Below, piece after piece: positions 1 through 35,652 of a stretch of 35,652 nucleotides of DNA. The first letter of the stretch is position 1. The number at the start of each line of letters is the position of its first letter. The stretch is taken from NCBI GenBank assembly GCA_947175575.1, contig CAMWNG010000014.1, forward strand, positions 1 to 35,652, written 5' to 3'. The notes beneath the pieces were generated by a model that saw only the letters and a list, made by a program, of their open reading frames with translations, was not told the DNA's origin and searched no databases. The DNA is from an uncultured Bacteroidales bacterium. GTDB lineage: Bacteria; Bacteroidota; Bacteroidia; Bacteroidales; Muribaculaceae. Both the position numbers and the translations under genes were made by a program.

Positions 1-25
1 GAACACATCTGCATAACGCTTGACC

Positions 26-61
26 GCCTCAGCGTTAACAAATATTGGGGAACCGTGTCTA
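26..61. repeat. Left arm of a 36-bp inverted repeat shared with the right end of the window
   Basis: Positions 26-61 read as the reverse complement of 35557-35592 with 35 of 36 bases matching; the inner 30 bases (26-55 against 35563-35592) match perfectly and the only mismatch is at 56. The flanking sequence on both sides is unrelated. The arm lies outside the thioredoxin terminator hairpin. In both copies the frame reading outward encodes GSPIFVNAEA and then diverges, but the open stretches are too short to claim a gene. The nature of the repeat (dispersed intergenic element, recombination site or shared gene end) is not decided by the sequence. Confidence 0.85.
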
Positions 62-70
62 AGTATCGCC

Positions 71-116
71 AAAACATTGCGCCGCGACTCTCTTACGAGC
101 CGCGGCGCAGTGTTTT
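71..116 (-). terminator. Hairpin terminator after trxA
   Basis: Sixteen-base arms at 71-86 and 101-116 pair with one G-T wobble around a 14-base loop. The arms begin and end in AAAACA/TGTTTT, so either strand gives a T-rich 3' flank. It lies 20 bases beyond the thioredoxin stop and would end the dnaE-trxA transcript. Confidence 0.75.
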
Positions 117-135
117 ACAGAGGTTTCGCAGAGCC

Positions 136-456
136 TCAGGCCAGGAGTTGTTCGATGGCCTGACGCAGTTTATCTTCTGTCTGCGAGCCCACGAGGCGGA
201 TGTCGGCTTTCTTGCCGTCCTTGAAGAACAGGATGGTGGGAAGGCTCATAATACGATATGTGTTGGAAAGGTCGCCCTCTTCATCCACATTGTATTTTCC
301 CACGATAACCCGGCCGGCGTATTCTTCGGCAAGTTTGTCGATGACGGGAGCCATGCCCACACAGGGGCCGCACCATGTTGCCCAAAAGTCCACAAGCATG
401 GGTTTGCCGGTGGCCAGGAGTTCTTCGAAATTCTGATCAGTGATGGTTTGTGCCAT
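136..456 (-). CDS. trxA: Thioredoxin
   Basis: A 106-residue cytoplasmic thioredoxin, the normal size for the family. The redox motif WCGPC lies at residues 28-32 (Cys29 and Cys32), followed by the conserved cis-proline segment SLPT near residue 73. It has no signal peptide, so it should act as the general cytoplasmic disulfide reductant with thioredoxin reductase, which is not in this window. It starts 30 bases after the dnaE stop on the same strand, which suggests joint transcription. The downstream hairpin at 71-116 closes the unit. The identification is secure from the motif, length and absence of extra domains. Confidence 0.96.
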   Translation of the reverse strand: MAQTITDQNFEELLATGKPMLVDFWATWCGPCVGMAPVIDKLAEEYAGRVIVGKYNVDEEGDLSNTYRIMSLPTILFFKDGKKADIRLVGSQTEDKLRQAIEQLLA

Positions 457-486
457 TTTTGTATAATTGTTTTGTTAAGATTGTTT

Positions 487-3400
487 TCAGCATCTTTCAA
501 GCGAGAGTGAGAACGGAATTTCCATTTCTTCAAGCTGCTTTATGAAAGCTTTGTCGATATTTATATGATAGCCGGAATTCAGCTTCAGACGGTCTGTACG
601 CTCCGGAATTCCTGTGTCGAGCATGAAACTGAGCGACACACGCTGTCCTTCGCCCCTTTGAATCTGATCCATGAGCACCTTGGCGGTTATGTCTGCGCAC
701 TGAGTTTCGTTAAGAGAGAGCGTGAGCGAATTCACGAGTTTGCCTCGCAGCTGTTCGAGCGGCACCACGGAGATGATGTTGAAGAATATATCGTCGTTGT
801 AGCGGTTCTTCCGCCACGCTCCTCGCACCAGAACGGGATTTCCGACCTGAATCAGATGTCCGTATTGCTGGATCTGCTCCTGGAACATGCGGATTTCCGT
901 CGAGCCGTTGAAGTCTTCGAGTTTGGCTATCATCATCGGCGAACCCTTGCGGGTGGTACGGTCGAGACGTTCCGTCACTATTCCGCCGAACAGCACTTCG
1001 CGGCCATCGACAGCTTCTTGATCTTCGCGCTCGGAGAGGCGGAATGATGTGCCGTAGTTCAGTTCGATGTAATACGGATCGAGAGGATGGGCAGACAGAT
1101 ACATACCCACAAGTTCGCGCTCGCGGTCGAGACGCGCCACATCTGTCCAGGGATTGGCAGGACGTATGCGGGGCCGGGCCTCCGTATTGAGTTCTTCGTC
1201 CGCGAAGTCGAAAAGAGATGCTTCGCGTTTGCGCAGATTATTCTGATGCAGGGCACCGTAATACAACAGGCGTTCGGGAACCGAGTCGCCCGGATGACCG
1301 CCGCAATCGTCCACGAGATCCTCACGTTTGAAGGTACCGAAACAGTCGAAGGCGCCCGCCAGAGCGAGATTTTCGAAAACGCGGCGGTTGATTGAACTTG
1401 AAGGCACGCGTTCAACGAAATCGTATATGTCAGCAAACGGTTGGTCGCCGCGCGCTTTGACTATCTCGTCGACCACAGTGTCACCTATGCCGGAGATGGC
1501 CGACAGCCCGAAACGTATGTCTCCGGTGGCTGTCACACCGAAATCGCGCACGGATTCGTTCACGTCAGGTCCCTTTACCGTGATGCCCATAGCCTTGCAT
1601 TCATCCATGAAGCCGGTAAGTTTGGCCGAGTCGGAACGGTTGTGGGTCAGCACCGCGGCCATGTACTCTGCCGGATAATGTGCCTTGAGATAGCCGGTCT
1701 GATAGGCCACCCAAGAGTAGCATGTGGCATGCGATTTATTGAAGGCGTAGGAAGCGAATTTCTCCCAGTCGGCCCAAATTTTTTCCAATGTCTTCGGGTC
1801 GTGCCCGTTGGCCTGACCGCCTGCCAGGAATTTGGTCTTCAGGGCGTTCATTTTGTCGATCATCTTCTTGCCCATGGCCTTGCGGAGCGTATCGCTCTCG
1901 CCTCGGGTGAAGTTTGCCAGAAGACGCGATAGCAGCATGACCTGTTCCTGGTACACCGTCACTCCGTACGTATCCTGAAGATAGCGGTCCATGCCGGGCA
2001 GGTCGTACACGATCGGTTTGCGTCCGTGCTTGCGGTCAATGAATTCGGGAATGTAGTCCATCGGGCCAGGACGATAGAGGGCGTTCATCGCTATGAGATC
2101 CTCGAACTTCGTGGGTTGAAGCTCGCGGAGATATTTCTGCATGCCGGCCGATTCGAACTGGAATGTCCCCACGGTGCGACCGGCAGCGTAAAGTCGGTAA
2201 GTCTTTTCGTCCTCAATGTCGATTTTTTCGGGATCCACCACCTCGCCGGTGTGCGCCTTGATGTTGGCTACAGCGGTCTTGATGATCGACAGGGTCTTGA
2301 GTCCCAGGAAGTCCATCTTGATCAGGCCCGTCTCTTCGATCACCGAGCCTTCGTACTGTGTTACGAGAAGTTTTCCTTCGTCCTTGTCGTCGGCTGTGGA
2401 GACCGGCACCCAGTCGCTCACGTCATCGCGGCAGATTATCACACCGCATGCATGCACGCCGGTGTTGCGCACATTCCCTTCGAGGGCGCGGGCATACTTG
2501 AGCGTGTTGACTATCAGTGGATTCGAACTTTCGAGTTCGGGTTTGAATTCGGGCACATACTCATAGCAGTTGGCGAGGGTGGGTTTAAGCTCCTTGCCGT
2601 TCTTCATCGGCATGTGAGCCGGAATGAGTTTCGTCAGGCGGTTGGCCTCGGGTATCGGGAGCTGTTCCACTCGCGCCACATCCTTGATGGCGCTCTTCGC
2701 GGCCATGGTACCGTAGGTGATGATATGCGCCACATTGGGTTCGCCGTACTTCTCGGTCACATATTTCAGCACTCGTCCTCGACCGTCGTCATCGAAGTCC
2801 ACGTCGATATCGGGGAGCGAGATTCGGTCGGGATTCAGGAAGCGTTCGAACAGCAGGTCATACTTCAAAGGGTCTATCTGGGTGATGCCCAGGCAGTAGG
2901 CCACCACTGATCCGGCTGCTGAGCCACGGCCCGGTCCGATTGACACATCGAGTTTCTCACGCCCCACACGGATGAAGTCCTGCACGATCAGGAAGTAGCC
3001 CGGGAAACCCATCGTTTTCATGATGTGCAGTTCGAAATCTATGCGTTCCACCGTTTCGGGCGGGAGTTCGGCACCGTAACGCTTGTACGCGCCTTCGTAT
3101 GCGAGCTGTCGCAGATAGTCTGCTTCGAATTTTATACGGTATAGCTTCTCGTATCCGCCGAGTTTCTCGATTTTCGCTTCGGCATCCTCTTGCGAAAGCA
3201 CTACGTTGCCTTTTTCATCGCGGGTGAATTCATCGAAAAGTTCCTGATGCGTGATACGCGCACGATACTCTTCCTCCGTACCGAATTCGGCCGGAATCTC
3301 GTAGTTGGGCATGATGGGGCCGTGGTCTATCGAGTATGTTTCCACCTTGTTCACGATTTCGAGTGTGTTTTCTATCACCTCCGGTATGTCTGCGAAAAGT

Positions 3401-4314
3401 TTTGACATCTCTTCAGTGGTTTTGAACCACTCCTGTTTCGTGTACAACATGCGCTTGTCATCATTGAGGTCGGCTTTTGTCGACACACAGATCAGATGGT
3501 CGTGTGCTTCGGCGTCCTCTTCGTTGACGAAGTGGGAGTCGTTGGATGCTATCAGTTTTATGTCGTACTTTCGGGCGAGGCGTATCAGTTCCGGCTCTAT
3601 GGCTTTTTGTATCTCATACACCTCGTGATTGGCCCGCGTCACGGTAGCCTTGTGTCGCTGGAGTTCGATGTAGTAATCGTCGCCCATCGTCTCTTTCCAC
3701 CATTTGACACGCCGGTCGGCCTCTTCTATATTGCCTTGTGCAAGCAGTTTGGGCACCTCGCCGCCAAGACAGGCCGAACAGATTATAAGCCCCTCGCGAT
3801 GTGCAGCGATCGAGGCATGATCGGTTCGCGGATGATAATAATATCCTTCAGTCCACGCTCGCGACACCAGTTTGATCAGGTTGCGGTAACCGGTCTTGTT
3901 CTTGGCGAGCACTACAAGGTGGCGACCGGTGTCCTTCTTATCCTCGCGGGAGTGCATGTCGCCCTCGGCCACATACATCTCGCAGCCTATGATCGGAGTG
4001 AAAATTTTCCCTTTTAGCTCTTCGATTGACTGACGCACGGAGTCGACAGTCTCGCCTTCCGCAGGTTCCGCACCTTCTTCAAGCTCCTTGAGCCGTTTTT
4101 CGGCATCTTTGATCTTGCCTTTGGTGGCCTTGTTCTTTTTTGACACGTAATTTATAAATTCCTTCACGCCGTACATCACGCCGTGGTCGGTCAGCGCCAC
4201 CCCGGGCATACCGTCCGCCATTGCCTTGTCGACTATTCCGGCTATCGGTGCCTGACCGTCGAGAAGTGAATATTGCGAATGTACGTGCAGATGAACGAAT
4301 TTACTCATAGACAA
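487..4314 (-). CDS. dnaE: DNA polymerase III subunit alpha
   Basis: A 1275-residue replicative polymerase catalytic subunit of the DnaE type. The N-terminal PHP domain opens with HLHVHSQYS (residues 8-16). The polymerase active site PDIDVDF spans residues 501-507, giving catalytic Asp502 and Asp504. A helix-hairpin-helix and OB-fold region follows, with the OB strand motif FGGIVTERL in the last fifth. It is about 100 residues longer than the E. coli enzyme; one visible reason is a charged, probably coiled insertion in the PHP domain at about residues 57-105. A second Met at residue 3 could also be the start. A TAnnTTTG box lies upstream (CAAAGGTA on the plus strand at 4365-4372), and trxA follows in the same direction. 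Confidence 0.97.
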   Translation of the reverse strand: MSMSKFVHLHVHSQYSLLDGQAPIAGIVDKAMADGMPGVALTDHGVMYGVKEFINYVSKKNKATKGKIKDAEKRLKELEEGAEPAEGETVDSVRQSIEELKGKIFTPIIGCEMYVAEGDMHSREDKKDTGRHLVVLAKNKTGYRNLIKLVSRAWTEGYYYHPRTDHASIAAHREGLIICSACLGGEVPKLLAQGNIEEADRRVKWWKETMGDDYYIELQRHKATVTRANHEVYEIQKAIEPELIRLARKYDIKLIASNDSHFVNEEDAEAHDHLICVSTKADLNDDKRMLYTKQEWFKTTEEMSKLFADIPEVIENTLEIVNKVETYSIDHGPIMPNYEIPAEFGTEEEYRARITHQELFDEFTRDEKGNVVLSQEDAEAKIEKLGGYEKLYRIKFEADYLRQLAYEGAYKRYGAELPPETVERIDFELHIMKTMGFPGYFLIVQDFIRVGREKLDVSIGPGRGSAAGSVVAYCLGITQIDPLKYDLLFERFLNPDRISLPDIDVDFDDDGRGRVLKYVTEKYGEPNVAHIITYGTMAAKSAIKDVARVEQLPIPEANRLTKLIPAHMPMKNGKELKPTLANCYEYVPEFKPELESSNPLIVNTLKYARALEGNVRNTGVHACGVIICRDDVSDWVPVSTADDKDEGKLLVTQYEGSVIEETGLIKMDFLGLKTLSIIKTAVANIKAHTGEVVDPEKIDIEDEKTYRLYAAGRTVGTFQFESAGMQKYLRELQPTKFEDLIAMNALYRPGPMDYIPEFIDRKHGRKPIVYDLPGMDRYLQDTYGVTVYQEQVMLLSRLLANFTRGESDTLRKAMGKKMIDKMNALKTKFLAGGQANGHDPKTLEKIWADWEKFASYAFNKSHATCYSWVAYQTGYLKAHYPAEYMAAVLTHNRSDSAKLTGFMDECKAMGITVKGPDVNESVRDFGVTATGDIRFGLSAISGIGDTVVDEIVKARGDQPFADIYDFVERVPSSSINRRVFENLALAGAFDCFGTFKREDLVDDCGGHPGDSVPERLLYYGALHQNNLRKREASLFDFADEELNTEARPRIRPANPWTDVARLDRERELVGMYLSAHPLDPYYIELNYGTSFRLSEREDQEAVDGREVLFGGIVTERLDRTTRKGSPMMIAKLEDFNGSTEIRMFQEQIQQYGHLIQVGNPVLVRGAWRKNRYNDDIFFNIISVVPLEQLRGKLVNSLTLSLNETQCADITAKVLMDQIQRGEGQRVSLSFMLDTGIPERTDRLKLNSGYHINIDKAFIKQLEEMEIPFSLSLERC

Positions 4315-4364
4315 TTACTTGAATGAATTTATGGGTGATACTGGAAGTGGAAGTTTCACATTGT

Positions 4365-4372
4365 CAAAGGTA
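4365..4372 (-). promoter_or_regulatory. Promoter -7 box for dnaE-trxA
   Basis: TACCTTTG on the minus strand fits the Bacteroidetes TAnnTTTG consensus, 50 bases before the dnaE ATG. No clear TTG box is visible at the usual upstream spacing, so the call rests on the -7 element and position. Confidence 0.6.
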
Positions 4373-4440
4373 CGAATTTTTTTTGAATGTGGCTAACTTT
4401 TTCCTTATAAAAGGGGTTAAAAATGCAGTTTAAAAATTGA

Positions 4441-4472
4441 GATTCCCGAGCGGCCAGCGCTGCCCGGGAATC
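4441..4472 (-). terminator. Terminator after the secreted amidase operon
   Basis: A 14-base stem with one mismatch and one wobble closes on a CAGC loop. On the minus strand it is followed within a few bases by a T run. It lies 26 bases beyond the amidase stop. Confidence 0.75.
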
Positions 4473-4497
4473 CCGTATTCAATATCTGTTATATCGT

Positions 4498-6978
4498 TTA
4501 TTTAACGATAACCTTAGCGGCTTTGTCGCCCTGACGGCGGATGTAGAGACCGCCTTCGGGGTTATTGACGCGAATACCCTGGAGGTTGAAGAATTCAACC
4601 TCGCCTGCGGCATCGGCGGCAACTTCTGCCACACCCTTGCCGGGGAGTTCGACATCTGTGATCTGTGCCTTGCGTTCTGCGCTGTCATCCCATTTTGAGA
4701 ATGCGATTGTGCTGAAGCCAAGGTCGCCGACCCATTCTTCGTAGGGAACTTCATCGTCGTCCTCGTCGGTGAAGTGGTGGTTGACAAGAATAGCGTCAAG
4801 ACACCATTTGGTTTCGCCGTTGAACGATTTCTTGGTTCCGGAAATCAGGCCGATGGGATCGTTCTGGAAGTCCCAGACGAAGAGATTCCAGCCGCGGAAG
4901 TCAAGGGGTGTGAAATCGCCGCGATGTTTTACCGAGCCTTCGTTCTGGGTGCGCACCGAGATGTTAACACCGTTGTTCGAGCCGTCTCCGTAAACCCACA
5001 TGGTCAGGATGCCTTTGAAGTCCTTGATGTAGTTGTTCTGTCCGTCGGGCCAGTGGTCGCGGATGATGAAGTTTGTCTCTTCGGGAGCATATTCATCGAA
5101 CACATAGTGCATGCCGAAGCAGGAATTGATGTCGGACATCGGGCCTACAGGAAGAGTCGAGATAGTGGATTCATCGTTGACAATACCTTTGGTCGTGCCT
5201 GAACCGCCGGGAGTCCACATACCATCCACATTTGTGAGGGGCTGAACCATCTTTTCGTCGGTCTTGGTGCGATATTCGGTGAGGAAGCGGAAATGGTATG
5301 CTTCACCTTCGTTGCCGTAAAGGTCGGGCACCTTGCCTGTATAGGAAACAAGCAGAGCCTTATCTGCGGGCAGATCTTCGAGGGGCAGGAAGTGGAGTAC
5401 GGAGTTGCCACGGATAACATCGTGAGAAAGAACGCCTGCGTAATTGTTGCCTTCGGCGTCGGTCACTGTGATGCAGCCTTCGTGCGCGTCGGTGTTGAAG
5501 CTGAGTTCTTCATCAAATTCGAGACGGATCGGGGGACGATGGGTGTATATTACTGTTCCGTCATAATCAGGATAGGTCGACACAACCACAGCGCCCTTGG
5601 TGTCGGGTTCGTCCATGGTGAATGTAAGAGTGTAGTTACCGCCTGCGGTGCCGTCGCCGTCACCGTCGAATTTGGTGTTGGTCTGTGAGTTGAAAGCTAC
5701 ATCGCCGTCGATAGTGATGGTGTATGTGGTCCAGGCTTCGAGCTTGGAGATGTCCACGAGCAGTGTGTAGTCGTTTTTCCATGTGAGCTCTACGACACCG
5801 TTATTGTTGATGCTGAAAGCTTTCTCCACTGATTCGCGGTTCATGTTGCGCGAGAAGGTGATGGTCAGGGGAGCGAGGGGATTCACGGCATCGAGGTCTT
5901 CGAGAGATATGGAAGCGACCACAGCAGGCATGGTGTTGGTCATGGCCTGATCGAGGAAAGTCACATAATCCACGGAGCTGTCACCGCCGCCTTTGATGGT
6001 TACGGTGGTGTTGACGGTTTCGAAACCTTCGGCCGAGATAGTCACGGGGTAGGTTTCGCCTGCGGTGAGGCCTTCGAAGAAGTAGAAGCCGTTGTGAATC
6101 AGATCGGGGTTACGCGAATATTTGCTGAAGAGCGATTCGTATGTATCTGTGGTGTATTCACGGTCGCCAACCTTGATCACTGCGCCGTTGAGGGGCTGGT
6201 CGTTCTCTGAGTTGTAGATCATACCGGTCATGAAGGTCTGTGCGGGACGTTCAACGCCGAAGTACTCGAGAATTGACTGGAAAGCTGCAAAGGCTTCAAG
6301 ACGCTTGTAATCGTCGTTGAGGTTGCGCTGCTGCTGCACGGCCATATCATGATAGCCGCCTTCACTGAGCAGTGATGCCATGGTGGTGCGGCGGTTCACT
6401 GACAGATAGGGATACTGGTTCTCATGGGTTTCGGGAGCGGGATCGTAGTGGCAGCGGTCATGCTTGTTGCCGCGTGTGGTGATACGCATCACGCCTGTGA
6501 GGTTCGGGTTGAGGATTTCGCCGTAGCGCTTGCCGCCGTTAGGGGTTTTCTCGATGTCCTCGCCGTTCAGACGCCAGCCGCCGAACATCGTGAGAGTGGA
6601 GTTCACACTGCCCGATGCGTCGGAGTGGATGGAATAATAGAAGTCGGCGCCCCATGCATTGGCCATATCGGAGCGTTCTTCGAGGCTCACGGTGGTGTTC
6701 TGGTCATAGCGGCAGAGCATGATGTTCTCCTGGTCGACAGCTGTCGTGTAGGTTTCCAGCATGTCTTTGATGTTGAGGGCCACGGCAAGAGTCTTTTCTG
6801 CTTCTGAATAGCCCCAGAGGCCGCGGTTTTCTGTTCCGGAGTGGCCCGGATCGAGGAATATCTTATAGTTACCCCATTCGATTTTAGCGTCCTGTGCGTT
6901 GGCGACGGGAGCGGCCGCAATGGCAGCGACACCCAGCAGCATGCCGGAAGCCAGTGTATTGATGTTGATCTTTTTCAT
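4498..6978 (-). CDS. Secreted N-acetylmuramoyl-L-alanine amidase with Ig-like domains and C-terminal sorting tail
   Basis: An 826-residue exported protein with a signal peptide ending near residue 29 (VANAQ). Residues about 38-245 form an Amidase_3 (AmiC/CwlV) zinc amidase that cleaves the amide bond between muramic acid and the stem peptide. Visible zinc and catalytic residues are His46 (LDPGHSG), Glu59 or Glu61, His118 (YSIHSD) and Glu206 (LLSEGG). A carboxypeptidase-regulatory-like sandwich follows (about 250-335), then two Big_5-type Ig domains (about 365-455 and 470-570), a large beta-rich region (about 585-770) and a tail ending GLYIRRQGDKAAKVIVK that resembles a Por/T9SS type A sorting domain. 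It starts six bases after the upstream propeller gene stop, so the two are co-transcribed. Whether it acts on its own wall or on others is not shown by sequence. Confidence 0.9.
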   Translation of the reverse strand: MKKININTLASGMLLGVAAIAAAPVANAQDAKIEWGNYKIFLDPGHSGTENRGLWGYSEAEKTLAVALNIKDMLETYTTAVDQENIMLCRYDQNTTVSLEERSDMANAWGADFYYSIHSDASGSVNSTLTMFGGWRLNGEDIEKTPNGGKRYGEILNPNLTGVMRITTRGNKHDRCHYDPAPETHENQYPYLSVNRRTTMASLLSEGGYHDMAVQQQRNLNDDYKRLEAFAAFQSILEYFGVERPAQTFMTGMIYNSENDQPLNGAVIKVGDREYTTDTYESLFSKYSRNPDLIHNGFYFFEGLTAGETYPVTISAEGFETVNTTVTIKGGGDSSVDYVTFLDQAMTNTMPAVVASISLEDLDAVNPLAPLTITFSRNMNRESVEKAFSINNNGVVELTWKNDYTLLVDISKLEAWTTYTITIDGDVAFNSQTNTKFDGDGDGTAGGNYTLTFTMDEPDTKGAVVVSTYPDYDGTVIYTHRPPIRLEFDEELSFNTDAHEGCITVTDAEGNNYAGVLSHDVIRGNSVLHFLPLEDLPADKALLVSYTGKVPDLYGNEGEAYHFRFLTEYRTKTDEKMVQPLTNVDGMWTPGGSGTTKGIVNDESTISTLPVGPMSDINSCFGMHYVFDEYAPEETNFIIRDHWPDGQNNYIKDFKGILTMWVYGDGSNNGVNISVRTQNEGSVKHRGDFTPLDFRGWNLFVWDFQNDPIGLISGTKKSFNGETKWCLDAILVNHHFTDEDDDEVPYEEWVGDLGFSTIAFSKWDDSAERKAQITDVELPGKGVAEVAADAAGEVEFFNLQGIRVNNPEGGLYIRRQGDKAAKVIVK

Positions 6979-6984
6979 TGCGGT

Positions 6985-7827
6985 TTAATATTTGAGGTTG
7001 ATAACATAGATGGCATGGTCGGCGGCGTTTTCAAAAGCCACTTTGCTGCCGTCGGGGCTCACGGCCGGTGTGAGAGGAATCATCCCGGTCTGTGAGGTGA
7101 GCGTCACGGTGCGGTTGGTCTTTGTGTCGAGGGCGAAGAGGACGGAGGCGGTGAAGTCGGCGCCGTTGTCCGACACAAGTGTATAGACCAGTGTATCGCC
7201 GTCGGGAAGCCATGCGGGGTGGCTGCCGTTACCGAGCGAACGGAGTCCGCTACCGTCGGCGTTGATCACCCACATGCCCTGACCGGGAACCTGGAAAGCG
7301 ATCTTGGTGCCATCGGCGTTTTCGGCGGGATTGATCACCATCTTGCCTGCGAAGCGGCTGAGTGCCGGAACTGCCGATGTGATGCCTGCGGGATGAGCGA
7401 GCATGTTCTCATAGAGCGATGCGGCCCCCTGCTTTTTAGCCACGCGGGGAAGTTCACGACCTGTGGAGAGGTCGGCGGTGCGACCGTCGGCTACATTATA
7501 GGAACGGAGCGCATACCGGCGGCCGCCGTTCTGATTGAGGGCTGCACGACCTACGATGGTGGCGTTGTCGTTCCACATCATCTGATAGCCTGCTCCGGCG
7601 TCGGATGAGATCTGACGCATATAAGAACCGTCGGCACGGGCTACATAGATACCTGAATAATTGTCGCCTGTAGCAGCGATCATGTCGCCCGACGGACTCC
7701 ATACGGGAGCCATCAGTCCGTTGTCGCCGGAGAGCAGACGCGAAGGAGCGGATGCGCCGGTGGGAAGTGCCGCATTGGCTGCGCCGGCAATCATCAGTCC
7801 TACTCCGAGAAGTAAGAAATGTTTCAT
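6985..7827 (-). CDS. Secreted TolB/PD40-type beta-propeller protein
   Basis: A 280-residue protein with a signal peptide (about residues 1-19, AGAANA). Propeller blades of the PD40/TolB kind are recognisable by repeated units such as PVWSPSGDMIA, HPAWLPDGDTLVY and PAVSPDGSKVAF, each followed by a strand ending in an IYV- or MWVINADGSG-like turn. Such propellers bind proteins or act as scaffolds in the periplasm; none of the residues points to an enzyme. It is smaller than TolB and lacks the TolB N-terminal domain. It is first in an operon with the 826-residue amidase, six bases downstream, so a role in controlling or positioning that hydrolase is a reasonable guess but only that. Confidence 0.8.
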   Translation of the reverse strand: MKHFLLLGVGLMIAGAANAALPTGASAPSRLLSGDNGLMAPVWSPSGDMIAATGDNYSGIYVARADGSYMRQISSDAGAGYQMMWNDNATIVGRAALNQNGGRRYALRSYNVADGRTADLSTGRELPRVAKKQGAASLYENMLAHPAGITSAVPALSRFAGKMVINPAENADGTKIAFQVPGQGMWVINADGSGLRSLGNGSHPAWLPDGDTLVYTLVSDNGADFTASVLFALDTKTNRTVTLTSQTGMIPLTPAVSPDGSKVAFENAADHAIYVINLKY

Positions 7828-7858
7828 GGATAATTAGGTTTAAGATTCTACTTGGGGT

Positions 7859-7893
7859 CAAAGGTACAAAAAAAATCCTATACCGACCAAATC
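7859..7893 (-). promoter_or_regulatory. Promoter of the propeller-amidase operon
   Basis: On the minus strand TTTG is followed by 21 bases and then TACCTTTG (plus-strand CAAAGGTA at 7859-7866), a full match to the Bacteroidetes TTTG/TAnnTTTG pattern, about 32 bases before the ATG at 7827. Confidence 0.75.
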
Positions 7894-7957
7894 TTTTTTA
7901 CCACCTCTCTCTTTTTTAACACCACTCAAACAAAACTGCAAAAAAATACGTTTTTTA

Positions 7958-7989
7958 TTTGCATATTTGCTCCAAGCGTTGTTACTTTG
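7958..7989 (+). promoter_or_regulatory. Promoter of the pRiA4b-ORF3-like gene
   Basis: TTTG at 7958-7961, 20 bases, then TTACTTTG at 7982-7989 (one mismatch to TAnnTTTG). This leaves a leader of roughly 60 bases containing a small CGGTT/AACCG hairpin. It is divergent from the propeller operon promoter. Confidence 0.6.
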
Positions 7990-8059
7990 CAGCACGGTTT
8001 TAGAACCGCGTCTTTATCTAAAAGTATAACTAACCTACATATATAATATATAACCTCAT

Positions 8060-8617
8060 ATGATTTTCAATTTTCGTATTGTGTCTGACGGTGTCGACGC
8101 CTTTAAACGCGAAATTAAAATTGATGCACAGGCCACTTTCCTTGACCTGAAAAACGCTATTTGCGACTCGGTCGGTTATGAAAAGACCCAGATGGACTCT
8201 TTCTTCCTCTGCGATGATTCCTGGGAAAAAGGCAAAGAAATCACCTATGAGGACATGGACACCGACAACGATCAGGAAACCTGGCTCATGGATGACGCCG
8301 TCCTTGAAGATTTTATCGACGATGAAGGTCAGAAACTCCTTTACGTGTTCGATTATATGACCGACCGCGCCATGTTCATGGAAATGACTGAGATGATACC
8401 CGGCAAGACTCTCAAAGATCCCGTTTGCACACTCTCTCTCGGCAAAGCGCCCAAACAGAACGTCGACCTCAATGAATTTGACGCAGCTATGGATGCCAAA
8501 GCCGCAAAAATTGCCGCCACCACGGTCGAAGACCTCGATGAAGAATTCTACGGAGCCGACGATTACAACCTTGACGAATTCGAGGCCGAAGGTTTCGATG
8601 AAATGGATCTCAATTGA
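8060..8617 (+). CDS. Acidic protein of the plasmid pRiA4b ORF-3-like family
   Basis: A 185-residue protein without signal peptide or membrane segment. The order of elements, an opening strand and helix region (IFNFRIVSDG, then ATFLDLKNAICDSVGY), a middle FFLCDDSWEKG segment and the KLLYVFDYMTDRAMFMEM motif, matches the pRiA4b ORF-3-like fold, also called the IS1096 TnpR-like passenger family. Its biochemical role is not established. The C-terminal 45 residues are strongly acidic (repeated DEEF, DEFEAE, DEMDLN), which is longer and more acidic than the family core and may be a protein- or nucleic-acid-mimicking tail. No transposon parts surround it; it is a single gene between its own promoter and a hairpin terminator, so it looks like a stable chromosomal gene. 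Family call likely, function unknown. Confidence 0.8.
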   Translation: MIFNFRIVSDGVDAFKREIKIDAQATFLDLKNAICDSVGYEKTQMDSFFLCDDSWEKGKEITYEDMDTDNDQETWLMDDAVLEDFIDDEGQKLLYVFDYMTDRAMFMEMTEMIPGKTLKDPVCTLSLGKAPKQNVDLNEFDAAMDAKAAKIAATTVEDLDEEFYGADDYNLDEFEAEGFDEMDLN

Positions 8618-8648
8618 TCCCCGGTTCTAATTTAAACCCTAAAGACAT

Positions 8649-8680
8649 AAGTGCGGACTCACACATGATGTCCGCACTTT
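8649..8680 (+). terminator. Hairpin terminator between the acidic protein and bioB
   Basis: Ten-base perfect arms at 8649-8658 and 8670-8679 close an 11-base loop and are followed by a short TTT only. It lies 32 bases after the acidic protein stop and 23 bases before bioB. As no TAnnTTTG box is seen before bioB, partial readthrough through this weak terminator could drive bioB. Confidence 0.65.
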
Positions 8681-8702
8681 CTATAAATAAGCAACCTACA
8701 TT

Positions 8703-9665
8703 ATGACATTTGATATACACGAAGCTACGGAGCGGATTCTCGCCGGAGGTGCGCTCACCGATGACGAAGTGATGGCGTTGCCTGAGGTGCCGTCTGCCCT
8801 GCTCCGCGATGCCGCCGCAAAAGTCACCGCGGCTCTGATGCCCCGCAGATTCGATTCTTGTTCAATTATAAACGCACGGTCGGGTAAATGCTCCGAGAAT
8901 TGCAAATGGTGCGCTCAGAGTGCCCACTACTCCACCGGCTGTCAGGAATATCCGATGGTGCCCCATGACGAATGTATGGAAGCCGCACGGCTCAACCATG
9001 AAGCCGGCGTGCAACGCTTCTCGCTCGTGGCAAGCGGCAGGAGCGTGCGTGGCAAGGCTCTTGAAAAAATCACCGGAATGCTCCGGGAGATCCGCGACAA
9101 AGTGGGAATCACCACCTGCGCGTCGCTCGGCCTCCTTGATGCCGAAGAGATGCGACAATTGTATGATAGCGGAGTCCGACGTTATCACTGCAACCTCGAG
9201 ACGGCTCCGAGCCACTTCGCCACACTCTGCACCACACATACCGTCGAGGACAAGCTGCGCACCATCGGGCATGCGCACGCTCTGGGAATGGAGGTGTGCT
9301 CGGGCGGCATTATCGGCATGGGCGAAAGCATGCGGCAGCGTGCCGAATTCGCCGTCACGCTCCGACGAGCGCGCCCGGTCTCGATTCCTCTCAACATCCT
9401 TTCGCCGATTCCGGGCACTCCGCTTGAAAAGACCGCACTGATATCGGATGATGAGATTCTCGATACTGTAGCAATAATGCGCCTGGCTCATCCGCACACA
9501 GTGCTACGATTCGCCGGGGGACGCGCCCGCCTCAGCCGCGACATGCAGCTCGAGTGCATGCGTATCGGCATCACCGGAGCCATCGTGGGCGACCTCCTCA
9601 CCACCATCGCATCCTCTGTGGCCCAGGATCGCGACATGGTAGCCCGGGCAGGCTACACCTGGTAA
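8703..9665 (+). CDS. bioB: Biotin synthase (radical SAM)
   Basis: A 320-residue radical SAM enzyme that inserts sulfur into dethiobiotin, the last step of biotin synthesis. The [4Fe-4S] cluster motif CxxxCxxC is at Cys63, Cys67 and Cys70 within GKCSENCKWCAQS. Other BioB signatures are YHCNLET, ICSGGI-like CSGGIIGMGES, NILSPIPGTPLE and RFAGGRARLSRD, whose arginine corresponds to the ligand of the [2Fe-2S] cluster. Length is normal. No other biotin genes are adjacent. A biotin-dependent carboxyltransferase is encoded about 24 kb away in the same window and would use the product. It converges on ligA with only four bases between the two stop codons. Confidence 0.97.
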   Translation: MTFDIHEATERILAGGALTDDEVMALPEVPSALLRDAAAKVTAALMPRRFDSCSIINARSGKCSENCKWCAQSAHYSTGCQEYPMVPHDECMEAARLNHEAGVQRFSLVASGRSVRGKALEKITGMLREIRDKVGITTCASLGLLDAEEMRQLYDSGVRRYHCNLETAPSHFATLCTTHTVEDKLRTIGHAHALGMEVCSGGIIGMGESMRQRAEFAVTLRRARPVSIPLNILSPIPGTPLEKTALISDDEILDTVAIMRLAHPHTVLRFAGGRARLSRDMQLECMRIGITGAIVGDLLTTIASSVAQDRDMVARAGYTW

Positions 9666-9669
9666 ACCA

Positions 9670-11724
<2,055 letters not shown>

Positions 11725-11736
<12 letters not shown>

Positions 11737-11946
11737 AAAACAGTCCAAATAAACTCCGCGTTGCCCTACCCTGCGCTTTTGGAACCATTTCCCGACACCA
11801 ATATTGTTAAGTATTCCCGGGAATTCCCGTACTATGCGGGAGTCATATTTATCGAATCCTTCCTCACGATTCCACTTGTTAACTTGTTGCGTAGCCCGAC
11901 GGGACTTACCGTTAACGATATAGCCTACCCCTACAATGCTGGACAT
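11725..11946 (-). CDS. Small basic ORF or relic of an RHS C-terminal tip
   Basis: A 73-residue reading frame of unknown function in an AT-rich stretch between ligA and the RHS gene. For a gene it has an unusually good ribosome site (AAAGGAG five bases before the ATG), which is rare in this group. It is basic (RKRRVGQRG near the end) and has no membrane segment. It is in the same frame as the upstream RHS gene and is separated from it by two in-frame stops (12028-12030 and 11971-11973), with coding-like sequence between. It could therefore be a small RHS-linked gene such as an immunity protein, or a decayed alternative RHS tip. Nothing in it matches a family I recognise. The whole gap 11677-12027 holds only this ORF and the ligA promoter. 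Confidence 0.35.
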
Positions 11947-12027
11947 TTTTTCTCCTTTGTCTACAGTCTTTTAATAATATTTGCCATCAATCTCTATGAA
12001 CATATTAAACATACTATCAACACATTG

Positions 12028-13137
12028 TTAATCATTTTTACAATGTTGTTCAAATTCTTTATCGGACTGATTCACTGTCGAACTTTCGCATTCGGGACAG
12101 AACGATGGTGATGTTGATTCTGAATCTTTCGGATCCACATATTTGATGGGGTTTCCGGCGCAGAAGGTGTAGGGAGAGAGATGGCCATAATCGAGAGCAC
12201 GCGGATCGGGGGTGGACCATAGCACGAGTGCGGAATTGTAGCGGCGCGCCGAGAAATCATATTCGGCACAGCCGTTGTCGCGCATGCGTTCCTTGCCGGC
12301 GAAAAGGTATGGCTGACCTTCCGGTTCGCGCCACGGTTCGCCGTAGGGGTAATAACCGGTGTGCTGCACGATCTGTCCGTAGCGGTCGGTCACCATCGTA
12401 ACGGATCCCTGCCAGTCGGTGTGGCGGTAGAAGGGATTCCCCGTGCGGTCGAAATAGCCCTCGCCGAAGTTGATCATCGAGATCGTATCGTTGCGGAACA
12501 CGAAATTACCGACATAGGTGCGACTGCCCTTCAGACGATTGTACGAGATACCCGAGGATGACGGCGCCGTATGCTTCATGTCCATCAGCACTCCCGAGCT
12601 GGAATAGGTGTAAGTAACCTCGCTGCCGTCCTCGAATTTGACCGATACGGGCTTTGAGAACCAGTTATAGAAGATGGATGCAATGCCGCGGGAAGGATCG
12701 CACACGAGCAGGCCGGCGTCATTCCAGCCTAACGTGCCTCTCCAGTCGGTCGCCACGCCCGCACGTCCGTAGAACTCCGTGCCGTCCGATGCCGTGAGTG
12801 TCCTGACGAGCAATACTCCGTCCCATAGATAGGACAGATTGTCAAGCTGTCCGAAGCGCTCGATTTTTTTGCCCTGTAATCCCGGCATCATCATCACGAT
12901 ACCATTGCGTGTGAGGCTCTTGAGCGCACCGACTTCGTTATATGAGTACGTGGTGGAGAAATCCTCTGTCAGTTCGGCGCGGCCGCACAAGGTCCAGAGG
13001 TCGGATTGGAGTTCGGACGTTTCCAGACCGGTGAATCCTTGCAGCTCCCTGGCATAGGCATAGAAAAAGCCTATAACCGACAGTGTTAAAATTGTGAACA
13101 ATCGGCGGGATGCATTAATGGTCAGTTGCTTTTTCAT
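12028..13137 (-). CDS. Orphan RHS-repeat core protein with signal peptide
   Basis: A 369-residue secreted RHS/YD-repeat protein, much shorter than full-length RHS toxins (usually well over 1000 residues). A signal peptide or anchor covers residues 1-29. YD-like repeats follow (YSYNEVGALKSL, YTYSSSGVLMD), then the RHS-associated core at about 235-336 with DWQGSVTMVTD, YYPYGEP, YLFAGKER, YDFSARRYNS, WSTPDP and CAGNPIKYVDP. After this conserved core only about 33 polar residues remain, including CPEC and a last Cys, where a variable toxin tip would normally sit. It may be an orphan tip module used in recombination or a domesticated surface protein; no T6SS or partner gene is visible. A TATCTTTG promoter lies upstream at 13204-13211. 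Confidence 0.85.
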   Translation of the reverse strand: MKKQLTINASRRLFTILTLSVIGFFYAYARELQGFTGLETSELQSDLWTLCGRAELTEDFSTTYSYNEVGALKSLTRNGIVMMMPGLQGKKIERFGQLDNLSYLWDGVLLVRTLTASDGTEFYGRAGVATDWRGTLGWNDAGLLVCDPSRGIASIFYNWFSKPVSVKFEDGSEVTYTYSSSGVLMDMKHTAPSSSGISYNRLKGSRTYVGNFVFRNDTISMINFGEGYFDRTGNPFYRHTDWQGSVTMVTDRYGQIVQHTGYYPYGEPWREPEGQPYLFAGKERMRDNGCAEYDFSARRYNSALVLWSTPDPRALDYGHLSPYTFCAGNPIKYVDPKDSESTSPSFCPECESSTVNQSDKEFEQHCKND

Positions 13138-13203
13138 GTGAAGAATGATAACCGGTTTACCTGTTTGTGTAGTGGAAATTATGCAGAGTGGATGTTCCGG
13201 TTA

Positions 13204-13235
13204 CAAAGATATATCTTTTAAGTATAATAAACAAT
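13204..13235 (-). promoter_or_regulatory. Promoter of the RHS gene
   Basis: Minus-strand TATCTTTG (plus-strand CAAAGATA, 13204-13211) with a TTG 20 bases upstream (plus CAAT at 13232-13235). The leader to the ATG at 13137 is about 60 bases. Confidence 0.65.
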
Positions 13236-13331
13236 ATTTTATGCTGAAAAACATATTCTTGACAACATCGACTTAGCTCTGAAAATCCTCTAAAAAATTT
13301 TCCGACAGATGTAAAATTCAGCTTTTTATCG

Positions 13332-13339
13332 TATCTTTG
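13332..13339 (+). promoter_or_regulatory. Promoter -7 box of the polyprenyl synthase operon
   Basis: TATCTTTG fits TAnnTTTG, 49 bases before the ATG at 13389. The gap 13138-13388 holds this box and the divergent RHS promoter, and I see nothing else in it. Confidence 0.6.
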
Positions 13340-13388
13340 CCATTATTTCCATCCGGCACAGGGTTCGGACAATCAAAATTGACAAATC

Positions 13389-14330
13389 ATGACGGATTAC
13401 GCTTCAGTCATAGAATCATCGCTGAAGGCGATGGGTTTCCCCGAGGAATGTCCCCGGCTGTATGAACCGGTTGCATACACTCTCGCGGGAGGGGGCAAAC
13501 GCCTCCGCCCGTTGCTGGCACTCGTGTGCGCCGCGGCTTGCGGAGTTGCCCCCGAAAAAATGCTCCCGCAGGCACTGGCCATCGAGATGTTCCATAATTT
13601 CACGCTCATTCACGACGATGTGATGGACCGCAGCGACACACGCCGAGGACGCCCCACCGTCTTCGCCCGCGACGGCGCTGTGCGCGCCATACTCTCGGGT
13701 GACGCACTGCTAACACTCGCCACAATGAAAATGGCCGAGAATGCGGGCGATTTGACCGCACGGTTGCTCGACATGTTCAACCGCACGGCCCTCGCCGTCT
13801 ACGAAGGACAGCAGCTGGACACCGACTTCGAATCCGCCGCTCCCGGCACGGTCTCCGAACAGGACTACATAGACATGATTCTCCGCAAGACCGCCGCCCT
13901 GATAGTCCTCCCATGTCTGGTGGGACCGACCGTTGCCGGCAATGATACAGCCCGCGCTGCGCTGCGTGAGTATGCCATACATCTCGGACTGGCCTTCCAG
14001 CTCCGCGACGACTGGCTCGACACCTTCGGCGACGCCGCCACTTTCGGTAAGCCCATCGGCGGCGACATCCGCAACCGGAAGCACACCCTGCTGTTCATAC
14101 GCGCCTGGGAAAAGGCTCCCGAGGCCATGAAAACGGCTTATGACTTGGCCGACCCGGTAGCGGCCGTAACAGCTATTTATCGTGAGCTCGGCCTCGACAC
14201 TGCGGTGCAGGATCTCATCGACTCCGAATGTGACAAAGCATGCCACGCCCTCAACAGCGCCCCGCTCGACTCCGAGCACAAGGAGTGGCTGCTCGGCCTC
14301 GCACGTTCCCTCTCCACACGCACCAAATGA
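13389..14330 (+). CDS. Polyprenyl (isoprenoid) diphosphate synthase
   Basis: A 313-residue trans-prenyltransferase that condenses isopentenyl diphosphate onto allylic diphosphates in the cytoplasm. The first aspartate-rich motif is DDVMD at 76-80, after the substrate-binding GGGKRLRP (34-41); the second is DDWLD at 207-211. The fifth residue before the first motif is aromatic (Phe71), which in this family usually limits chain growth, so a farnesyl- or geranylgeranyl-size product is more likely than a long-chain quinone precursor; that is inference only. Its stop overlaps the TatD start (ATGA), so the two are translationally coupled. Exact product length is not assigned. Confidence 0.92.
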   Translation: MTDYASVIESSLKAMGFPEECPRLYEPVAYTLAGGGKRLRPLLALVCAAACGVAPEKMLPQALAIEMFHNFTLIHDDVMDRSDTRRGRPTVFARDGAVRAILSGDALLTLATMKMAENAGDLTARLLDMFNRTALAVYEGQQLDTDFESAAPGTVSEQDYIDMILRKTAALIVLPCLVGPTVAGNDTARAALREYAIHLGLAFQLRDDWLDTFGDAATFGKPIGGDIRNRKHTLLFIRAWEKAPEAMKTAYDLADPVAAVTAIYRELGLDTAVQDLIDSECDKACHALNSAPLDSEHKEWLLGLARSLSTRTK

Positions 14331-15130
14331 CAGACACACACACTCACCTCTATCTGCCCGAATTCAACCCCGACGGGGGCGGCGAAGCGGCCGTACGCCG
14401 GGCCATCGCCGTCGGAACGGAGCGCATGGTTTTTCCGGCCGTCGATCCCGGCACGGTAAGTCCGATGCTTGACCTTGCACGAAAATTTCCCGCGAACATA
14501 GCCGTGGCTATGGGTCTCCACCCCACCGAGGTGAACGAAAAATGGCGCGAGAACCTCGCCACCATGATGAATCATCTCGACAGTGACCCCGACCGCTATG
14601 TAGCAGTGGGCGAAGTGGGAATCGACCTCTACTGGGACAAGACTTTCCGTGAAGAACAGATGCAGGTGCTTGACCTCCAGGCTGCAAAAGCCCGTGAACT
14701 CCGCCTCCCGCTCATCATTCACTGCCGCGACGGCCTTGACGAGACCCTTGAAGTGCTGGAACGCTACACCGATGTGCCGGCCGTGTTCCATTCGTTCGGA
14801 GGCACGGAGGCCGATGTCGAACGCATCCGCCGGCGCCTCGACCCCATGTTCGGCATCAACGGTATAGTCACATTCAAGAACAGCCGACTCGGCGAAGTCC
14901 TCCCGGCAATCGGTGCCGAACGCATCATGCTCGAGACCGACTCGCCCTATCTCGCTCCCGTTCCCAAGCGCGGACGCCGCAACGAGAGCGCTTTCCTGCC
15001 CTTCATCGCCGCGTCGGTGGCACAGCATCTCGGATCCACAACCGCCGAAATCGAACGTATCACGGATCGCAACGCCAACAGTTTTTTCCGTCTTGACGAA
15101 TTTTTCACAGAAAAAACGATTAAACCATAG
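14327..15130 (+). CDS. tatD: TatD family metal-dependent hydrolase
   Basis: A 267-residue TIM-barrel hydrolase of the TatD (Mg-dependent DNase-like) family. I chose the ATG at 14327 because the metal motif HTH (His5, His7 in THTHLYL) must be at the very N-terminus and because it overlaps the preceding stop by four bases; a longer upstream start would add residues from the previous gene. Other metal ligands lie in GEVGID, IIHCRD, FHSFGG and ETDSPYLAP. Bacterial homologues are 3'-5' exonucleases or quality-control nucleases; the exact substrate here is unknown. It is cytoplasmic and sits in an operon with the prenyl synthase. Confidence 0.93.
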   Translation: MTDTHTHLYLPEFNPDGGGEAAVRRAIAVGTERMVFPAVDPGTVSPMLDLARKFPANIAVAMGLHPTEVNEKWRENLATMMNHLDSDPDRYVAVGEVGIDLYWDKTFREEQMQVLDLQAAKARELRLPLIIHCRDGLDETLEVLERYTDVPAVFHSFGGTEADVERIRRRLDPMFGINGIVTFKNSRLGEVLPAIGAERIMLETDSPYLAPVPKRGRRNESAFLPFIAASVAQHLGSTTAEIERITDRNANSFFRLDEFFTEKTIKP

Positions 15131-15181
15131 ACTTTTCGTCCGGTCTAATTGTTTAAACAGTAAACCTTATAATTGAACGAT

Positions 15182-16351
15182 ATGAACATCCGCCATCTTT
15201 CTCTGCTCTCGTTGTCGCTTCTGCTGGCCACATCGGCTGCGGCAGCCTACGATTATGACGACGATGATCTCTACTATAATCCCGACAAAGCCAAAAAGAC
15301 AGAGACCAAGAAACAGCCCGCCACTGCTGCCGAGGCCGGGTATTACTACGTGCCCAATCAGGTGGTCGACTATCAGGATCCGGCTCTCTATCAGCCGGCA
15401 ACCGGTGTAGGTCTCGGAATGGACGTGGATACATACAACCGCCACGGTCAGTTCCTGGTGCAGACCGATTCAATAAGCCTTGACGAACTCACGGCCGGCG
15501 ATTCGTTCGCATACACACGCCGCCTCGAGCGTTTCCATGACGAGGATATCGTCAACGGTTCAGGCGACCAGCAGCTCATCGACTACTATTACAGCCAGCC
15601 CGCCACCACGGCCGACGTAAACATATATGTGGTGAATTCCGATCCCTGGTATTCATCGTGGAACTCATGGAACTATCCCTGGTATTCGCCATTCTCCTCA
15701 TACTGGTACAGCCCGTATTGGTATAACTCCTTCTACGGTCCGTCGTGGAGCTTCAACTGGAGCTGGGGCTATGATCCATGGTATTCATGGAGCTGGGGAC
15801 CCGGCTATTGGTCGCCGGGCTACTGGGGACCCGGTTACTGGGGACCCGGATGGGGCGGCGGTCCCGGCATCCGTCCTCCCAAACCCTCGAATGTCGCTGT
15901 CAACAATCCCGGTTCGTCGCGTCCGCACACTCCCGCGGGCAACATGACCTCTGCAGGAAGCACGGCCGGCCGTCGGCCCGGTGCCATAAGCGTGGGAGCT
16001 TCGAACCCCGTCACCCGTCCCGGCAGCGCCGCCACCTCCGGCACCCAGCGTTATCCCGGCGTGGTTACTCCCGGACATTCCACATCGCGGCCCGGAGTCT
16101 CGAACTCGCAGGGCGCATCTGTCAACCTCAACCGTGGCCGCGGCACAGTGACCACCACTCCCTCCAACACCAACCGCGGAATGAGCACCTCTACAAGCCG
16201 TCCGGCCTCCAACAGTTCTTCTCGCTCATCATCGACATGGAGCAGCCCGTCGTCATCTTCTTCGTCGCGCGGTTCCTACCGTTCAAGCGGTGGCGGCGGC
16301 AGCAGCCGCGGCGCGGGCAGCGGTGGCAGTTCGACCCGCGGACGCCGTTAA
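15182..16351 (+). CDS. Secreted aromatic- and glycine-rich low-complexity protein
   Basis: A 389-residue exported protein of unknown function. The ATG at 15182 is preferred over an in-frame TTG at 15173. A signal peptide (about 1-20) is followed by an acidic Tyr/Asp patch. Residues about 155-227 are dominated by Trp, Tyr, Ser, Pro and Gly, including near-repeats of the form GYWGPG. The next section is Pro/Thr/Ser/Gly/Arg-rich, and the last 50 residues are almost only Ser, Gly and Arg, ending RGRR. I see no enzymatic motif. The composition suggests a disordered, adhesive or surface-coating protein. It lies 51 bases after tatD and 46 bases before the FadL-like porin, so it is probably co-transcribed with both. 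Confidence 0.8.
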   Translation: MNIRHLSLLSLSLLLATSAAAAYDYDDDDLYYNPDKAKKTETKKQPATAAEAGYYYVPNQVVDYQDPALYQPATGVGLGMDVDTYNRHGQFLVQTDSISLDELTAGDSFAYTRRLERFHDEDIVNGSGDQQLIDYYYSQPATTADVNIYVVNSDPWYSSWNSWNYPWYSPFSSYWYSPYWYNSFYGPSWSFNWSWGYDPWYSWSWGPGYWSPGYWGPGYWGPGWGGGPGIRPPKPSNVAVNNPGSSRPHTPAGNMTSAGSTAGRRPGAISVGASNPVTRPGSAATSGTQRYPGVVTPGHSTSRPGVSNSQGASVNLNRGRGTVTTTPSNTNRGMSTSTSRPASNSSSRSSSTWSSPSSSSSSRGSYRSSGGGGSSRGAGSGGSSTRGRR

Positions 16352-16397
16352 GCCCCCTATTCGCAGAATTTAAGTATAACCCTCACACCATCCAAGG

Positions 16398-17987
16398 ATG
16401 AAAAAGACTTTGATAGCCCTTGCGGCAGCAGCCATACCCGCAGTCATGAGCGCCCAGAGCGCACCCGACGCATACAGTTTCTCGCAATCCGACATCCGAG
16501 GCACAGCCCGCTTTATGAGCATGGGCGGCGCGTTCACCGCTCTGGGTGGCGACCTCTCCACTCTGTCGCAGAATCCTGCAGGCCTGGGCGTCTACCGCCG
16601 CAGCGAGATAGGTGCCACACTCGACATCTCGCCACGACGCGTCACTGCCACAACACCGTCCGACAAGATTTCTACCGACGCCACCAAAGTTTTCTGTAAT
16701 AACTTCGGATATGTCGGTGTGGCAAACCTCGGCGGACCGTTGCGCACCTTCGCATGGGGCGTTTCGTACAACCGCATCGGTTCCTTCAACCGCGAATTCA
16801 CCTCTTACGACGGAGCCGCGCCATCGTCCCTCACAAATTATATCGCCAGCTACACCAACAACAGCGGTGTAGCACCCTCCACTCTCACTTTTGTAAAAGA
16901 CAAGTATAATCCATATCAGCAGAGCGATGCCGACTGGCTTTCCATCCTGGCATACAATTCACTGCTGATCAATGACGTCAACGGACGCTATTACGGTCTG
17001 GGGCAGGACGGCACCGTCAGCGACGCTCAGTCCGTAGTGCGTCAGAGCGGTTATGTCGACGAATACAACATTGACTTCGGCGGCAATGTGTCCGAGGTTG
17101 TGATGTGGGGTCTCGGCGTAGGCATCACCGACCTCAGCTTCAATTCCACCGTGGCCTACTCCGAAAGCATGGCCGGTGCATATATTCCCTCGGCTGACAA
17201 CCGCATGACCACAGGCTCCGCCGAATACGACCTTGTAAACTACCGCAACGTGAGCGGTACGGGCGTCAACCTCAAATTCGGCCTCATTTTCCGCCCCATC
17301 AACGAATTCCGGCTCGGTGTGGCAGTCCACACACCCACATGGTACACCATGTCATCAAACCAGACCGCCACGGTATATTCCGACTTCATGCCCGACAATA
17401 TGACCGGCGACGTACACGTCGACAATGAATACACCGACGACGCCTACTATAACTTCAAGATGAACGCCCCATGGAAATTCATGATCGGAGCTGCCGGAGT
17501 CATCGGTAATCAGGCCATCGTCAGCCTCGACTATGAGCGTCAGGCATTCGGCGACATCAGCGTCAAGTATCAGGACGGCTGGGGCAACTATGTATCCGAC
17601 CCCGATGTCAACCAGGACGTGAAGAACTACTACAAGGCAGCCAACATCATACGTCTCGGCGTGGAATACCGTCTCACGCCGCGTCTGAGTGCCCGCGCCG
17701 GCTACAATTTCTCCACCGCCACATCCAAGCAGGAGGTGCTCGACGGACGCCGGCAGGTTTTCACCGCGGGGACAGATCCGGCCTTCACGCTCAACAAGAC
17801 ATCGAACGCCATTTCCGTAGGTCTGGGCTACCGATGGAGTTCATTCTATCTCGACGCCGCATACGTATGGCGCCGCCGCAACTCCGAATATTGTGCATTC
17901 ACCTCCTATGACGGCATACAGGCTCCGAAAGCCTCTCTCGCCGAAACCACAAACGACATCGTGTTCTCGCTCGGATTCAAATTCTGA
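16398..17987 (+). CDS. FadL/OmpP1-like outer membrane beta-barrel protein
   Basis: A 529-residue outer membrane protein with a signal peptide cleaved near residue 19 (VMSAQ). The N-terminal hatch segment ARFMSMGGAFTALGGDLSTLSQNPAGLG (with the NPAGLG signature at 59-64) is typical of the FadL/OmpP1/TodX family, followed by alternating-strand barrel sequence rich in Tyr and Gly and ending in Phe (SLGFKF), the usual final barrel residue. Members carry hydrophobic small molecules across the outer membrane; the substrate here is unknown. It is the last gene of the plus-strand unit beginning at 13389 and converges on the PIF1-like helicase 36 bases later. Confidence 0.9.
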   Translation: MKKTLIALAAAAIPAVMSAQSAPDAYSFSQSDIRGTARFMSMGGAFTALGGDLSTLSQNPAGLGVYRRSEIGATLDISPRRVTATTPSDKISTDATKVFCNNFGYVGVANLGGPLRTFAWGVSYNRIGSFNREFTSYDGAAPSSLTNYIASYTNNSGVAPSTLTFVKDKYNPYQQSDADWLSILAYNSLLINDVNGRYYGLGQDGTVSDAQSVVRQSGYVDEYNIDFGGNVSEVVMWGLGVGITDLSFNSTVAYSESMAGAYIPSADNRMTTGSAEYDLVNYRNVSGTGVNLKFGLIFRPINEFRLGVAVHTPTWYTMSSNQTATVYSDFMPDNMTGDVHVDNEYTDDAYYNFKMNAPWKFMIGAAGVIGNQAIVSLDYERQAFGDISVKYQDGWGNYVSDPDVNQDVKNYYKAANIIRLGVEYRLTPRLSARAGYNFSTATSKQEVLDGRRQVFTAGTDPAFTLNKTSNAISVGLGYRWSSFYLDAAYVWRRRNSEYCAFTSYDGIQAPKASLAETTNDIVFSLGFKF

Positions 17988-18008
17988 ATCTGAATATCCC
18001 GCATAGCG

Positions 18009-18034
18009 ACCCCGGCTGCTTTATCAGTCGGGGT
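18009..18034 (+). terminator. Terminator of the OMP operon, overlapping the helicase 3' end
   Basis: Ten-base arms at 18009-18018 and 18025-18034 (one G-T wobble) with a six-base loop, 21 bases after the porin stop. The right arm lies inside the last codons of the convergent helicase gene. The following T run is weak, so termination efficiency is uncertain. Confidence 0.5.
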
Positions 18035-20054
18035 TGATTTTATCACGGAGTTCCGATGCCTGCGAACGGTATCGTGCCGCCTGCTCCGGATCGCCCAGAG
18101 CGTCATAGAGATCAGCCAGCGCTATATAAATATCGGCGCTTTTCGGGGCTATCTTGAGCGCTTTTTTGAGATATTTCTTCGACGCCTCGAGATCACCGGA
18201 ATTGAGATACAGGCAGCCGAGTTCGTACGGAGCCTCATACCGTTCATAACGCTTTACTGCCTCCGAGAGGGTATTGACGGCCGCGTCCACGTCTCCCTCG
18301 AGTATGTCCACACGCGCAGTTCCCAAACGGGCGCCGTAGCTGTCCGGATTGAGATCAAGGGCCTTCTGATAGTTTGCCCGGGCCGGCACAGTATCCCATC
18401 CTTCGTCAAGACATGAGTCTCCGAGGGCCACATATTCCTCGGCAAGCTTGGCGAGCTTGGCACGCATACGCCCGAGTTCGGCGCGCCGACGCTGATCTTC
18501 GCGACGCGAGGCATCGAGTTCATACAGCTTCATGGCGAGCATCCGTCTGGCATCACTACGGTTCAGCACCGGTTTGAGAGCAGACGCTTCCGCGAATATC
18601 TCCACAGCCTGAGAAAAATCGCCGGAAGCGAACGCTCGCGCCGCTTCAGCATAAAGCGAATCAGCTCTTGCTAACGCGAGCGCGTCCGAGATCTTTTCAG
18701 GATTATTGAAACCCGCGGCAAAGTTCACCACTTCGGGCCTTACATAGATGTCGCTGTACCTCATCGGACTTGCCAGTGTGATGCCGCCCAGCGAGCGGCA
18801 GCGGCTCAGAGCCACATAGGTCTGACCGCCGGCGAAAGCGCCTGCGCCCACATCTATGTTCACCCGGCTGAAAGTCAGACCCTGACTCTTATGAATCGTG
18901 ATAGCCCAGGCCAGCTTCAGGGGATATTGAAAAAAGGCCCCGAGAGGAGTTTCTGTCACTTCTCCCGTCTCTTCGTTGAAATCATATTTCACATTACCCC
19001 ATCCCTCGCGTTCAATCTCGTAAATGTTACCGTCCTCAATCTCCACTTCGATGAAGTCTTCGCGCAGGGAACTCACGCGCCCCAGGGTTCCGTTGACCCA
19101 GCGACGTTCGGGGTCATTCTTTATGAACACCACCTGCGCCCCTTCTTTCAATGTGAGGGCGCGGTCAGTGGGAAACGAGCTTTCAGGAAAGTCGCCCTCT
19201 ACTGTCGCCGTGAACGTATATTCCTTGGTGTCAAGCCGGGCCAGATGTTCCTCGTTGATGGCCGACACCGTGTCCCGCCGTGCCGCTATGGTCATCACAA
19301 GTTCGGTTGAACCTACTTCTGCAGCGGATTTGTCAGCCACGACGCGCGAGTTTATCAACTCGAAATCCTTGCGTGTGGGTACCCCGGCCCGGACACGGTC
19401 AAGCAAGCCGATAAATTCCTGATCGGTCTGTCTGTACACCTTGCGCAGTTCGATCGGCACAATCTCGAGTTCGCGGAACACACGCGCCGAGAAGAAATAG
19501 AAGTCGTTACCGTATGCCGACCGCAGGATCTCGCGGCTCTGCCCCTGTGTGACAGGCTCGAGCTGAAAGACATCGCCCACCATCAGCAGCTGTTTCCCGC
19601 CGAACGGTTCGTATCGTCTGTTGCAGTAGAAACGCAGAATCTTGTCGATGAAGTCGATGACATCCGCGCGCACCATGGATATTTCGTCAATGATGATCAG
19701 ATCAAGTTCACGCAGCATTTTGATCATGCGCTTCGGATAGCGCATGCGCTTGCCAAGTCGGTTCCAGGCAAACTCGGGATCATCGGGCAGAAGGGGCTTC
19801 AACGGGATATGGAAAAAGGAATGGAGGGTCTGACCGCCGGCATTCACTGCGGCTATGCCTGTGGGCGCGAGCACCACATGGCGTTTACGGCTAGTCGAGG
19901 TTATATACTTGAGAAAGGTGGATTTGCCCGTGCCGGCCTTCCCGGTCATGAACACTGACGAACGGGTATAATTCAACAAGGTCTCGACATTCCGGAACTC
20001 GGGATTGTCAAGATCTATATCGGGTACGGACAGATTATCGGGCGCTTTCTTCAT
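18024..20054 (-). CDS. PIF1-like SF1 helicase fused to C-terminal TPR repeats
   Basis: A 676-residue protein. Residues about 20-450 form a PIF1/RecD-like superfamily 1 helicase: Walker A GKAGTGKST (38-46), APTGIAA, Walker B IIIDEISM (about 114-121), a GDVFQLEPV motif, and the C-terminal SF1 motifs AITIHKSQGLTF and YVALSRCRS. Residues about 470-665 contain tetratricopeptide repeats (for example YQKALDLNPDSYGARLGTARVD and YLKKALKIAPKSADIYIALADLY). The helicase part should unwind DNA 5'-3' using ATP; the TPR part is a protein-binding scaffold. The first ATG at 20054 is only seven bases from the promoter -7 box, so its mRNA leader is very short or absent. It is transcribed alone. Confidence 0.9.
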   Translation of the reverse strand: MKKAPDNLSVPDIDLDNPEFRNVETLLNYTRSSVFMTGKAGTGKSTFLKYITSTSRKRHVVLAPTGIAAVNAGGQTLHSFFHIPLKPLLPDDPEFAWNRLGKRMRYPKRMIKMLRELDLIIIDEISMVRADVIDFIDKILRFYCNRRYEPFGGKQLLMVGDVFQLEPVTQGQSREILRSAYGNDFYFFSARVFRELEIVPIELRKVYRQTDQEFIGLLDRVRAGVPTRKDFELINSRVVADKSAAEVGSTELVMTIAARRDTVSAINEEHLARLDTKEYTFTATVEGDFPESSFPTDRALTLKEGAQVVFIKNDPERRWVNGTLGRVSSLREDFIEVEIEDGNIYEIEREGWGNVKYDFNEETGEVTETPLGAFFQYPLKLAWAITIHKSQGLTFSRVNIDVGAGAFAGGQTYVALSRCRSLGGITLASPMRYSDIYVRPEVVNFAAGFNNPEKISDALALARADSLYAEAARAFASGDFSQAVEIFAEASALKPVLNRSDARRMLAMKLYELDASRREDQRRRAELGRMRAKLAKLAEEYVALGDSCLDEGWDTVPARANYQKALDLNPDSYGARLGTARVDILEGDVDAAVNTLSEAVKRYERYEAPYELGCLYLNSGDLEASKKYLKKALKIAPKSADIYIALADLYDALGDPEQAARYRSQASELRDKINPD

Positions 20055-20061
20055 GACGATA

Positions 20062-20096
20062 CAAAGTTACCACAAATAAAATGAACCACAAAAAAA
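20062..20096 (-). promoter_or_regulatory. Promoter of the helicase-TPR gene
   Basis: Minus-strand TTTG, 19 bases, TAACTTTG (plus-strand CAAAGTTA at 20062-20069), which ends seven bases before the ATG. The TTTTTTTG that supplies the upstream box is also the T run of the terminator at 20097-20126. Confidence 0.7.
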
Positions 20097-20126
20097 GTCA
20101 GCTCCGATTTTTGTACCGGAGCTGAC
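20097..20126 (-). terminator. Terminator of the amidase/spanin-like cassette
   Basis: Ten-base perfect arms (20097-20106 and 20117-20126) with a 10-base loop, followed on the minus strand by seven T. It lies 16 bases after the spanin-like gene stop and abuts the helicase promoter. Confidence 0.85.
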
Positions 20127-20141
20127 ATATCAACGACATCA

Positions 20142-20564
20142 TTAACGCCGACGGAACACAATTGAGGCCGTTATCAGCAGCAGGATTACCGCTGAAATCC
20201 ATAGCCAACGCCACTGAGCTGCCGGACCGCATATCTCTGACGTAGAATTCTTTGATGTCCGGCTTGCAGCATCGACAGAGTCAATTGATGCCGCCTCGAC
20301 TGAATGTTCTTCCACACTCTGTATTCTCATCTTTCGAGCTGTCAACATTCCGCTTGATGGTTTATACACGGAATCTTCCGGCATAGTCCACACGACTGTC
20401 ACTGAATCCAGCTCTACTTCTCTTCTCGCCGACAACAGTTCTGAGAGGTTCATTCTCCGTACGTTCACGCTGTCAGTCACCGTTTCCGACTGAACAGCCA
20501 TCTTCCCCGAACGGCAGCCGCCGGCCATCAGGGCAATGGTCAGAATGAGCATTATCCTTTTCAT
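20142..20564 (-). CDS. Small lipoprotein with C-terminal transmembrane helix, unimolecular-spanin-like
   Basis: A 140-residue envelope protein. The N-terminal signal ends in a plausible lipobox (LMAGGC, Cys17), giving lipid attachment. About 100 polar residues follow, and then a strong membrane helix at about 118-136 (WLWISAVILLLITASIVF) ending in RRR. A protein anchored by lipid at one end and by a helix at the other is the topology of unimolecular spanins such as phage T1 gp11, which is of similar size, where the protein links outer and inner membranes and fuses them at lysis. I recognise no sequence family, so this is a topology argument. The gene overlaps the amidase stop by four bases (ATGA), as phage lysis genes often do. 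A lysis-cassette member is the best reading; an ordinary host lipoprotein is possible. Confidence 0.6.
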   Translation of the reverse strand: MKRIMLILTIALMAGGCRSGKMAVQSETVTDSVNVRRMNLSELLSARREVELDSVTVVWTMPEDSVYKPSSGMLTARKMRIQSVEEHSVEAASIDSVDAASRTSKNSTSEICGPAAQWRWLWISAVILLLITASIVFRRR

Positions 20565-20968
20565 AAAGCGGCGTATTCAGAGGTGGCGTCGAAACATGGA
20601 CATGCCTTCGCCGCCACATCGCGGTGTCCGATTATGCGTGCGCCGGAAAACCTTCCGCGCAGCTTCGCGAGCAACGCTTTCAGCGCCTTGCGCTGGGCCG
20701 GAGTGCGGGTATCAGCCGGCTTTCCGGCGGCGTCAAGGCCGCCGACATAGGCCACTCCCACCGAATTGGCATTATAGCCGCGCGCATGGGCTCCGACTTT
20801 CTCGAGCGGACGCCCGGTCTCTATTGTGCCGTCGATGCGCACAACATAGTGATACCCGACATCGCTGAAACCTCTCGCAAGATGCCAGGCGCGGATGTCG
20901 GCCACCGAACAGTCACGGCCGACAGGTGTGGCGGTGCAGTGCACCACAATCAGATTTATCTCTCTCAT
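20561..20968 (-). CDS. T7-lysozyme-type N-acetylmuramoyl-L-alanine amidase (endolysin-like)
   Basis: A 135-residue Amidase_2/PGRP-fold zinc amidase that would cut between muramic acid and L-alanine. The start at 20968 (MREINLIVVHCTA) matches the family N-terminus; a longer frame upstream adds unrelated residues. All T7 lysozyme active-site positions are kept at identical spacing: zinc ligands His10, His115 and Cys123, plus Tyr39 and Lys121 (T7 His17, His122, Cys130, Tyr46, Lys128). There is no signal peptide, so the enzyme needs a holin or lysis to reach the wall. It is translationally coupled to the spanin-like gene. Such stand-alone amidases are common in Bacteroidales genomes and are usually read as phage-derived. 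Confidence 0.9.
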   Translation of the reverse strand: MREINLIVVHCTATPVGRDCSVADIRAWHLARGFSDVGYHYVVRIDGTIETGRPLEKVGAHARGYNANSVGVAYVGGLDAAGKPADTRTPAQRKALKALLAKLRGRFSGARIIGHRDVAAKACPCFDATSEYAAL

Positions 20969-21000
20969 AAAACTAAAATTTGAAAAAATCAGATAAAAAT

Positions 21001-21031
21001 TTTGTCGTATAAAAAAATGTTCGTACCTTTG
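21001..21031 (+). promoter_or_regulatory. Promoter of tRNA-Met
   Basis: TTTG (21001-21004), 19 bases, TACCTTTG (21024-21031), a full consensus match 11 bases before the tRNA 5' end. Confidence 0.85.
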
Positions 21032-21042
21032 CACTCGCAAAC

Positions 21043-21116
21043 GGCGGGATAGCTCAGTTGGTTAGAGCGTCGGATTCATAACCCGGAGGTCCCGAGTTCA
21101 ATTCTCGGTCCCGCTA
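21043..21116 (+). tRNA. tRNA-Met (anticodon CAT)
   Basis: A 74-base cloverleaf without encoded CCA: acceptor GGCGGGA (21043-21049) with TCCCGCT (21109-21115, first pair G-T), D-arm GCTC/GAGC, anticodon loop TTCATAA, T-arm CCGAG/CTCGG with TTCAATT, discriminator A. The first acceptor pair is not the C-A mismatch of initiator tRNA, so elongator Met is favoured; Ile with a lysidine-modified CAT cannot be strictly excluded. The bottom of the anticodon stem has an A-C apposition next to the loop. Strong promoter and terminator flank it. Confidence 0.93.
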
Positions 21117-21118
21117 CA

Positions 21119-21148
21119 AGCCTCGATCATTTGGTCGGGGCTTTTTTT
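21119..21148 (+). terminator. Terminator of tRNA-Met
   Basis: Eight-base arms (21119-21126 and 21135-21142, one wobble), eight-base loop and a seven-T run, two bases after the tRNA. Confidence 0.9.
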
Positions 21149-21185
21149 CATACCGCAAATTTACTGCTCCGCGCACCGGTCCTGT

Positions 21186-21206
21186 CGACAATCGGACCGA
21201 TTGTGC
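21186..21206. promoter_or_regulatory. Palindromic operator-like element, copy 1
   Basis: The core ACAATCGGNCCGATTGT (21188-21204) is a perfect 17-base palindrome around one central base. The 21 bases at 21186-21206 are an exact reverse complement of those at 21247-21267. The shape suits a dimeric DNA-binding protein. Confidence 0.7.
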
Positions 21207-21246
21207 GGATTTTTTATACGAATCACCATACCCCACAAAAAAAAAT

Positions 21247-21267
21247 GCACAATCGGTCCGATTGTCG
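21247..21267. promoter_or_regulatory. Palindromic operator-like element, copy 2
   Basis: Core palindrome at 21249-21265, centre 61 bases from the first copy. It covers the TTG at 21262-21264 near the expected upstream promoter region, with a TATCTTTG -7 box at 21290-21297 (25 bases away, longer than usual), so binding here could block the promoter of the gene at 21356. Confidence 0.7.
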
Positions 21268-21289
21268 CCCGCTCCCTCATTCAGCGTAT

Positions 21290-21297
21290 TATCTTTG
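21290..21297 (+). promoter_or_regulatory. Promoter -7 box of the gene at 21356
   Basis: TATCTTTG fits TAnnTTTG, 58 bases before the ATG. The upstream region is covered by the second palindrome. Confidence 0.6.
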
Positions 21298-21355
21298 CAC
21301 CGGAATTCCAAAACAAACTAAACACACCAAGACAAATCCATTAGAAAAAAGTATT

Positions 21356-21865
21356 ATGACAAACTCGACACTCACCCTTCAGCCCCTCTGGATCAATCAC
21401 ATCGAACGCTTCCCCGAACGCATGCGCCCGCGGCTCTACGGCGCGCTCATCGCCTTCCTGCTCCACGGCACACCTATCCCCGAAAAACTCCTCCCATACC
21501 TCGGCATAATTCTCGATCTCATCGACGCTGAAAAAGGCGACTCCACCGATAACTCGGAGACAGCCGAAGCCCTTCCCGCCACAGCCACAGCTATCCCCGA
21601 ACCGCCAGCTCAGGAGCTGGAATATCTGCGCTCGTTCACCAAGGCATGCTCACGCCGTTTCTGCCTGCAATACAATATCGACCGCGAGACTTTCGACCGC
21701 GCGGCGCGGGCCATCGTTGACTACTGGCAGATCGCCTCCCTGCACGACGGCCCGATACATCATGCCTCCGAGGACGAATTCTGGGTAGACATCGCCAACG
21801 CCATGCAGTACGAATTCGCTGTCACCCGCCGGTTCTCGAACCGAACCGCCGGACATCGGTACTAA
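21356..21865 (+). CDS. Small unknown protein, weakly resembling DUF7833/phage replication-type C-termini
   Basis: A 169-residue cytoplasmic protein starting at MTNSTLTLQ; a longer frame back to 21131 would run through the terminator and operators and is not credible. The N-terminal part (LYGALIAFLLHGTPIPEKLLPYLGIILDLID) resembles the helical start of DUF6291-like Bacteroides proteins, a Pro/Ala/Thr linker follows at about 62-82, and the C-terminal part (ETFDRAARAIVDYWQ, then DIANAMQYEFAVTRRF) resembles the DYW/DI..R pattern at the end of Bacteroidetes phage and mobile-element replication proteins. These are impressions, not firm matches. It has its own promoter with paired palindromic operators and stands alone. 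Function unknown; a small regulator or mobile-element remnant are both possible. Confidence 0.65.
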   Translation: MTNSTLTLQPLWINHIERFPERMRPRLYGALIAFLLHGTPIPEKLLPYLGIILDLIDAEKGDSTDNSETAEALPATATAIPEPPAQELEYLRSFTKACSRRFCLQYNIDRETFDRAARAIVDYWQIASLHDGPIHHASEDEFWVDIANAMQYEFAVTRRFSNRTAGHRY

Positions 21866-21924
21866 ATTAGTGTACTAAATTAGCCCTCACTTTCCGCCAT
21901 TTCGCCATTTTCACTGACAAAAAG

Positions 21925-21955
21925 TTGGCTATCCGGATATTTTTTGCTATCTTTG
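21925..21955 (+). promoter_or_regulatory. Promoter of the M6 metalloprotease
   Basis: TTG (21925-21927), 20 bases, TATCTTTG (21948-21955), about 74 bases before the ATG. The gap 21866-22029 also has a doubled TACTAAATTAG just after the preceding stop. Confidence 0.75.
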
Positions 21956-22029
21956 CACGCTAATACGCCAAATATCCGCGACAGGCGGCAAGGGCGCATA
22001 CTTAAACCGATTTTTATATTATCATTATA

Positions 22030-24804
22030 ATGAAAAAGCTACTCTTCTCAGGATTGATGCTGCTGGCTTCAGCCGCTCAATGCCTCTACGCTGTGCAGGC
22101 GAAGCGCGATGTCGTGCGCACTCTCACACAGCCTGACGGCACCACCGTGCAGGTGATGCTTCGTGGCGACGAATCAGCCCATTGCTATGTCACCACCGAC
22201 AATATCCCCGTGCTCCGTGCCGAGGACGGACGTTGGTGCTTCGCAATGCTTGACAGCAAGGGACAGCCTGTGGCATCGTCGATAGCCGCAGCCGACCCCG
22301 CCGCACGCAACGGCGCCCAGAACGCTATGGTCAAACTCCTCGACACGAAAGCAGTGGGTGAGGCCATCTTCAGCCGGTCGCTGCAGTCGCCCCGTTCCCG
22401 CGCCCCCAAAGCCGCTGTCAACACGGCTGATACCTACAAGGGCGTCGGACTGTTCAATGAAGTTTGTTTCCCCTCCGACGGCGAACGCCACGCGCTCGTG
22501 ATTCTGGTGCAATACTCCGACGTAAAATTCACCACTAACAACGCCGGCGACTATTTCAACCGCTTCCTCAACGAGGAGGGATTCAGCGACAACGGTGCCA
22601 CCGGTTCAGTCCGCGACTTCTATGTCACCGGTTCCGCCGGCCATTTCCGCCCGCATTTCGACCTCTATGGACCCGTGACCCTCAAAAACCGCCGCAGCTA
22701 CTATGGCGGAAATGATTCATGGGGTGCCGACCTCCGTCCTTGTCACATGGTGCGCGACGCTTGTCAGCTGCTCGATGATGAAATCAACTTCGCCGACTAC
22801 GATCTGGATAACGACGGATATGTGGACAATGTTTATGTCATCTACGCAGGACAGGGCGAAGCCGACTACGGCAGTGCTGAATGTATCTGGCCCCACCGCT
22901 GGAGTCTCAGCGCCGACAATGTGTCTTGCACTCTCGACGGCAAACGCATCGAGAATTACGGCTGCTGCAACGAATGGGGCGACGACCGTGTGACAGGCAT
23001 CGGCACTTTCTGCCATGAATTCGCTCACGTGATGGGCCTTCCCGACCTTTATGCCACCACGTACAACACAGCGACAAGCCTCACACCCGGGTCGTGGAGC
23101 GTGATGGACTACGGTCCTTACCTCAACGACGGCCGCACTCCTCCCACATTCTCCGCTTTCGAACGAAATGCATTGGGATGGATAGATCTTACAGAGCTTA
23201 ATCAGGCCGCTACCGTATCGCTCGAAAACATCCACGATTCCAATCAGGCTTGCATAATACCCACAGACAAAAACAACGAGTTCTTCCTGCTTGAAAACCG
23301 TCAGAACACCGGCTGGGACAAATATCTCCCCGGCCACGGCATGCTCATCTGGCACATCGACTATGACAAGCAGACATGGAACAGCAATACTGTCAATAAC
23401 ACCGCCAACCATCAGCGTGTCGACATCGAGGAAGCCAACGGACTATCGGACAATACCAACGACAATTACATGGCCGGATATGCTTTCCCTGGCACCTCGC
23501 GTGTGACATCTTTCACTTCCGAGACCAAGCCCGCCCTGAAAACATGGAGCGGCTCGGCCATCGACGTGCCCATCACCTCCATTTCGGAAGTTGCAGGCGT
23601 AATCACATTCGACGTTTGCGGTGGTGTGGCCGAACTTGACGCACCCGAAGTATCTGTTTCCGATATCACTTCGACATCCTTCACCCTCAACTGGGACTAT
23701 ATCCGTGGTGCCGAGAAATACATCGTGACCGTTACCGGTCCGGATAACAAGCCCGTACAGGCCGAGACAGACCAGAACACCTATACTGTGAAATATCTGT
23801 CATGCGAGACCGCGTACACCGCCACTGTCCGTGCGATTAAAGGCGACTTCGGTTCGGACGAATCCGCAGCTGTTCAGGTTACAACAGCCGAATACTCTTT
23901 CCAGTGGTCTTTCCCCGGTGTTCAGCCTGCCACCAACGTATCTCCGAGCGGTTTCACCGTGAACTGGGACGCCATGGAAGAAGCCGTGGACTATCGCCTC
24001 ACAGTCCTTGCCAGCCGTCCGGTCAGCGAGGAATCCCAGACCTGCGAGTTTGGGACATCCAACAAGCTCATTTCTACAGAAGGCTGGACCACTACGGCCA
24101 CCGACCTCTATGAATCCAAGGATTATGTAGGCGAGGCAGTACCCTCTCTCAAACTGGCCAAACACGGATTGTATCTCTGCTCGCCGGTATTCGAAAAGAA
24201 TCTCGTCGATGTGAAATTCTGGTATCGCGGCGCAGGTGCTCACGCGTCCAACTATCTCGAGGTTGAGGTTCGTGCCGACGAAGACTCCGAATGGGTGCTC
24301 ATGAAGAAGGTGCAACCGCTCGTGATCTCGAAAGGCGGCGAGACTGTCACAGTGTCAGATATCCCCGCGGGAATGCATCAGGTACGCATCGTGTACTACA
24401 AACCTAACAACGGTAATGTGGCCATCGACGACGTTTACGTGACACTTGGCGGAAACGCACTCGCCTACCATGCCGACTATAACGCGAAGTCGGTGGGCAA
24501 CGTACTCTCTCACACAGTGGAGGTTGCCGCTTCACGCGCAGCCGCCGATGATGACGACGCTCCCTCGATGTTCTACAGCCTCTATGCAATGAACGCCAAA
24601 GGCGAAAAATCCTACTCGTCTCCCCTCACCGAAGTGAAACTGTCTGGAGGCAACGTGACCGAAGTTATCGTGGTGCCCGTTGACAGCGATACCGAGATGC
24701 CCGAACTTTACGACCTCGGCGGACGCCGCATCGCCGACCGCCCCGCAGCAGGTATATATCTGCTCCGTCAGGGTTCTAAAGTCACCAAAGTGCTCGTGAA
24801 ATAA
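22030..24804 (+). CDS. Secreted M6 family metalloprotease with fibronectin-like domains and C-terminal sorting tail
   Basis: A 924-residue exported protease. Signal peptide about 1-23; a propeptide-like region precedes the M6 (immune-inhibitor-A type) catalytic domain at about 145-530. The zinc motif HEFAHVMGLPD places His329, Glu330, His333 and Asp339. Acidic repeats just before it (DYDLDNDGYVDN) look like calcium-binding loops. C-terminal domains are fibronectin type III-like (about 540-620 and starting again near 635), a jelly-roll segment (about 680-810), and a tail GIYLLRQGSKVTKVLVK that resembles Por/T9SS type A sorting signals. It probably acts outside the cell on host or dietary proteins. 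It is monocistronic, with a consensus promoter and a strong hairpin terminator. Confidence 0.93.
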   Translation: MKKLLFSGLMLLASAAQCLYAVQAKRDVVRTLTQPDGTTVQVMLRGDESAHCYVTTDNIPVLRAEDGRWCFAMLDSKGQPVASSIAAADPAARNGAQNAMVKLLDTKAVGEAIFSRSLQSPRSRAPKAAVNTADTYKGVGLFNEVCFPSDGERHALVILVQYSDVKFTTNNAGDYFNRFLNEEGFSDNGATGSVRDFYVTGSAGHFRPHFDLYGPVTLKNRRSYYGGNDSWGADLRPCHMVRDACQLLDDEINFADYDLDNDGYVDNVYVIYAGQGEADYGSAECIWPHRWSLSADNVSCTLDGKRIENYGCCNEWGDDRVTGIGTFCHEFAHVMGLPDLYATTYNTATSLTPGSWSVMDYGPYLNDGRTPPTFSAFERNALGWIDLTELNQAATVSLENIHDSNQACIIPTDKNNEFFLLENRQNTGWDKYLPGHGMLIWHIDYDKQTWNSNTVNNTANHQRVDIEEANGLSDNTNDNYMAGYAFPGTSRVTSFTSETKPALKTWSGSAIDVPITSISEVAGVITFDVCGGVAELDAPEVSVSDITSTSFTLNWDYIRGAEKYIVTVTGPDNKPVQAETDQNTYTVKYLSCETAYTATVRAIKGDFGSDESAAVQVTTAEYSFQWSFPGVQPATNVSPSGFTVNWDAMEEAVDYRLTVLASRPVSEESQTCEFGTSNKLISTEGWTTTATDLYESKDYVGEAVPSLKLAKHGLYLCSPVFEKNLVDVKFWYRGAGAHASNYLEVEVRADEDSEWVLMKKVQPLVISKGGETVTVSDIPAGMHQVRIVYYKPNNGNVAIDDVYVTLGGNALAYHADYNAKSVGNVLSHTVEVAASRAAADDDDAPSMFYSLYAMNAKGEKSYSSPLTEVKLSGGNVTEVIVVPVDSDTEMPELYDLGGRRIADRPAAGIYLLRQGSKVTKVLVK

Positions 24805-24826
24805 TCCTCTGACAAAACATTACGAG

Positions 24827-24863
24827 AAAGACAGACGCGCGGAATCCGCACGTCTGTCTTTTT
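24827..24863 (+). terminator. Terminator of the M6 protease gene
   Basis: Eleven-base outer arms (24827-24837 and 24851-24861) continue, after one mismatch, into an inner GCGG/CCGC stem with an AAT loop; a five-T run follows. Confidence 0.88.
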
Positions 24864-24865
24864 AT

Positions 24866-24896
24866 TTTGTCATTATGCAGTTTTTTGTTACCTTTG
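24866..24896 (+). promoter_or_regulatory. Promoter of the aminopeptidase operon
   Basis: TTTG (24866-24869), 19 bases, TACCTTTG (24889-24896), 28 bases before the ATG at 24925. Confidence 0.8.
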
Positions 24897-24924
24897 CTCA
24901 ATCTTAAAAATTTCCGCAAAAAAA

Positions 24925-26133
24925 ATGAAAAGTCTTATCGCGATAGCGGCAACCTTTGCCTCATTAGCCGCCGGTGCCCAGACCCCGGCCGACTCCACCG
25001 CCACAGATTCCGTCCAAGGATTCATATTCACCGATGTCATTTCCGTTCCGGGCACATCTGTCAAGAATCAGCATCGCTCCGGCACTTGCTGGTGTTTCTC
25101 GGGAGCTTCTTTCGTGGAAAACGAGATACGCAAGAATGGCGGCGACTCGCTTGACCTTTCTGAGATGTTCGTAGTCCGCAAATGCTATGATGAAAAGGCC
25201 GACCGTTATGTGCGCATGTACGGCGAAACCGCCTTCAGCCCCGGCGGCTCTGTTATGGACGTACCCTATGTCATTGCCAAATACGGCATCGTGCCTGAGG
25301 ACGCTTATCCGGGCCTCAACTACGGTGAGGAAAACCACACTCACGGCGAATATCACGGTGCGCTCGAAGGTCTGGTGAAAAACGTGGTAAGCAAGCCCGA
25401 CCGTAAGATTACAACCGCATGGCGTCGCGCTTTCGACGGCATTCAGGATGCTTATCTGGGCGAAGAACCTCAGACATTCACCTCGGGCGGAAAGACCTAT
25501 ACACCCCGCTCCTATGCCGATGCCCTTCCCTTCGATGCCGACGACTATATTCTCGTCACCTCGTTCACTCATCATCCGTTCTACAAACCTTTTGTGCTCG
25601 AAGTGGCCGACAACTGGCTCTGGGCCGATTATCAGAACGTACCCCTGGACGAATTGAAGGCCATTGTTGACAACGCTCTCGAGAACGGTTATTCCGTGCT
25701 TTGGGCCGCTGATGTCAGCGAAGGCGGCTTCAAATGGACTGATGGCGTGGCTCTCATGCCCAAAGGCAAGGAGGAAGGAGACATGACCGGAACCGAACTG
25801 GCCCGTTGGGTGACCCTCAGCACGCGCGAACGTCAGGCTGAAAAATATGACTTCAAGGAACCGGTCCCTGAAATCGAAGTGACTCAGGAGCTCCGTCAGG
25901 AGATGTTCGACTCTCAGGAAACCACTGACGACCACGGAATGGTGATCGAGGGCACTGCCACCGATCAGAACGGCAACCGATACTATAAGGTCAAGAACTC
26001 ATGGGACACCAATCAGAAATACGGCGGCTATCTGTACGTGTCCGAGCCTTATTTCCTTGCAAAGACAGTTGACGTGATGGTGAACAAGAAGGCCGTTCCC
26101 AAAGACATCGCACGCAAGCTGGGCCTAAAATGA
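24925..26133 (+). CDS. Secreted C1 family cysteine aminopeptidase (bleomycin hydrolase/PepC-like)
   Basis: A 402-residue papain-fold peptidase of the C1B (PepC/bleomycin hydrolase) type. The oxyanion Gln49 and nucleophile Cys55 lie in NQHRSGTCWCFS, the catalytic His337 in DDHGMVIEG and Asn358 in KVKNSWDT. Cytosolic relatives form hexamers that trim peptides from the N-terminus; this copy has a clear signal peptide (about residues 1-18, AAGAQ), so it works in the periplasm or outside. It is about 40-50 residues shorter than cytosolic PepC. It leads a four-gene operon, with the YfcE-like gene starting seven bases after its stop. Confidence 0.92.
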   Translation: MKSLIAIAATFASLAAGAQTPADSTATDSVQGFIFTDVISVPGTSVKNQHRSGTCWCFSGASFVENEIRKNGGDSLDLSEMFVVRKCYDEKADRYVRMYGETAFSPGGSVMDVPYVIAKYGIVPEDAYPGLNYGEENHTHGEYHGALEGLVKNVVSKPDRKITTAWRRAFDGIQDAYLGEEPQTFTSGGKTYTPRSYADALPFDADDYILVTSFTHHPFYKPFVLEVADNWLWADYQNVPLDELKAIVDNALENGYSVLWAADVSEGGFKWTDGVALMPKGKEEGDMTGTELARWVTLSTRERQAEKYDFKEPVPEIEVTQELRQEMFDSQETTDDHGMVIEGTATDQNGNRYYKVKNSWDTNQKYGGYLYVSEPYFLAKTVDVMVNKKAVPKDIARKLGLK

Positions 26134-26140
26134 TCGCCTG

Positions 26141-26635
26141 ATGACTCAGATAGGGATTTTGTCGGACACCCACAGCTGCTGGGACGACCGTTTCGTCACG
26201 CATTTTGCCGGATGCGATGAAATCTGGCATGCAGGCGACATCGGATGCCTCGACACGCTCCGGCGGTTGCAGGCCATCGCGCCCGTCAGAGCCGTCAGAG
26301 GCAACATCGACCACGGCCCGCTGCTGCGCGAATGTCCCGAAATACAGTCGTTCCGGGTGGAGGACGTAGGGGTGTGGATGACTCACATCGGCGGCTACCC
26401 CGGACATTATGCCCCGGGCGTGCGACGCATGATGATCGACGCGCGTCCTAAGCTTATGATTGCCGGACACAGCCATATCCTGAAGGTGATGTACGACAAC
26501 GAACTCGACCTCCTGCACATCAATCCCGGAGCCGCGGGTTATCATGGCTGGCAGAAGCAGCGCACATTGCTGCGCCTGAAAATCGACGGACAGAATATTT
26601 CCGACCTTGAAGTAATTGAATTGGGAAAAGGATGA
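26141..26635 (+). CDS. YfcE/MJ0936-type metallophosphoesterase
   Basis: A 164-residue cytoplasmic calcineurin-like phosphodiesterase. Metal-binding residues are all present: Asp9 and His11 (LSDTH), Asp33 (HAGDIG), Asn55 (RGNID), His82 (THIGG), and His110 and His112 (AGHSH). Relatives hydrolyse phosphodiesters; the natural substrate is unknown. Length is normal. It follows the aminopeptidase by seven bases and overlaps the SPOR lipoprotein start by four bases. Confidence 0.92.
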   Translation: MTQIGILSDTHSCWDDRFVTHFAGCDEIWHAGDIGCLDTLRRLQAIAPVRAVRGNIDHGPLLRECPEIQSFRVEDVGVWMTHIGGYPGHYAPGVRRMMIDARPKLMIAGHSHILKVMYDNELDLLHINPGAAGYHGWQKQRTLLRLKIDGQNISDLEVIELGKG

Positions 26636-27135
26636 AAAAAATATTGGTAATCTTGATAGCGCTCACCGCGCTGGCGGCCTGCAAAACCTCTGAGGCCAAT
26701 TACCGCGCTGCATACGAACGCGCCGCGGGCGCCCGCGATGGAGCCGACCCGCTCGAAGGCACCATATACGGGGCATCGCGTCGCTACACCCCGCAGGCCA
26801 CCGTCACCCTGAACGGCGACACAGCTCTCGAGCGCACTATTCGTGTCAAAGTCACGGATGAGGGGGGCGGCATTCGCGAAAGTCTCAAGCCGTTCAGTGT
26901 TGTCGTAGGAGGCTTCAAACAGCTGTTCAACGCACGCTCGATGCGCGAACGTCTGGCCGACAACGGCTATTCCTCCGCATTCGTTGTCGAAACCGGCGAA
27001 CCATACTACTATATCATACTCTCCTCATATCCCAATCGTGCCGAAGCTATGTCAGCCCTGTCAGCAGCACGTGAAGCAACTCTGCCGGTGCCGATGAAAG
27101 GTGAGTATCCTTTTATCCTATACTGTCCGCGATGA
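26632..27135 (+). CDS. SPOR-domain lipoprotein
   Basis: A 167-residue lipoprotein: lipobox ALAAC with Cys17, a linker, then a SPOR domain at about residues 87-163 (FSVVVGGFKQLFNARSMRERL through YYYIILSSYPNRAEA). SPOR domains bind denuded glycan strands left by amidases and recruit proteins to division or remodelling sites. Its start overlaps the YfcE-like stop (ATGA), and its stop overlaps the next start, so it is translationally coupled on both sides. Two wall amidases elsewhere in the window could supply its ligand, which is inference. Confidence 0.9.
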   Translation: MKKILVILIALTALAACKTSEANYRAAYERAAGARDGADPLEGTIYGASRRYTPQATVTLNGDTALERTIRVKVTDEGGGIRESLKPFSVVVGGFKQLFNARSMRERLADNGYSSAFVVETGEPYYYIILSSYPNRAEAMSALSAAREATLPVPMKGEYPFILYCPR

Positions 27136-27602
27136 AGGATTCGTCCGGTGCGCTCCGGCTTCTAATACCCGCGGCGGTATGTATAACCGCGATATGTATA
27201 TGGCTTATCTGCTCAACCGAACCACAAGAAAAAGCCGCAAGCACGAAATACGAACTTGCCGCTGACTCGGTGCGCTCGATCTGCTCACGCGCTTCGAAGT
27301 TCATTGATGAGGCTCCGAATTCCGAATCTCACGCTGACATCCCCGGCGACCTATACATCGAGGCCAAAATTCTCATTGACAGTGCCCGGAGATTATGTCT
27401 GCGTAACGGCGTACCCCCTACTCTTCCTGACAGTCTCAATCGCCGGCTGTTACCCAAACTACATGCGGTGCGCACATCAATCATCGCCCGACTAAAAGTG
27501 GTGGAGGGAATCCCTGCCGCCGAAACGCCCCTGCGCACCCGCCTTACCGAAATCGACTCTGTAATCTCAGAAAATCAGAATTATCAAAGTCTTTATAGGT
27601 AG
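27132..27602 (+). CDS. Unknown protein with N-terminal membrane anchor
   Basis: A 156-residue protein with one membrane helix at about residues 10-28 and a soluble, helix-rich remainder (SVRSICSRASKFIDEA, ARRLCLRNGVPPTLPDSLNRRL) that should face the periplasm. I recognise no family. It overlaps the SPOR lipoprotein stop by four bases, making it the last gene of the operon, so a role at the envelope beside the SPOR protein is plausible. Its last 59 bases overlap the convergent gene at 27544-28086. Confidence 0.65.
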   Translation: MKDSSGALRLLIPAAVCITAICIWLICSTEPQEKAASTKYELAADSVRSICSRASKFIDEAPNSESHADIPGDLYIEAKILIDSARRLCLRNGVPPTLPDSLNRRLLPKLHAVRTSIIARLKVVEGIPAAETPLRTRLTEIDSVISENQNYQSLYR

Positions 27603-28086
27603 TTATAAAAATAATAGGACTACTCCACCAAAGATTATAAGGAACACAAACGGACTTGATACCATATCGAGAAAATTCAGGAAACTCTTGCCTGACAAAC
27701 GGCATGACCCCTGTCCTCAAATTCATTGCTTGACCGGGGGAAATGGTTCCTTTAGAGTTAAACGGGATTCCATTCAGCACTATCAACGGTTGGAGTCTGT
27801 TCAAATTAGTGATTTCCACAATACCGCTAAAATCAGAAAAGCCTGCCGTCTTACGCGCAACAATACTCTCAATCGAATGAGGATATACCCACCTCAACGC
27901 TTCATATGCATAAATAGCGGCACTATCGCCTTGCATCTGTTCTATCGTATAATTGAATATGGAATCGGTGAGTGCTACACCGTCCACCACCCAGAGAACA
28001 GGTTTTGATTCAACCTGATTTTCTGCGGAGTAAACGACTCTATAGAGTGACATTATCATTATAAAGGTGAGTATAAATACACGCAT
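27544..28086 (-). CDS. Secreted protein with two degenerate TonB-plug-like modules and no barrel
   Basis: A 180-residue exported protein (signal peptide about 1-20). Residues about 31-93 follow the order of a TonB receptor plug: LWVVDGVALTDS, then HSIESIVARK, then GIVEITN. Residues about 98-167 repeat the pattern loosely: LIVLNGIPFNS, then YGIKSVCV, then PIIFITTYKD. There is no room for a beta-barrel, so it cannot be a transporter by itself. A free plug-like protein could act as a surface or periplasmic binding partner or decoy. The gene lies in AT-richer sequence than its neighbours, has a full promoter at 28121-28150, and overlaps the opposite gene by 59 bases. Confidence 0.7.
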   Translation of the reverse strand: MRVFILTFIMIMSLYRVVYSAENQVESKPVLWVVDGVALTDSIFNYTIEQMQGDSAAIYAYEALRWVYPHSIESIVARKTAGFSDFSGIVEITNLNRLQPLIVLNGIPFNSKGTISPGQAMNLRTGVMPFVRQEFPEFSRYGIKSVCVPYNLWWSSPIIFITTYKDFDNSDFLRLQSRFR

Positions 28087-28120
28087 AATAATAAAAAAAT
28101 TAAAGGAATTTACGGTCTCA

Positions 28121-28150
28121 CAAAGTTAAGAAGAATTTTTCATAAAACAA
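28121..28150 (-). promoter_or_regulatory. Promoter of the plug-like gene
   Basis: Minus-strand TTG, 19 bases, TAACTTTG (plus CAAAGTTA 28121-28128, CAA 28148-28150), 34 bases before the ATG at 28086. Confidence 0.7.
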
Positions 28151-28231
28151 CTTTTCTGTTTTTGGCAAAGCATTTATCACGACCGTTCAATATTTTATTA
28201 GACTCGTCGGATATTATCGCATTTTTTTGCG

Positions 28232-28239
28232 TAACTTTG
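28232..28239 (+). promoter_or_regulatory. Promoter -7 box of the TamB-like gene
   Basis: TAACTTTG fits TAnnTTTG, 15 bases before the ATG at 28255, giving a short leader. Confidence 0.6.
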
Positions 28240-28254
28240 CGCGGTTAAAGTGTC

Positions 28255-31200
28255 ATGAAACTTCTACGTCAGGCCATTCGCTCGTTTTTTGTGACGGCTC
28301 TGCTGCTCGCAGTGGTGCTCCCGGCCGTGTTGTTTGTGGTTCTGTCCACCCCAATGGCTCAGAAAAAGGTGCGTATGCTGGCGATTGAACGATTGACCGA
28401 ACTTCTTGGTACGGAAGTGGCCATAGGCTATATAGATTACCATCCTTTCAATACGCTCGAAATAAGCGACATCACTGTAGCCGACCCCGCACGTCCGGGC
28501 ATAAACGCTCTGACCATAGGACGGGTTTCGGCGCGTTTTGAATTACTCCATTTCATCCGTACCGGTCGGCTTAATTTCGACTATGCCGTGCTGTTCGCGC
28601 CTCAGGTGCGGCTGTGGCGCGAGACTGAAGGCGCACCTCTCAACATACAGTCCATAATCGACCGATTTCAACCGTCCGACCCGAACAAGCCTCCGACACG
28701 CTTCAATCTGGCCATAAGCACACTGATTATCCGCCAGGGGCACGTAAGCTATACTGTAGCTGACGCGCCATTGACGCAGGGACAGTTCAACCCACGCCAT
28801 ATCGACATTGACCGCCTTTATCTGCACGCATATCTCCGCGAGGCCACTCAAGACGGCGGGGCGGTTGATCTTGAGGCTCTGTCGTTCACGGAAAGCGCAG
28901 GATTCCGACTTGAGAATCTGACGGCCAACGTGAGGGCCGATTCCACATCGCTGGCTATTGAAAATTTCCGTGTGGAACTGCCGGGGTCGCAGCTCGCTTT
29001 AACTCCGATTGACATTAAGACTGATGGCTTAAAAAACATCGGTACGGCTCTTCGTGATGCACGGTTACGCATCGCCACTGCCGAAACTGCTACCGTCAGC
29101 ACAGCAGACTTCTCATCCTTTGTTCCCCGGCTAAAGGACCTCGGACTCACCGCCGCGCTGGATTTTGATCTGAGAGGTACGGTTTCGCGTGCCGAATTAT
29201 ATAAGTTCAGCCTTTCAGTTCCGGAGGGTTTGGATCTTTCCCTCACCGGAAGCGTCGACCGGGTGATGTGTCCGGATTCTGTTTCGGGTGAAATTGAAAT
29301 TCGCAATCTTAGCGTCCGCCCGGGAATCGCGTCTCGGCTTTCGTCATTTACCGGTCAAAAATCGGCAGCTGCGGTCGAACGCATGCTTCCGATCACTTTG
29401 CATGGGCGCGCTGAAGGTTCATCGAAACGTCTGTGGGCGGCAATTAATATCGACGGAGCTCCGGGACACGTGGTGCTCGACGGCGACATCATATCTCATG
29501 ACAGATTCCGCACCTTCAAAGCCACGGCCGATGCGGACGTGCGGGAGTTGCATCTAAACACACTCGCAAACCGGGCCGATCCGGGTGTGCTGACCGGCTC
29601 TGTCACGGCCGAGGTAACTGCAAACGGAAAGGCTGTAACGGACGGTCACGTTCACATCGACATTTCCCGGGCCGAACTTCCCGGCCACATATTCAAGGAT
29701 ATCGACGCCACGGCTTCTATGACGCCTGACGGGATAACTGTCGAACTGCAATCCGCCGACCCGGACGCCGACATGAGCCTGTCAGGCAAAGGCGATTTGC
29801 AAGGACGGGAAAAATGGATAGCCGCGGAATGGGACATACGCCGTTTGCGCCCCGAAGTGCTCGGCAAAACGGTTCTTCGCCCCGGATTGGAATGTTCGGG
29901 CAGCGGAAAAGTGGACCTGAGGGGTTCGAACTTTGACAACATCAACGGTACACTTTTGCTGACCGACTGGATGTTGCGCGCCGGTGACGAATCTCTGCCA
30001 TTGCACTCGCTGACGGTTGATGCCGTAGCCGACGCATCGTCATACAGGAGCATCACGTTCAATTCCGATTATCTGAGCGGAACGCTCACCGGATGCTTTA
30101 CGCCAAGTTCGCTGATGCCTGAAATCACAGGCATGGCCGCCACGGTAAGTCCGGCATTGCTTGACGTTCCTGAAAGCGGCCCCGCTTCCGGGGATAATAT
30201 CTTCACCCTCGTTCTGACCACCGACAACTCAGAACCGCTGTGCCGTTTCCTGCATTTACCGATTCTGGCGGTCTACCCTGCTGAAATTCTTGCCGAAGTA
30301 AATTCATCGGAGGGAATCGCGTGGCTCACCGCCGACGCACCCTACCTTGTTCAAGGTGATAAGATAATAGAAAACACGCTGGTCAACGCCACCGTCAACT
30401 CAGCCGAAGGCCGCGGACTGCTCTACCTCACAACTCTCATGCCGACCAAAAAGGGTCCGATGACAGCCGTCGTAGGAGTGACGGGCACCTCCGACACATT
30501 CGACACACACATTGACTGGACGATCGACCGCCAGATTCCACTCAACGGCACCATTCCGCTGTCAACCACCCTGAGCCGCAACAAAGAGTCAGGCGATCTG
30601 TGTGTATCTACACGCCTGCGCGACGGTCAGATAAATTTCGGCGATGATGTATGGAATATCTCACCGGGAGCCATCGACTGGTGCGACCGGGTGCTCCGCA
30701 TCGACAATTTCGCACTCAAGGCCGGCGCACAGCAAATCGCTATAAACGGTTCGGCGTCCGAGACGGCAAACGATTCCCTCACGGTGAGTCTTGACAGTAT
30801 TCATCTCGTATCCATATTCGAGACTCTGGAAATCGACAACGCCCTCATAGGGGGCACCGCCACCGGTACTTTCACGGCGACAAACGCGCTGTCTCCGCTC
30901 CCGCAACTCTCCACCTCCGATCTGCATGTGGACAGCATATCATATAATTATTGTACAATAGGAAACGCGGACATCAAAGCCGGATGGGACAACGAGGCGA
31001 AAGCGTTCATGCTCGACGCCGACATCCGCAACTTCCAAGATCAGCCGTCGCACATTTTCGGTCACATCTTCCCCACCACAGAAAGTCTTGACCTGAATTT
31101 CGAGGCCACGCATGTGCCTGTCGGTTTCATGCAGCCGTTCATGGCCGCGTTCGCATCAGACATATCCGGATATGTTTCCGGCGAAGCAAGGCTCTTCGGC

Positions 31201-32730
31201 ACATTCAAGGACATCGACATGACAGGCGATGTCTATGCCGACTCGCTCCGGCTGCGCATCGACTTCACCAACACATATTACACGGCGAGCGACTCGATAC
31301 ACGTGCGTCCCGGTGTAATCCGCCTCGAGGACATTACCATACGCGATACCAGAGGCAATACCGCAAGCCTTAACGGCATCCTGACCCATCAGGCATTCCA
31401 CTATCCGGAGTTTGACTTCCATGTGACGGATGCACGCGATTTCCTATGCTACGACGTTACCGAAAAAATGAACCCCGACTGGTACGGCACAGTGTACGGC
31501 AACGGCGGAGCCACCGTGTCGGGCAAGCCGGGTGTGATCAACATAGGCGTGAACATGACCACCTGCCCGGGATCCACTTTTACTTTCGTGCTGAACGATC
31601 GTCTGGACGCCGAACAGTATTCTTTCATCACTTTCAATGACGCTACGGAATATTCGTCCGAAGAAATACTTCTCTCACAGGATGACACTCCCGAACTCGT
31701 CCAGGAAATCAGACGCAGACTGTCGGCGGGCGACGGCGACGCCGCATCAAACTATATAATGGATATCCGCGCCGACATCACTCCGCAGGCCCAGATCAAT
31801 CTGGTGATGGACCCCGTCGGGGGCGACTGTATCCGCGCCAACGGCACAGGCGATCTCCGCATGTATTACGACGCGCAAGAGAACGACCTCCGGATGTACG
31901 GAACCTACACCCTCGACCGTGGCAGCTATAACTTCACGCTTCAGGACATCATCATCAAGGACTTCACCATCAATCCCGGCAGCTCGATAGCGTTCCGGGG
32001 CGATCCATACTCGGCGACACTTGATCTCGAGGCCGTCTATCAGGTGAACGCGAACCTCTCGGACCTCGACGAGTCATTCGCACGCGACAAAGACCTCAAT
32101 CGTACGAATGTGCCGGTGCAGGCCGTCATGAAAGTGACCGGAGACATGCGCCAGCCTGACCTCGCATTCGATCTCGCGTTTCCGACTCTCGCTTCGGACA
32201 CCTACCGAAAAGTACGGTCAATCATATCCACCGACGACATGATGAACCGACAGATAATCTATCTGCTCGCGCTCAACCGCTTCTACACGCCGGAATATAT
32301 GGCTTCGACAACCAAGGGCAACGAACTGTTCTCCGTGGCGGCGGGCACCATCTCCAGCCAGCTGTCGTCGATGCTCGGCAAACTCAGCGAGCACTGGAGC
32401 ATCGCACCTAACCTGCGCAGCGACCGCGGCGACTTCTCCGACCTTGAGGTCGACCTCGCCCTATCAAGCCGCCTGCTGAACAACCGCCTGCTTTTCAACG
32501 GCAACTTCGGCTACCGTGACAAGAGTCTGAACACAAATCAGTTCATAGGCGACTTCGACCTGGAATATCTGCTGAATCCGAGCGGCATCTGGCGACTGAA
32601 GGCTTACAATCGTTACAACGACCAGAACTACTATCTGCGTTCGGCACCGACGACTCAGGGGGTGGGAATAATGTTCCGGCGCGACTTCGACTCTCTTTTC
32701 TCCAGAAAAAAATCGCAAGAAAAGAAATAG
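28255..32730 (+). CDS. tamB: TamB-like translocation/assembly module protein (DUF490)
   Basis: A 1491-residue AsmA/TamB-family envelope protein. An N-terminal membrane helix (about residues 11-31) anchors it in the inner membrane; the long middle is repetitive beta-strand sequence expected to form a hydrophobic groove across the periplasm. The C-terminal 400 residues carry the TamB/DUF490 domain, including GSYNFTLQDIIIKDF, NPGSSIAFRGDPYSATLDL and LDRGS-type strands, and it ends near KAYNRYNDQNYY. Such proteins move phospholipids to, or help assemble proteins in, the outer membrane. No tamA gene is visible next to it. The rubrerythrin gene follows after 63 bases. Confidence 0.9.
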   Translation: MKLLRQAIRSFFVTALLLAVVLPAVLFVVLSTPMAQKKVRMLAIERLTELLGTEVAIGYIDYHPFNTLEISDITVADPARPGINALTIGRVSARFELLHFIRTGRLNFDYAVLFAPQVRLWRETEGAPLNIQSIIDRFQPSDPNKPPTRFNLAISTLIIRQGHVSYTVADAPLTQGQFNPRHIDIDRLYLHAYLREATQDGGAVDLEALSFTESAGFRLENLTANVRADSTSLAIENFRVELPGSQLALTPIDIKTDGLKNIGTALRDARLRIATAETATVSTADFSSFVPRLKDLGLTAALDFDLRGTVSRAELYKFSLSVPEGLDLSLTGSVDRVMCPDSVSGEIEIRNLSVRPGIASRLSSFTGQKSAAAVERMLPITLHGRAEGSSKRLWAAINIDGAPGHVVLDGDIISHDRFRTFKATADADVRELHLNTLANRADPGVLTGSVTAEVTANGKAVTDGHVHIDISRAELPGHIFKDIDATASMTPDGITVELQSADPDADMSLSGKGDLQGREKWIAAEWDIRRLRPEVLGKTVLRPGLECSGSGKVDLRGSNFDNINGTLLLTDWMLRAGDESLPLHSLTVDAVADASSYRSITFNSDYLSGTLTGCFTPSSLMPEITGMAATVSPALLDVPESGPASGDNIFTLVLTTDNSEPLCRFLHLPILAVYPAEILAEVNSSEGIAWLTADAPYLVQGDKIIENTLVNATVNSAEGRGLLYLTTLMPTKKGPMTAVVGVTGTSDTFDTHIDWTIDRQIPLNGTIPLSTTLSRNKESGDLCVSTRLRDGQINFGDDVWNISPGAIDWCDRVLRIDNFALKAGAQQIAINGSASETANDSLTVSLDSIHLVSIFETLEIDNALIGGTATGTFTATNALSPLPQLSTSDLHVDSISYNYCTIGNADIKAGWDNEAKAFMLDADIRNFQDQPSHIFGHIFPTTESLDLNFEATHVPVGFMQPFMAAFASDISGYVSGEARLFGTFKDIDMTGDVYADSLRLRIDFTNTYYTASDSIHVRPGVIRLEDITIRDTRGNTASLNGILTHQAFHYPEFDFHVTDARDFLCYDVTEKMNPDWYGTVYGNGGATVSGKPGVINIGVNMTTCPGSTFTFVLNDRLDAEQYSFITFNDATEYSSEEILLSQDDTPELVQEIRRRLSAGDGDAASNYIMDIRADITPQAQINLVMDPVGGDCIRANGTGDLRMYYDAQENDLRMYGTYTLDRGSYNFTLQDIIIKDFTINPGSSIAFRGDPYSATLDLEAVYQVNANLSDLDESFARDKDLNRTNVPVQAVMKVTGDMRQPDLAFDLAFPTLASDTYRKVRSIISTDDMMNRQIIYLLALNRFYTPEYMASTTKGNELFSVAAGTISSQLSSMLGKLSEHWSIAPNLRSDRGDFSDLEVDLALSSRLLNNRLLFNGNFGYRDKSLNTNQFIGDFDLEYLLNPSGIWRLKAYNRYNDQNYYLRSAPTTQGVGIMFRRDFDSLFSRKKSQEKK

Positions 32731-32793
32731 AACGAACCATTTTCAAAAGCCGTTGTTATAATGTCATAAAACTAACTTATAAACACTACTGCA

Positions 32794-33381
32794 ATGGCTG
32801 AAACAAAAAGCATCAAAGGTACAAAAACCGAAGCTAATCTCGTAATCTCCTATCTCGCCGAAAGCGCGGCTTATACACGTTATACATATTATGCCCAGCA
32901 GGCCGACAAAGAAAACTATTATCCTATCGGTCAGATCTTCCGTGAAACAGCCGACAACGAACTGCACCACGGTAAAATATTCTTCAAATATCTTCAGGGC
33001 GGTTCAGTGACCGTACCCGTGACAGCCGACGCAGGTGTTATCGGCACCACAGCCGAGAACCTCCTCATCGCCGCCAACGAAGAACAGTCTGAAGGCGTCG
33101 ACCTCTACGAAGGTTTCGCCAAAGTGGCTGAAGAAGAAGGATTCGACGATATCGCCGCACACTTCCGCGCAATCGCTACAGTCGAAAAACGTCACGAAGC
33201 ACGTTTCCGTCATTATCTCCAGCAGGTAAACGACGGCACGGTTTGGAAACGCGATACCCCGATCAAATGGCAATGCCTCGTATGCGGATACATCTATGAA
33301 GGCACCACACCTCCCGATGTATGCCCGGCATGCAACCACCCCTACCAGCACTACATGGCTCTTGATTACGACAATCTCTAA
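32794..33381 (+). CDS. rbr: Rubrerythrin
   Basis: A 195-residue peroxide-scavenging diiron protein. The ferritin-like domain (about 1-145) shows the metal motifs SYLAESAAYTRY, FRETADNELHHGK, the central YEGFAKVAEEEGF and ATVEKRHEARFRHYL. The C-terminal rubredoxin domain has two CxxC knuckles (CLVCGYIYEG and CPACNHP) for one Fe(Cys)4 centre. It reduces hydrogen peroxide in the cytoplasm of anaerobes, fitting a gut anaerobe. No TAnnTTTG box is clear in the short 63-base upstream gap, so it may be read from the tamB transcript. Confidence 0.96.
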   Translation: MAETKSIKGTKTEANLVISYLAESAAYTRYTYYAQQADKENYYPIGQIFRETADNELHHGKIFFKYLQGGSVTVPVTADAGVIGTTAENLLIAANEEQSEGVDLYEGFAKVAEEEGFDDIAAHFRAIATVEKRHEARFRHYLQQVNDGTVWKRDTPIKWQCLVCGYIYEGTTPPDVCPACNHPYQHYMALDYDNL

Positions 33382-33388
33382 AAAACTA

Positions 33389-33449
33389 CCGATACAGACA
33401 TTCGGGGCGATATACATGATGCGTATATCGCCCCGAATGTCTGTATCGG
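33389..33449. terminator. 27-base-pair perfect hairpin after rubrerythrin
   Basis: Arms 33389-33415 and 33423-33449 are exactly complementary over 27 bases around a seven-base loop ATGATGC, without mismatch or wobble. It starts seven bases after the rubrerythrin stop. It probably ends the transcript, but there is no T run on its plus-strand side; an A run lies just before it instead. Its length is beyond an ordinary terminator. The remainder of 33450-33631 holds only the next promoter. Confidence 0.75.
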
Positions 33450-33575
33450 CGTGAAGCCGCTGACAATCAGTCGATTCCGGGAGAAGATTCCACATATGCG
33501 CAGGGAGAGTGGAGCAAGGCGGATTTTTTTGGAAAAATAATTGGCGAAAAATTTCCGTAATTCAAATTTTGGGGT

Positions 33576-33583
33576 TAAATTTG
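33576..33583 (+). promoter_or_regulatory. Promoter -7 box of the biotin carboxyltransferase
   Basis: TAAATTTG fits TAnnTTTG, 48 bases before the ATG at 33632. No clear upstream TTG box at standard spacing. Confidence 0.55.
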
Positions 33584-33631
33584 CGGAGTGATAATTACTA
33601 TTTTTGTTACCCTGATCCAAACGTAAATATT

Positions 33632-35503
33632 ATGGCTACCAAAAAGCTCAAGATCCGCGACCTGACACTTCGCGACGGCCAGCAGTCGCTGTTTGCCACC
33701 CGCCTTCCGCAGGCTGAGATAGACAAACTGTTGCCTTACTACAAAAACGCCGGTTTCTACATCATGGAAGTGTGGGGCGGCGCCGTGCCCGACTCGGTGA
33801 TGCGCTATCTGGACGAATCGCCGTGGAATCGCCTGCGTTCCGTTTCGAAAGAGATGGAAGGGGTGTCGCTGTTGTCGGCCCTCTCACGCGGACGCAATCT
33901 GTTCGGTTATGTCCCTTACCCCGATGACGTGCTGCGCGGATTTTATGCCGAAGCCATCAAGAACGGTCTGAACGTGATGCGTATTTTCGACGCGCTCAAC
34001 GATATCGACAATGTAAAGAACTCCATAAAGATGATCAACGAGCTTGGTGGCATCGCAGACGGCGCCGTATGCTACACCGTAGACCCCAAAGTTCCCGAAG
34101 CTCCCAAACCCGGATTCTTCGCACGTCTGTTCGGCAAGAAAGCGGAAGAGCCTGAAAAGATCTTCACTGATGAATATTTCGTGGATAAGGCCAAGGAGAT
34201 GGAACGTCTCGGAGCCAAAATCATCACACTTAAGGATATGGCCGGTCTGGTGACACCCTCGCGCGCCGCATCCATTATCTCCAAACTGAAAGCAGCCCTT
34301 ACAGTGCCCGTGGACTTCCACACACACTGTACCCCCGGCTACGGTCTTGCATCGTCAATAATGGCCATCCTCAACGGAGTGGACATTCTAGACACGAACA
34401 TCTGGTGGTTCGGCGGAGGCTCTGCCGCTCCGGCCATCGAACTGGTGTACCTGTTCACCCAGAAGATGGGAGTTGAAATCGAAGCCAACATGGAGGCTGT
34501 GACCGAAATCCGCGACCGCCTGCTCGACGCCCGCAAGGTGCTCGCACCCTTCGACCTCAACAAAGACCACATGCCGCGTCCGTTCAATCCGCTCACCGAC
34601 AAAGTGCCCGCCGAGGTTGACGCACAGATCGACCGCGCCATCGCAGCAGCAAAATCCGGCGATGAAGAGACACTGCTTGACGCATGTCACAAAGTAGAAC
34701 AGTATTTCGGCTTCCCGAAACCCAACGAACTTGTCAAGAATGCAGAAGTTCCCGGAGGCATGTACTCCAACATGGTAGCCCAGCTCAAGGCGCTGCATGC
34801 CGAAGACCTGCTCGAGGACGCCATGGCACTCATCCCGATGGTGCGCCGCGATGCCGGTCTGGTGCCTCTGGTAACACCCACATCGCAGATCGTAGGCGCC
34901 CAGGCTGTCAATGTGGCTCTTGACCGCAAGAAAGGGCAGCCCGACTATTCCAACTGCTCCAACCAGTTCATCTCGCTGGTTAAAGGCGAATACGGCCACA
35001 CTCCGGTGGCAATCGATCCGGCGTTCCGTGAAAAAATCACAGGTTCCGCGGTCGAGAAGCCCTATGACGTGAATTCATACCGTGCACCCGAGAATCCCAA
35101 ACTTGACGAACTCGGTGGCACACCGTTAGCTGCCAACACCGAGGAAGAACTGCTCCTGGCACTGCTGCCCACAGTGGCCAACGGATTCCTGAAACGCCGC
35201 CGCCAGGAAGAACACGCAGCCAAAGCGCCTGCTGCAACCGAGGCTCCCAAAGCCGAAGAAAAGCCCGCTGCAGCAGTAGAACCTATCACGGGTCCCGTGC
35301 TTAAAGCACCCATGGGCGGCCGCGTGGTGGAAATCAAGGTGAAACCGGGTCAGGAAATCAAGAAGAACGATGTGCTGATGGTGTACGAAGCCATGAAGAT
35401 GGAAAACGACATCTACGCCGAAACCGCCGGCAAAGTGAAACGCATCCTCGTGGCTCCCGATGATGTAGTGAACACAGATCAACCCCTTATCGAATTCGAA
35501 TAA
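33632..35503 (+). CDS. Biotin-dependent carboxyltransferase with fused biotin carrier (oxaloacetate decarboxylase alpha / pyruvate carboxylase subunit B type)
   Basis: A 623-residue protein. The start at 33632 gives MATKKLKIRDLTLRDGQQS, the family opening; an upstream extension would lack this fit and contain the promoter. Residues about 5-300 are the carboxyltransferase barrel (TLRDGQQS, the active-site lysine Lys201 in LKDMAG, metal-binding HTH in DFHTHCTPGYG). A Pro/Lys-rich insertion occurs at about 152-174. The conserved PYC/OADA domain follows (about 310-500), then an Ala/Pro/Glu linker, and a biotinyl domain with Lys589 in EAMKMEND. It transfers carboxyl groups between biotin and pyruvate/oxaloacetate. 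No sodium-pump subunits or biotin carboxylase are beside it, so which complex it serves is open. Confidence 0.9.
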   Translation: MATKKLKIRDLTLRDGQQSLFATRLPQAEIDKLLPYYKNAGFYIMEVWGGAVPDSVMRYLDESPWNRLRSVSKEMEGVSLLSALSRGRNLFGYVPYPDDVLRGFYAEAIKNGLNVMRIFDALNDIDNVKNSIKMINELGGIADGAVCYTVDPKVPEAPKPGFFARLFGKKAEEPEKIFTDEYFVDKAKEMERLGAKIITLKDMAGLVTPSRAASIISKLKAALTVPVDFHTHCTPGYGLASSIMAILNGVDILDTNIWWFGGGSAAPAIELVYLFTQKMGVEIEANMEAVTEIRDRLLDARKVLAPFDLNKDHMPRPFNPLTDKVPAEVDAQIDRAIAAAKSGDEETLLDACHKVEQYFGFPKPNELVKNAEVPGGMYSNMVAQLKALHAEDLLEDAMALIPMVRRDAGLVPLVTPTSQIVGAQAVNVALDRKKGQPDYSNCSNQFISLVKGEYGHTPVAIDPAFREKITGSAVEKPYDVNSYRAPENPKLDELGGTPLAANTEEELLLALLPTVANGFLKRRRQEEHAAKAPAATEAPKAEEKPAAAVEPITGPVLKAPMGGRVVEIKVKPGQEIKKNDVLMVYEAMKMENDIYAETAGKVKRILVAPDDVVNTDQPLIEFE

Positions 35504-35522
35504 ACACGATAACCGACAACAG

Positions 35523-35555
35523 ATATTGGCAGCCCGACAGCGGCTGCCAATATTT
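35523..35555 (+). terminator. Terminator of the carboxyltransferase gene
   Basis: Twelve-base perfect arms (35523-35534 and 35542-35553), seven-base loop, ending in TATTTA; 20 bases after the stop. Confidence 0.85.
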
Positions 35556-35556
35556 A

Positions 35557-35592
35557 TAGACCCGGTTCCCCAATATTTGTTAACGCTGAGGC
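35557..35592. repeat. Right arm of the 36-bp inverted repeat
   Basis: Reverse complement of 26-61, 35 of 36 bases identical, lying between the carboxyltransferase terminator and the next hairpin. Confidence 0.85.
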
Positions 35593-35628
35593 TTATCCGT
35601 GGCAATGGAAACTTATGCCACGGATAAG
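35592..35628. terminator. Second hairpin at the right end
   Basis: Thirteen-base perfect arms (35592-35604 and 35616-35628) around an 11-base loop, directly after the inverted-repeat arm. No T run follows on either strand, so it may be part of a structured intergenic element rather than a terminator. Confidence 0.5.
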
Positions 35629-35652
35629 TAAGAATAATGATGTATATGTAAG

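What the first reader, a model, noticed from the sequence alone, without database searches (positions are those of the whole stretch)
20142..20968. Two-gene endolysin plus unimolecular-spanin-like cassette without a phage
The T7-lysozyme-type amidase keeps every active-site residue at T7 spacing (His10, Tyr39, His115, Lys121, Cys123) and lacks a signal peptide. Its stop overlaps the start of a 140-residue protein with an N-terminal lipobox and a C-terminal membrane helix ending in RRR, the topology of unimolecular spanins such as T1 gp11. Together they could break the wall and fuse the membranes. No holin, capsid or integrase is near, and one terminator closes the pair. This suggests a domesticated lysis module, perhaps for releasing cargo or vesicles, in a phylum where spanins are poorly described.
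Basis: partly seen in the sequence, partly recalled or inferred. Interest (0 to 1): 0.7.

Follow-up and report, generated by a model that had tools for sequence, protein, structure and literature searches.

The report
Phage lysis genes kept by host
A bacterium from a gut-dwelling family carries, outside any recognisable virus, a wall-cutting enzyme and a membrane-bridging protein of the kind phages use to burst cells, with a likely partner pore gene elsewhere in its genome, which suggests that it has kept a phage's exit machinery for its own use.

Summary
A T7-lysozyme-type amidase (20561-20968, minus) overlaps by four bases a 140-residue protein with a lipobox (C17) and a C-terminal helix ending RRR. 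By one rule, 30 of 34 amidase loci in the genus have such a protein directly downstream, against 0 of 399 control genes. In viral contigs a holin is followed by an endolysin and, in 33 of 59 testable loci (control 3 of 114), by a protein of this layout. 'Unimolecular spanin' thus rests on layout and position, not on homology or assay.

New: the genome does encode a holin-like protein, on another contig, modelled like phage holins. Of 49 genomes of the genus, 23 have a non-prophage amidase locus (21 with the spanin beside it); 22 of these 23 have the holin, against 8 of 26 others, but the association fails a phylogenetic test (p = 0.28). Sixteen of the 23 loci sit beside tRNA-Met and/or ligA; amidase and holin are under purifying selection. 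I read a host-retained phage lysis module, like a type 10 secretion system but usually split. Cargo, regulation and activity are untested; seven congeners keep the holin alone.

The parts
20561..20968 (-). [quoted passage not shown]
   Evidence: Pfam/PHROGs/PDB matches; the five residues in 33 of 34 genus loci by script, the 34th (L056) was a wrong-strand read and has them when read correctly
20142..20564 (-). 140-aa unimolecular-spanin-like lipoprotein with C-terminal membrane helix
   Evidence: layout and recurrence, structure model, genus profile search
20561..20564 (-). four-base overlap of amidase stop and spanin start (translational coupling likely, inferred)
   Evidence: sequence; start -13 to +22 nt from the amidase stop in the 30 positive genus loci
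20514..20564 (-). lipoprotein signal peptide with lipobox AGG-C17 (Cys codon 20514-20516)
   Evidence: sequence; C17 is the only invariant column of 28 relatives
20307..20432 (-). predicted beta-rich periplasmic segment (residues 45-86)
   Evidence: AlphaFold2 strands 45-53, 56-60, 71-75, 78-86
20148..20216 (-). C-terminal transmembrane helix (residues 117-139)
   Evidence: hydropathy
20097..20126 (-). terminator-like hairpin closing the pair
   Evidence: 12 pairs and T-run; 2 terminator-like sites found in the stretch, shuffles mean 1.6
21043..21117 (+). tRNA-Met(CAT), divergent neighbour that marks the locus shared with seven other genomes of the genus

Best explanation
The pair is an endolysin and a unimolecular spanin descended from a phage lysis cassette, kept and vertically inherited by a lineage of Muribaculaceae as a host module. 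Proposed mechanism: a holin-like membrane protein, encoded elsewhere in the same genome (G000:C35:20714-21196), opens the inner membrane; the cytoplasmic amidase passes through and cuts peptidoglycan; the spanin, lipid-anchored in the outer membrane and helix-anchored in the inner membrane, is then freed to fuse the two, so that the cell, probably one of a subpopulation, releases its contents. SHOWN: gene structures, recurrence, holin-like gene in the same genome, shared loci, few viral neighbours, selection on amidase and holin. INFERRED: that the three act together, that they lyse cells, and that this benefits the host.
For: Layout test 30 of 34 versus 0 of 399. Viral contigs: of 77 loci with a related holin, 59 can be tested, 33 have the spanin layout within 1600 nt downstream, control 3 of 114; six have an Amidase_2 relative next to the holin. 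In G023 and G003 amidase, spanin and holin genes lie together on one strand; in G037 the holin gene is about 2 kb from the pair. Holin-like gene in the own genome; one relative matches Phage_holin_4_1 over the cut-off, 9 of 26 at E<=0.01; model matches viral holins, best E 9.2e-7, TM 0.78. Locus shared: tRNA-Met upstream in 8 of 23, ligA downstream in 10 of 23, both in G014 and G045, so 16 of 23. Neighbours with viral homologues: 3 of 201 around chromosomal amidases, 40 of 123 around prophage copies, 4 of 269 around the holin genes. dN/dS (NG86): amidase 0.06-0.28 (6 pairs), holin 0.03-0.16 (4 pairs), spanin 0.32-0.76 (5 pairs). TANNTTTG, recalled as the housekeeping promoter motif of Bacteroidota, within 90 nt of the start in 11 of 21 amidase and 19 of 25 holin genes; single-base shuffles mean 0.85 and 0.98, maxima 3 and 5.
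Against: Holin association [[22,1],[8,18]] (Fisher p 3.7e-6) vanishes under a correlated-evolution test on a ligA tree (LRT 5.05, 4 df, p = 0.28; 41 of 49 genomes). Seven genomes of the genus have the holin but no Amidase_2 and no spanin match, so the holin may have its own job. G007 has the pair without the holin; G017 and G040 have the chromosomal amidase without an adjacent spanin. 26 of 59 viral loci lack the spanin layout. The window's own amidase shows no TANNTTTG in its upstream stretch (by eye). The spanin evolves fast and its dN/dS is only moderately below 1; one spanin and one holin pair gave no dS, and a second method (YN00) failed for most pairs. No sequence homology to viral spanins beyond the lipoprotein signal. 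Cys112 lies in the presumed periplasm, whereas none of 58 surveyed u-spanins had a periplasmic cysteine (PMC6139136, passages seen). No cargo, regulator or activity known.
Confidence: 0.6

Rival explanations
1. Decaying prophage remnant: lysis genes left after the rest of an integrated phage was deleted, with no present function.
For: Phage families of the amidase and holin; tRNA neighbour in 8 of 23 loci, a usual kind of integration site (recalled); some genomes have lost one part (G007, G017, G040).
Against: Active sites intact in all 34 loci; amidase dN/dS 0.06-0.28 and holin 0.03-0.16; same locus kept by genomes whose ligA proteins are 72-81% identical to the window's; in a poorly resolved tree no chromosomal amidase falls inside the main prophage/viral cluster, although G040 lies beside it and three divergent prophage copies (L067-L069) lie near chromosomal ones.
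Confidence: 0.17
2. Non-lytic envelope role: the amidase works in wall turnover or recycling, and the lipoprotein tethers the two membranes, without cell lysis.
For: Amidase without adjacent spanin in many family and order genomes; long-term retention by hosts; no lysis shown.
Against: No signal peptide, so a holin or other exit route is needed; the same pair stands in prophages and viruses next to holin-like genes; no association with envelope operons was noticed (by eye).
Confidence: 0.13
3. Non-lytic protein export in the style reported for Salmonella type 10 systems: holin plus amidase let folded proteins out of living cells.
For: Such use of phage lysis genes is reported for Salmonella (PMC13284979, abstract seen) and discussed for holins generally (PMC9527704, passages seen).
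Against: In Yersinia entomophaga and Serratia the system was found lytic (PMC10847048, passages seen); no cargo gene recurs beside the pair (by eye).
Confidence: 0.1

Closest known systems
Type 10 secretion systems / host lytic cassettes (Serratia ChiWXYZ, Yersinia entomophaga YenLC, Salmonella)
   Same: Phage-derived holin, endolysin and spanin outside a prophage, among host genes (PMC10847048 passages; PMC13284979 abstract)
   Different: Here a unimolecular spanin and a T7-type amidase, in Bacteroidota; holin gene usually unlinked; no known regulator or cargo. The Serratia and Yersinia cassettes have two-part spanins, and the Serratia endolysin is said to cleave peptidoglycan crosslinks
T1 gp11 and other unimolecular spanins
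   Same: N-terminal lipobox, C-terminal membrane helix, beta-rich middle (PMC6139136 passages; model here)
   Different: Not compared by sequence with gp11 itself; Cys112 present; host chromosome
T7 lysozyme (gp3.5)
   Same: Ungapped alignment over residues 5-128, active-site spacing
   Different: Chromosomal, coupled to a spanin-like gene; RNA-polymerase inhibition not examined
Bacteroides phage F2 (also F4, Bacuni_F1) lysis region
   Same: Amidase 55% identical; in F2 followed after 2 bases by a 146-aa protein with lipobox C16 and C-terminal helix
   Different: A phage; partner annotated 'putative Arm DNA-binding domain protein'; partners in F4 and Bacuni_F1 not read
Phage_holin_4_1 (PF05105)
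   Same: Relatives of the unlinked gene match; fold match of the own copy to viral holins
   Different: The window genome's own copy has no match to this family at the thresholds used

Membership tests
Unimolecular spanin | N-terminal lipoprotein signal with lipobox | tested here: met
   AGG-C17; C17 invariant in 28 relatives (relatives were chosen with a lipobox rule)
Unimolecular spanin | C-terminal transmembrane helix | tested here: met
Unimolecular spanin | Beta-rich periplasmic part, as described for T1 gp11 | tested here: met
   four strands in the model, at moderate confidence
Unimolecular spanin | No periplasmic cysteine (regularity in 58 surveyed members) | tested here: not met
   Cys112 by sequence; survey passage. 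A regularity, not a definition
Unimolecular spanin | Gene beside endolysin in a lysis cassette | tested here: met
   30 of 34 genus loci; 33 of 59 viral loci
Unimolecular spanin | Complements an Rz/Rz1 lysis defect | not testable with these tools
   bench test needed
T7-lysozyme-type amidase | Zinc ligands and catalytic residues at T7 spacing | tested here: met
Type 10 secretion system | Holin, endolysin and spanin genes outside a prophage | tested here: met
   viral homologues among neighbours: 0 of 13 at the pair, 0 of 9 at the holin gene; my viral set is small
Type 10 secretion system | The three genes clustered | tested here: not met
   holin gene on another contig; clustered in G023 and G003 of the genus, nearby in G037
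Type 10 secretion system | Needed for release of cytoplasmic proteins | not testable with these tools
   no expression or secretion data
Phage_holin_4_1 (unlinked gene) | Score over the curated cut-off | tested here: not met
   own copy has no match to it; the L048 relative has 27.0 bits against 22.2
Phage_holin_4_1 (unlinked gene) | Holin-like multi-helix fold, and gene next to an endolysin in viruses | tested here: met
   (E 9.2e-7); viral loci
Prophage | Structural, replication or integration genes nearby | tested here: not met
   0 of 13 neighbour genes match my viral set; Pfam scan of nine window proteins

The most novel reading that the evidence does not exclude
A complete phage lysis system was captured by a gut Bacteroidota lineage, taken apart, and kept for long as a two-key self-lysis system: endolysin plus unimolecular spanin at one ancestral locus (tRNA-Met/ligA) and the holin trigger at another, each with its own host-type promoter, so that a cell bursts only when both are on, releasing enzymes, vesicles or toxins for its kin.
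Probability: 0.35. Interest if true: 0.82.

Novelty: new variant of a known kind. Interest (0 to 1): 0.62.

Why it matters
The host-owned lysis cassettes (type 10 secretion) that I saw described are in Serratia, Yersinia and Salmonella; my searches of the paper library listed none in Bacteroidota, in a library that lacks most subscription journals. A conserved one in Muribaculaceae (relatives come from deer, yak, buffalo and other gut samples by their titles) would offer a route for release of cytoplasmic proteins and vesicles in gut communities. It also yields a fast-evolving set of spanin candidates that single-sequence searches miss but layout and position reveal, and a testable case of a lysis system split over two loci.

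Tried and rejected
Sequence searches with the 140-aa protein alone: 3 relatives besides itself in 99 genomes, none in viral contigs, no Pfam, NCBIfam or PADLOC family and no PHROG at E<0.2; for 28 relatives only weak PHROG matches, one member each. Position and layout had to be used instead.

Co-occurrence of pair and holin as proof of joint function: rejected after the tree-based test (p = 0.28). Eight of 49 genomes were left out there: G010, G015, G022, G039 and G043 had no ligA match, G011, G042 and G046 only a partial one. G040's holin counts as present although it is in two pieces on two contigs.

Other endolysin in holin-only genomes: GH108 found in 2 of 49 genomes (G023, G034), neither holin-only; Amidase_3 and M15 types not searched. 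Three of the seven holin-only genomes are 77-85% complete, so a missing amidase may be an assembly gap there. Endolysin types in viral contigs other than Amidase_2 were named by eye, not by profile; one search's output was cut and skipped repeats, so the count comes, where 3 of 77 loci had no holin ORF and 15 ended within 1400 nt of it.

Amidase tree of 63 sequences: poorly resolved, a weak remark only. 'Chromosomal' versus 'prophage' was first set by eye from neighbours and then checked against ORFs of 78 viral loci; genes of under 260 aa beside the amidase were left out of that count, and some contigs are short (1 neighbour in L042, 3 in L057, 4 in L044). The spanin model gave no fold match at E<=0.001; the holin model none in PDB. 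Profile comparison of genus and viral spanins aligned only the signal region. Bacteroides phage B124-14, listed as spanin-less, shows no such protein among the five genes read at its endolysin. Outside the genus the adjacent-spanin rule was met in 7 of 20 family loci (three of them chosen because a holin was near; L187 failed although one search shows a 150-aa candidate) and 2 of 29 order-level loci.

Full report
WHAT IS THERE. On the minus strand, 20968 to 20142, two genes overlap by four bases. The first codes for a 135-aa Amidase_2 protein without visible signal peptide, aligned without gaps to T7 lysozyme over residues 5-128. The second codes for 140 aa: lipoprotein signal with C17, a middle part modelled as four strands, and a C-terminal helix with RRR. 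A terminator-like hairpin follows at 20126-20097. tRNA-Met lies 75 nt upstream of the amidase, divergent. The window is one contig (C14) of a 2.36-Mb, 107-contig assembly, 91.8% complete, whose only Amidase_2 match is this one.

IS THE LAYOUT MORE THAN CHANCE? By sequence the small protein is almost invisible: of 99 genomes searched, 3 besides its own gave a match. By position it is not. Of 49 genomes of the genus (own included), 26 carry the amidase, at 34 places. At each I asked for a same-strand ORF of 70-260 aa starting near the amidase stop, with lipobox and C-terminal hydrophobic segment: 30 of 34 have one, starting -13 to +22 nt from the stop. The same rule gave 2 of 401 for other called genes, and both were amidases that my filter missed, so 0 of 399. 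By class: 21 of 23 chromosomal and 9 of 11 prophage copies; the misses are L044 (G040), L052 (G017), L067 and L069. An alignment of 28 such proteins has one invariant column, C17, and as a profile it recovers them in the genus.

PHAGE CONTEXT. In 7 of 11 prophage copies a 71-93-aa two-helix protein precedes the amidase; tape-measure-like proteins stand near some (by eye). A scan of viral contigs with the holin alignment described below gave 77 loci; their hosts and habitats are not named. There the holin is followed by one of several endolysin types (named by eye unless Amidase_2) and often by a protein with lipobox and C-terminal helix. Counted over all: 3 loci had no holin ORF, 15 end within 1400 nt, and of the other 59, 33 have the layout within 1600 nt downstream, 26 do not; the same rule after other genes of these contigs gave 3 of 114. 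Six loci have an Amidase_2 relative next to the holin; five of them (L200, L205, L242-L244) also have the spanin layout, and L235 ends early. Bacteroides phage F2 has the amidase plus a 146-aa protein of the same layout, annotated as an Arm DNA-binding protein. A 2025 survey says that Bacteroidetes phages exclusively use unimolecular spanins (PMC12596118, passages). That the layout stays while the endolysin changes is the best argument for spanin function. Against it: genus and viral spanin profiles align only over the signal, many viral loci lack the layout, and Cys112 departs from a regularity in 58 known u-spanins (PMC6139136, passages).

THE MISSING HOLIN. In G023 and G003 a third gene follows the pair on the same strand, and in G037 a relative lies about 2 kb away beyond ribosomal-protein-like genes. 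It belongs with Phage_holin_4_1: the G037 copy scores 27.0 bits against a cut-off of 22.2; 9 of 26 relatives match at E<=0.01. A search of the genus found relatives in 30 of 49 genomes, including the window's own, at G000:C35:20759-21169 (ORF of 160 aa, 20714-21196). That copy has no match to the family, but its model (mean pLDDT 86.9) matches viral holins, best E 9.2e-7, TM 0.78, 3 hits at E<=0.001, all named holin. In most of the 28 regions fetched the gene stands among housekeeping-like genes (by eye); 4 of 269 neighbours have a homologue in my viral set, 0 of 9 in the own genome. In the family it is found in 41 of 297 genomes, the amidase in 170 of 297 and in 24 of 198 order-level genomes.

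HOST OWNED? (a) Place: tRNA-Met 75-214 nt upstream in 8 of 23 chromosomal loci, ligA convergent just downstream in 10 of 23, both in G014 and G045; together 16 of 23. Several contigs end too soon to tell. (b) Neighbours: 3 of 201 genes around chromosomal copies have a homologue in my viral loci against 40 of 123 around prophage copies. (c) Selection, pairwise NG86: amidase 0.06-0.28, holin 0.03-0.16, spanin 0.32-0.76; several dS values are near or beyond saturation, and the YN00 method failed for most pairs, so only the direction counts. (d) TANNTTTG upstream in 11 of 21 amidase and 19 of 25 holin genes, single-base shuffles mean below 1; the window's own holin gene has it, its amidase does not (by eye). 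(e) Association: 22 of 23 genomes with a chromosomal amidase have the holin, 8 of 26 others do (Fisher p 3.7e-6), but on a ligA tree of 41 genomes independent and dependent models do not differ (p = 0.28). The pattern looks vertical: most members of one large clade have both, and a nested group (G006, G013, G035, G048) lacks both.

WHAT SPEAKS AGAINST. Seven genomes (G002, G004, G009, G010, G029, G032, G042) have the holin with no Amidase_2 and no spanin match. G007 has the pair and no holin. Outside the genus the spanin is often absent next to the amidase: present in 7 of 20 family loci and 2 of 29 order-level loci. No regulator, cargo or expression is known.

MECHANISM. Holin opens the inner membrane, amidase reaches and cuts the wall, spanin fuses the membranes. 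Each step is established for phages (general knowledge; PMC6139136, passages) and for the lytic T10SS of Yersinia entomophaga and Serratia (PMC10847048, passages); for this genome it is inference from parts. Salmonella systems are reported as non-lytic (PMC13284979, abstract), so release without death remains open. A review considers, for another holin, a partner endolysin encoded elsewhere in the genome (PMC9527704, passages), the same kind of split as proposed here.

COMPARED WITH THE KNOWN. It works like a T10SS but fails one feature of the usual description, clustering of the three genes; I therefore file it as a variant, not a member. As a unimolecular spanin it meets the structural features and awaits complementation. 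Literature searches listed no host-owned lysis cassette in Bacteroidota; the library lacks most subscription papers, and I saw listings, abstracts and passages only.

VERDICT. Interest 0.62.

Noticed in passing
L268:4405-4845 (+), Bacteroides phage F2: Gene annotated 'putative Arm DNA-binding domain protein' has lipobox C16 and a C-terminal membrane helix directly after the amidase: probably a unimolecular spanin.
   Followed up: partly
L174, L178, L181, L186, L187 (other genera of the family): A different 144-155-aa membrane protein (holin-like by eye) directly upstream of the amidase; L178, L181 and L186 pass the adjacent-spanin rule, L187 shows a candidate. L181 and L187 share neighbours. 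These look like three-gene host cassettes.
   Followed up: partly
G002, G004, G009, G010, G029, G032, G042: Holin-like gene kept without Amidase_2 and without a spanin match: another endolysin, an assembly gap, or a separate role of the holin.
   Followed up: partly
G041:C14:1298-1753 and G013:C62:51683-52153: Spanin-profile matches (E 2.9e-24 and 3.2e-11) in genomes with no Amidase_2 match: perhaps prophages with another endolysin.
   Followed up: no
window 4498-6978 (-): 826-aa protein whose N-terminal part looks like a secreted Amidase_3 wall hydrolase and whose C-terminus looks like a sorting signal; by eye only.
   Followed up: no
window 21356-21865 (+): 169-aa protein with no family match over cut-off in Pfam and none in PHROGs, NCBIfam or PADLOC.
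   Followed up: no
window 12028-13137 (-): RHS-like protein (weak RHS_repeat match, below cut-off) beside ligA.
   Followed up: no
L038, L039, L040, L041, L043, L046, L050, L053, L054, L057: Spanin 3' end overlaps the 3' end of convergent ligA by about 40 bases, so the spanin tail and the DNA ligase C-terminus share bases.
   Followed up: partly
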